From Pempheris klunzingeri (Eukaryota > Chordata > Actinopteri > Acropomatiformes > Pempheridae): a DNA stretch of 64,000 bases. The notes under the pieces are model-generated. The model saw only the letters and a list, made by a program, of their open reading frames with translations. It searched no databases and was not told the DNA's origin. Shown here piece after piece: positions 1 through 64,000 of the stretch (position 1 is its first letter; every line of letters begins with the position of its first letter). Both the position numbers and the translations under genes were made by a program. Where the stretch lies: assembly GCF_042242105.1 (NCBI RefSeq), contig NC_092014.1, positions 5,243,874 through 5,307,873 of the forward strand, in the 5' to 3' direction.

Positions 1-2724
1 ACAGCTGTGTTTGTTTTAAGAGAGAAAGAGCTGACGTTTGAGAGAAAGCTGGAGGAAGAAGCCATGTGTGCCATTATGTACGCTTGTTTGATTCTGTGCA
101 CATACATCATACGTCCACTTGTGGCATGCTTGGGCGTGCTTTTGTTTGTGTCTGTGTGTGTGTGTGTGTGTGTCGAGGGAGCGGAGCGCAGCGTGAGGCC
201 TCCAGCAGCCGGGGCCGCTGGTGGTTCTCACAGCCCACAGAGCGACTCTCCGACAGGGATCGTGAGAACCTGAGTGGCAGGGGTCCTTGTGGTTTTAGCG
301 GAATTTGACAAAATGTAAAGAGAAGAAAAACATCAGTGTTCGTCGATGTCAACAGCATAACATAGTAAGAGGAAAGCATTTGATGATGTTACACCAACAG
401 ACACATCTTTTTTACTGCTTCCTGTTTGAATCATTGCCAGAGGAGCAGATCGTACTGTAAGAATACTCTTTCATTGACAAGTTAAAATTATGTACTGTTA
501 AATCAGGAAAGTGTTAAAAGTAACATGCATGAATGTTTTACTGTTGTTTTCTGAGCTGGAGCTCATTCTAAATATTTAATATAAAGCTACTGATTATTTC
601 CATTGTAGATTCATCTGTTGATTATTTTCTTCATTACACAAAAGATTGTTTGGTTCACAAAAATTCAGAAAATAGTGAGAAATGACGTCATGATTGTTCC
701 GCGCTTAGAGGTCATTGTCAAGTTCATACTACTATTTGAAGGTTCTGCTAGAATAGGCTTATAAGGTTTAATGTTTTTAAAAAAACACATTATTTTTCTC
801 ATAACAGACATGGCTGCTGCAGCATCTGTCCGTCTGAACGCTCCGTTTTAGAACAATAGAACAGTTTGTGTGGTTTGTTCTGGCCATCAGTATCTTCCTG
901 TGATCTGGAGCAGGCTGTAGTGAGGAAAAAAAAACTTGTCACATGACATCACACATTTACTGAAAGATGGAGCAGGAGAAAAAGAGGGAGGACGGTCTCT
1001 CCTCATAGTTTCTCTCAGCACACTGAGGACACATATCTGTGTTGAAAAGACATTAAAAAGTGCATTTTGCAGGATAAAGTGACACCTTCACAGTATTTTG
1101 CCCAACCAATAGTCCAAACCTTAAAATTATTGTGAACAAATTACAATGATTAAAATCATTAAAAGGAATAATAACATATATATATATAACAATATATAAC
1201 AATCTATCCTATTTTATTCACATGTTTCACATGCAAAAATATTAATTTTTGCAGTAACTTGTCTGAAGCTGTCAAATAATTGTAGTGGAGTAAAAAGTAG
1301 GATATTTCCCCCCTGTGATGTGGGGGAGGAGAAGTAAAGTAAAGTATCAGCAGGACGTCTGAATTCTTTCTTTTCCCACACCTGTCTTCCTTCTCTCATC
1401 TCTCCTTCTCTCCGTTCATCAAATGACACCATCTCCTCTCCCTCCGACCTTCATCCCAAGCTGCAGCTTCCCTCACGTCACTGTGAGGCCGTGCGATTAT
1501 TTATGGGCTGGTGAATGGAGAGAGATAGTACGAGACCCAGAGCTTGGCCTCTACCCTTCCACTGTCTGCTACCCTTAAATCACCACCGAGTCTGGCTTAC
1601 TTTTACATTAATGGTTTGTTCATGTGTGTGTGTGAGAAAGAGAGAGAGGGATAACAAAACTGGTAGACGCTATGGACATGTGTGCTACTGGTATTAAAGC
1701 ATTACCTTGCTTTAATACTGATTTGACTCTTCAAATTACTTTGAAATAATTGCATCATATATTATATATAGCTCTGCTTTAGGTTTCCACCGACGCCTGA
1801 GGAACTCCTGGGGGAAAATATCTGGCTCTTTATCGCAGCGTTTGACTGAACACTTGCCTGCTATGCGTGGAACAATGTTGGTGAGAACAGTGAGATTAAA
1901 CCAAACAAGAGCTGAATGATGTTAGAAAGCGCTGTAGAGCTGTTGGGGAGTGACAAGATGATTTATCGTTTATCGTTTAACTCCATATTACACATAGTAA
2001 TTTTCACCAATTATTCATATAAGAAAAGTATAGACCACTGCTCCAGTCGACAGGGTACATATAGGGATAGATGTTTGAAGTGCTGATGTGTGTGTGTGTG
2101 TGTGTGTCTGTGGCCAAAACAGGACCAGCTGAAGTTTATGACCCTGCAGTGATCTCTGTTTTCTCAGGGTGACAGAGAGGACAGCCGGTCTGCAGGGGGC
2201 AGAGGGGGGTGGAGGTTACATTACAGCAACACCTGGTCTGTGGGTAAAACTGGAGAGTATGGAGGGTGGATGGTATAATATCTGTACTTGAACCAATGTG
2301 AGATTAGACTGATGTTTGATGTATGACTACTAGGCTTTGATAATGATAAAGAACATATACCTGCCTCTCTGTCCAACTGCTCATCTTAATAATATCCTAC
2401 CATGAATACAATTCCTTTAAGTCATCTGAGTTCTTATGATAACAATACAAATCTTTTTCTTCTTTTGTCAGGTGTCAGTCTCTATGACGATCTGGTTCTT
2501 ATTATTAACTTCTGTCTCAGACATGTAAGACAGACTTTCCATCTTCCTGCACTAAATCAGTGAGAAAAATCTTTGTTTTAAGATAAGGAACATAAATAAC
2601 AGCCCATCCCCACCTGCTACACACACACACAGACATTAGTTACAATAAATAATATAGGAATCCATCAACCCAATCCCGTCTGAGAACATCAAAGGAGGAG
2701 AAGATGAGCAATTTCCTCTGTAGT

Positions 2725-2751
2725 TGTGTGTGTGTGTGTGTGTGTGTGTGT
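2725..2751. repeat. (GT)n microsatellite
   Basis: Uninterrupted GT dinucleotide repeat of about 13 units. Two shorter GT tracts lie at 153-172 and 2086-2107. Confidence 0.9.
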
Positions 2752-3815
2752 TGAAGTGTCTGTGTAAGCTCTGTGAGGGTTTTTGTGTTTATACCTGAAA
2801 TAGCGGGACAAAAATGGGTCTAATAACTCAGAGGCAGGAGACACACACTCAAACAAACTGTCTGGTGGGCACAGACAGGAAGTAGTGGAGGAAATATACA
2901 TGTCTGAATAAAAGGTCTGAGTCAGCGCTGACCTGTGGCTCTGCAGTGGCAGAGAATCGAGACATGAACTATAATAAGCGCCTAAGAATACAGTTGAACC
3001 AAAAAATGGCAGTAAACTCCAAACTGTGCATCGAATACATGTTTCACCTCTCGTTAACAGGATCCACACAAAACCCTGGTTACTTGCCAGGTGTGAAATT
3101 ATACTTCTTGCACAGTGGACAGCGCCAACAGTGATTTACGTCGTCATGCCGGCCAGTGAGCAGTGAAACGTAACTAAGTGCATCTACTCGAGTACTGTAC
3201 TTAAAAATCTGACGTATTTGTACATTAGAAAAAGTCAGTTTCCTCTAATTTGATTAATTTAATGAGTTTGCAGATTTACATCAATAATAGAATCAAAAAA
3301 TAATAGTCTAGTGTGGTATAAGGCTTTATTGATCCAAGTAATTAACACATTAGTGCTTCATATAATATATTATAATATAATATGAGTACTTTTACTTTTG
3401 GTACTTTATATAGTATATTTTGATGCTATTAACTTGTACTTTTACACTGTGGTGTCACTGCTATTACTGAGTAGTTCTTCCATCACTATTAGTGAGGAGG
3501 ATCTTTGACGTCAGATGGCAGCTAAAACAATGAATAATGTGTGGATGGGTTTTCAGCATCCGCGTGATTTATTCAGGCTGCGGCCAGCGGGAAAAGGGAG
3601 AGCAGGGCCTTTGGCTTTAGGGATCCTCCCTTATCTGACGGAGCGAGAGCAGATCATGGACAGCTGGAGATGAATGAGAACCCATGGGAGAGGTTAAGAC
3701 TGTTGTGGCCAGAGAGGAAGGGACAGTGAGCCAAGGTAAGGCCACTGTCCTCTTTTTTCTTCTGGGCTATGACTCAAAAGGTGAGGAGAGAATTACCCCT
3801 TTATACCATCCATAG

Positions 3816-3849
3816 AATTAATTAATTAATTAATTAATTAATTAATTAT
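3816..3849. repeat. (ATTA)n tetranucleotide microsatellite
   Basis: About eight perfect ATTA units form an AT-only tract. Confidence 0.9.
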
Positions 3850-4623
3850 AGCGTCTAAATCAGGCCAACCTGCCCAAAAGGCCTCGTCACATCATATTTA
3901 AAGTAGTTCATGCTATCAGCTTATCACTTCCATATAGTGAGGACAATTGCTTACTTAGTGAAATATGCAAGGTATCAAAAAGAAAACAGGCGCACACACT
4001 GATAAAACGTCACACTTTTAATGATAATGATCCTAAATATTGTACAGAAATCTTTTCTGAAGATAAGGCTTGTTTTTCCTTCCTGACACTTCATGTATGC
4101 ACAGATAAGTTTGCAGTGATGCGTGGGTCTCGACACAGAACAGTGAGCTCTCCACACAACACTGTATGGTACCCTATGTCCATACTGCCTCACCTGAGCT
4201 ATGCTTATTGAAACTATGGTGGAAAAAGTGCTTTGAAATAGATGAGTACAGATCACAGAATACAAGGTTTGAAGCTGCTTTCATCAAGTTATAGTCATGA
4301 GAGGAGCTTTTTCCAAAGCAACATTATTTTGGAGGACCTTCAGCTGAAATGTAGTAAAAACTAAAAACACCATTCATTCAGGGTCTAAACATTGAAACAA
4401 CTTTTCCTGAGAATTTGATCCAGTGGATTTTACCTGATGTTAGCCTGCCCTCTTCTGGAAGGAGGACCAACTACAACTGCACAGTAGGAACTTCACTTCA
4501 GTGCTGTCGTTCAAAAAACATCACAAAATTACGTCTTTACGGTCTTTATCTTAAAGGAGCCTCATACCATAGAATCAACATTTACTTTTTGAGACGTTTA
4601 AGACACCACAGCATCCTGCAGAG

Positions 4624-4717
4624 ACATGATATAATATCACTGTAGCATTAACTTTTTACATTTTCCATAAATTTCACCTGAAAGTCGAATATCCCTAACG
4701 TTTTGTGAGTAGTGTAT
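4624..4717. mobile_element. Solo terminal end of a Tc1/mariner-like element
   Basis: This ~94-bp stretch matches the right terminal inverted repeat of the 708-bp element at 51182-51889 nearly base for base, including the outer part ctaac(g/t)ttttgtgagtag and the tgta end. I found no left terminus between 4200 and 4624, so only one end remains. Confidence 0.7.
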
Positions 4718-4844
4718 GTGTGTTAGTTGGTGGGAGAGTTGTGTTTTTTTTTACCTGTTTTCTGCATGTGCAAACTAATCTGAGTCATTGAGGTAGCACA
4801 ATAAAAAGTTCTGCTTGATTTACATTAGTAAGACTTTGCTTTCT

Positions 4845-4850
4845 TTTATT
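4845..4850 (-). terminator. Possible polyadenylation signal of first b3galt-like gene
   Basis: AATAAA on the minus strand (TTTATT on plus), about 245 bases past the stop codon at 5095. It is the first canonical hexamer I see downstream, which implies a 3' UTR of roughly 250-270 nt. No cleavage-site evidence is available. Confidence 0.4.
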
Positions 4851-5094
4851 TTGATCTGAAATGAACGTGTTGCAAAAAAATTGAAAAACGTGAAGTATGT
4901 AATGTAAAGGACCAGTCTTTGGTGTTCCTGTGTGAATCCTTACATCTTATGTTTTGCATGCTACCACATGCTTGCTGTCATGTTGTCTGCAGACACATAA
5001 TAAATATTTTAATTGAATTCATTTATATAAATATAAAAAACCAAAGGCGTCACCCTACCACTAAAAAGTCTAATAAATAATAAATAAATGAAGG

Positions 5095-6066
5095 TCAGCA
5101 TTTAGCTCCCGGCTCTTTGCTCCTCTGCCAGTAACTCGTCATCTGTGGGATGCTTGTCGTTGTCACGGCGATCACTTTTGACAGGCTGCAGTCGCTCAGA
5201 GGATGCCGGGGGTCAACGATAAACATATTCTCTTCAGGCGGGTCAGTGGGGGAAATACCCACTCGTTTTAGGCACATACCCAGGTAGGCGTCCTCAATGT
5301 GGATAGGTTTAATCAGAGGAGAGACCCCCAGGAGCTTCGCAGGCAGGTCCGAGGACATGACGTAGGACATGCCCAGAGGATACGGGGGGTACTCTGGCTC
5401 CGCAATCACATCTCTCGGCATGTAGAACTTGTTGAATGGGTTTCTTAAAACCGGGCTGTGCCACCACACCAAACCTGTCATGTAGTTTTGTTTGGCCGTG
5501 CCAGGATCCAGCAACAGTTTCACCAAATTCTGGACATGAAGTAAGACATCAGAGTCAATCTTTATGGCATAGGAAGCCTTGGAACAATGCGCAGTGAGCC
5601 ACTCCAGCATCATCATCGTCTTGATGGTCAGATTGTGGTAGCTGTCCTGGAAGTCACTCTGGATCAAATCGTGGTGCTGCAGGTTCTCCTGTTTGAGCTT
5701 CTCCTGCTGCTGCCCAGCGTCAGCTCCTCCAGGCAGGCCCAGCATGAAGAAAGTCTCCACCAGCTGACCCAGAACCAGTTTCTCACTTCCCCACGTCTTC
5801 CGGATGGCCTCCCGAGCGGCCACGTTGCTGGGTGCAACCGGAACCATCACGACCACGAAAGTCGCGCTCTTACACGCCAACTTGTCATCCATTATGAATT
5901 TGTAGTTCCGCGGATAGGCCACATGATACGGCCCAGGATCCTGAGGTGATGATGGTGCTCTGCTGAAGCCTGAAGTGGCCCAGCGCAGGAGTTTCTCGTC
6001 AAAATTGAGATAGATGAAGATTATCATCGTTCCCAGGCCGCAGAAAAAGATTTTTCTCTTCTCCAT
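5095..6066 (-). CDS. Beta-1,3-galactosyltransferase-like (GT31) protein
   Basis: A 323-residue type II membrane protein of glycosyltransferase family 31. The family transfers galactose (or GlcNAc) from a UDP-sugar in beta-1,3 linkage to glycan acceptors in the Golgi lumen. Residues 5-22 form a hydrophobic signal-anchor after a basic N-terminus. GT31 motifs appear in order: RxxIRxTWG at 85-93, FMLG at 107-110, QSDFxDSYxNLTxKT at 136-150, the metal-binding DSD at 171-173, YPPYPLGMSYVMS at 226-238 and IEDAYLG at 257-263. An N-glycosylation site (NLT) lies at 145-147. The coding part sits in one exon, usual for b3galt genes. A strong acceptor (tttctgtgtag) ends 5 bases before the ATG, so a non-coding 5' exon is expected. 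A related gene lies 6.6 kb upstream in the same orientation. I cannot tell which b3galt subtype this is or confirm the acceptor sugar. Confidence 0.9.
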   Translation of the reverse strand: MEKRKIFFCGLGTMIIFIYLNFDEKLLRWATSGFSRAPSSPQDPGPYHVAYPRNYKFIMDDKLACKSATFVVVMVPVAPSNVAAREAIRKTWGSEKLVLGQLVETFFMLGLPGGADAGQQQEKLKQENLQHHDLIQSDFQDSYHNLTIKTMMMLEWLTAHCSKASYAIKIDSDVLLHVQNLVKLLLDPGTAKQNYMTGLVWWHSPVLRNPFNKFYMPRDVIAEPEYPPYPLGMSYVMSSDLPAKLLGVSPLIKPIHIEDAYLGMCLKRVGISPTDPPEENMFIVDPRHPLSDCSLSKVIAVTTTSIPQMTSYWQRSKEPGAKC

Positions 6067-6329
6067 TGAAACTACACAGAAAAGAGACTCACGTTATCAC
6101 ACACTTTATTGGCAACAGTGACACACAACTCAACAATCTAGAGGAAAGACGAAAAAGACGCGATTTAATGTTTTGAAAAAGAAATGTTGTCCCCCATCAA
6201 TGTAATCAGTCTCATATTAAATGTTTTGATACTGACACTGATACAACAATATCTTTTACAATCAATCAATACATTCACACCCTTTTTTCCATGCTTTGTC
6301 ATCTATACACAAACAGATGTACAAGAACT

Positions 6330-6525
6330 TTGGCAGTTTTATTGATCTTTTTACCCAACCTCGCTAAGTGCAATACTTTTTTATATTCCCCCTATGTGTA
6401 TTGTACTGTTTCTATTTTTATACTTCCATACTTCTGTTCTGTTCATCTCCTCCTGTCAGCTGTAACGTTGTACATTTCCCAGTTGTGGGACTAATAAAGG
6501 AATATCTTATCATATCTTATTTCAG
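6330..6525 (+). mobile_element. Non-LTR retrotransposon 3' tail remnant
   Basis: AT-rich sequence ending in gtgggactaataaaggaata followed by short tctta-type repeats. This is a typical 3' end of a fish LINE. There is no reverse transcriptase frame, so it is a 5'-truncated fragment. Confidence 0.5.
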
Positions 6526-7739
6526 TTCATACCAACAAAGTATTGACCCATCCATTTCCTGCACATCCAACAGAGCAGAACTGGATGACAAATGCTCAGG
6601 CCATTAATGCACATCCTGAAATGTGGAGCACCAAGTAGTTTTTTTTAACTATTTGCACTGAAATCCCACAGCAGCCTTATTTAGAACCACATCCAAGTGT
6701 GCAGCCAAATGTGTGACTGGAGTTAGTGACTGCTAAAACTTCAACTGTGTAACAGGGCTCATTAATGAGCAACGTGCTTTGGTGTTTTGGGTCTGATCCA
6801 GTCCTGCCAAATATGACTGATTAGTACAAATATCCTGATCCTGTTCAGACAATATGATGCAGCACAGAAAAAGACGAAGGAATCAACTCCATCATTCCCA
6901 TCACTGACACATTTTAGTCATTTCATTTATCAGAATCATTTCAACGTGCATATTAAGTCTGCTAATGTTCAGGAAATAGCAGCAGGGGTCTGTAACAGGC
7001 AAACACGTGTTTCACTTTCACAATTTAATACTCACTGTGTTTTTTTCTATGCCACCCACACGTCGTCCCACAGAGACATACAAGAAAACCTAAAGTAAAT
7101 GTGCCAAAAGTACAAACTAAGCGTCACCAGAACTTCACCAAAGAAGCTCTTCTCTGTGAACACAGAATTACATCCTGTTTACAGAGCTGACTTCCGCTGG
7201 TGTTACACCCCTGGCTTCCTACTCGACTGGATGAAAAATGTCAAACTAGCTGAATAAAATGAGCTCAAGCACCGTTTTGGTCTTTAAACTTCCACAGAGC
7301 TTGTACATAATAATTAAAAGATCAGCGATTAAAACATATACTGTGTATAATCTCCTGGAGGTGAGGTGAACAGTCTTCATCGGGTGACTTTATCCATGAC
7401 AAAACACTGTCCCCCTGGACCTTCAATCGAAAGTAAACCCACAGAGATACCCTGTAGTTATTTTAAGAACCCCAAAATTATGAAGGAACAATGTGGTTGG
7501 CTGGTTTATTTGTTATAAGATCATCTTGAGATAAAATCACATCAGAATTTTCAAGTAATGCAGAAGTCACCACCCCATCTTCACTGAAATGACTTGTTTT
7601 GCTCAGTTTTATGGTCACGCTATCCCCTGAACTAGTAATAGCAGAGGAACCCAGTGGCCCAGTAAAATAAGTTCCTCTCAAATTGGTCAGGAGGTCATAC
7701 ATACCCTGAAATAATAGTATAGTTAAAAAAGAACTAATG

Positions 7740-7975
7740 TCTGAGTATGAGTTCTTTGAAACTGGAGATTGAGGCCATGAACTCATTAGGAAAATGTTTA
7801 CTGAGGTAATAAATAAAGTGAGAAGTTGGCTCATTTTTCTCATTGACTTCCATTCATTCATGATATCAACTCCCTTTTTTTTTTTTTTTGCCACCAGCAC
7901 AGTCGCCCCCTGCTGGCCTTTATGGAGCAACACAGGTTTAAGGCACTTCCGCGTTGGCTTCACTTTTTTTTTTTA
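7740..7975 (-). repeat. Dispersed repeat, family A (copy 1)
   Basis: The reverse complement aligns with 15960-16285. Shared landmarks are gtgaagccaa(c/t)gc, ccttaaacctgtgtt, an aatgagaaaa block, and a cctcaatc...gtttcaa block. It also carries cgccccctgctgg, which I recognise from a common teleost dispersed repeat. An A/T homopolymer of about 15 interrupts it. It looks non-coding. Confidence 0.6.
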
Positions 7976-8167
7976 AGCCTCCCAGAAAACTTCACTTTTT
8001 TTAAAAAGAACTTGCTGTTTTGCATCTTTTCAAATAGTCTACTGTGTTTGGGAAAAGATAAAACACTCTATCAAGGCGGACACTTCCAAACAAACTGCCT
8101 CCATGTGACCCCACATGACAAACGAAGACATCTGAGCGAACCACAGCTGCTGTTCCTGTAAACTTAC

Positions 8168-8335
8168 TTCAGGAGCGTCTCCGCCGTCTTTTCTCTCACC
8201 TGGTGACACTCCGCAGGTGATCTATCACACATTAAAGCAGCTTCAGTCCCGGACGGAGCAGCTTCTCCTCCGCCGACGTGAATCGGCAGCTCCTCACTTC
8301 CTTGATGCCCTGCGAGGCTGCACTGTGTCAGACAG
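8168..8335 (-). promoter_or_regulatory. Candidate first exon and promoter region of first b3galt-like gene
   Basis: A CpG-richer segment whose minus strand ends in a near-consensus donor (GAA|gtaagtt). A second weaker donor (CACCAG|gtgaga) lies about 30 bases earlier. An ATG within it opens a frame that would join exon 2 out of frame and stop soon after, so it would act as a short upstream ORF rather than extend the enzyme. The transcription start is not visible. Confidence 0.4.
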
Positions 8336-8340
8336 ACAAA

Positions 8341-11300
8341 CAATCAGCCACAAAACAGTCAGATTGTGAAGAGCACTCATGTGCAGCCTGCGGCAGAGCC
8401 AGAGCAATCAATTCATTCTGAGAAGTCATTAGTCATTTAAGTGGTTTTTCTTAGGAAGTGTACCAAACACTTACTGGTTCCAGAGCTCAAACTGGGACGT
8501 TTTGTCACTTTCTATTGACTGTTTTGAGGGTTTGTGCTGTGAGAAGTCAAAAACAGACATAAGTTTGGGCTTCAGGACACTATGCCAGACATTTGGGTTT
8601 ATTTTATTTCATTTTAGTTTAGTTTTCGTTACTATCAAAAAACTATTTCTCTTAATTGAGAAAGTGATTAATTCATAGGTTAACTGATAATAAACATAAC
8701 AGCGCAAACTATTTAAATTTCCACCATTTCCACCAACATAGGGAAAGGAAAACTAGAAATAAAGTCTTTTTCCCCAAACATTTATCTAAACTGCGCAGCT
8801 TCCTTATGCAATAAAGTTTATTCTAATTCTAATTCTGTATTTATTATTGACATTTTTCCATGTGCTATATATTGAATCCTGCTCTACCCTTTAGTCACAT
8901 GTCACACTTTTCTGTGTTCACTGCTCTGACAAACACACTCTCCCAGATTATACTGGAAGTTAATTCAAAGTAACCAGTATGAAGTCTGCCAGGTTTGACA
9001 TTTGTGGTTTGACCACTAATTTGACATTAGTTCTAAATAACAAAGTTCTTCCTAGAAAACAAAGTGTTACCAAATATTAGAGCTTAAGGCTTGCAGGTTT
9101 TTAAGGGTTATATTTCAGTCATGGATGGATCATTGGAGACACTTATAGTTGAAGGATTTCTCTGCCTTTTTCCTGTAATAGGCCTTTTCCACCACTAGAT
9201 GTCACCCTGCGTTCAATGTTAACCAATTTCTAACAATTGGCACAGGGTGTGAGAGATATTACACAACTCATCCAAGTCAAGTCATGAGGTTTTTCTTTCT
9301 TTTCTTTTCTTTTCTTTGTTCATTCTTCCAAAAGACCAAAATAGAAACACGATTGGACTTTGCATTGAGTCCAAACTTGTCTCAATGGATGTTTATTCAA
9401 AAAGCAGGTGACAGCAGATTTGTCATTGTCATCTAGAGTCCTCTGTGGTCTTGAATGTGAGTATTTGACAAAGGCGAGTGTTTGCCTCCATACCAGTTAG
9501 TGACAAAAGTAACCCCAGTCTTACTTAAATTAAACCTTAGATGAATTAAAAATGAAACCTTAGATGATTATCATCAACAATACCCTTGATACTAAAAGGT
9601 AACCTTAGTTTTTCTTCATCCACGTCACGCTCAGCTGCCTCACACTCGAGCTTCACCAAACAAGACACCTCAGACCTTGAAAGTAACTTGATATCCAGTC
9701 CATGAATGTCACATGACAGCAGAGGTGAAACAGCACACCCTGATTAATATATAAACCTCGTGAAAAAGTTATAGTGAAACATATTAACCGTGCCAAACAA
9801 AGATTTTGGGAACACTTCTTAATTTCTTTTTATGTCAACACAGCTGACACATATTAGTGTATTAGCACATACTGTGTTTCAGCAGCGAAACACACATATA
9901 TGCATGTCATAGAAGTAAAAAAACAACCTTCAAAATTCAATATATTATGTGAAAGTTAGATTTTATTGGCACATCAATGATATTTGCAAATTCATCAAAA
10001 AAAAATCAAACGTTGTGACTTCCCCCTGCTCCTGCATTGGATCTCACATGTTCACGTGTGTTATTCATTACTGATGGCTGTTTGCACGCCAAATTATCAC
10101 TCAGGGACATTAAAGCTTTACTTTTTTATAAGGCCATCATCATGTCATGAATGCAGTCTAAGAAAAAATGAATAAAACGTATGTTAAATAATGAGCTAAA
10201 TGATAACATGAGCTAAATCTGAGGAAAATATCAATTAATTCTCCCTTTTCTCAAGTGTTCTGATGTGTAAAAGGCTGTTTTTGCTCAGTCAATCAGGAGA
10301 GCAAAACATTTCTTCTCACATAATCTTTATATCATGTGCCCGTAGATGGAGTGTCACACACTATCTGTGACAAAGTCTGGTCCAAGTGCTCATAGTGTCT
10401 AATGTCCAAACTCACTGTATCATCATTGAATTGATGAATTTTCTTCATCAGCAGATGAGAAACGCACATAAAGATGGACGACATGACGGCTCCATAAAAG
10501 TGAAGCCAAAACATCTCAGTCGCCGCTGGTGTAGTTCTTATCATCCTGATGTATGTTCAAGTGTTTTTCTGTGCTAATTTTTCTGTGCACAGTGGGAGGA
10601 AGCGGAAACAAGTCGTCCATCTTTGTATACAGTCCAAGGTTGAAATGAACCCTCTGGTCTTTTAGAGGTGTAAACAGTAAGCTTTGCAAAACGCCAACAT
10701 GCCATTCTCAACATTTTCCCCACACATTCCCACTCATTCCTGTGTCTACAAAACATTCAATCCCAGAGAGAAGTCATCACAAAGCTTTGAACCAAATCAT
10801 TTTTAACATAACACCAGTGACGAATGAAGGTAAAAGCAAACTTCCTTGTACCTCTGCGCTTCCTCAATGAGTCAATACAGGACACTTGTATGCTAAGCTT
10901 CTCGTGGGAATTTCCTATTGGCGTAAATGAAAATCACTCTTGTGTCCAATCCGATTCAAGTCCAACGGAAACGGTACTGAGCATGATACACATCTGACAA
11001 CACCACACCCACAGTGAACTTGAGAGGGTGCAGGCTTTGTGTGATAGGAGACACAAATAATTAAGGGTGAAGACAAAGACATGAACAGGGTTTTAGACCT
11101 TTTAGACCTCCCTACAGAAAAATGCTCTTCAGGAGCTTATCACTTTGGCTTTGTTATTTTCCTTCTGTTTGCGAGGGCATGTAGAAATTTCTCTCAACTG
11201 CTTTATCTTCATGCAGTGGATGGCCCACTAACAATAAATACCATCTCTGCAGAGATCATTCACCTTTCCTGTCACGGCTTATCTGACATCTTGTTCCACA

Positions 11301-12348
11301 ACTGCTCTCATTTTACGCCCTTCCTTCAGTTTACGTCTACTGTTTACAGAAGGGGACTGTCTTTTAATGGAATCCCATCCAAGTATTGTGGCTGTGGATT
11401 CTCATTAATAACAATCTTGTACAAACCTGTACAAAAGCGTATATAGATGACAACATACAACAGTCATTTTTTTAATAAATAGTGTCATTGAAAACCTCTA
11501 TGGAGTGAAAATAGTGCCACATTTGAACTGCAACACTACCAGAACTCATTGAATATAGGTTCCAGTCTATCTTCATGCTATACTGACATGAGCCCATACG
11601 CACAGTGGAAGAGTTTCTCATCTTAATACTCAAATACGGTGTTTACATGAGCATCACATTACTGAGATACTGCAAAAACCCGATCATAACCAGGATAACA
11701 AGCATGTAAACTCATTCTCTTTAGTGGCATTAAGAAGGGGTCACTTAACAGCAGCAACAAATAACTTAATGTATTTATTGGAATATATTAGAATAGACTC
11801 TCTGAATGCATCCTTTAAGAACCTCCACGTCGGGAACCTCGTAGATAGAAACTTCACAGTTTTGATGATAATTACTATTCAAGTTAATTCTTTTTTTCAA
11901 TCTGAATTGGAAAAATTCAGTAAAATAATAACTTCTGCACCGTTCCAGAGGTCAATGACTTGTTTTCTTTGGCACCAAGATGAGGGTTCATAGTAAACCA
12001 ATGCTGGCAGCCTTTCCTACCTCTCAATAGTTGCATAGACTTTTTAAACATCATGGGGGGTTGCATTAGCTTCAAATGGTCCTCCTTTGAATTTTTTTTT
12101 TTTTACATTTTGACTCATTGTTATCTTCATGCAGCGTTACTGCCCCCTATGATTAGCAAATTCCCGGCTCTCCAGTGCTTGAGACATGTCTGCCTTTGTA
12201 AACGTATAGGTACAGCAAAGATACAAAAAACAATACATGACCTACTTGTCAAAACATTGCACTACAGCAACATCAGTGGTCAAAAGCTCCTCAGGGTGCC
12301 TTTAATTCCACTCATTCACAATTCCACTTTACTTCACATGCCAGGACA
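8341..12348. other. Intergenic between the two b3galt-like genes
   Basis: No exon with recognisable protein similarity was found. A LINE-tail-like end (caataaagtttattctaatt) lies near 8811-8845, and a short (TTTTC)n tract near 9292-9318. The remainder is AT-rich unique-looking sequence in which I see no structure. Confidence 0.5.
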
Positions 12349-12430
12349 GATAGGATAGGATAGGATAGGACGGGATAGGATAGGATAGCACTTTATTAAT
12401 CCCTTGGGAGGGTTCCCTCAGGAAATTGGG
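12349..12430 (+). mobile_element. (GGATA)n tract plus retroposon tail
   Basis: About seven GGATA-type units are followed by cactttattaatcccttgg and gagggttccctcagg, the 3' tail of a common fish non-LTR element. Related tails occur at 15255-15290 and 27557-27660. Confidence 0.6.
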
Positions 12431-12703
12431 AGATAAACACTCCCTTCATTGTTGTTTCATTGTTGGCCACCCTGAGGAGTTTCAAATACACGCAAGTAAA
12501 AAAAAAAAGGCTCCTGACACCATTTCTATAGTGCAGTTCAGTAACGTCTGTAGCTTTTCCAAAAGAGTGATCACAACTCTCATTTCCAAAATGAGGCGGG
12601 TATGAGAGTGATGCACCAGAACAGTAGAAATCTATAAATAAATTAATCTCATAATTCCCTTCCGCCTAAGTGATTTCTCAGTGCACCTGTAGTCATTATT
12701 GTC

Positions 12704-15446
12704 CTAACAAGGTGGTCCAGGCTTCTTTAAGTCTGCCCAGTATTTCACCAAGTTTTGCGAAGACCCAAGGATGTAGGTGATGATCCTGGAGAATTCACAG
12801 CGATCATATCTTGTGTTATAGGTCTTGAACTGGGAGGGATTTGGCGGTGATGTGGGTCCAAGTCCTAACTTTTTTATACACATTCCAATATAAGCATCCT
12901 CTATGTTAAAGGGTTTGATTGATTTTGAGACCTCCACAAATTTCTCTGGAAGGTCGTTGGAGATAATATACCCCATACCCAGAACGTAGGTCGGGTACGT
13001 GGCTTCTGGGTACATCTCCTCAGGGACGTACCACTTGGAGCTCTTCGAACGGATGACCGACCTGCTCCACATGAGCATCCCGGTCAGGTAGTTCAGCTTG
13101 GGAATCCCCGGCTTCTGTAGCATGATCACCAAGTTGTCGATGTTCAGGAACATGTCCGAGTCGATCTTCATGGCGTACGCTGCGGTGGGGCAGCGAGTGG
13201 CCAGCCAGTCCATGATCACCATGGTTTTGATGGTCAGATTGAGATAAGAGTCAATAAAGTCACTCTGGATCAAGTCGTGGTGCTGCTGATTCTCCTGTTT
13301 GAGCTGCTCAGCATCAGCTCCTCTAGACAGGCCCAGCATGAAGAGAGTAAGCACCACCTCGCCCTGAACCAGGCGGTCTCTGCCCCATGTCTGCCGGATG
13401 GCGTCCCGAGCTGCCACGTTCTTTGGTGCCACTGGAACCATCAGGACCAGGAAAGGAGTGTTGTTCTTGCATGCCTCTGTGTTATCCATGATAAAGTGGT
13501 AGTTGCGTGGGTAGGCTTGGTGGTACTGAGTGCCTGTAGGTGGTACAGTAGCGAGTTCTGCAGCTCCAAGGGTTTCATTTGGTTTAACTCTGTGTTTTGG
13601 ATGGATACGAAAAGGAGGAGGTAGATAGACCTGATTGGTCCGATTGAGAAACCTATGGTAGTGGTCTTGGAGTGCAAAGCTCTCCCACCACGAAGGAGAG
13701 TAGCTGGACAGAGTGTAACACAAAGTGAAGAGTACTAGACTAGACAGGAGCAGGAACTGGAACCAGGAGTGTAACAAAGGCTTCTTCTGACAATGCAGGA
13801 TCTCCACAAGTTGTCTAAAAGGACAAGAAAGGCAAAGTTAAAACTGGTGAGAACTTAATTAGGATGTAAACTGTGGAATGTATAATGTTTCAATGGAGTC
13901 AGTGAGTTAGCTGTGGGCTACAATGGGGTGTCTGTATTCATTTACATTTTGGAAAACTGGTACCATTAAAACTATGCTGAGTTTGTTTATAGCAGCTCCT
14001 GTTTGCAATGTATTCTTGTATTGATTACTTTGATACTAAGGAACACTTCAAACTTAATGAATCCTGGGGGATTTATGAACAATTAGTCACAATGGATATA
14101 ATCATGTCCTTGGAAAGCATAAGTCACACTGAATCTAAAAATATCATGTCTGTGTGTTTTTACTTGGAGGAGGAGCACGATTTCTTATGCAAATTGCAAT
14201 CTGCACCAAAGGTTTTTAAAGTACTTTAACTGTCTCCGTGTGCTGGGTGTTGCCACGCCAACTGCTGACTTTGATGGTTAGTGGGCCAAATCATCAGTTC
14301 AAAACTAGAGTAACTAACGTCTCATTGTTTTCAGGATACCAGCATGTACCCCCGTCCCTGACCTTACCCATGCCCCATCCTTTATACTGGGAAAAAAGTC
14401 CTGTTTCTCAGTGATATCTTACTTTACATAAACCTGCTTAATCCCTTCAGAGGTAATTAACATGTGAAATCAAAAACAAGTCAAACTGGAATAAACTGCA
14501 GAACATTTGTTGGGATTTAAAACAAAACAGTAATCTGGAGTCAGGAGGAAGTCTTCTGCTAGCGGAGGAGCTACAACAAAAAAACACTGAACTGTGAAAT
14601 GTAGTGCTACGTCGTCACCTGCAGACTACAAAGATGCATGAAAACAAATTCACTTTTAACAGCAACAAGTCTTTACAGAAACAATGTCCCTCTGTTCTTT
14701 GGACCAACCAAAGAACAGACTGTAGACAAGTTTAATTAGTGCTACTAACACGGAGGAGGATTGTGGAAAGAAATGCTTCTGTTTAATTCTTTTAAGTGCA
14801 ACTTTTCTATGTTTTGAGCAGCGCTCAAAGTTTAAGAGACAGATTAAATGCTCTGGATAGTTGCTTTTATCTCATTTCCATTAATATTAATATTGTTAGG
14901 ATGCTTATCTGAATATGAAAAAACTCTAAATGAACTGTGAATGATGTGAGGGAGATGTTTACATCCTTAAAGCCATAAAGCTAATATCTAATACCCAAGG
15001 GTCCCCAAGTACAGTGACAGAGCTCGGTGACTTCCTACAATCATGTTGCTTTGCTTTGGATCCTTTGACAATGACAGCAGAAAAAACAAAAAAGTTGCTG
15101 CTTTTCTTGGTCTTAACATTAAAGTAGATTTTACAGTTTAGACTGCTGGTCAGACCAAACCTGACATCTGAGCTCTGAGAAACTAGGACCGACTCTGGCC
15201 TTGTCTCGTGTTCATGAAATAAAGAATGAAACTAATTGTTAATTGCAGTCCTAAAGATAAACTTTATTGATCCCACACAGGGACATCTAAGAATAAGAAC
15301 ATACAACCTGCATCACAGGGATGTTGTGATGGTCTCCTCTGTGACAGGCCACTTTAAAGATGGACGGTATTATGTATTAGTGCGCAGGAGGAGGACCGCA
15401 GTGATAAGACCAGGTGAGGCCAAGCAGCCAGCAGGTCACACAGCGG

Positions 15447-15491
<45 letters not shown>

Positions 15492-17501
15492 AGAGACTGA
15501 AACGCCGCAACAAAATGTGCCTGGATCCCTGAATCAGACCTTTAACTGAGAAAACAGCCAGCGGCCTCAAAGCTTTACTGCTGTGACGCGGTGATCACCT
15601 GCACCTCACCGGAGAATAACCCCAAGAACCTCCGTGATCCCAGCGGACACGCGGATAAGACGGACAGAAGGACGCCGAACTCCTCCATGAAGGTGGGTCA
15701 GAGGCGGAGAGCTGACACGAGTATGGGCCGACGGGTGAGTGTCTTAACCCGGGCAGCTGCAGCAGCAGGGCCCGCCGAGCCTCCCTGGAGCTCCATCGGT
15801 CAAGTTATTGGCTGCCTGCTTTTGAAACTAAATGCGCCTGACTGAGTTCAGACAGACAAACCGGAAATAAACAGTGTTGTTGGCTTAAATAGAGTGAGAC
15901 TAGCTGTGAGTGATAGGGGAGTGACATTAAAGGTACAATATGTAGAGTCAAGTTTTAGGTTCTAACATTAAAATATTAACCAATGATATCAACCAAATGT
16001 GCAGAGTATCAGTACTGACGTTATTTACGAGGAACAATCTCAACTATTGACTGTAGAAAATAAGTGGATGTAAATGTGAAGCCAATGCAGAAGGACCTTA
16101 AACCTGTGTTCTGTCTAATGGCCGACAAAATAGGCCCATGAGAAAATGACCCTATTTCTCATTTGATTACTTTTACTTCTGTAAACACTTTCCTGATGAG
16201 TTTATCACCTCAATCACGAGTTTCAAGCCCTCTTCAACACAGCATTGTGTTCATTTAATAGATTTTGGTCCCATTTAGTGAAAAATCAACCGCCTTGTGA
16301 ATATTGTCTCTCTCATAATTAAAGAGCAGGTCTGCACCAAACTCTTTAATTATGAGAGAGACCCAGTGATTCAAGTATTCAAAGTTAAGGAATAAAAGAA
16401 TCCCCACATGACCCACCCATCAGGCATTAGGCGACAGTGGCAGGAAAGACTCCCCTTTAACGGGAAGAAACCACTGACAGAACCAGGCTCAGAGGTGGAT
16501 GATTGGTGATTGATTAAGATAATGAGTCTTTTTATTTTAATGTCAGACACCACTTGATTTACCCCCAGAGTCAAAGGAAACACAGTCTAGTATATCAGAT
16601 ATGACTGCAACAAAATCAACATACAAGTCAGTCCCACTCTAAAGGCTAAAGGTTCTTAAGGTTCTCTCTTTAATAACAATATTAGCTGTCATTATTGTCT
16701 TTATTGTCTTTATTGATAGCTGTACAATTAAGTACAATTTCACAATATCAAAGAAGACAAATAATTTCCCATGAGGCTATGATGCACTGTTATAGGAGCT
16801 CTCAGAGACTCTGGGAGAACCAAGAACTTCTCATTAAAAGTCATTATGAAGCCACATTATATCGAAACCAGACAAAACTCGTGACTCTGTCGCTTATATT
16901 ACCCACAAGCGGATGAATACGTGGTGGTCGATGTCAGTGGGTGTCTGCAGCTCCAGAGAAGCTGGTGTTTGGGCTGAGTCTGGCCTAAAGGTGGGACCTC
17001 ATTTACTCATCAGGTAAACAGCATGATTTCCGGTCAGATCCTTTGTGCGCTTCTGTGCGTAAAATACGCACACGATGACGTTTAAAATATATTCTCCTCG
17101 GTTGTTATGAATGGAAAACCTAGTTTGTTTTTTTTTAGTTTTGCGTCTCTTTTTGTCTACGTGGTAATTTAAATACCTGTTATTACTTACTCGGTCCTGT
17201 CAGCTGACAGCGGTTCCAAAAGGGCTAATCATTTAAATTTCACTGAGAAAAAGTCTATGTGTCTTATGGTAACTGTGTTGTGTGACTTCTCTTCTTTAGT
17301 CCGCCTAAAATAGTTAAATAGTGACTAATCTGTGCGTCATGTTCATTTTAAAGCCAAAAACGCTTATTCACACTCCACCCTGTTTAAACTGGTGCTCTGC
17401 ACTAAACTAAAGCTCTGTTTTATTTTGAAGGGAGTAAAACGCTGTTTAAGTTCTTACCTTTTCAGCCCGTTCGCACCTGAGTCGGTCTCTGGGACCCCCA
17501 T
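12704..17501 (-). CDS. Beta-1,3-galactosyltransferase-like (GT31) protein, two coding exons
   Basis: A 384-residue GT31 type II Golgi enzyme. Exons are 17458-17501 (44 nt) and 12704-13814 (1111 nt). The large exon has no ATG before its signal-anchor; its first in-frame ATG falls inside the catalytic region. Its acceptor (ttgtccttttag) leaves one base of a codon. Upstream on the same strand, an ATG at 17501 gives 14 codons plus AG and ends at a good donor (AAAAG|gtaagaa), so the phases fit exactly. The signal-anchor is at residues 31-49, RDAIRQTWG at 151-159, FMLG at 173-176, QSDFxDSYxNLTxKT at 198-212, DSD at 233-235, and IEDAYIG precedes the C-terminus. The stem is longer than in the neighbour at 5095-6066, with extra N-glycosylation sequons. 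Motif order and strand suggest the two are paralogues. The role is glycan beta-1,3-galactosylation by family; the acceptor is unknown. Confidence 0.88.
15255..15290 (+). mobile_element. Retroposon 3' tail fragment
   Basis: Contains aaactttattgatcccacac followed by agggacat, matching the tail type also seen at 27557-27660. Only the terminal piece is present. Confidence 0.5.
15449..15488. repeat. (CA)n microsatellite
   Basis: About 20 uninterrupted CA units, followed by a short GA run. Confidence 0.95.
15960..16285 (+). repeat. Dispersed repeat, family A (copy 2)
   Basis: Aligns with the reverse complement of 7740-7975 over most of its length, with scattered differences. It shares the blocks gtgaagccaa, ccttaaacctgtgtt, a ttttcctaatgag/tttcctgatgag block and cctcaatc. 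Each copy sits in the intron of a b3galt-like gene, in opposite orientations. Confidence 0.6.
16306..16362. repeat. Perfect 21-bp inverted repeat (hairpin)
   Basis: Arms at 16306-16326 and 16342-16362 are exact reverse complements, separated by a 15-base loop. It abuts a dispersed repeat, so it may be a transposon terminus rather than a microRNA precursor. Confidence 0.85.
16363..16530 (-). repeat. Dispersed repeat, family B (copy 1)
   Basis: The reverse complement contains ggtttcttcccgttaaaggg and a cctgccactgtcgcct block, matching the plus-strand copy at 49340-49460. This is a widespread teleost repeat by recall. Confidence 0.6.
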
Positions 17502-17664
17502 GACAGCAGAAACCCCTCCGTCCCGATTTCCTCAGTCCTCCCCTACCTTCTGCGCTTCGCATTGACTCGACTATTAAACTATGAGGAGCTTAATAGTAAC
17601 TAACCTAAATGTCACATCATGAACTCCAACACCGCCCACGGGAATGAACTGTGGGACGGTAAAT

Positions 17665-17699
<35 letters not shown>
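17665..17699. repeat. (GA)n tract upstream of second b3galt-like start
   Basis: An imperfect GA repeat about 165 bases upstream of the minus-strand ATG at 17501. On the gene strand it is a CT-rich promoter-proximal tract. Any regulatory role is inference. Confidence 0.7.
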
Positions 17700-18360
17700 C
17701 CTGTCCCCTTGTGGAGGTCTGTCAAGTACCTAGTCACACACACATATAGAAACTATACAAAATCTCTATACAAAAAAGCAAAGTTTGAATTGTTCCTCAA
17801 ATTAAAACCAGCTCTTCCCTCCATCACCAGAACTCAACTGTCATCTGAAAAGTTATTGCACAGGCTCATGTGGTCTTTTTAGTATTTTCTGGGAGACAGC
17901 GGAGGAAGAGGGGGCTTCACCACAGTAATTATGCAGAAGGGAGGAGGCACATTCCTGCTGATCTCATTGATTGAAATGCTATGCTAAAAACACTGTTGTA
18001 GATCCCTTTAGGACGATTTGACTGCAAAACTGTTCTCTGTTCCATTCTTTCAACCGTGTGCAGGTCCTGCATTGTGTGGACGTGTAATTACCAAAATGTT
18101 TCACCAACAAGTTGATCGAATGGCATGGTGGTGTACTTTTATCGGGTCACCAACTCGCTCCAAATGAGAGAAGGCAGGTAATCAAAAAGAACATTTATTC
18201 TTCAGTTTAAATAAAAGGCTGAACTTCCTTGTTCAAACCCGCCTGAGAACGAGCAGCTGCACAGAGACGACACTGAACTCCTGATTGATTATTGTGACAA
18301 AAGAAAAGTCAGTTTAATATTGCATACATACGATGTGAAAGCACTTGAGGAACATTTTCT

Positions 18361-18480
18361 TTTAGGGAATAGTTTGACCTCTTGGGAAGTAGCCTATGCT
18401 AATTCGCTTGCTAGTGGGGAGCGACATGAGAGGATCTATGCCACTCATGTTTGTACAGTAAATATGAAGCCAAATACCAA
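18361..18480 (+). mobile_element. 5' fragment of a TIR (MITE-like) element
   Basis: Starts with gggaatagtttgacctcttg and continues through a 'cgcttgct...gagaggatctatgccactcatgt' type block. These match the left ends of the elements at 35751 and 54299. No matching right terminus follows. Confidence 0.55.
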
Positions 18481-21400
18481 AAAATGAAGATACAGGAATA
18501 AACCTAAAAGGATGCAAATGCTTTGTTACTCCAGCCGTACCATAGCCGTGTATAATCTGTATCTTTGAACATGACAAAAATGTACCTTTTATGTCCTGGT
18601 GCAAAAATGTATCCACTGGAAAGATACAGATTTGGTGCTGATGAGGTGCAGCAGGACCAACACGCCATTTGATACCTTTTATGAGCATTTATTTCAATAA
18701 ACCCAACTCTCTGAAATCAGGATTTTGTGATCACTGATTTGCTTGTTAGCAGTACAATGATGTACCCTTTGCTGTCAGCAACGGTTTGTACATCTTGAAA
18801 TAAACATTTAGGAACCTTACACTGTACTTTTCTGATAAATGTATCTTAGGGTACAGAAATGATACCTCTGTTTCTCCGTGTGTGTTGTTGGTGTGCTCAG
18901 AAACAGAAGGAAACTAGCCTGGCTCTGTCCAAAGGTGACAAAATGTATCTACCTGCACCTCCAAAGCTCAACCTGTTAACTCAGACTTTTTCTTGTTTGG
19001 GACCAGTTGACAGGCAGCTATGGGAGAGTCCAGGAAGTTAATGGTCCCAGTCTGATCTGTCAGCAAAGCAGCTAATGAGTAACAAACTACTCTTTCAGGT
19101 GTCTGGCCAAGGTCGCTATTAAACTTAGAGCCTTGATGTCAGTGTATAGTCTAACAAGTAAGTTGTTATGGGATCTACTTGTGTGCCCCTCAGACATGTG
19201 GCACGCTGTCCTGGAAACATCAAGATAGAAATTAACTGAAACATTTAAATGCCTTAGTAAATTACCACTGTAATTTTAGTCCAGACTGCAGATTTACCGT
19301 GAATCCGTGGTCCCCAGAGACTCCTCATTACAGAATAATATATTATGTAAAGCTTTAAAAATGGCCTTCCTGAGTTTTACACACCAAAACTTGATTTAAA
19401 TTTGGAAAATATTGCTACCTGTTTATAGTAAGAAATGGGTGACAGGTGCCTACATATTCCCCCACTATGTCCAGTGTCAGATGATATAGCAACAGCTCAC
19501 ATACATCTATGCAAACTATCAGCAGTCGTACTTTTAAAGGAAATTTCTCAGTGAGCAGATGGGCCCGATACCAGTTTCCTTGTCAGAGTAGTACAACGCA
19601 GTGGAAAATTACCGCAGTTTACCTGATGTTCTCTTTACTTATTTAAATAGTATTGGTGGCCTGCAAGCGTCTTATGCAACGAGCTGCAGACCTGCATGAC
19701 CTTGTGAAGGCACTGAAATGCATTTTCTTTATGGATAGTGTCTCGGCTTTGTATTTAAAATTGCTGATCTCGTTTTATAGTTTTCAGATATGTTAAAATA
19801 CGAACTAGAACCTCAAGCCTCTGCCTGTAATCATTAATTCTGTGTTCCACAAAGCCAGTCACACAATAGATCAGCCATTGTTAGATCAGATTAGTCATAT
19901 TTCTCTCTGTTTCCGCTGTCAGCCATTAAGACTTGATTAACTGACCGTTAACCACATCAGTGTGGTGAAACGCTGCAGAATCTGAGCTTCAAGCCTCCAA
20001 GACTGAGATGTATGCTATAACCACAGTTATTTGTTTATTACATACGGTGCAATTAGCCGCACTCGTATCCGATTGCACCAAATATGTTGTCCGCCAGCTA
20101 ACGCCACCGCTGAGCTAACAAAAGAGAAAGAAGTTATTGTGTCTATATGTTGTTTTCTGTTCAGTCTCTGTGGCCAACTTTTGAAAAACAGATCAGAAAG
20201 AACCTTTGACAGCTACATATTTTTCCGAATGTATGCCCGATATGTGGAGAATTGTGTCTGTGGCTTCACTGCACATTTACTGTGCAGGTCAGCGTTTACA
20301 CTCTCTTCTAACTTCAGATCTACTTTCACACATCTACACTCACTCTTTGTATGAAATGTTTCTGTTAGCAGCACCGCTACCGATTATATTCTACTTGTTT
20401 GATCTGAAAAAAGTGTAAAAATGACAATGTGTGGATTAACGGAGGGGTTAACTTAATGTGGGGACTATCTCTTGGCTGGCAGCTGTTATTTCCTGGAAAC
20501 TTGTCATGACTGTGAGGTTGCCAGGCCTGGACCAAAAATGGAAAGAAATAATTAAAATACAGACAAATCATCTAAAAAAAATTAAAAAAAAAATGTTTTA
20601 CTTTTTTATGTTTTCTTAATTTTGTATTCTCTCACCTTTGCTTGTTATTGGTTTATCTTTACAATTATGTCCAAGAGGTCATTTTTCCAAAGTTCTACAG
20701 GCAAATAAAATTGTGCAGTTTTCCCACACAGACACACACAGCATGTGCTGACATTAACTGGAGACAGAGACGGTGGCCTTTCATCCGTTTGTGTTTATTG
20801 ACATAGAGTCATTGTCATAGTCGTGACTTCCTTGGAAAGTGTTGCAGTGGCCCCGATGTACAAATCACATCTGTTGTCAAGTTATTCAATTTCAGTTTTC
20901 TAAAATGCAATGAAAAGTACATTTATACACTTTACATTTGTGTAAATATTTTTCATATATTGTGTGATATAGTTCAGTTGAAACACAAGGCACTTGGACA
21001 CCTTTGAAATACTGATTAGCATAAATCAATGTGCAAACGAGAATACAAGATAAATCAACACAGTTACTGGCCACATGTGGCCATTGTCAAACATTCAATG
21101 TTCAGAAATACTCAAGAGACAGTTTTTTAAACCACTGTTTGGCTTTTTCTTGTACCTTTTTGTGTTTAAACATTCATATGAAGCAAATGTGTACTCCTTA
21201 TTGCCTAATACACACCTTTGTCTACCTTAGTCCCCTTTGAATGTCGTCCTCTGGTCTTGTCTAGAAGGCAGAGCTGATCCTGTCTAGATCATTGTCTTGG
21301 AATGATTAATAGAGCAAGGAACTAGCTAAGATACACTGCAAGCGAAAGAGTGAACCTCAAACCTACATTCAGTTGCGTCAATAGTTTTTTGTCTTCCTTC

Positions 21401-22184
21401 TTGCGACTTGAAAAATCACATAGTCAAACAGATTTGCTCTGCATGGATTATATCTTTGTCACATATCGTACTGTCGTAAAATGTCCCAAACTAATTCTTA
21501 AAACTAAACAACAGAGCAGCCGTCAGCCACATTGAGATCACTTTACCACCAGTAAATCGGTGAGACAACTCTGTCCTAAATTCGGGATGTTTGGCCAGTT
21601 ATTTTGCATGTTGTGGGCTGGAAAATAAAGCAGGTAAGGGATCACCTCTGGTGCACATGATAACGTACCAGATTAAATCCGAAGAAACCACACAAGACAT
21701 TGAGTCAGACATGTGAGATTGACTCCAAATCACCTCATACCCATTTTGTAACCAGACGACCATGTAAAATCAGTCCTGTCAAATTTTTCGAATGATTTTT
21801 TTTTTTATGTAACCCCTTAATTGCACAAATTCTTAACTTAACCTGAAGGAAAAACATAGATGGGCTTAACATAAGTAGATCTTAAGGTGTATGAACTGTA
21901 TTTGCTCCCCATAATCCTGCTGTCCCCCATATTTATTTATGAGTCTGAGGAAGCAGTCAGTGGGGGTTGTCAAACATCAAAACAACAAAATGGTTAGTGC
22001 ACCTGCTCTTTTCATGACCTGGTTTGGTATATCTAACACAGGTGATTGTCCATTGTAAACTGTTATTTGACCATGAAGTCAAGGTGTAGATGAATGGGAG
22101 GAGATGGCTGAATCGAGGACCATTAAAAGGGTCAATTCACCCAATTAAACGTTATATTTTGTGGCTTATGCCGTGTCTAGCCAT

Positions 22185-22545
22185 GCCGATAGATGTGGTT
22201 TGTGTGTAACATTAGCATGCTAACATGCCCACAATGACAACACTAATATGCTAAAGTTCACCTTGTTGACCACAGTATCAGTTAGCTTAGTTTAGCATGT
22301 TAGCAATTTTATTAAGAATACTAAACACAAAGAATAGCTGTGTTTGTTTTTCTTTCTGTGGGTCATAAACCAAAGTATTGGACAAACTGAAATGTCGACC
22401 TGATGATGGATGTTCTAGGATTCACCATGAATGTCTGTGCAAATGCCATGGCAACTCATCAAACAGTTCATGAGATATTTCCATCTGTACCAAATTGGTG
22501 GACTGACCAGCAATGCTATCCCTAGTGTGGCTAGACATTACTTTT
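22185..22545 (+). repeat. Dispersed repeat, family C (copy 1)
   Basis: Contains tagcatgctaacatgcccac early. Its right part (22395-22545) has accatgaatgtctgtgcaaa, atgagatattt and a 'gctatccctag' end. The right part resembles 56500-56660, so they are two diverged copies of one teleost repeat. Confidence 0.55.
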
Positions 22546-23106
22546 AAAAATAGTAGTAGTTCAGATAAAGGAATGGTGATGCCTGTGGACTGTCCAAAAC
22601 AGTTTGTTTGTGCAAAGACCAGTTACTGCTGAATTTTTCAGATGGCCTTTTTTTTACGCTGTTTACAGCAGAAATCTCAAAACGATATCTCAAAATGTCA
22701 GGTAAAACGGCATGGCCAGATTCCACGGGGGGTGAGTTTTTGTCATTTGGGTGAACTGACCCTTTAAAGTTTTAGACAGCTAAAACTAAATGGTGCAAAA
22801 ACGTGTTGCGACACAACACTCCAATGCCTTGTTTAGGTACACAAAGACGTCTGTAGGCTTCTTTTCAGTCTTTCAGTCTGTCTTCAGTTGCCTCTGGGCT
22901 GGAATGACTGAAGTGCTTTATGGCTGTAGCAGGTGACGCCGACCTTTAATCCCTCACGTGCACACACACACACACACACATACACACACTCATCATCATG
23001 CATGTATGGCTGTCAACACATACACCCAGACATACATACATGCAAGTAGGGACACAGAAAACACAAACACACACTTCCGGCATCTATGCATTACTGAGTG
23101 CACACC

Positions 23107-26100
23107 CTAACTGACAACGGCTGGTTTGAGGAGGAGCGCCCTCGGGGGAACAACCACCCAGGACAAAGAATCACTTCGCCTGGGTCCCACCCCCGCAGAC
23201 AGGTTCAGCACTTCCCCCTCCTCTCCTTCCTCCTCTTCGTCTTCGCCTTCCGTCTCCCTCCCTGCCATCTGTCCCAGAGCTCCCAGCCCTAACATCGATG
23301 CAGCTGAAAGTCCGAAATGTAACAGAGGAGAGTCCGAGAGGCCGAGCGGCCCGATGCCGCTGCCTCTTCCACCCATGGAGAAGAGCGGTGCCCCGTGGTG
23401 ACCCAGGGCTCTGGCATGGCAGAAAGCTGAGAGAGGCAAAGAGGCCCCAAGGCCCCCGAGAAGAGCTGCAGCAGCCCCAGGGATGATGATGTGGGCCCCG
23501 CCTACAGATGGTAGTTCAGCCGCGCTCTGGTTACCCAGCAGACCCAGCCCCATCCCCAGCCTGCTCGGACCACCTTGCTCCTGAGCAACAAAGTGCCCGT
23601 GGGCCTTGATGTGCTTCCTTAGCGAGCTGGGATCTGTGTAGCGCTTCATGCAGCCTGCCATCTTGCAGTAGTAAGGCTTGTCAACGTAGTGGGTGCGAGT
23701 GTGTTTGAAGCGGTCGCTAGAGTTGGAGTAACGCTTGCTGCAGCCTTCATAAGGGCAGATGTAGGGTTTTTCTCCTAGAGGAGGACAAAAGAAAGCAGAG
23801 GGAGAATTAATAAATAACTTGATTACAGTATAAATACAAATAGAGCCAGAAAAGGCTGGTTTAATGGGTTTCACTGCAGGTGTAAGAGAATAAAACATTT
23901 TGTAACTTATGATGCTCTGTTACTTCATTTTAATTTAAATTAACATTGTAATCAAAGGCCCTCAGAAATTGTCTGACCAGTAAAACCATTGTTTTATCCA
24001 TACAAAATGGATTTCGCTAATTTGTTTATGCTGTGTCATTGCTTTACACAGACTTTAGAGTGGTGCATCAGCAGTTTGGTGCCACACTCCCATAAAGAAC
24101 AGAAAGAAGTACAGAAGACAGAAAAAGAGATAACAGATAACCCTGTGACTTTTTATTTGGGGTCATCTTTAGAAACACAAAAGACACAGATGGCCTTACA
24201 AATCTGTTCTCACACATGACAAGCAAAAACTTAGCTTAATTTTGTACCTTTTTGTACCTACACACGGGGGAAAAAACAAAATAACACTGCAGTTTACCAT
24301 GAGTTTACCATTTGAGAGCAAGATTACATTAAGACGGCCATTCATAATGTTCAGTTTCCTTCTGTTGCACAAACTACTGCACCCCCTCCCACTGTATGCT
24401 TCACCCTGAGATCATAACTGAGAGAGGGGGAGGCCAGTGACCCCTTAACAAATGCATGACTCGAAGTTCTTCCCTTTTTAGAGGAGTAAGATGTACTGTC
24501 TAGTATACACCGACCGGAATAACAGGTAACTATAGACCCAGTTTCCAATTTAAATCCTTGATGATGAGGACACGACATAGCAAACATTCAAGCCCACGTC
24601 AATGGGCACAATTTCACAAGGCCATATTGTTATAAGTTATCCCACCTTGTGAAACTTTGTATTTGCACAAGCTTTGTGTGCTGTGTAAAGGTTCTTCATT
24701 CATTGGTATGAAAGGACTTCATTACTTCTCGTCATTATCAGGAGCTGTCAAAGGCTAGCAGATCCTGTTCATGCTGCGTTGCATGCCTTATTGATGTCAT
24801 TGTTGAAATATAATTTAAAGCGATCAAGAAACACCTATAGGGCTGGTGGAAAAGATGACGCACATAGGCTACTGATAAAGAACAGGTAGGGAGCCATGTT
24901 TTCTGTAGACGTCAGAGGACTGATAACAATCAGAATAAAACGTAACAATAGAGCGAGTGAAGTGAAGGCTTTCTGCTGTTTGTGAGAATCCCTCTACTGC
25001 AGGTTGGCAGAAAACCAAAATAAAGTCTTATGATGATGAGTCTTTGAATTTGTATTACTTTTGGGGCCTTTTGGAAACAGACGCTTATCCAAACCAAGAT
25101 AAAGTCTTTACATTGAAAAAGACCAGAGGGTCGATTTGCACCCAGATGCAAAGAACCAGACGGCTTTTTGGCTATTTACACCCAGGAAAATGGAGTTCAA
25201 ATCCTGTGTGAACAGAAAATTATATCATTCTATTAGTAGACTTACTTAATATATATTTACTTGTATTTCAGTTTTCTTTTATTATCAGTTTTGAGTCACA
25301 GTTTGGTTAGGTTCAGGCACCAAAACTATTTGGTTATGTTTAGGGAAAAAAAATCATGGTTTACATTAAGATAATAAGTCAACTACTTTTCAAGTTATCT
25401 TTCATAACAACTTCACTATACTTTTCTGTCTTTGGAACATTATTTCAGGGACCTCACAAGGTGACATTGTATTGAAACTGTTCAATCTTCTTTGGGATGA
25501 ATTGCCTTGTTGAAAATAATTCCAGTTTTTCGGTGCGCGCCCAGTGATCCATCTTAACTTGTCTGGTTGGAGATACAGAAACAAGACTGTCAACAAAGTG
25601 CATTGTCTCTCCTCCATCTGGCAGAGTACTTTCATATCTTCAAAACATCACTAAGGCCAAATAAGGCAAAATGACTTGTTAAGACTTGTTTATCCCAGTC
25701 TCAGTATTTGTTTGTTTCATTTGATTTTTCTCTGCAGTTTAAAATGAAAGACCAGACTCCTGATTCACGCTTGTTTAAAAAAACACAGAGATAATTATGT
25801 CAGACAAAAGCCATGTGGTGTCTAACAGCAAGAACGTAGCTACAACTCAACTCAAAGTGATGAGTTGTGTAAAACGCTGATAAGCAGGAGTGAAGACGGG
25901 AAACGGTGAACTGACCCTGGCAGCCCCCGAGGGAATCAAACACAATACACTATATGCACGTAGGCTACAATAGAGCCAGATTCTTCCTCTTCTGGGCTCA
26001 CATGACAGTCACAGTACATGACTACTATAAAAACTAAACTATTTGTTCTTTAAGAGATGTGCATTTGTTTGAACGTTTCAGAAGTGCATCACTTTTTATG

Positions 26101-29100
26101 GAAATGCAAAAGCATATTTCGTTTTTAACTATAAGTTCCTGACACACAGTTGGCTGCTACTGAAGCCATATCTCCTAGTCTTTAATGTATGTTTTTAAAT
26201 ACAGGGTTTTTTTAGATTTAAGCTGTAAGGTTTAGTATCTTTTGACACCTATGAATGCTCTGGAAGCTTAAAACACAGAAACAGGACAGGGTTTGGAACG
26301 TGAAAGCCGATAAGAGACCCATGCAGGAGACACTTTGGATTCTTTACTCGAGTTTCGTGCCCCCTTTCTTATGTTTGGTTATTGTCAACAAATTGCATGA
26401 AAAAGTCAAAGCCAACAAGGGTTTAGTCCATTTCTTAACACTTTCTGACTTCCCTTCCACTTTCTTTCTTTCCTTCAGTGACAAGCCCATTTGTTCCTCA
26501 TGAAGTCTTAAATCTTTAAAAACATGACATTAATTTCATTAATTTTTTTTTTTTAAAGGCTCAGCCATTTTCTAAAGAAAAAAAGTTATTAGCAATGTTA
26601 CTCAAACAGGAGTGAATAGTTGATTTATTGGGGACTATTTCCAGCAGCATGATGGTAAATGTGGGAAAAATAAACCCATGTTCATGGTAATAGTCACCCA
26701 GTACAGCGACGTGTTTCACTGATGTGTTTTTAGTAGTTTTGAGGTCTCAAGCTTTGGATACAGAGATGATACTTGTTAGTAGGATCAATTCATTGTTGGT
26801 CTTTTGAGCATCTACCCTTTGAAAGCTGCCTTTTTTCTTTGCTGCTTGTGAATTTGTCATAGTGAACTCACCTGTGTGTGAGCGGGTGTGTATCTTCAGG
26901 TTCTCCAGACGTGAGAAGCTCTTGTTACAGGTGGGACAATGGTGTGGCTTCTCATTAGTGTGAGTGCGAATGTGAATCAGCATTTTGTACCTATAAAACA
27001 TAAAAACAAAAACCTGTTAATAGAGTACACACAAACACTTATAATGCGTTGCTTTTGAAATATTCAGTATCTTTTCTGATGATGTAGCTGCTTATATTTG
27101 AAATAGAAGCCACTTGTGTGATCATACAAGGCTGCTAGTGACGGTGGTTTTATATCTAAAAGGCCTCATCTCATTGCTAACACTCTCTCTTGTGTGTCTA
27201 CTGCTGCAGCGAGACTATGATAACTACTTTTATGTTTTATGCTTCTGTGCACTTTGCATGCAGCCTGGCATAATTGACATTTGGTGACTGAAATCACACA
27301 GATGCCTTACAATATGATACAACAGATGTGCAATTAAAACAAATCTGAAGTGCATACTGTGCTTGTTTAGTCAGAAGAGGTGTGGTTTGAACTAGTTCTT
27401 GATACAATTTGCCATATTGTTAAGCAAACAGCTCGTCTTTCAGGCAGTGTCCCTCTTTGATACAATGTGGTCTTTATTTTAAAAATGTCTTCATGATTTG
27501 AAATTAAAATTTCTGACACATGACCCATCAGTTCAGACGGCGTTCCTCCATTTATAAGATAAGATAACTTTTATTGATCCCACAGTGGGGAAAGTTCCCT
27601 GTTATTGCAGCTCAAAAGACAGACATAAAGTAAAACAATTAAAGAAAGAGAAATTAAATTAACATTATATACACAGTAATACAATAATTATAAAGAAACA
27701 TTACGCTGCCTTGAACATCTTTCTTGTGAAAATAGGGATTGATGGACCCCCATTAAAGTTAATACATACAGATAAATAGTGTTAAACTAAGTACAAACAC
27801 TGTCGATCTGTTGTTAGTGCATCATAGTAATCCATTATCGGTCTTTTAATGGGATTTAATGGGTCTTTAATTTTAAAGGCTAAATTTGAGGGAAGTTTGC
27901 AAAATGATGCATTTACAACATTTAAGACAGTTTCTACACTCACAACATTTCCATGTGATGGAATGACGCAGTCATAAAAACAAGACTTTTGGGTTTGTAT
28001 ATTTCATTAGATAAAAAAGTGGATACAGAATATTTATGATACTGTCAGATGTGGAATAAATAGATTTTAACGAATTTAGGAGGAATTATAAGGTGAAGTT
28101 GATGTCAGGGCTTGATGTGACTTATGGCAATGAAATTAATTGATTAACATCTTTAATCATTTATCACACAGTAAAAAAAAAAAAAAAAAGCTGGTTTCAG
28201 CCTCTCAAAAGTGAGGTGATTACTGTTTTATATTTCATATCAGTGTAAAGTAAACACCACTGCATGACCAGACCCCAGACTACATATCACCAGGAACCAG
28301 GAACCTGTTGGCTGTTCCGGTCTCAGGGTGTGTGACTAAGGAGGGGCAGAGCTTTTGCTGTTAGGGTACCTCAGCTCTGCAATGACAAACTGTCTTTTTG
28401 CAAAGTCAGTATCTGACCTGGCATTGAAGCCCCTCCCGTTGCGAGCACAGCCCTCCCACTGGCAGCAGTACCCTGAATCCTTTTCAGGCTTGACATGGAA
28501 GTCGTTGATGTGATCCACCAAGTCCTGCAGCGAGTCGAACAGCAGGTGGCACTGGAGGATAGAAAGGGAGAGGAGACAGACAGACTGACTGACTGACTGA
28601 GCTCAGTTAATGATCACAGACACTGCTCCTAATTCTAGCAGTGATTCCAAACATCATATGTGTTTTATGTGACTTCATATCAATGTTTTGGGGGTTTTCT
28701 TTAGATTTGAAATGTACTGATGTGATTGAATTATTTATGTTCTCCTGAATCCAATTAAGCATCAAAAACATTTTCTACTATCTTTCCTACTTACACTTTA
28801 AATGAAGAATGATTTCTCACGCTTGAAACGTTTGTCCTCTAAAACTTAAAAATACTGCAAAATCACAATTTTATATAGAAAATCCCAAACCACCAAATAC
28901 TCAACTTCCAGTGATAATACAACTGAGAAAAGCAACAACTCCTCACATTTTATACACAAGAACACGTGAAGTTTTGGCTTTTTTGCATAATGAATGGCTA
29001 CTACGATTACCTGAGTGTCGCAATCAAATCATTAAATTAGTTTCATTATCAAATGCTAATTTTTAGTACTGTAAATATAAGTCATCTTCCTCTGTCCCAC

Positions 29101-32100
29101 TGCAACTGTCACTCACAAATAAATTGTGTTCACAGCACCACCTACTGGTCAAAGTGTTTATTGCAGTCTTTCTTGACCGAGCCCTCTATGATATTCTTGA
29201 TTGACTGATAAGGACTCAAAGCTCAACTGAGACTAATTCTTGTATTTTGTGAGAGATCATTGTAACTCAGACCCCATCAAGCCTCTGGCAAAACACATAA
29301 TTCGTACTAATACATTTGTGAAGAAAGCTGACACAAACCCCTCAGTGATTTACTAACTATATTCACCTTCATCCAACGGCAGGCCAGCTGACCATCCAGT
29401 GAGGGCTCTGGTGAAACTTGCTTATCTCTGTTCTGGCCAATGAACATGGGGGGAAAGCTGTACGCCCTCGGTGGGCTTCCGATCGGCAGATAAAATGGAT
29501 AACCCTGTGGTGAAGCTCCACCTTCCACACCTCGATGACGAGCTGGTTCCTGATTGAGGAGGAGGAGGAGGAGGGTAAAAATAAAGACAAGTTAATGTTG
29601 TGTTCACCACTTCACGTTGTGTCATTCATTAGGAGAAGGGGGGAAAAGTCCCATTTGGGATTCCAAGATATTGCCATTGCTGACATATACATCTAAATAA
29701 AATCAATTTTTTTATACAATCTATCCAGCTAAGTAAAATTGAGCTTTATTTGTATCTGATTTTACTTATTTACCACAAAGTAAGTGACATAAAAAAAGCT
29801 TATTTAGGATATTTATCTGTTGTGGTTACATTCGGGGTAACATTCTTCAAATAATGTGTGAACACTTCCAAATCAGAATAACATACACTTTCCCTTTCTT
29901 CCTATTCTGCTGGTGTAGCATCAATGCAGCATAAACACAGATGGTAGGACAGATATATCTGCATCAAGCTGAGCAAAAAAAAAAAAAGTTCAGTTTGGGT
30001 ATTTACTTTACAATTTTACTTAAACATTTGGGGAATATTTTGTCCTGTGCACCCTGGAACACCAAGAAGCATATCTAGTAGCACTGCAATACCTCGCCAG
30101 TGAAACTGACATCAAATGGATCTATTGTCTCTGGGAAATTCACATGGTTTGTTAAGAGTGACACAGAGTCACAATGTGTCATGGGTTATACCTTTTAAGC
30201 AATTTCGTTGACTGTTTTCTGTGTCTGGTTGAATATTGTCTGACTGCGGATCTATCTAAATAATTAAATGATAGTTATCAGTAAAATGTTAAAACATGTT
30301 GGCTATAAACAGTATTAATCTCTGTTAAAGATTTTAGTTTTCGTAAATATTGGACTTTTGACTGGAAAACAGGCAGTGAAAAGAGTGGAAAAAATGACAA
30401 ATGTTTTTGTGACATGCTGTTGTATAAAAATAACTAGCATATCAAGCACTGGCAGAGTAGACAGCATTCTAAAGTGGCATGTGAAAAAGTGAAAATGGCA
30501 ATATGACCTTGTGATGACAGTAAAAATAAATGTGAATTTATATAGTTAGCCATATATGGTTATAATGGTTTATATGGTAAGGTAAGGGCCTAGTATTGAA
30601 CCCTGTGGAACCTCACCTCTGACCTTACTGAAAAGAAGAATGATTTAACAGTGGCATCGGAAAACTATGCTGATTATGCACTTGAAATATTACTAGTACG
30701 ACTTGCTTCTTTTCATCACTGTTGCTGTAGCTGTAAAGTTGTAAAGCAACTTTGGCAAAGCTGTTTTTAAGTGCTATACTGCTTGGCTAAGTACCACCGT
30801 CTTTGATTAGAAAAACTTTTTAAAAAGATCTCTGTAGCCTATTTATGGATGGATGATGAAACCATAGTGTTTTTTTTTTTTAATGGTTTGAATTGGAAGG
30901 AAAATTCACACTAGTCAAATGAATTATTATGGAGGAAGGCTGCTGCTCAGAATTTCAAAGGCATCTTTGAAGTATGTCTGGGGGACATAATAGGTGTTCT
31001 CGCACAGTTCTCTTTTAGTGTTTTAGACAATTGAAAACCGGTACTTTCTGAGCAAAGAGGGGAGATGTGATGCTGTAACAAAGAAGTTGTGTGTTTCAAG
31101 TTTTACCATTCAAGCATGGCTAGAATTTGATTTAGACAGAGTTACTGGACGGCGGTGTGTAAACAATTAGATTTCACTCCCAGGGTCCCAATTCAATTCA
31201 ATCCTGTTGAAGAAGAGAGGGGCACATTCAGCCACAATCAGTAGCTGGCTGGATTATTCTGAGAAGAATTGTGGTCTTGGATAAGATTAACTGCTGACAT
31301 GAAGATACACACCAACACAGAACTTCTTCTCCAGCGTACCTTTATGAATTCTAGGGTTAGAGGCCTAATTTAAAGCAGCTATAATATTATTTTCAATGAC
31401 AATTTATCAAATGGGAAAGGGATCACTCGAGCAATGAGTCTGCAGAGAATGATCAGCTGAATCTGCTGCTCCCCTCAGCTTCATAGAGCTTTATAGCAAG
31501 TTTTATTGCTCATATATTATATTGTTTAGCTGTCAAACAACAACTTTACTGTTTTGATTTGCTCTTTTTGGTCACTATAGGCAGCTGTTTTCCTCAAAAA
31601 AGCTCAAAAGCTCTAAAAACCCACTGTGCACTAGGACACTGGTGTATTCCAACAAGTTGATTAGCTTATGTAAGATTAAAAAATTAGGTTTAGAGGTGTT
31701 TAGCAGATTTGATTCCCTTTCAGACAGCGCTAACTCTTCCCCCTTGTGCCCAGTCTTTATGCTAAGCGAGGCTATATTCACAGCACAAAAATGACTGGTA
31801 TGGATCATGTAACTCGCTGCAAGAAAGCAAACAAGCATATTTTCCCACATATAAAAATATTCATTTAACCCTCAATGCCACTTGCCATATGCTAGCAGTG
31901 TGTGTTGGCCTTCGATGGCCAAAGATAACAGATCTCTTTTCTATCAGATTTCCCAACCATCTTTGTGTGCCTAGTATGCTTCATGGAGCCACACTGTTCA
32001 ATGGCAATTCAATATTTGAAATCTAATCTTAAAATCCACTTTAAAATGACAAATGCAGCTGTAGCTGTCACTATCAGATCTGGTGATAATCTACGTTTGA

Positions 32101-33251
32101 AAATTACAACTTTTAATTCATACAGTGATGATTGGAAAAGCAGCAGTTGTTCGTGTCTCTGAGCGAAGACCTGGACTCACCCGTGAGAAGATATGTGGCT
32201 GAGGGCTGCTGCTGCTGTGAGGGGAGTCCATGGGTGAGGAAGGGGAGAGGGAGGAAGGGGAGGAAGGAGACGGGGAGAGGGAGAGGGAGAGGGAGGAGGC
32301 ATGGCGGGAGGAGGGTGACAGGCTGAGGTCCATGGCTGGAGGACTGAAGCAGGACCTGGGTCGTTCTTGAGAGGAAGACTGGGAGTCTGGAGGTTGAAGA
32401 AAAGCAAAGTCCAATTGTAGTTACTGCAGGTGAGCTATTTTAGCTTAGTTAGCATACTGTCAACAAACTGTACAACAGATTGTATAACAGATTGTAAAAC
32501 AGATTGTAAACAAATCGTATAACATGTTTTCCTACATAGTGATATATTCTGTTTGTGAGAGGTCAAACTCCCTGTTTAGACCTCAATTGTAAACAGATTG
32601 TTAATAAAATGGGAAAAAAAGAATTCCATAATTCATAACTGTGGTATAATCAACCCATATATAGATGTATTCAATGAGCGCTTGGGCTGTAAAGTTATGT
32701 AGTTATACAGTCCATTCAAACTGCCACAGAGGCTATGCTGTGTTTAGTCTTGAGGTCACTTAATGTCAGTGTCATGCTTTACTTGTTATGAGCCACACTG
32801 ACAAATCTGGGGACAATGTCTGCCTGCTTGAGGATAGAAGAGAGCTCCCATTCATTGGATTTACAATATTGAATTACAAGGAAAGTGAGAGCACAGAATC
32901 TACTTGTTAAACTATTGCATTATGACAGTAATCGTCTTAACCACAGCAGCGGGGCATCGACCAAGGCATGCCATGTGTGTATTATAGAGAGGGGAGAAAT
33001 GATGGTGGCTTCGTCTATAAGCAAACTGTATGTTGTGCCTCAGTTGTTCTGGTTAAGTCTACCTGGGGAGGAGGGTGGAGATGGGAAGGTTGTGCATAGC
33101 AGGCGTGGTCGTGTGGCGCTCAGAGGGGCACAGATAGAGGACGGACACGCCCTCTTTCCTAATCTCACTGGACCATCTGTCCGTCCTGAGGGAAGCTTCA
33201 GGTCCAGCGGCTCATCCAATGACAGCATGGCTGCTGGTTATTCCTTCACAC
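23107..33251 (-). CDS. glis2: GLIS2, GLI-similar five-zinc-finger transcription factor
   Basis: A 491-residue protein from six coding exons: 33063-33228 (ATG at 33228; the exon with 5' UTR starts at 33251), 32181-32386, 29367-29549, 28418-28551, 26872-26990 and 23107-23774. All junctions are GT-AG and keep phase. The N-terminus [12 protein letters not shown] and the C-terminus WVVVPP...LLLKPAVVS match the GLIS2 family ends. Residues 56-124 are Ser/Pro-rich with the DLSLSP block. Five C2H2 fingers span 181-328, with ligands C181/C186/H199/H204, C215/C220/H236/H240, C248/C251/H264/H268, C276/C281/H294/H298 and C306/C311/H324/H328. Introns cut finger 1 just before its second Cys, finger 2 before YKM, and the finger 3-4 linker. 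The C-terminal third is Gly/Ala/Leu-rich with an acidic run before VLNLS. GLIS2 is a nuclear Kruppel-like factor linked to kidney/cilium function (human NPHP7). The window cannot decide between teleost co-orthologues glis2a and glis2b. Confidence 0.95.
23775..26871 (-). other. glis2 intron between finger-3 and finger-4 exons
   Basis: A 3.1-kb intron flanked by acceptor gtcctcctctag (exon starts 23774) and donor ACAG|gtgagt (exon ends 26872). A dispersed repeat (25060-25400) lies inside. No other exon was recognised. Confidence 0.8.
25060..25400 (-). repeat. Dispersed repeat, family D (copy 1)
   Basis: Shares cagttttcttttattatcag, the cagtttggttaggtt block and a 'ttacacccagg' block with 60755-60960 in intron 6 of Ig-B. 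Shorter relatives with ggttaag/gttagg motifs occur near 43430-43530 and 47210-47290. Confidence 0.55.
26991..28417 (-). other. glis2 intron 4
   Basis: An intron between the exon ending GCCAG|gtcaga and the exon starting after attttttatag-type sequence (ttttatag|G). It contains the retroposon tail at 27557-27660 and an A17 run near 28171-28189. Confidence 0.8.
27557..27660 (+). mobile_element. Retroposon 3' tail in glis2 intron
   Basis: Begins aagataagataacttttatt, then gatcccacagtggggaaa. This is a common fish non-LTR tail. It is antisense to glis2. Confidence 0.6.
29550..32180 (-). other. glis2 intron 2
   Basis: A 2.6-kb intron flanked by donor TCACGG|gtgagt (exon ends 32181) and acceptor ctcctcaatcag (exon starts 29549). 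I saw no coding content. The short intron at 28552-29366 separates the next two exons and also appears empty. Confidence 0.8.
32467..32521. repeat. Short tandem repeat of ~13-15 nt units
   Basis: Four imperfect copies of (a)acagattgta(t/a)a follow one another in glis2 intron 1. A lone 'aaacagattgtta' occurs again at about 32592. Confidence 0.7.
32524..32615 (+). repeat. Local duplicate pair (copy 1)
   Basis: Shares tgttttcctacatagtgat and tttgtgagaggtcaaactcc with 35083-35160. This indicates a ~75-bp dispersed or duplicated unit, one copy inside glis2 intron 1 and one upstream of the gene. Confidence 0.65.
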
Positions 33252-35082
33252 CTGAGGAGAGAAAACCATCATGCAGTCAGCAGTTTATCTTAGTACTAGA
33301 GTGCAGAAAAATCTCCAAAATTCCCTAATAGGACATTTAATCATTCTGTGATTCAACTCACATGTGAGAAAATAATTTATAGGAAGGTATCTGATGCAAA
33401 TGACTGCAGGCTTTTTAGGAGTTTGCACACAAGGTACTCATTATGCTCTCTCTCCCGTGATTTCTCTCTGGCTCTGACAGAGATCCACAGGTCTCTTGTG
33501 GGTGTTAACCAAGACAGGAAGTCCCTCCTCGCACTCACAGTGGAGTGAGACAAGTCTGATCCATCAGTCAAACCACTCCAGCCACTAGTTAATCAAAACA
33601 ACCTCATGAACAGTCTCTCACAGCGGGACGCTGACCAGTCAGGTGAGTAAAACTTTTAGCACCAATCTGCCACTGACATCAGTGCAGAGCAGAGTTAGAT
33701 GTGAAGTGTGACTGTGCGGGGAAAACAAATCTCCTCTGTAAAAATGTCTACTTGGCTTTTAAAGACAGCTGGACTCTCATTTTAGCTGTTTGCTATTGTA
33801 AAAATAAAAACTCTAACAGCATTAGTCACAACTGCAGTCAGATCCTTTGGGGTCGGATAAAATCATTATTCAAATGTTTCATATGACATGTTTATAGACA
33901 AAATGAACCACAGGAAGCCAGTGTAGTCGCTGTGGTAAACATGACATTAATAATTAAAAGTGACACAGCTTCAGACAAGGAGACATGAATAAGCAACTTC
34001 AATGTTACACACAATAACAGTAATACTGATGATGCTGTAAATGATGACAAAATACTAATTAGCCGAATTATTACAACACTGAAACTGTCCCAAATAGTGT
34101 AGTGAAATTACTCCAGCTAAAACATATCATTTATATAGATTATTTAGATTAGTGTACAGTAACTAAGGTTACACTTTTTCAGGCCAATAACAGAATCTCT
34201 ACGTGCTCAACAAGCTGTATATCTATTGATCTTTCAATCTATCTACAGATAAACTATTTATCAATCAGCCTGCTGTAACAGCTTACTGGGACGCTTGAAT
34301 AAAACATTACACATAAAACATTATTACAAAATTATAGGCCTGTTTTACTCCTGATATCAGAAAATACAATAACCTCGATTTAGCTGATGTCTCATCCTGT
34401 GACCGCTGTTTTCTAAGACAATCCACTCAATTTGAGAATGACAGCAGTTCTGTGAATTGTAGTTGCTGCTCAGTTCCTGAGGAGAAAAACCTCCTGTGAA
34501 TCATTATGATGTGGGCTTGTTACTGCGATCCACTACATTTCTGTGGTCGGGCTTCACGGAGGGGCTTAACGAGATTTTGCAGTAGTTTTCCACCCATAGT
34601 GGTATGATACTCTTGGTGAAGCATAAGACAAAAAGCAACCCTGGTCTATGACTCAACTCGTAAGTTTTTGTTAGACCAAGTGACTCAAGACCCAGATATC
34701 TGCTTCAAAGGAAGGAATCTCACAGGAGGAAACCAAAGGGGGAAAACTGCAGTGAAGTGGACCAAACCTGCGAACAAATGCTCGACAGCTGCTGTGAAAG
34801 TTGAAACAAAACACGCTCTGATTTTCATTAACAGCCGCACTGTTACACAACATACACACCTGAGAGCTGCCTGGCAAATCCTCAGTCATCTGTTTGCTTT
34901 AAGAGCATCTGTTATTAATTCTCAATATGTGGAAAAGTAATAATGGTTAACCATTCCTTTTGCCACAAACTGGGCCTGAGCGTTACAGAAATAAGCATAA
35001 CGCATTATATGGGCTACAAATTTAGAAATGCATATTCCTTTTGTTTGCCAAAAACGTATTTACGGACAATAAAATGTACAGA

Positions 35083-35160
35083 ATGTTTTCCTACATAGTG
35101 ATGCTGCTTATGTTTGTGAGAGGTCAAACTCCCTGTTAGATTGTCAACAAAATGTTCATA
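35083..35160 (+). repeat. Local duplicate pair (copy 2)
   Basis: Matches 32524-32615 (tgttttcctacatagtgat, then tttgtgagaggtcaaactcc), with a shorter middle. Confidence 0.65.
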
Positions 35161-35750
35161 TAATGTCCATCAGAAATCCAGATTTACTTCTTTGAAATTT
35201 GGCAGGTGTCCTATTGGCAGTACTGAAAAAAAAAATCACAGATCAATCAACTAATCACCCATTTAACCACCCAGTGGACTTGTGAAACATGCCATCAATT
35301 CAAAATGATGTTGACAAAATGTTGCTTTGAGTGATTCTCGTAAAATAAAGAAAAGTCTTGAAGCATGAAGATGATTTAAACAATGTTTTCTGAGCTGTTA
35401 AAGAGGGCCTGGGCTCTCATGGACCTAAAACAGCATCAGCATTAAGAGTTCCTGTTCATTTAAACATATATTGTCATCAATACACATCAATATTCAAATA
35501 TCGGCCAGTGCTCCAGTATTGCCAGAGAGTAGCTCTGCACCGAGGCAGTCTTCACCACTAGAATGACAAAGTTTGTTGGGTTTTGTTTTCCCAAACCTTT
35601 GACAAGTAGGTTTCTCTGCCAGGACCACAGGACCTTAACCAAAGAGGTGGTAGAGCAGAAAATGCTACTGATTGCGCTGAGGTACGATATGAGGACAGAG
35701 CTCATACAGTATGCTGTACTTCAGAGGAGAAGCTTGGAGGCTAACGGCTA

Positions 35751-36448
35751 AATAGTTTGACATTTGGGGAATTATGCCCCTTCACTTTCTTGCCAACAGT
35801 TACAGGAGAAGACTGATAATGTGACGTTTCTACAGGCGACCAGCAAAGACTCCAGGGAGCTTCTTTGTCCACCTGTTGGTCGCCAAAAATAACGATACAA
35901 CATGTACACTTTAAAAAAGAGAGACCCAATGTGTTAATTGCTAAGCTTTAGAGGTGTTGGTACATACATGTAGGTGTATACTATACCTTGGAAAAGCCAG
36001 GTTGGCTGTTTTCTCCTGTCTTTACGGTAAAATAATCTAACATAATATAAAGTAAGATAAACCCAGTCTTTAAACTAAGCTGAGGTAAACTCTTTATGAG
36101 AAGTCATCCTTGACTTTAGGGTCTATTGCTTCCTCGTGTATGTATACGCTATGACTCATGACTTTTTAATAATCTTCTCCTTATTCTCTTCTTTCTGTCC
36201 TTGAATCTGGTGAATTAAATAAAAAGGGTAAAATTGAAAAGACAGAATCTGAAGTTTCTTAAATCTTCTCCTGTCTTTACGGTAAAATAATCTAAGCTAA
36301 TATAAAGTAAGATAAACCCAGTCTTTAAACTAATCACCAGCTTGTTCTAGCTCCATACTTAACACACAGATGTAAGGGTCTCATGGAAGTTATCTAACTT
36401 TACATCAAGAAGGCAAATAGACATATTTCCCAAAATGTCAAACTATTC
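35751..36448. mobile_element. TIR (MITE-like) element, internally rearranged
   Basis: The left end aatagtttgacatttgggga and the right end (reverse complement aatagtttgacattttggga) form terminal inverted repeats of about 25 bp. The interior carries a 67-bp direct duplication and a 181-bp block shared with 38783-38963. No transposase frame is present. Fragments of the same family occur at 18361 and 54299. Confidence 0.7.
36087..36267 (+). repeat. 181-bp perfect duplicate (copy 1)
   Basis: By eye identical at every base to 38783-38963, in direct orientation, 2.7 kb away. It lies inside the TIR element, between two copies of a 67-bp element segment. Confidence 0.9.
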
Positions 36449-37319
36449 CTTTGACCTGAGTCTGGAAACAACTCCACCTTGTAGACTTTTCACTTTCACA
36501 TAAAACTTCACACCCACAGCACAAAAATGTTTTCAGATATCTGTTTTTCTGGTCAGCTGTTATATATTCAGGCAGTATTTGTGTCCTGTGGAGCTCCTAA
36601 ATGGCGCCAGGCGTGGGTTGCAAGTAGATTTGTGACACAACTGTAAAACCTCCATTGAGTGTCTCACTGTATGGCTCTTTAATGATAGCTGGCAGTAAGA
36701 CCATTCTTAATTTACTTTCACTGCCTGGATTTCCAAACACAGTCTGAGATTCAAACTGGCAACTTTCCAGCTACATGTACACCTCTTTAACTTCTAAACT
36801 TGCTGTCACCACAAATTCTTCCACAATCACCGACAGGATCCCCCGACATAATATGAGGCAGAGGCTAAACCACAATGAAGTCAGTGTTTAGGTCCTTCTG
36901 CCGGCCTGCCAGCTACTTCACCACACTGGTTTCACATTCCACAGCAACCTCGCTGACTTCTCTCAAACACACACACACAGTTTTATTCGGAGGTATTGTG
37001 ACGGCACGCACATACAGGGCCATATGTATCCAGGCACGCATGCAGACTAAAGTCGCACCAGCAGGCATGCGCAAAACTCATAACCACACGTGAGTCCCCC
37101 ACCTCCAGCAGCTCCTCCCCCCTTTTCCCTCAGTGACCTGTGTTTGGGCAGCATGCCCGGGCCCTCTTATGGATCCCCTACTGCCTAGCAAAACACATAC
37201 TTTGACTGTTCACACACTTGCACATAAGCACATGTGCTTGTGTACACATGCACACACAGTCACGTATAGTGCATATTCTAAACACATGTAAGGAGAAGTG
37301 CTTTTTCATGCACAGACAG

Positions 37320-37321
<2 letters not shown>

Positions 37322-37356
<35 letters not shown>
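37322..37356. repeat. (CA)n microsatellite
   Basis: About 17 CA units. Confidence 0.95.
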
Positions 37357-37357
<1 letters not shown>

Positions 37358-38424
37358 GTTTGTCTTTCTGTGCTTGTGAGGACCATCATAACCAAAACCA
37401 CCACAAGAAGTTCCTAACCACAAATCTTATCTTGGACCTTATTCTAGCCTCATATTATGCAAAATGCACTTTTTAACATCTTTTCAACATAAATATGTAT
37501 CTAATCTAGAAACCCTCAATCTATGAGAAAAGGCCACCCTCTCTCTTTTTCTTCTGCTCCATCTTTCAGTAAATGTGACTGGAAACATGCAGTTTAGATT
37601 TGTCTCGCTTTATGATGTCATGAGGGGATCTACTGATCATGCGAGCTCCTCCAGCTCTTCAGCAGACTGACTGACCCCACCCACTGAAAACCTCCTGAAT
37701 CCATCTCTGTCTGCCATTGTTTTTTCCTCCGTAACGCCAGCTACAGGTAACACAAAGATGTCGAAGGCTGTTCTGTTCTCTCCTAAAATGGAGCGTACAG
37801 AAAGAGGCTGAAAACAGCTGCAGCAGCCATGTCTGGTATGAGGAAAATAATGGACTCTTTTGAGCATTAAACCATGTAAATCTATTCAAGTAGGACCTCC
37901 AAATACAAGTACAGCACACCTTTGAAGAGATATTGGTCCTCACAAAGATACCAATACAACCGCTTCACACACACACACATGCTCACTACATGAATATTTA
38001 TGTGTTTGGTCACACTCTTATTCTCAGGACCGCAGATTTTAATGGACTTCACATCAGCATACACACTTGTACATGCAAATAAACACCGACTCACACTTGA
38101 CAACAGCAGAGGCAGAAACACTTTGCACGCAGTTGTATGTAAAAGAGTTCACACATACAAACAGACCACAGAGTGGTGCTGATATTCCCGGTGTCTTCAG
38201 GAGCAAGCAGCAGTGCACATGCCTGTATACATTCAGTCACACCCAGATTCATTGCGATGCAGCTCCTCGGTGCACGTAGTGTGCGCATGCAAAGACAAAG
38301 CAAATCTTTTCCATGATGATTCCTCATAGAAACACACTGGAGGCTAAATATTGTTTCACAGAATTACGAGTAAAACTCTACAGAAACACATACTGTACAG
38401 ATTGGATGCCCCCTTTGGGTGTAA

Positions 38425-38427
<3 letters not shown>

Positions 38428-38477
<50 letters not shown>
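38428..38477. repeat. (AC)n microsatellite
   Basis: 25 uninterrupted dinucleotide units, followed by ~290 bases of pyrimidine-rich sequence (38480-38770). Confidence 0.95.
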
Positions 38478-38480
<3 letters not shown>

Positions 38481-38782
38481 ACAGACTTTCCCCCTCCCAC
38501 AGGAAACCTTTGCTTCCACGGCGCCCTGATCTGGCCTCTCCCTCCCCATTTTTTTTTTTTTTTACTCCTCTTGCTCTCTCTCTCCTTCCCTCCCTCTCAC
38601 TCCTTCCTGTGGTTTTCCTCTCCCAGTCCTCCAGCAGAGCATACCTCTCCTGTTCTCCTCCCCTCTCCTCTGCCCTCTGCACCTCCCACTCCTTTTTCTT
38701 CTCTCCCATTTTTTATTCTCCAGAGCGTTTTTGTACTCCCTTTTCCATTTTTCTTCAATTTCTTGCCATTCTGTCGTAGCAG

Positions 38783-38963
38783 AAACTCTTTATGAGAAGT
38801 CATCCTTGACTTTAGGGTCTATTGCTTCCTCGTGTATGTATACGCTATGACTCATGACTTTTTAATAATCTTCTCCTTATTCTCTTCTTTCTGTCCTTGA
38901 ATCTGGTGAATTAAATAAAAAGGGTAAAATTGAAAAGACAGAATCTGAAGTTTCTTAAATCTT
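38783..38963 (+). repeat. 181-bp perfect duplicate (copy 2)
   Basis: Identical to 36087-36267. The flanks differ on both sides. It is not within the TIR element here, so this may be the source copy. Confidence 0.9.
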
Positions 38964-41900
38964 GAGCAGTATTGGAGATGAACTTTGAAAAGTTGGTATT
39001 TTAGGGGGGTTTGGAGGAACAGGGGTGTGACAGAAGATGGTCCATCACTCCAGGAACGATGACAGCCCTTACATCCTGCAATCTTTCCATCCCCCGTCCT
39101 TATAAGGTATTGCGCAATGCTGGTGCAACAGCGAGGATGACAGGAGGCTTTGTTTTTGTGACTTGAAAGCATACAGACGCAGGAGTAGAGAGGGTGACTG
39201 TAAAGGCTGAGGTGCGTTCATGGGAAATGGCTGGATTTGGCTGAAACTGGACACCTGTTTGAGCAGAAAATAGCAGGGAACATTTCAGTGGAAAAAAACA
39301 AAAAGACAGCAGTTTGCCTAGAGAGAAAAAGGGATTCTAAGGACATCGAGTGTGGTTGAGAAGCATGGGGGGAAACAGCAGGGGGTTCCTCTTACCACTC
39401 AACAAGCAGACAACAAGCGAAACATGCTGTAGTTCTTGGAGGTAAAACTTTTCATTAATGGAGGACAAACAAGAGTTCTTCTTTTCTTATTCACAGTATT
39501 ATTTCAGATTACACAATATATTTTTGACTGTTTTCAAGGTCCCAAGTCTACATATATCACCCATAACGGTAATGCCCATATCATGTTTCAAGCTCAAGTC
39601 ACAAAAACAAAACCACCGCCACAGCAGTTAGGTGGTTTCTGCCGCCACGGCAGCGAAAGGAAATTTACTGTCAGTGTTCACAGCTTGTGAATGTGTTGAA
39701 CCACTGTATTATATTATGTCAGCTCTGATTCACAGCATGTTCCCAGTGCCAGCATTCAGGAGGGCGAATTTCTCTCAGGATGAGAAAAATGGCAACATAC
39801 AGGGAGACCGAGAGCGAGCGGGCGGTGAAAACAGCAAAATCAAAAACTGAGAGAGAAGAAAGGAGGGAGGGAGAAGACAAAGTGTGGGAGTCAGACGTGA
39901 GCTCCCACCCTTTCTTCTCCTCACACTTTTCCCATTATTCGTCTCAGTATCATCCTCCCTCCCACACTCCCTCTCTCTCTCTCGTGTCTCGGCAGCGCTA
40001 AGTGATGCAACTCTGCAGAGCAAGTCTGCAATCGCCACCAGTGGAGCCTGCAGCGTCTCTCGCACTGACACTGGCGTCTTTACCATTTAGTAGGGGAGTG
40101 GTGGCGGCTGTCAGGGGAGGAGGAGCGGGGGAGTAATCTCTCAAGACAGGGATTATTTAGCCCTTCACTAAAGAAAAAAATGTTCTTTCCAGACTTTCTG
40201 TACATCTCTAACCTTATTTTTGAATCACTAGGACACCAGAATGTATTTTTCCACCTATACCAGAGAAAAGGGGGGTTTCTCAACTTTCAGAAGTCTTTTA
40301 ATTATTGACAGTTAAGAAAAGAAGAAATTAAGAAAGTCGACCTCATGGTCTTCGTAGTGTAGCACACACGACACTGTTTGAAATGTCCTTCTTGAGTGGT
40401 GGTCCTCCACTGCTTCTAGGACTGTAAATTATACATAGCTGGTCTTTGTAGTCTTTGGCTTATGTCTCAGTATCATCTGAGACTGGGTCTAGCTTAAGTA
40501 AAATAGAAAAAACATCAATTAGTGACTCGCACTTATTGGATCATATGGAATACATGGAGCAAGAAATTATAACGTACTACCTGCCAAACAGGTGGGATCA
40601 AAGAGGGCTACTGCCACAGAGTTCATCCTTAAATAAACAGGAGACAAATATTTTGAGGCAGATGGGAAGGAGATCACTTGGGGTCAGTGGAGTGATGCAG
40701 CAGGAGCTGTTAGACAAGGATAAACCCACCTCATCCCACTTTATCCCTTTGCAGCTCAAAGATGAACGTAACCATGTATAGTCATGATATACAAAATTCA
40801 AGCTGATACCATTTTGGAGCAAGTTTGTATGGATCTTCTTCCTCCCCAGCTTATGTGGTGGCTGCTTCCCTTAGTGGAGGGTAACACAGTTTTAGTCTTT
40901 TTCCCATTCAGCAAAACTAAACCGAGCTTGCTTTCTTTTTCAGGAACACTACTTTACATTCACTTGTCAATGGAAGCAAAACATACCTATTGAAACATTT
41001 TAAAGCTGCAATAATTTTATATTGACAATGAATCAAATTACAGCATGTAAAGTAAAAGAGGCCCCTTATAGTGACAAACCCACAGAGAAGTATGAACAAA
41101 CTCTAAATCTTTGGGCTTTCATCTTTCAGCTCATTGTTGTGATTTTACTTCCCTGTTTTGATCGACTCTCACCGCTCTCGTAGTGTCGTTTTCCAGCCCC
41201 ACCGAGCGGCCGTTTTCATGCAGAAGGGTCTGTTGTTCGGAGTGCAAGGCACTTCAAGGTAAGTGACGAGGCACTTGAGCTCAAACTAATGCTAATGTCG
41301 CTCAATGTTTCCTGAATGTTTGTTTATGTAGAGATAATATGTCAATTTTGTGTTTGAAGTTTGTTCTGAAATTCTGGAAATCACTGCTTTCAGTTCAACA
41401 CATGGCCTGGTCCGTTTCATTGGTTATAAGGTAACATCGAGCAGCTGTAGACTACCTGGCTCGCTGATTTAGAACAGCTGACCAGATCTTTGTTTGAGGT
41501 GTTTGATGTTTTATTACTTATTAATCACATCAACTGTTGTTCACTGGTTCAAGATAAGTCTGAAAGTGTATTTATAGTTTCACTCATACATTTTTGTCAA
41601 ATCATCGCTACGAGCAGCGAGTTTAAGAGGGACATCACGGCCCTCTACAAACCCAAACACTGAGGGGACACTGAACAGATCACAGCAATTACACCGCAGG
41701 GGGTGACGCAATGTGAAAAGACCACATGCCTGTAGTGTTTTTCACCTCATATTTTAAATCCTGATTTAATCATATTCTATTGTTGTTTGAATTCAGACTT
41801 GTTCATATCTTATAGTCTCATTCTTCCACTTTACTTTATTCCTTCCATTGCAGTTGAACTTCTCTTAATTTATTTCCAACTCTATCCTTTCTACTCACTC

Positions 41901-42540
41901 ATAACCCCCACCCATAATCCCTTGCACCACCACCACCACTACCACCGCCCCACCGTTTGGCAGCCGGACAAGGTCAACACAGAAAGCTCTTCTCTTCTCC
42001 TCTCTGGTTTCCCTCCCTGTAATTCTTTGCATCAGCGGAGCAACAGATCCCTCCCCCTCCCCAATCCTATCATCCCCCGCCGGCCCTCTGAGGAGAGAGG
42101 GAACGGGAAGGACTAAAGATGGAGAAGAGGAGGAAGGAGAGGTCCGGGGGAAAGGAGTGAGTGCAGCTACTCTGTGCTGTGTTAAAATATGAAGACACGG
42201 AGGATGAAAGAGGGAAATGAAAGACAGAGACAGGGAGGAGTGAAGTTGGTGGAAAGAGACAGAAAAAGTGTTTTAGACCTTTTGTTTTCAGGCCTGAAAG
42301 ACAAGGCCAAGAGCAGTGAGCGTCCCAGAAATCAATCCCTCTTTTTCTCTCCATCACTGACTTTCCTTCTCTCCCTTTCTGTTTTGTCTTTGTATTTAAT
42401 TTCTTTCTTCTTTCATTCTTTCTTTCTTCCTCTCCATCCCTCTTTCATTCCCTCAGCTCTGTCATCCAGACTTAAAACACACAAACACATGAGCCTCACA
42501 TTCCTACATGCAGAGCAGATTCACCCAATTTGTTTCCACT

Positions 42541-42590
42541 GCGTGCGTGTGTGTGTGTGTGTGTGCGCGTGTGTGTGTGTGTGTGTGTGC
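42541..42590. repeat. (GT)n microsatellite with GCGC interruption
   Basis: Alternating purine-pyrimidine tract of about 50 bases, GTGTGT interrupted by GCGCGT. Confidence 0.95.
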
Positions 42591-43537
42591 CAAGCCAGTA
42601 AATAATAACCAATCCCAGCTGTACTGTAGGCTGTTCCTCTCATTCTCGGTGGGGAAAACAAAGAAAAAGGCTCCATCAAATGACAGAGTATCAAATAATG
42701 AGCTGGAAAAACATCAGCGAAGAGTTAAACAGCAAGAATTAATAATGTTTTAATACTAATAGACATAATGAGTCCTGGTGTCCACGTATAGAGGTTACAT
42801 GTACATGTACAATTTGTACTCATGTCAATGGGGAGTTTCACAGTCAAACCACCTCAATCCTTTTCCATCCTGTCATCAAGCACTTTTTTGGGGGGGGAAG
42901 CTGCTGCACAGGTAAATAAACTCCAGTTTCCTTCACAATCACTCATTAAGTAGGCTTCCTCACACTGGGGGAAAAATAACCCACCAATTTCATCCTGATT
43001 CTCTGGATCACTGTGATGTGGCTGAATCTTAACAAAACAGAGAAGCGTTTCTCCACCTTAAGGGAGAGGAAGGGGGTGATGAAAACAAGAATATTGGGGG
43101 ACACAGTATAGATAAGACAAGAGAGACAGATGGAGATTAAAGAGAAAAGGTGTTGGAAGTTGTCTTGAATACATCATTCAGTATACAGTAAATTTCAACA
43201 TCTTGAAATGCAGATATATTAATCTGACCACTAAAGCCAGTTCTGTATTAAAAACAGCTAAATATTCAACTTTAGATAAGTTAATTTTCATGGGACTGCA
43301 GTGATTAGCAGACATTAATAGCTAGTGATTTGAAATACTACATGTGTGTCCTGCTGTTCGATGTGCAGGGAGGTAGTTGGTGTGGAGAAAAGTGCAGGAA
43401 TGTCACACCAGAGTCCAAAGTTCATGTCCGTGTTCGGTGTGATTAAGTTTAGGTAACAAGAGCAGTTTAGTTAAGGTTGGGAAAAGATTGTTATTCTGTC
43501 GGAAAACACATGAAATACATTTAGCTGATGTGTTTAG

Positions 43538-43625
43538 GGGCAGCATGGTGGTTAGCACTGTTACCCCACAGCAGGAAGGTTCCAGGTTCAAATCCGCTGG
43601 CTGGTTTGCGGTTTGAACCTCTAAC
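43538..43625 (+). mobile_element. tRNA-like SINE head fragment
   Basis: Begins gcagcatggtggttagcact and contains ggttcaaatcc, which fits a Pol III B-box (GGTTCRANNCC). The A-box region (tggttagc) is only approximate. No cloverleaf can be completed, so this is a SINE/repeat fragment, not a tRNA gene. Confidence 0.5.
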
Positions 43626-43921
43626 ATTTCTTGTGGTTTGAACCTTGAACATTTTCATTAAAACATATTTGATGTTGAAAATTAGTTGTATATAAAGGTA
43701 ATTTCAAGGGATTTCTAAGATAGAAAGTACTTTGTTATAGAAAGTACTTTGTTGGAGAAAGGCGCTGAAAGAATCAGTGGTTTAGTCAGCTGATGGAATA
43801 TTAATCAACAATTTTGAGAATCGATCAATCATTTCAGTCATTTGTCTTTAGCTGGTTCTTCACAGCTTTCAACAGCTTTAAACAGCTTTTTGCCATTTTA
43901 GCCTATAATGAATTATAGGGA

Positions 43922-43930
<9 letters not shown>

Positions 43931-43979
<49 letters not shown>
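43931..43979. repeat. (TA)n microsatellite
   Basis: About 24 uninterrupted TA units. Confidence 0.95.
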
Positions 43980-43981
<2 letters not shown>

Positions 43982-44755
43982 TTAGGGATTGGGCACTTGG
44001 TCGGACAAAACAAGAAATTAAAGACCTCACCTTTGGATTTACACTCCTGTCTTAGATTTTATGGACCAGATGATTAATTGATTATTTGAAGATATAATAT
44101 AAACATCTGATTGCACACAGTATTGTTTGTGTATTCTGTTACAGTCCTACTGGAGCTGAAAACATGATGTTGACACCAAAGCAATGGGTCAACATCATCA
44201 AAGACACCATGACAGAGTGATGAAAGAGGAAGAGGAATAAGTCTATCCATTGTAGTCCACATCCATGAGCCAGTGGGGCACAGAAGAAGTCCATCTCTAA
44301 TTCTACACCCATCTTTCATGGCAGTTGATCCCTCTACACAATCACAATTCTCTTTCATGCCAAGATATCTTTTTTTTAATCCATTTTTTTTCCTCTCTTT
44401 CTCTGCTCACGCTTCACTCCATCTCTTTGCCGGGCCGTCTTGCACGGAGGCCAGCACTTCGTTTGCCTCCTTCCTCAAACACAGACCAAAGAGAACGAGC
44501 GCAAGAGGCAGCGAGTGGGAGGGAAGGGAGAGGAGAATAAGAAGGGGGAGAGAGGCAGAGTGATGGAGGGGGGTGTCGGGTGGGGTTTGTGGAATTTGGT
44601 CTATGTTTGGTTTGGAAGTAAAGGCCCTCCTGAGGCGCTGGGCTCTCAGGAGCATAATGGAAAAGAGACGGAGAAGAAAGGGAGGTTTATGGATGTGTGT
44701 GTACCCTCACAGGTGGTCGGCACATACTGATGGGGGGGCCTTTTGTGTGTCAAAA

Positions 44756-44781
44756 TGTGTGTGTGTGTGTGTGTGTGTGTG
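44756..44781. repeat. (GT)n microsatellite
   Basis: About 13 GT units. Confidence 0.9.
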
Positions 44782-45459
44782 CTGAATTGTGTCATCGTGT
44801 TGGCGAAGCTGCGTGTGCTCAAAGCACGCGTGTATATTTGTGAGTTTATTTGCAGATGTTGGGACGGATGCATGTAAGATTTTAGCATGTAAGAATCAGA
44901 GAAGGACGACAGAGAGAGGAGGTGAATAAGACATTCCTAAGATGGAGGAGGAGGAGGGGGGAGATGCAGGGAGCCAGTGGTTAGTTAGTGGTTAGAAACT
45001 AAGAGGAGAAAAATGAATGTCTGGTCCAGGGCTGGGCCCAAAAACGATACCGCAACCAAGCAAGGAGCCAAGCGAGAGGAAAGCAGAGGATAAAATAAAG
45101 TAAAAAAGAGTTATGTAAAGGAGGAGAACCAGGGGAGGCCTCCTCCTCCTCCTCCACCAGCACCACCACCTCCCACCTTCCTCCCATATGAGGCCTGCTA
45201 ACTCCTGCCTCTGCCGCAGGGGAGAAAATGGGGGAGTGGTGCTTTTATAGCTGAGCTGAACCCGCTGAACCCATCATGTGCAAACAGCAGGCAAAGTATG
45301 AAGACAACAGAGGGCCGAGGCCAGCAGCCACACGGGGGCCACCAGTGGGGGGTCTCAGGTTGAGGAGCACAGGAGGGCTGGAGGTACGAGGAGGAAGAGG
45401 ACAGTGATGAAGGGGGAAGAGAAGAGTCACCGCAGGTCAACTATACACATCACTCTGGG

Positions 45460-46410
45460 CCGGGGTCTTTGTTTTTTCTTTCACTTTTTGCTTATTTGAT
45501 TTGCCTTTCTTTACTTACTTCACATTCTTTTCATCTTCTTTCATTCCTTCTTTTCCATCTTCCTGCTCCTGCATTCTGTCATTCCTTCTTTTTTTCCTTC
45601 CTTTTCTTTCCTTCCTTCCTTCTTGCTGCTGTTTCCTTCACTTTTTTATTTGCTCCTCCACTTGCTTTTCTTTTTGTCCTTACTACTACTTTCATTCCTT
45701 CAGTCATTCTTCTATCATTCTTTGCTTCCATTATTCCTTTTGCCTTTTTCATTAAGTTTCTTTTTTCTTCCACACTTTTATTTTACTTTCTTTCTGCCAT
45801 TCTTTGCTTTCTTTATTTCTTTGGCTTTATTCCCATTTTTCATTTCTCCTTCCCTTTCCATCTTCCTTTGTTGCATCCTTCCTTATTTACTTCCTTCCTT
45901 GCTCCCTGTCTCTTCCACAGTTTGCTCGCTTCACTTTTTTCTTTACTTACTCCATTTTGTTGACTTTTGTTTCTAGATTGCTTTGTTCATTTTATCCTTT
46001 CACATCTGTTTACTCCGTCAGTGATTCATCCTGTCATTCTTTGCTTCCTTCCTTCCTTTTAAGTACTTTTTAGGTATTTTCTGCCTTAACTAGAGAGTTA
46101 ACAGTGGAGAGATGGCAGGAAAGAAGGCTGCACTCAAACCAGGGACATTGCAGTGGGTTGGCACCATAAACTCTTTGGCCACCAGGGCTCCATCCTTCAT
46201 TCTTTTTACTTTCTTTTGCCTCCTTTGCTTTCTTTGGCTGCTTCCTCTTACTCCCTTCACTAATTTCTTTCTTTCCTTAACTCTTTTTTTGCCTTTTTTC
46301 AGCCCTTGACTTTCTTCCATCTTCATTTTCTTCTTGCTCTCTTTAATCTATTCGTATGTCTCTTCCCTTTCTTCCCTTCCTCCCTTCGTCCCTTCCTTTC
46401 TATATACACA
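45460..46410. repeat. Long pyrimidine-rich low-complexity tract
   Basis: The plus strand is dominated by CTTT/CCTT/TTCC runs for about 950 bases, with one mixed-sequence island at about 46080-46195. Long open frames on the plus strand here (Phe/Ser/Leu-rich) are artefacts of this composition. Confidence 0.85.
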
Positions 46411-46431
46411 CCATTTTACATACACATGCAA

Positions 46432-46437
<6 letters not shown>

Positions 46438-46474
<37 letters not shown>
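46438..46474. repeat. (CA)n microsatellite
   Basis: About 18 CA units, directly after the pyrimidine tract. Confidence 0.95.
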
Positions 46475-46477
<3 letters not shown>

Positions 46478-48699
46478 GCTCATTTATGCCATATGTATGA
46501 GCAGCACTCCCACCCTGCAGCAGACAGTGTGGGTGGAAGTGGGCTCCAAGGCAGACGCACCCAACAACAACAGGAAAAGAGTTTGCTTGGCTCCAGGCCT
46601 TTTTAAAAATCCATTCATGAGCGTTTGTCCAACCTTTAGAGAAGAGCATGATGCAACAAGCCTGCAACCTGCACATCGCTGCCATCACGCGAAAACCTCA
46701 CATCCTCTAAAAGTTTTCACCCTGACCACCATGATGCATCTCAGAAAACTAAAGAAGGGGTTTGAGTGGAGTTGACGCACCCATGGGTCAGTCCCTAGAC
46801 CTGCCCTGCCTCTTGGGACCCAGGAGAGTTTCAGTTGAAGTAGAAGCAAAAACAATGAGTGTAGCTGCAGTTAGGCAGTTTTTCTAATAGGGAGTCGTAT
46901 TCATGCTTTAGGGAGGATGAGGAGTCATGTTCGGTGATGGGCAGTAGTGTCACAAGGGTGGGGGATTTTGTGTGATTTGATGAACCAAACTGCTGGGAGG
47001 AAAAAAAGGATCTTGTGTCCACCCATTTTCACTTGGGAGTTTGTAAAGTGGGGGTGTATGTGTCAGCTTTAGGGTTTTAAACTTGTGGACTATATCACAC
47101 ATTAAGGTCCCACTTTGTATCAGTGCAAGATCATACATAAATTGGCATACTGTTCATTGCTGATCTGGCACCCACACAGGCAGGATGAAGACACACTAGC
47201 AGTACATTTCTCAAGTTAAGGTCACACTTGGTTAAGGTTAAAGAAAGATTGTGCTTTATGTTAAAAAAAATCAATATTGCCTTTTGAAGCAAACCCATCA
47301 AGCTCAAATGCTTTGTGCAGCCATTCAACCACCCTGCACCCTCCATAAGGTAGTATAAAGGCATCTGTATGCTTCAAACAAAGAGCACGTCAGATTTTCA
47401 AAACAGAGTCTGAAACTAGTTTAGAACTTGCTGAAACCAATAATTTGATAAGCACACTCATGTGCTCAAAATCAATACTACGCCTGTATTTCATCAAGTC
47501 TGCAGATGTCTGATGTATGTTTGTACAATCGTCACATCGGTACATTTTAACCTTGTGTTTTCACCAAGCAGGAGTACATAAAAGGACAACAACAGAGGCC
47601 CCAGGGTAGATCCTTGAGGAGCTCCATATCTAAGAAAAGGAGAATGTAACTACAGCTGCAATTACTGATTTTTCTCAAATAATAAGTTTGTCAATAAAGT
47701 CTGAAAACAAATCTTGATATGCAAATATTAAGATAATATTCAAATGTCTTGAATTGTCCGAAAACATCGCAACATTGACACATGAAATTCAATATATGCA
47801 ATTTACTATCATGTTAGACTGAGAAAAACAGCAAATCTTCACCTTTGGAAGCTGGAAACCGCAAATATTTAGTATTTTGTTTAGAAGAAAATCTGAAATT
47901 ATTGATCAATTATTGAAATTACTGCTGATCAGATTAATGATTTAAATGAAATGAAGGGACCACATACAGTCCTATTCACCACACATAATGGGCCAATACC
48001 AGAAAATAGAGTTTTTGTATCACTGCCAGGTTTACGAAAAGAATACCTGAGGGCCTAAGACAGATCTTTGAGGAGCTCCATATCGATGAAGAGCTGTAAA
48101 TGAGGAGAGCTCAGTAGTGCCAACGTCATATAACTGTCCTTGACACAAACAAACGTTAAAAATAAATAAATAAATAAAATAATATATATATATATGTACA
48201 CACACACACTATGTAATATATCCGAGGCCATTCATGTAGGATATATGATTTTAGATAAAGGTTAAAATTAACAAGTCCCCATTAAAAAATCTAAATGTTA
48301 TATTATGTCATAACAGATAAAGGCCCATTAAGTGTGATAACAAACTCATAACTGAGTAGCCCAGATATTCAAAACCAGTTACAGAAGCGCTTTAAGGGAC
48401 TGTTTCATATTAGATTCATCTTTTTGTTTGGATAAGGAAGACAAGCCAGCAGCTGGATTTACCTTACACCAGCCTGTAGACAGTGGATCAGCCTCCTCTG
48501 CTCCCTGTAGTCTGTCTGAAGAGGATTTCGAGCCTCCAATAGACAACACAAAAAAAAAAAAAAAAAAACAACTGAGGACGCAGATTACGAAAATCAAACG
48601 AGTTTGTCCGTCGTTTCCCGCACCATCTTCGATTAAGTTATCAGTTTTCTCTGGCGTGTTTCAAAATAAAAGAAAGTGATCGATATTTTGAAAGCAAAT

Positions 48700-49190
48700 C
48701 CTCCCACAGGGGATCGTTCAAGGGTGGTGGTGGTGGCAGGGGGGGGTGCCTGTTGCGAATGGTCAGTTTTCAGATCCGCGACCGAAAACCTTGTCCTGTC
48801 AATTAGTTTTCTCTCCAAATGAGACTAAAGCGAGCGACAGAAACCACCGAGCAGGGGGAGAAACTAAATGTCAGTCAGATGCGAGGATGTGAGCTGCGAT
48901 GTCAACGTGAAATCCGCCGTAAAGACAAAAGGGGAAAAAAAGAAAAAATATATAGAGGCTCTCCGGGAGGCGCATCGCTCTGTTGCGACGCTGGTCAACT
49001 GAGCTTCCAGCGGCGGAGAGGAGGGAAGAGGCTGTCTGGGAGGGAGGGAGGGAGGGACACCGAGACAGAGGGAGGGAGGGAGAGACACTGGAGGAGAGAG
49101 AGAGAGAGAGAGAGATCCAGCTTCCTCCTTCCAGCTGTTGACTCCCAGGACAGACTGAACTGTGTTGTCCTCACACTGTTGAAGAGAAGC
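48700..49190. promoter_or_regulatory. Candidate promoter / first-exon region
   Basis: The most CpG- and GC-enriched patch between glis2 and the Ig genes. It has a TATA-like atatatag at about 48948-48955, followed by gaggctctccgggaggcgc, and then GGGA and GA repeats. It could hold the glis2 first exon (minus) or an unannotated plus-strand transcript. Direction and use cannot be decided from sequence. Confidence 0.3.
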
Positions 49191-49339
49191 AAAACACTAA
49201 TTTAATTTGCTTTATTGGTCTAGAAAAGATGTCTGTGTTTCCAAAAGGCAATGAGAGGGGAAAAAAATCATAAAAACAGGGTTTCTTACAATAAGAAAAG
49301 CTGAAACAGTTCAGTGCCAGTTTGAACTGTCCAACCTCC

Positions 49340-49460
49340 ACCCAACATGCACCCTGACAGGAAGCCACCCTGGCTCTGTTCGAGGTTTCTTCCCATTAAA
49401 GGGGAGTTTTCCTGCCACTGTTGCCTAATATAATATCTGATGCTTGCTCATGTGGGGATT
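49340..49460 (+). repeat. Dispersed repeat, family B (copy 2)
   Basis: Contains ggtttcttcccattaaaggg and cctgccactgttgcct, then ttgctcatgtgggg. It is the sense-oriented relative of 16363-16530. An LINE-like degenerate stretch (49490-49735) follows. Confidence 0.6.
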
Positions 49461-50395
49461 CTTGAATCCTTCATTTTGAATTCTTGAATCGTCGGGTCTC
49501 TCTCTTAATCAAACAGTTTGGTCTAGACCTTGTCTTTATGGAAAGTATGAACTGTAGGAGCCAGTGCAGTGATTTCATTAGCGGAGTAATGAGTTCAGTT
49601 TTTTGTGTACCTGTAAGGACTCTGGCTGCTGCACTCCGAATGAGCTGCAGGCGTCCAACTGATTGTTTGGATAATCCTGCAAATTACAGCAGTCTAACCT
49701 GCTTGAGACGAAGGCATGAGATCATTATCCAAAATAAGTCCAAGGTGTGAATACACAGGAGTGTATTTATATTTTGAGAGTCAATAGACTTATTTATATA
49801 GTCTGAAAATACAATCAGCCTTAACGTCATAATGTAGCGTTATTATTTTACTGGGAGGTTTCTCGTATATCAATATCTGTTTTTAGTGTCACAGTTTATT
49901 TCTTTCAGTGTCTGAACTGAGGGGGAACTCCTCCTTCAACATCTTTCTTTCTTTCTTTCTCTCTGCGTGTATGTAAACAAGTCACCTTGTTCTTTCGTCA
50001 TCATGTCCATCATGTAGGGGAATTCTGTTGTTTTAGGAATAACAAGACGAAGGCAAAGCGTGTTTGTGTTTCTCAAACACAGCTCAACATGTTTTACATG
50101 CACACGTCAGAGAGAAGATGCTGCTATCTATTGGAATTCAATAACAGTTCTGTGGTTAAAAATGTTTGTGTTTTAAAGTCAGAGTGGTGACATCTGCTGA
50201 CCTGGGCTCAGTACTGAGCAGGAATGAAGGGATGAGCGGTGTCTCATGAAGACATGAAGACACCGGGTTGCGACCAGCTTCCGCCCCAGGAGAGAACCCT
50301 GAACCTTCTTATTGTGTGGTGCCAGAGCTGACTGCAGCGCTTCACAAACGTCATGAAGATGTATTTTGCTGATACGTAAGTTTATATGAAGCAGC

Positions 50396-50462
50396 TGTAA
50401 AGCACTTTGAATTGCCTTGTGTCTGAGTGGTGCTGTGTAAATAAGCTCGTCTTGCCTTTTGG
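50396..50462 (+). mobile_element. Retroposon 3' tail fragment
   Basis: Reads gtaaagcactttgaattgcc, then a 'gtgctgtgtaaataa' block and tcttgcctttt. This is a recognisable 3' end of a common fish retroposon, just upstream of the first Ig receptor gene. Confidence 0.5.
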
Positions 50463-50790
50463 AAATAAATCACAAGACCAATATGAAGTCAGTGTTGGTG
50501 CACATGAACAAATCTATGACTAACAAAAGAGCAATATGCAGCTTCTTCTTCACAGCTTTAGCACCTTTTACCAACAAACCTGCAGCAAGCAGCACTTTGG
50601 TCACTGACACCTTCACACCTCTCTGGCATCTTACATGTAGATGCTTCTTGTTACTAAGAATAAGGACATCAAGAGGAAGGAGAGGAAGTTCAGAGCTGCA
50701 CACCGTGTGTTAACCTTCACTGATCAACAGTCACTTCTGTCCTCTTCAGCCTTCACTCCAAGCAGACGGCCTTTTATTATAAGAGTAGCC

Positions 50791-53360
50791 ATGTTGTTGG
50801 CAGAAGTTGGATGTGTGTTCATGGGTTTCATCCTGTGCAGCTCAGGTATTAATGATTATTACTTTATATCCATTACATATTCCTGTTAATAACTGATATT
50901 AATATAATTGATAGTTGATTGTAATTGATAGATGTTTTTACTTGAGTTTATTGAGTTACTAAAGCTAAAGCTAAAGTTAATTATGTTACTATTTTAACCT
51001 GCATTAACACCTTAAAGAACATTGTGTAAAAAAATCAGTCCTCTCTAAGATTTTTATCACAGATCAATATGGAATATTAGGATGAGAATCAGGTTTGCTG
51101 CAAAGGGAGGTTTCACAATAAAAGGAATTTATAGAAATAGAAGTAAAAACAAAACAAGAACCGCAAGTCAAGAAACATACCTACACTCCTCACAAAAAGT
51201 TAGGGATATTCAGCTTTCAGGTGAAATTTCAGGATGAACCTAAAATGCATTCGAACCTTTCCAGGTGAACTTAATGTGACCTTCTCTAAACTTTTGAATG
51301 CACATGTCCAACTGTTAAGTGTCTCAGTACTTTCTGCACAAGTTGCTGTTCTCTAACAAGAAGCTTAACAGCAACATTCACAACAGGTTTGATCCATGAA
51401 TCCACCAATACATTTCCTGCTTCAGTTAGAATTGGTATTTAAACAGTCCTCCTCATCATGCTGTTCACATTCTGACATCATGAGACCAAGACGACACCTA
51501 ACAGTTGATCAGCAGCACCTCAACACTGGAGGCTTCAAACAGGAAGTCCTCAGACGGAGGTGTTCACTGAGCTTAGAGGGTCACAGAGTGTCATCAGGAG
51601 GTTGGAACAGTGATACAGAGACTGGAAGAGTCACAGAAAGGAGAGGAGTGGACGTCCTTTGGCCACATCCCAATTTATTGAGACACTGAACATGTTTTGT
51701 TGTGGTATACCTACCACCGTTGTTAGATTTTCTTCAAATAAATTGTTTAAGATGAATAAAACTACCATTGCATGCTTCTACTTAAATGCCCTACTTTCAT
51801 GATATAATATCACTGTAGCATTCACTTTTTACATTTTCCATATATTTCACCTGAAAGTCGAATATCCCTAACTTTTTGTGAGTAGTGTATAAAAATAATT
51901 TACAGTATGAAAAATAGATGTAGAATAGATGTGCAATTTGTTTTTTAAAAGAAATGAAAAAGCTGTAACATTTGTGCAAAATATTGAACATAGAATGTAT
52001 GAAGTATATTACTAAGCAATAGAAAGGCATGTGTTTTTCAAATTGTTGTCTTCTCTTAAAGGGCTTCACAGACAAGCAAACAGCATCTGTGCTTTAAAAG
52101 GTTCATCAGTGGATCTGTCCTGCACAGCTGAACATCCCACTTCAGGCATGAAATGGTACACTGTACACTGGGATGAATACGAAATTGTTCACAAAGAGAT
52201 CTCTGCAGACGGAAGTCGTGCATCGTACAACATGTCTGAAGAGAGTAACTTCACTCTAACGATCAACGACCTAAGAGAGAGTGATGCAAACATTTACAGC
52301 TGCAGAGACAGTACAGCTAGATTGGAAAACTCCTGGGTCAGAAGAATTCAGCTCCATGTTGCAGGTACAGTGGCTGCCTTTGTTACTTACAAAGAATCGG
52401 ATCATTTTATGAGATTTGATTTTGTCATGACATCGTGTCAGACCTGCAGGTGAAGGTGATTCCTTCCACAGAGGGACTGACAGTAACACTGATGTGCAGC
52501 ACCAGCTGTCCTCTGACTGAAAACCCTGCAGCCTACATCTGGTACAAGAACAGACAGTTTCTCTATCAGGACTGGTCTCCCTGGTACCAGCAGCTGGTCA
52601 GCAGTGAGGAGGCAGCCACATACTCCTGTGCTGTCAGAGGCTACGAGGATCTCAGAGCCCCTGAAGTCTCCGTGGGTGAGTCACAACGTTATGCATCTTA
52701 TGTAACAAAAAACTAAGCCTGTGAAAAACTGTGACTAAAAATGCAAAAATGCCGTATTTCTGTCCAGATTCTGTCACATCGAGCTGCTTCAGTGTGACCT
52801 ATGCTAAAGGGAGGATGTGTTCATATAAGCAGACATCAGAGGATGAACCCTGCTCCATCACATATCCAACAGGTTACTTTTTACACAAACACAAGCACAA
52901 CTCCTGGAACCCCTCACCCCACACCAAAGATATGCCAACTTCACCCAGGACAGCTGTACACTGTGTGTGTGTACAGATGTAATGATAATACATACTAATA
53001 CTAACAAATATCAGACCTAGTTAATCAGCCAGTTCTGGTTATATCTTTGCCTTCTTTAAAAATGACAACAACAAAAAACACACACACAATTACCATCATT
53101 AACATTCTGCATTTTTTTTCAAACTATCTCTCAACAGAGGTACATGTTCAACAGACACCTTCAGAGGGATACATCACACTGAACTGTGCCACCAGCTGTC
53201 CTCTGACTGATCCTCAAACCACCTATAGGTGGTACCAGAACGGGCAATTATACACACATGTTAATAGTCAACATTATTTAGTTTCCCCCTCCGTGAATAG
53301 ACTTTCCTGCGCTGTAAATGGCCACGAGGATCTGCTCTCTGCTCAATCCTGTGAGTATGA

Positions 53361-53450
<90 letters not shown>

Positions 53451-55421
53451 TACTGCAAATATCCTGATGTTTTTTGTGTATTATCTGCTCATATCCAAAT
53501 GATGCATTCATATTCACTTGCATCCCTAATACCTGCACACTCGGTTATGCCATAGTTACAATGGCATTATGTAGAGGATGTTTTTAAAGAGTTAATTTAA
53601 TAGTTAGTTTTTACAATTTACTGCAGCAGTCAAATGAACATTCATCCATTCTGCCAAAATCACTTTGCGGTCAGTCTTGTCAGTTAATATCTACGCTTAA
53701 GTCTTAACATCAATCAAGTATCTTTCTGTTTTTCATCTATATTTCAGGTGCTGAGGCGCAGAGGTGCTGGAGTGTGAATTATGTCAGAAGGAGAATCTGT
53801 GCTCTGCGAGGGTCCTCGGTGAACATTTCCAGTGAATACTCATATACCAACAGCTTGCCGCTCAGGTCTAAAACATGGTATAAAAGAAAGAGAAATGCCA
53901 AGGCGGATGCTGAAGAGCTGATTCAGGCTGCAGGTCGTGTGCAGTTTAATGACGAGGCGAAGAACCAACACATCCTGAGAATTGAAAATCTGCAGAGGAC
54001 AGACTCTGCAGAATATGCATTCAGACTCCTGACAGTTGAAGGAACTCCAAGACAGTCTGATTTACCTGGAGTGACTTTGGTTGTGACAGGTAATTCTTTA
54101 GAATAATGAATGGAGAGTTTGTCGCTCCCTCTCTGTGTATTTGCAGCAGTAAGAGTGGCTAAAATGAACTCAACACCACCTCAAAATTATAGGTTTTTTC
54201 CTTGTTGGATACACAGTATACACAGAGACAGTAATGTTGGTTCAGCTGGGTATTTCAAGCTAGGGGAAAACACAGGCCTGCTGTCAGTGGGTGTTAAAGG
54301 AATAGTTCAACAATTTGGGAAATATGCTCAATCGAATCCCGGCAGAGAGTTACATGAGGAGATTGATACCACTCTCATGTCTGTCCATAACATAGAAATT
54401 TACATCAAGTAACTCACAGAATTAACCGGCCACACCTGACATTGTTAGCGCTCCTCTCGTCCCATTGAAGAGCACTGGCTGGCAGAATCCGTGTATTTTG
54501 CCAGCCTGGTTGTCAGAAGAGAGTCAATCTCAGGCGTGACCAAACCATTTTTGTCACTCACATAGTCCAATGTGCTGAATGCTCGCAGTGTATGTATGTG
54601 AGGTGGACAAAACCCAGTTGAGTACAGTAAAGGAAGGGTAAGGTTGATTATTATATATGCCTCTATAAGTAAGCAATCTAACCATGTTTCAGGTCTGAAA
54701 GTGACGTTCACTCCCTCTTCAGTGGTGTCAGAAGGCCAGAGAGTCACAGTGACCTGCAGTACCAGCTGTCCTCTCACCCACAACACAAACTACATCTGGA
54801 GCTTGAACGGTCGACCTCTGAACCTGCAAGAGACCCAAAACAAACACCTGGTTCTGGATCCAGTCGGCAGTCAGCATGCAGGAAACTACGTCTGTGCTGT
54901 CGAAACCCACAAACAACTCAACATCAGCTCATATGAAAGGACTCTCATTGTTGAAGGTGGGCATAGTTTTTCATTTTTACTCAAGTGTTTTAAGGTAATA
55001 GAAGTACACTTTAATTTCAGTTTTAGAGTGTGTCCGACCAGTAACAAATCTTATACCCATCCCTTTCCAGCTATGTGGAAAACTACGGCAATAATAAATG
55101 CAGTAAGACTGATAGTTGCATTACTGATCCCAATTCCTCTACTTGTCTTCCACCTGTGGATGAGGTAAAAGTTTAGATGTACTTCCTGTCATCAATGTTG
55201 TCTTTCTGCTTTGTTGAGTAACAATAATAATTTTGCACTGTCTGACCAAAACAAAACCAGGAAGACACTGACCTCCACCACTGCGCCTAATGACAAAGGT
55301 GAAAGGTGAGCACAGAATCTGAAGGCTAGAAACCTAATGTGTGTGTGTGTGTGTGTGTGTGTGCGTTTCTGTGTCATCATCTCTGCTTTCTGTGCTCTGC
55401 AGATCAACTCGTTATATTTGA
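50791..55421 (+). CDS. CD22/sialoadhesin-like Ig-superfamily receptor, copy A (Ig-A)
   Basis: A predicted 557-residue type I receptor from ten exons: 50791-50845, 52062-52364, 52442-52675, 52768-52872, 53138-53350, 53748-54089, 54693-54956, 55071-55164, 55261-55305 and 55403-55421. Junctions are GT-AG, and extracellular exons are all phase 1-1. Order: signal (1-19), V-like with SCTAEHP...YSC, C2 with MCSTSC...YSCAV, a 35-residue V-remnant exon, C2 with NCATSC...LSCAV, V-like (305-417), C2 with TCSTSC...YVCAV, and a membrane segment at about 513-536. The tail is short and has no ITIM. In the second V-like domain the B-strand Cys is Ser (NISSEYS; NISCDYS in copy B) and the F-strand YxC is YAF. 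The start is placed by analogy with copy B; an in-frame ATG exists at 50641. Its closest recalled relatives are teleost CD22-like genes. Ligand unknown. Confidence 0.8.
51182..51889. mobile_element. Tc1/mariner-like non-autonomous element in Ig-A intron 1
   Basis: 708 bp with ~45-bp terminal inverted repeats. The left end is tacactcctcacaaaaagtt; the right end is its near reverse complement, ending agtagtgta. TA dinucleotides lie at the ends. A short frame inside (51480-51689) resembles the helix-turn-helix start of a Tc1-like transposase. The rest of the transposase is missing, so the element is internally deleted. Confidence 0.75.
53361..53450. repeat. (ATCT)n microsatellite next to a splice donor
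   Basis: About 22 perfect ATCT units that begin only about 10 bases after the exon 5 donor of Ig-A (gtgagtatga). The homologous intron of Ig-B has the same donor but no repeat. Confidence 0.95.
54299..54415 (+). mobile_element. TIR (MITE-like) element fragment in Ig-A intron 6
   Basis: Starts aaaggaatagttcaacaatt and continues through agagttacatgaggagattg and ataccactctcatgtctgt, matching the family left end at 35751 and 18361. The right end is not clear. Confidence 0.6.
55340..55362. repeat. (GT)n microsatellite in Ig-A intron 9
   Basis: About 11 GT units, 40 bases upstream of the last acceptor of Ig-A. Confidence 0.9.
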
Positions 55422-55694
55422 GCACATCATTCCTGTTCATCAACCCTGTGATCGCAGCAACCAAAGCACCATGTGTCTGACTGGGTTTTTGCTAATTTAC
55501 AACGTCTGTCTTGTTTATCTAGAGCCCTTCTGTTTCTTAGCAAAGATGTGCAACTTGAATAACACAGGATTTACATTCTTTATGTGGACAGAGAAGCTAA
55601 TATTGTTTTGTGTCGTCTGCATGTGTGCATAGGCAGTGCTTAAATGTTAGCCATAACAAGGTAATATTTCTTCTGCTCTCAAGTTTTCAGTACT

Positions 55695-55700
55695 AATAAA
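55695..55700 (+). terminator. Polyadenylation signal of Ig-A
   Basis: AATAAA 274 bases after the Ig-A stop codon. Another AATAAA follows at about 55765. Confidence 0.5.
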
Positions 55701-55721
55701 GCAGCATGAATACTTCACTGT

Positions 55722-58040
55722 AAGGTGTGTTTTAATGATGCTGCTGCTGCATTAACAGTGTGAAAATAAATACAGAAATTTTGCTTTTGAATCACAGTGA
55801 TCACAATGATCACAGATTTTGAGATGCACACACAAAGCAGGTTAAGTGGCTGAAGCTGCTATTTTATTATATTCTGTTCTGTGACTGTTGAGCTCTGGAA
55901 GTATAGAGTGCTGCAGGAATGAGTCCAAAAACCCAGAAATAAGTAAGCATTTGGAACATTTTTGCAGTCCCTTGTCTCAAAGTCAGCGAGTCTTTTTTGG
56001 GTGAATTTTTGGCTTAAGAGATTTTCACATTCTGTTCTCTGACATAAAATAAGTCATTAAATACCCCTCTCTTTAAGTTTGAATCTTTTATGTGTCTTAA
56101 TAGAGGCGGTTGCTAACAAGCGGCTCAGTGAGACTACAGAGGTTGTCGGGGGACGGACACTGATTTAATTACTCCTTTACAGTCGCCAGTTGTTTTTGAT
56201 ACTCACACTCTTGCAGACTATTCTAACTCAACCTTTCCAACTTCATCAATTTATTGTATTTTACAGTCCTAGCTTTTTCAAATGCCATGTAGTTTATTGG
56301 TGGTGAATTAGAAGTGTCACCACTACCGGCAATGATGTCACAGTGTCCTGAAGCGCACTGTGCATGTGTGCGGCGAGGGAAAGAGTTAAACTGCTGGAGG
56401 TCAGCAAAAACAGGATTTTCAAGGGGTGTCGAGCTGCTCACTGCAAACTTATAAAACACTCTCACTTAGTTCACCGCTTAAAGTACTCAATACATCTCCA
56501 TCTAGTGGCGGTAGAAATAAAGTCAGGGGATCACTAAAATCTTTAGTTATGAGAACTATGAATGTCCGCACCAGATTGGATCACATCCAATAGTTTTTGA
56601 TATTTCACTCACATTTTGGTGTACCAGATACTGCCATCCACAGAGCCTTACTTTTCTAAAGCTATGGCAGAGAGGCCTTCAGTTTTAGATTACTTCATTT
56701 GCACTGTATTGCCCAGTCAATACACCAATTACCAATATGCTGCACATTAATGAGCTGAAGACTTGATATACAAACACTCTCCATAAATGAATCCCACCAT
56801 TTAAGTTCTTACATTAATTGTACTGCACTGTGACTGTGAGCTGTGCCCCTCTGGTGGGATTGAGATCCATTCAGTTTCTCTCACTGACTTTCTCTAGTGG
56901 TTTAAGTGGGGACCTACAATTGGAGTTATGGAGAACCAGCTCAGTCTGACTACTTAACTGTTTTTATCACAACACCTTATAACCTTTTACTTTATATGAC
57001 TGTGAAAACATTGAAATGTGCACAACAAATGATATTGCATTAAAACTGATCTGACCTAAGCACAAATTTTGGTTAGTTGATGTGGGTTATTAGAATCAAC
57101 CAAAAGATAAATGGAAAATTTAAATAGATTATCGGTCTATTAAAAAGGCATTGTGACACTTTACAATGAGAATGGCATGACAAGATTACAACAAAAACGT
57201 TGTGGTTGTTCTTGTCACAGAAATATATAGAAATATAGTGAGAACATGTAGTCTAGATACATACAGAGATACTGGAAGAAAATCAAACATGTTGGACATT
57301 TTCACAGCCAATTGCTGTAATATTCAGAAGACAATTTCTAAGTCTAAAGTCTGTGAATTTATGAGAAAAAAAAACTGAATTCAACCTTGTAGACTCGGGC
57401 AGTAAAGGGAATGCACGGTTGTGAAGATGGTGATTCTGGTCTAAAAACATGAGTATTTCCTTATTGCTAAATCTGACTACAAAGTATAATTTGATGAGGC
57501 ATAAAACATGGCAAGTGGCGGCATCTGGTATGAGGAGGTTGATCCAGCCTTGCCGTGTGAATCAATGTGGTTTCTTAATAAAAAAGAAAACAAAATTACA
57601 GGTTTTTCTCATAAATTTGTAACTTTAATGTCAGAGAATGTGTTTTTTGGGGTTGTTTTTTGTTTTTTTTTACAGATTTATGACTTTACAATCTCAGAGA
57701 ATGAAAACAAATTTGTTTTTCTCATAAATGTGTCAGTTTGTGTCTTACATAACTTTATGACAGCAAACAGATGGCTTCACATGAACTTTTAAGAGATCAG
57801 TTGGGTTACATCCACAGCTTCCGCCTCTTATTGCTGCACCACAAACCAACAGGAAATAAGACTTCCTTTACTTACCTATACTGACTCTGCTCTCACTCTG
57901 ATAATTCTGATAACATCATGCCACAGTTTAATACTTGTGTAAATATGTTAAAGGTCAAAATGTGAGCAGATAAAAGTCATAACTGCCTTTAGAGGGAATC
58001 AAGATTTTTTCCTGCAAAACATTAAACAAATGTTGTTTTT
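55722..58040. other. Intergenic between Ig-A and Ig-B
   Basis: No exon was recognised. It carries family C repeat copy 2 (56500-56660). AT-rich otherwise. Confidence 0.6.
56500..56660 (+). repeat. Dispersed repeat, family C (copy 2)
   Basis: Contains gtcaggggatcactaaaatc, actatgaatgtcc, tttttgatattt and a 'actgccatccac' end, parallel to 22395-22545. Confidence 0.55.
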
Positions 58041-58041
58041 A

Positions 58042-58130
58042 TTAGATTCAACTTTATTGTCAATGCTCAGAGTGCAAGCACTGAGAGAACAAACTGCAGA
58101 GATGCTCCGAGATACTTGTAGAGGATTTCA
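58042..58130 (+). mobile_element. Short retroposon-like fragment upstream of Ig-B
   Basis: Begins ttagattcaactttattgtc followed by aatgctcagagtgcaagcac, a common teleost interspersed sequence. It lies about 200 bases before the Ig-B start. Confidence 0.5.
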
Positions 58131-58333
58131 GAATCAGTTGATCACTGAGAGAGGAAGGAAGAGACATTTGGATCTCAGAGCTGCAGGGTGTTTGTCCACC
58201 TCCCTCTGACCAACAGGCCACTCTGTCCTCTTCAGCCTCTCTTATAAGACTACCCTCAGTTTTTTGACAGGTGAGAGGCAGAAATAATCAAATAAAACAT
58301 TTTCTGATTAGAAACTAAGGGACTGCAGCAGCC

Positions 58334-61300
58334 ATGCTTTATGCTGGATGTGTTTTTCTGGATTTAATCCTCTACATCTCAGGTAAGATTTATTATTTAC
58401 TTCTTATACAATTCTAAACTATAATCACTATATGTATGGTTATACGTGTGATTATTAACTGTAATCTGTTAAAAACAAAGGAGTGGATGAAATCTTTTAT
58501 ATGAGGGGAAGAGTTAAACTATGTCAACTAAAAAGTGAACACACTTTACAAACATTTTAAAGAAAACATTGCATATCCTACTACTGGATGGAGCTCTTCA
58601 AATTTCCTTATGTACTGTATATCATACTGTCATGATTAGTAAACATCAAATATTTAAATGGTATCAATTTGTCCAGATGTTTGCTAATATTATCTTCTGT
58701 TTAAGGGGTTCATGGACAAGCAAACAGCATCTGTGCCTTAAAAGGTTCATCAGTGGATCTGCCCTGCTCGGCTGAACATCCCACTTCAACCATGAAATGG
58801 TACACTGTGCACAGGAATGCCTCCACGTATGTTCATGATAAGATTTCTGCAAATGGAGGTCGAGTATCGAACAACATGTCTGAAGAGAGCAACTACACGC
58901 TAACAATTAATGATCTGAAAGAGAGCGATGCAAAATTTTACTGCTGCAGAGAAACTGACGACCCAGAGCCCTGCTGGCACAACGGAACTGAGCTCTATGT
59001 TACAGGTACAGTGGCTGCCACATAACTATCACTTTAAGACTGACTTTAGAATATGACTTCTTATTTTATTCACCATCATGTCAGACCTGCAGGTGAAGGT
59101 GATTCCTTCCACAGAGGGACAGACAGTAACACTGATGTGCAGCACCAGCTGTCCTCTGACTGGAAACCCTGCAGCCTACATCTGGTACAAGAACAGACAG
59201 TTTCTCTATCAGGACTGGTCTCCCTGGTACCAGCAGCTGGTCAGCAGTGAGGAGGCAGCCACATACTCCTGTGCTGTCAGAGGCTACGAGGATCTCAGAG
59301 CCCCTGAAGTCTCCGTGGGTGAGTCACGTTAAGAAACCTCTTGCCCACCTAACATGTTATACTTTGAACAAAAGCTCAAACATTCATCTGAAACTTGACC
59401 AAAATGCTAAATCCTATGCTTTTGTCCAGATTCTGTCACATCGAGCTGCTTCAGTGTGACCTATGCTAAAGGGAGGATGTGTTCATATAAGCAGAAATCA
59501 GAGGATGAACCCTGCACCATCACATATCCAACAGGTTAGATTGCTCTAAACATATTGTATATATTGTACATACTTTTTGTTGTACATACTTTTTTATGTG
59601 TATATCTCTGTCCACTAGTTTATCATTTATTGCTTTTCTATTTCTGCTGCGCTCTTACTTCTCTTCTCTCACCAAATATATCTCAGTGACTGTGTATCAA
59701 TCTTCTCCCAACAGAGGTATATGTTCAAAGGACTGTGGAGAACTATGTCACACTGACTTGTGCCACCAACTGTCTTCTGACTGACCCTCAAGCTGCCTAT
59801 AGGTGGTACTTGAACAACCACTTACACAGTTCCTGTGAGAGTCAAGACATTACAGTTTTTAAGTCCTCTTCTGAATCCGCCTCTTGTGCTGTAAAAGGTC
59901 ACGAAGATCTGCATTCTGATGAATACTGTGAGTATGAGCCAACTTATCTTCTCATTTTCGCTTGTGGAATAGAGCATTTGTATCATTATCTGCATCCCAC
60001 ACGGGCAGTAAGAAAACTAATAATTTGAATAATGTTACCACCATATAAACATTGTGTATTACTACCAGTCTACATTATGCCACGAAATACTACAAGAAAA
60101 TGTAAATATACATAAGATTTTGTATTAAAAAAAATAGAGTCTGGTTAAAATGTAAATATAGATGTTACTAAAAAGTATTTAATTATTCTTTTCAGGTGTT
60201 AATGAAATGAAATGCTCGAGTGTGAATTATGTCAGCAGGAGGATCTGCGCCCTAGAGGGCGCCTCTGTGAACATTAGCTGTGACTACTCGGATCCCAACA
60301 GCAGGTTTTCCTATCAGAAATTATGGAATAAAGTAAACGGACATGATGAGGAGGACGCTGAAGAGATGATTGAGGCTGCAGGTCGCGTGGAGTATCATGA
60401 CGACATAAAAAAACACCACATACTGGCACTCCACAACCTGATGAAGAATGACTCAGGGGAATACAAATTCAGTGTCCACAGAATTAGCAAAAGTTGGAGA
60501 CTGTCTGATTTAGCAAGAGTGACTTTGATTGTTACAGGTAATACTTCAGTTTAAGTACCTGAATATTTTTCAGTAGGGAATCTGTTGCTCTTGCTTCATG
60601 AGATAACACTTGCTACATAGGACAGAAAAATTATCTAAAGGTGGCATGCTTCCAAAAAATGTTTTCTCCTTCTATCCCCATGATAACTGTGCCTCAGATT
60701 AATCCATCAGAGTGTTTAACCAACAGTAAATTACATTAATTTATTTGTTAACTTACATATTTCAGTTTTCTTTTAATATTATTATTATTATTATTATTAT
60801 TATCAGTTTTCAGTGGCAGTTTGGTTAGGTTTAGGGGGGAAAAGGATCATTATTTGGGTTAGAATAACAAATCAAATGCATATATAAAAGGCAGTGTACA
60901 TTAAACACAAAATATCTTCTTTCCAACACAAACCCTGGTGTAAATAGCCACATTGCTTGTTTACACCCAGGTGCAAATAGTGTTGTTGACTACTTACACC
61001 TTGGTGCATAACATCTGCCTGTATCTATTCTCTCCCTGGAGTCCCAAAAACCTTTAAGTTTTTACAAAATGATGTAGCAATTACCTGTCAAGTGTTGTAG
61101 TTCATTATAAAATTATCTCAGTGCAATTGATATATTGTTAACTTTAAGAAATGTAAGAATTTGTAATAGGTCCTTGTTCTGCCTAAATATTGCATATTGT
61201 AAGACATCATATCTGATGGACACAAGTACACATGGTCGTGTATTTTCTATTGTGTTATAAAATATCCAATGCTAAATGGACTGTATATTGAGCTTTAACA

Positions 61301-62591
61301 CATTCACACATGAAGGATCTAATTGGATATTAGGAGAGTGTTCATTCACACTATAAGCAATGCTTTGGGAGCTCTCTGGGGTTCAGTGTGTTTACAGGAG
61401 TTGAGGATTGAACTGCCAATCTTCTGATTAGTGGGCGACCTGGTTTACTCTCTGAGCTAATAGGCACACACAAGCTTAGACAGGACATCTTTCGTGTTAA
61501 TTGATCTATGAAACCAATTTCCAGGCCTGAAAGTGACAATGACTCCCTCTTCAGTGGTGACAGAAGGCCAGAGAGCCACACTGACCTGCAGTACCAGCTG
61601 TCCTCTGCCCCACAACACAAACTACATCTGGTACTTGAACGGACGACCTCTGAACCTGCAACAGAACCAAAAAAAAAACCTGGTTCTGGACCCAGTCGGC
61701 AGTCAGCATGCAGGAAACTACTCCTGTGCTGTTGAAAGTCCCCAAAACATCAGCTCACACGAAAGAACTCTCAAAGTCAAACGTGAGCACAGCTTTAAAT
61801 TTTCATACAGTAACAGTTGTTTTGAAGCATGTTTACCATTGAAACTCAATCAAATGTCTCAATTTTTTTAATTCTCTGTGACATGTGTTGCATTAGTCAC
61901 CCATTCTTAATCTAATTTTGATTAAATGCATATCAATATAACTGTGTTCCCCTGTACAAAAAGACCCATGCCTTGTTAGAAGGAAAGTGAAGCCACAGTA
62001 AAGGCAGCAGGCAGACACTTTCAGTCCAGAGGATTGTGGAGATGAGGATTGAAGTACAGGGTCAAAGCCTTCAAGATACATTACTTACTTTCTTTGTATT
62101 GTTTTGAAATATGTTGCACTGATGACTCACATCTCCATCAATCTCTCTCCAGCTCGAGGGAAATCAGTGATGATAGGGAACGCAGTCAAACTGACTCTTT
62201 TATTGCTGATCCCGTCTGCTGCGTTTCTACTCTACCTAAAGATGAGGTAAATGACCGAATGAGAAAATCTGCTATTTCCATGATCGTACTCTCGTTTCCT
62301 GCATTCAAAGGCTTCTTGCTGACTTGATAAGTCTGTTATTAACATTAGTGATTTCATAATATGACCAATAAAATCCAGGAAGAAGAAAACTCTGCCTTCC
62401 ACCGCAGAGCTAAATGACAGAGTACAAACCGGACAGGTGAGTAGAAAACATGTTAGAAATGATAGAAATGACTGTTTCTGTTTTCTGTTCATCTGTCACC
62501 TGCTCTTTCTGCACATCAGGCGGACTCTGTGTATGAGAGCATCGCACTCGTAGCCACGACTCCCACACCAAACCAGGACCACACAGTGTAA
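58334..62591 (+). CDS. CD22/sialoadhesin-like Ig-superfamily receptor with ITIM-like tail, copy B (Ig-B)
   Basis: A predicted 574-residue type I receptor from ten exons: 58334-58382, 58706-59005, 59085-59318, 59430-59534, 59715-59927, 60196-60537, 61525-61782, 62153-62246, 62379-62436 and 62520-62591. All junctions are GT-AG with consistent phase. The layout equals Ig-A: signal, V-like (18-116), C2 (118-194), V-remnant (196-229), C2 (231-300), V-like (302-414), C2 (416-500), membrane segment about 508-529, and a basic RKKK stop-transfer. The last exon encodes S-V-Y-E-S-I (Tyr556), which fits the ITIM consensus [ILVS]xYxx[ILV]. ITIMs recruit SHP-type phosphatases, so an inhibitory leukocyte receptor is the likely role by family. 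The second V-like domain keeps the B-strand Cys but has YKF where YxC is expected, as in siglec-type V domains. Exons 3-6 and 8 are the same length as in Ig-A. Ligand unknown. Confidence 0.85.
60755..60960 (+). repeat. Dispersed repeat, family D (copy 2), with (TTA)n
   Basis: Contains cagttttcttttaatatt, a (TTA)n run at about 60778-60803, cagtttggttaggtttaggg and later tttacacccaggtg. It matches the repeat at 25060-25400 and lies in Ig-B intron 6. Confidence 0.6.
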
Positions 62592-64000
62592 TATCTGCTT
62601 GGAGCCGAGGTGTCTGCGCGGGAACCTTTGCAGAGAGCAGCTGAAATGTCTTATTCGCGTAGATTCTAGTTGGCGAGCCATGTATTGAGCCCTGCAGAGG
62701 CACCTTTAAACTCAGAGTGTTTGTGTCACAGTCAGACCTGGAGGTCACAAAAACAACCAAAAATATTGAGCCTCATCTTCATCATCAGGAGTTCGTCTAT
62801 GCAGCTGATTCACATATCTGTTCATGAAGCCCTACTGCATGTATATAACCGTGATGCTGGTTCAAGTCTATCTGATGCTCCTGTGAAACGAGCAGTGAAT
62901 ACTGTTGCACACCACCGTTAGATAACAAATGTACACAGTGTTGCATTATAGCATTTTTCATGTTATCATTCATTTTTTCATGTTTTAATGGACTTGTTTG
63001 TCTTATATAATCACAGTTGGTTGAATTTCACATTATTTAAATCCAGAGTGTAACTTTGTCCAAGCCGCTTTGCTTCCTTCCTCCACTGCATATATTACTA
63101 CCATTCATTTTATTACTGTAGGTTGTCTTTTACCATGATGTTTTAATTGTGCAAATATATTAAAAGTATTGATTTCTCTTTCTTCTGCTTGATTTCTTTC
63201 TCTCGATACATTGCTAATAAACCACCCAACTGGGATGCCCTTTAATGTGATCCCTGGTGATTGGCTGAATGAGATTTCCAATCATTACATTTGGTGCAAT
63301 TTCACCAAGCCTTTAAACATTAATTGGATGAATTGGTTGTTTATAGACATATGCTGTGCTAAGTTTATATTTAGGTCAGATTCACTTATATTTTAGGACA
63401 TGCGCATATACAAAAAACAAACGAGGTAGGTGGGAAACAAGTACAATTAAAGCATCAAATTATATACAATAACGTTCTATAAAATGGTTTGAACTCTAAA
63501 TATGTACTGAAAATACAGTGTACAATAGAAGTGATATACTGTAATGTAAAATATGAATAAATGCAAATCAGATGCAGTAGATATTGAACAGCTCTACAGT
63601 AAGGTGCGGAAATGTCATTAAATGGATACATTATGCAAAATTAAACGCAAATATACTGTAAAGGTGGATTTATGGATCAGGTAAATGAAAGATGTTGATG
63701 TGTGAGTCCTGTTTGTATAAGTGTGCAATACTGAGTGCTGACCAGCAGCTGTCACCACTGACTATCAAATGCTTGACTGTAACAACGAACCATTGGTTGC
63801 TCATTGATTTCCTCATTTGAATTTACAGGATTCATCCAAACTTTTAGGGTAGGAGCGCATCCTGGACTCAAACTGAGTTTGTTTTAGGTGTAGATGAATA
63901 CAGGCAAAAACACAAGAAAACACCAAGGCACTCTGTTTATAATAAGCATTACTCTATTGTGATGGCATAACTGGTCGAATGTAATGTTGTAGATATATTT
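62592..64000. other. Ig-B 3' UTR and downstream intergenic
   Basis: Sequence after the Ig-B stop holds polyadenylation candidates ATTAAA (63159-63164) and AATAAA (63216-63221), giving a 3' UTR of about 600 nt. Nothing further is recognisable up to the window end. Confidence 0.5.
63216..63221 (+). terminator. Polyadenylation signal candidate of Ig-B
   Basis: AATAAA on the gene strand. ATTAAA at 63159-63164 is an alternative. Confidence 0.4.

Follow-up and report, generated by a model that had tools for sequence, protein, structure and literature searches.

Two tandem CD22-like immunoglobulin receptor genes with different tails and two near-identical extracellular exons: a candidate paired-receptor locus

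Paired receptors are recognized by similar extracellular regions combined with opposed signalling parts, and the locus described here raises the question of whether two neighbouring immunoglobulin (Ig) receptor genes, only one of which has a tyrosine-motif tail, form such a pair, and which signalling each of them would then carry out. Both genes lie within a 64-kb window, which is the whole stretch of DNA analysed (64,000 nucleotides), and all features given below are on its forward (+) strand. Counted from ATG to stop, Ig-A occupies positions 50791..55421 (10 exons, 557 amino acids, ITIM-less tail) and Ig-B positions 58334..62591 (10 exons, 574 amino acids, SVYESI in the tail). The two genes stand head to tail with 10 homologous exons each, the introns of both spliced models are GT-AG in 18 of 18 cases, the Ig-A model is free of internal stops, and corresponding exons have the same phase as far as exon 9. 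The tandem Ig receptor pair proposed in the first-pass annotation is thereby upheld, as two same-strand genes with matching 10-exon models. The proteins are 67% identical (370 of 551 aligned residues); apart from exons 3 and 4, identity in exons 1–9 extends from 59/92 in exon 8 to 226/258 in exon 7, and the upstream and leader regions of the two genes remain alignable. Judged by eye, exon 1 encodes the signal peptide, exon 2 a V-set domain, exon 3 a C2-like domain, exon 5 another C2-like domain, exon 6 an Ig_CD22-like domain, exon 7 a C2-like domain, exon 8 the membrane segment and exons 9 and 10 the tail, exon 4 being a short exon. A third paralogue within the window was sought by tblastn outside the locus and rejected, as only three matches were returned, with E values from 2.1 to 8.9. 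A contig scan of genomes with the Ig-B pattern gave 68 pattern matches, none of which was confirmed as a relative. Six of 96 surrounding open frames were scanned with Pfam, and three had matches.

The domain order of the CD22/Siglec family, in which C2-set domains come after a V-set domain at the N terminus, is found in both genes. The V-set domain is encoded by exon 2 (52062..52364 in Ig-A), and its best Pfam stretch covers residues 31–118 in Ig-A and 29–116 in Ig-B, with further Ig_2/Ig_3 stretches. The Pfam profile Ig_CD22, which describes a first domain, falls in both genes on part of exon 6 and not on the N-terminal domain. It scores 27.2 bits over 28 of 121 profile positions in Ig-A (53748..54089; cut-off 27) and 24.4 bits, below the cut-off, in Ig-B (60196..60537). 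When full-length Ig-B was compared with the sequences of the PDB, the best chain was CD22 d6-d7 (E 4.8e-12). Exon 6 alone gave a different picture: for Ig-A it matched 46 PDB sequences, led by shark V-NAR (E 0.0082) and with no Siglec among the matches listed, and for Ig-B it matched 28, led by pIgR (E 8.4e-05) and with Siglec-8 in fourth place (E 0.017). In the alignment of this exon, Ig-A has Ser where Ig-B has a B-strand-like Cys. Siglecs bind sialic acid through a conserved Arg of the F strand. A candidate for this residue is the Arg of EYAFR in Ig-A exon 6, where Ig-B reads EYKFS. Because exon 6 alone did not favour Siglecs in the PDB, 'CD22-like' is the best label for Ig-A and Ig-B, but not a proven one.

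The two tails differ in exons 9 and 10. Exon 9 measures 45 nt in Ig-A (55261..55305) and 58 nt in Ig-B (62379..62436), and the coding part of Ig-A exon 10 (55403..55421) reads STRYI-stop; both the length difference and the stop after five residues described in the first-pass annotation are confirmed. Exon 10 of Ig-B (62520..62591) reads ADSVYESIAL and contains the ITIM-like SVYESI. In the alignment, the 13-nt difference in exon 9 is made up of gaps of 6 and 7 nt, and since only the 7-nt gap shifts the frame, the Ig-A frame homologous to that of Ig-B is phase 0, and not the frame that reads VIFEHI. In an ungapped comparison, the two exons 10 share 19 of 36 bases when set at offset 0 (p about 1e-4, from 20,000 shuffles of single bases at this offset only), versus 15 of 36 at offset 2. 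When the comparison is widened to 72 bases, the top three among 17 offsets (0, 6 and 2) are nearly tied at 28, 27 and 27 matches, so that homology at the far end of the exon is weak. Phase 0, which the Ig-A model does not use, reads INSLYLSTSF there, with the Tyr kept and Thr at +3 (NSLYLST). The earlier proposal that Phe replaces the tyrosine in Ig-A must therefore be withdrawn, as the best ungapped frame is phase 0 and keeps the Tyr codon; the alternative donor invoked for it, at 55298, does yield VIFEHI, but not in the frame homologous to Ig-B. The broader statement that Ig-A lacks a signalling tyrosine stands in practice, as no splice form examined gives it a motif; a Tyr codon does survive in the homologous frame.

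These splice forms comprised 64 combinations of local donors, acceptors, exon skipping and intron retention, searched with the pattern [ILVST]xYxx[LIV]. None of the 64 gave an ITIM- or ITSM-like motif in Ig-A, and a hidden Ig-A ITIM arising through local alternative splicing is ruled out within that set. On a 9-base donor consensus, 55298 scores 7/9 and the main donor 55305 scores 8/9; the model donors, 18 in all, range from 6 to 9, so that 55298 is weaker but possible. Phase 0 was reached by one combination only, which depends on a GC donor of poor quality at 55282. The canonical Ig-A tail contains one Tyr, in RYI-stop, which lies outside any motif. Exon 10 of Ig-A has a good acceptor, and an AATAAA is located at 55695. 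RNA structure around exon 9 was also considered and rejected, the fold being weaker than that of shuffled sequences (z +1.69). Ig-A thus seems to have lost its motif through the frame change together with the change at +3; the direction, a loss in Ig-A, is inferred from comparison of the two genes.

The motif of Ig-B depends on which published definition is applied. An ITIM is given as (I/L/V/S)xYxx(L/V) in the relevant part of PMC2832619 and as L/VxYxxV/S/I/L in that of PMC3601082. The Ser at −2 of SVYESI fits the former and not the latter, and the Ile at +3 fits the latter and not the former, so that the 'fitting' ITIM of the first-pass annotation is present in the sequence but agrees with the union of the two definitions and with neither by itself. 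We regard it as a single, borderline ITIM, and because there is only one motif, and it meets only that union, inhibition by Ig-B is plausible but not secure.

Both genes carry a basic residue within the membrane segment, three positions past an Asn and near the outer membrane end (NAVR in Ig-A, NAVK in Ig-B). The segment of Ig-A, AIINAVRLIVALLIPIPLLVF, is encoded by exon 8 (55071..55164) and has N-x-x-R (best 21-residue hydropathy window, mean 2.43), and that of Ig-B, VMIGNAVKLTLLLLIPSAAFL, is encoded by exon 8 at 62153..62246 and has N-x-x-K (same measure, mean 1.88). The exon that carries this motif is the least similar of exons 1–9 (59/92). A comparison of the Ig-A membrane segment with PDB sequences returned no matches. 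In the account of PMC2413239, NxxR is a signature of FcR-gamma-coupled receptors, and of two Xenopus receptors tested there with FcR-gamma, one depended on it for surface expression and the other rose only two-fold. Ig-A shows the corresponding sequence features: its NxxR lies at the N-terminal end of the membrane segment, and its tail is short and lacks a motif. Since its membrane Arg stands in this published coupling signature, Ig-A looks like an activating, adaptor-dependent receptor rather than a decoy. The catfish stimulatory receptor LITR 2.6b, which has a membrane Lys, is described in PMC4810170 as binding adaptors, the charge being dispensable. In birds, the combination of a membrane charge with ITIMs in CHIR-AB and TILR-AB is termed 'bifunctional', or AB type, where PMC3601082 and PMC6760009 deal with these receptors. 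Because it has a Lys at the same place (NAVK) as well as a tail motif, Ig-B does not look like a plain inhibitory receptor, and by its motifs it resembles a bifunctional one. The inhibitory receptor paired with a decoy or adaptor-dependent partner, as first proposed, is accordingly kept in part: the pairing of an ITIM-less with an inhibitory-type receptor stands at the sequence level, with the adaptor option favoured, and the description of Ig-B as simply inhibitory does not.

Exons 3 and 4 set themselves apart from the rest of the two genes. Exon 3, encoding a C2-like domain (52442..52675 in Ig-A, 59085..59318 in Ig-B), is identical at 232 of 234 positions (99%), and the short exon 4 (52768..52872 and 59430..59534) at 103 of 105 (98%); all four differences are nonsynonymous, and dS is 0 in these two exons versus 0.479 in exons 1, 2 and 5–9. 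Purifying selection alone was rejected as the cause, given no synonymous difference in about 75 synonymous sites (count-based). Across the 1637 aligned sites of exons 1–9, the two genes are identical without interruption for up to 221 bases, whereas none of 5000 permutations produced a run longer than 58; the longest run outside exons 3 and 4 is 30 bases (p 0.04) and lies in exon 7, whose dS is also low (0.176). The high identity ends no more than about a dozen bases away from the exon edges. Intron 3, which separates the homogenised exons (52676..52767 in Ig-A), is 92 nt long in Ig-A and 111 nt in Ig-B, and its global alignment gives 53/92 and contains 19 gap columns. Once 12 bases are removed at either end, the interior of the intron aligns only modestly above shuffles (p 0.008), and intron 3 appears on this ground to retain some old homology, like intron 9 (p 0.001 in the same test), without the near-identity of the adjoining exons; introns 2 and 4 each gave p 0.14.

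To obtain two near-identical exons around a diverged intron, two short conversions are required, or else a spliced template. A comparable pattern is described in PMC2832619, in most of the CEACAM pairs examined there: the N-domain exon is the most similar part, similarity barely reaches into the flanking introns, and homogenisation is exon-bounded, an opossum pair and a canine pair being the exceptions. In Siglec-11/16, according to the portion of PMC5701461 concerned, gene conversion has acted repeatedly across a longer region and keeps the two genes alike. A spliced template, either mRNA or cDNA, through which exons 3 and 4 were homogenised together would explain near-identical exons alongside an intron 3 of old divergence, precisely because the template is spliced. 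As a full account, in which both members might also dock ITAM adaptors and inhibition would come from the tail only, we hold this to be an unlikely scenario; the alternative to the spliced template is two separate exon-limited conversions at the DNA level.

Taken together, the genes have a common domain layout, both carry N-x-x-[RK] in the membrane segment, only Ig-B has an ITIM-like tail, and exons 3 and 4 are near-identical. On balance we favour, with some reservation, the reading that the two genes form a duplicated pair and encode CD22-like leukocyte receptors whose signalling now differs. Similar extracellular regions and opposed signalling parts are both present, the signalling being inferred from sequence, and the locus most likely holds a paired-receptor duo of a known kind. 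Ig-A would reach the cell surface and activate by way of an adaptor of the ITAM type, FcR-gamma for example, which its membrane Arg would hold. SVYESI would let Ig-B recruit phosphatases, and its Lys may in addition allow it to bind an adaptor. The two receptors would see related ligands and be kept alike by gene conversion of exons 3 and 4, and the tail motif of Ig-A would most likely have been lost by the 7-nt frameshift in exon 9 and the change at +3. Several observations count against this duo: the homogenised domain is C2-like and not the ligand-binding V-set domain of Siglecs, the link between NxxR and adaptors comes from other families and the charge was dispensable in catfish LITR 2.6b, SVYESI is single and borderline, the exon with the membrane motif is the one in which the two genes agree least among exons 1–9, and exon 6 of Ig-A is devoid of the B-strand-like Cys, the PDB matches of exon 6 not being led by Siglecs.

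The same short, motif-less tail that the duo reading assigns to an activating partner would also suit a decoy, that is, a surface receptor that does not signal and only competes for ligand. As a matter of general knowledge, placing a basic residue within a membrane helix is costly unless an adaptor partner is present, and the membrane motif of Ig-A fits the published signature of adaptor coupling, both of which speak against a decoy and lead us to consider it improbable. We assign a similarly low probability to the possibility that Ig-A is a decaying copy on its way to a pseudogene, with exons 3 and 4 refreshed by conversion. Such decay would be in keeping with the altered frame of exon 9 and the absence of a usable tail motif, with the Ser that exon 6 has instead of Cys, and with a dN/dS outside exons 3 and 4 that is not low (0.59, bootstrap 0.45–0.77), a pairwise value which could stem mostly from Ig-B and which is also counted in favour of the duo. 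However, exons 1–8 of Ig-A contain no stop and no frameshift, its splice sites are canonical throughout, and its upstream and leader regions can still be aligned, whereas a neutral copy at a dS of 0.479 would be expected to have accumulated many stops (about 15 by a rough, uncomputed estimate).

Least probable of all, in our judgement, is that the actual Ig-A transcript departs from the model, and that an undetected downstream exon or another donor supplies a signalling tail. Tail exons are small and not easily predicted, the score of donor 55298 lies within the range of the model donors, and the 2.9 kb that follow Ig-A contain 15 ITIM/ITSM-like strings, of which one runs across a stop, but these 15 are a raw count of pattern matches. 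The good acceptor of exon 10, the AATAAA behind it and the failure of all 64 local splice combinations to yield a motif argue against such a transcript.

Compared with systems already described, the nearest named relatives of the pair are, by description, CD22 of Nile tilapia (PMC12837193) and, in Atlantic salmon, the CD22-like paralogues that PMC6362898 reports, as far as the relevant parts of these sources extend. These teleost CD22-like or Siglec-like genes resemble Ig-A and Ig-B in the combination of V-set and C2 domains, in the borderline Ig_CD22 similarity and in the tyrosine-motif tail of Ig-B. Tilapia CD22, as described in PMC12837193, has two IgV domains and one IgC2 domain, eight exons and an ITSM-like motif, whereas the coding sequences of Ig-A and Ig-B are each divided into ten exons, more of which encode Ig domains, and both genes have a basic motif in the membrane segment. 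Siglec-11/16 and the CEACAM1-type pairs, in the accounts of PMC5701461 and PMC2832619, likewise join an inhibitory to a related activating partner, and their extracellular exons have been homogenised by conversion. In those pairs, however, the homogenised part takes in the ligand-binding V or N domain, whereas in Ig-A and Ig-B it consists of the C2-like exon 3 and of exon 4, which is short. For Siglec-11/16, moreover, conversion affects a more extended region, the first exons among it, and is not described as exon-bounded in that account.

With regard to the membrane segment, Ig-A shares N-x-x-R near the outer end with the FcR-gamma-coupled receptors named in PMC2413239 (the Xenopus XFL TM1 type, LILRA2, PIR-A, NKp46, GPVI, OSCAR and Fc-alpha-R), and its short tail with the Xenopus TM1 cDNAs in the same account. 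These receptors have different Ig domains, and the coupling of Ig-A is predicted from the motif. The bird receptors CHIR-AB and TILR-AB resemble Ig-B in joining a membrane charge to an ITIM-like tail (PMC3601082, PMC6760009). They differ from it, in the parts of these sources that describe them, in that TILR-AB and CHIR-AB1 have one Ig domain and Ig-B has several, and in that the bird AB receptors have two ITIMs (PMC3601082) and Ig-B one borderline motif. A CD22-like pair with NxxR/NxxK membrane segments was not found among the literature matches listed, which consisted of titles and the beginnings of abstracts, with subscription journals mostly outside; because this coverage is partial, the result does not show novelty.

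The exon-bounded homogenisation of exons 3 and 4 across a diverged intron offers a clean case in which a spliced template can be set against two short DNA tracts. If the preferred reading of a duplicated pair with differing signalling is true, the pairing of inhibitory and activating receptors with conversion-kept exons, of the kind described for Siglecs and CEACAMs of mammals, would extend to a side-by-side CD22-like locus, probably of a fish, with a membrane motif of the adaptor-coupling type added in both partners.

Elsewhere in the window, two long open frames on the minus strand, at 5098–6093 and 12707–13837, carry the Pfam domain Galactosyl_T (E 8.5e-46 and 1.7e-50, respectively) and share DNA blocks that are 70% and 81% identical. 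As judged from sequence, they are a putative tandem galactosyltransferase-like pair, which we take to be beta-1,3-galactosyltransferase-like. The Pfam scan also placed C2H2 zinc fingers in a minus-strand open frame at 23107–23919, presumably GLIS-like, and a 181-nt direct repeat occurs in two copies (36087–36267 and 38783–38963), reported as 100% identical and spaced 2.7 kb apart.

Within the tandem CD22-like receptor genes, intron 1 measures 1216 nt in Ig-A, the gene with the ITIM-less tail, versus 323 nt in its partner Ig-B. Ig-A intron 1 contains a segment of ~700 nt (51182–51889) bounded by 53-nt terminal inverted repeats, 89% complementary. This segment resembles a DNA transposon, and its presence would explain most of the excess length; pieces akin to it also lie at 4625–4752. 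In the spliced models, the start of exon 6 (CWSVNYVRRRICA...) resembles by eye the short exon 4 (CFSVTYAKGRMC...; Ig-A 52768–52872, Ig-B 59430–59534), and on this likeness exon 4 is perhaps the remnant stub of a lost V-type domain. Synonymous divergence between Ig-A and Ig-B is lowered in exon 7 (54693–54956 and 61525–61782), with a dS of 0.176 versus 0.479 for exons 1, 2 and 5–9 pooled, perhaps a trace of older or partial conversion between the two genes.
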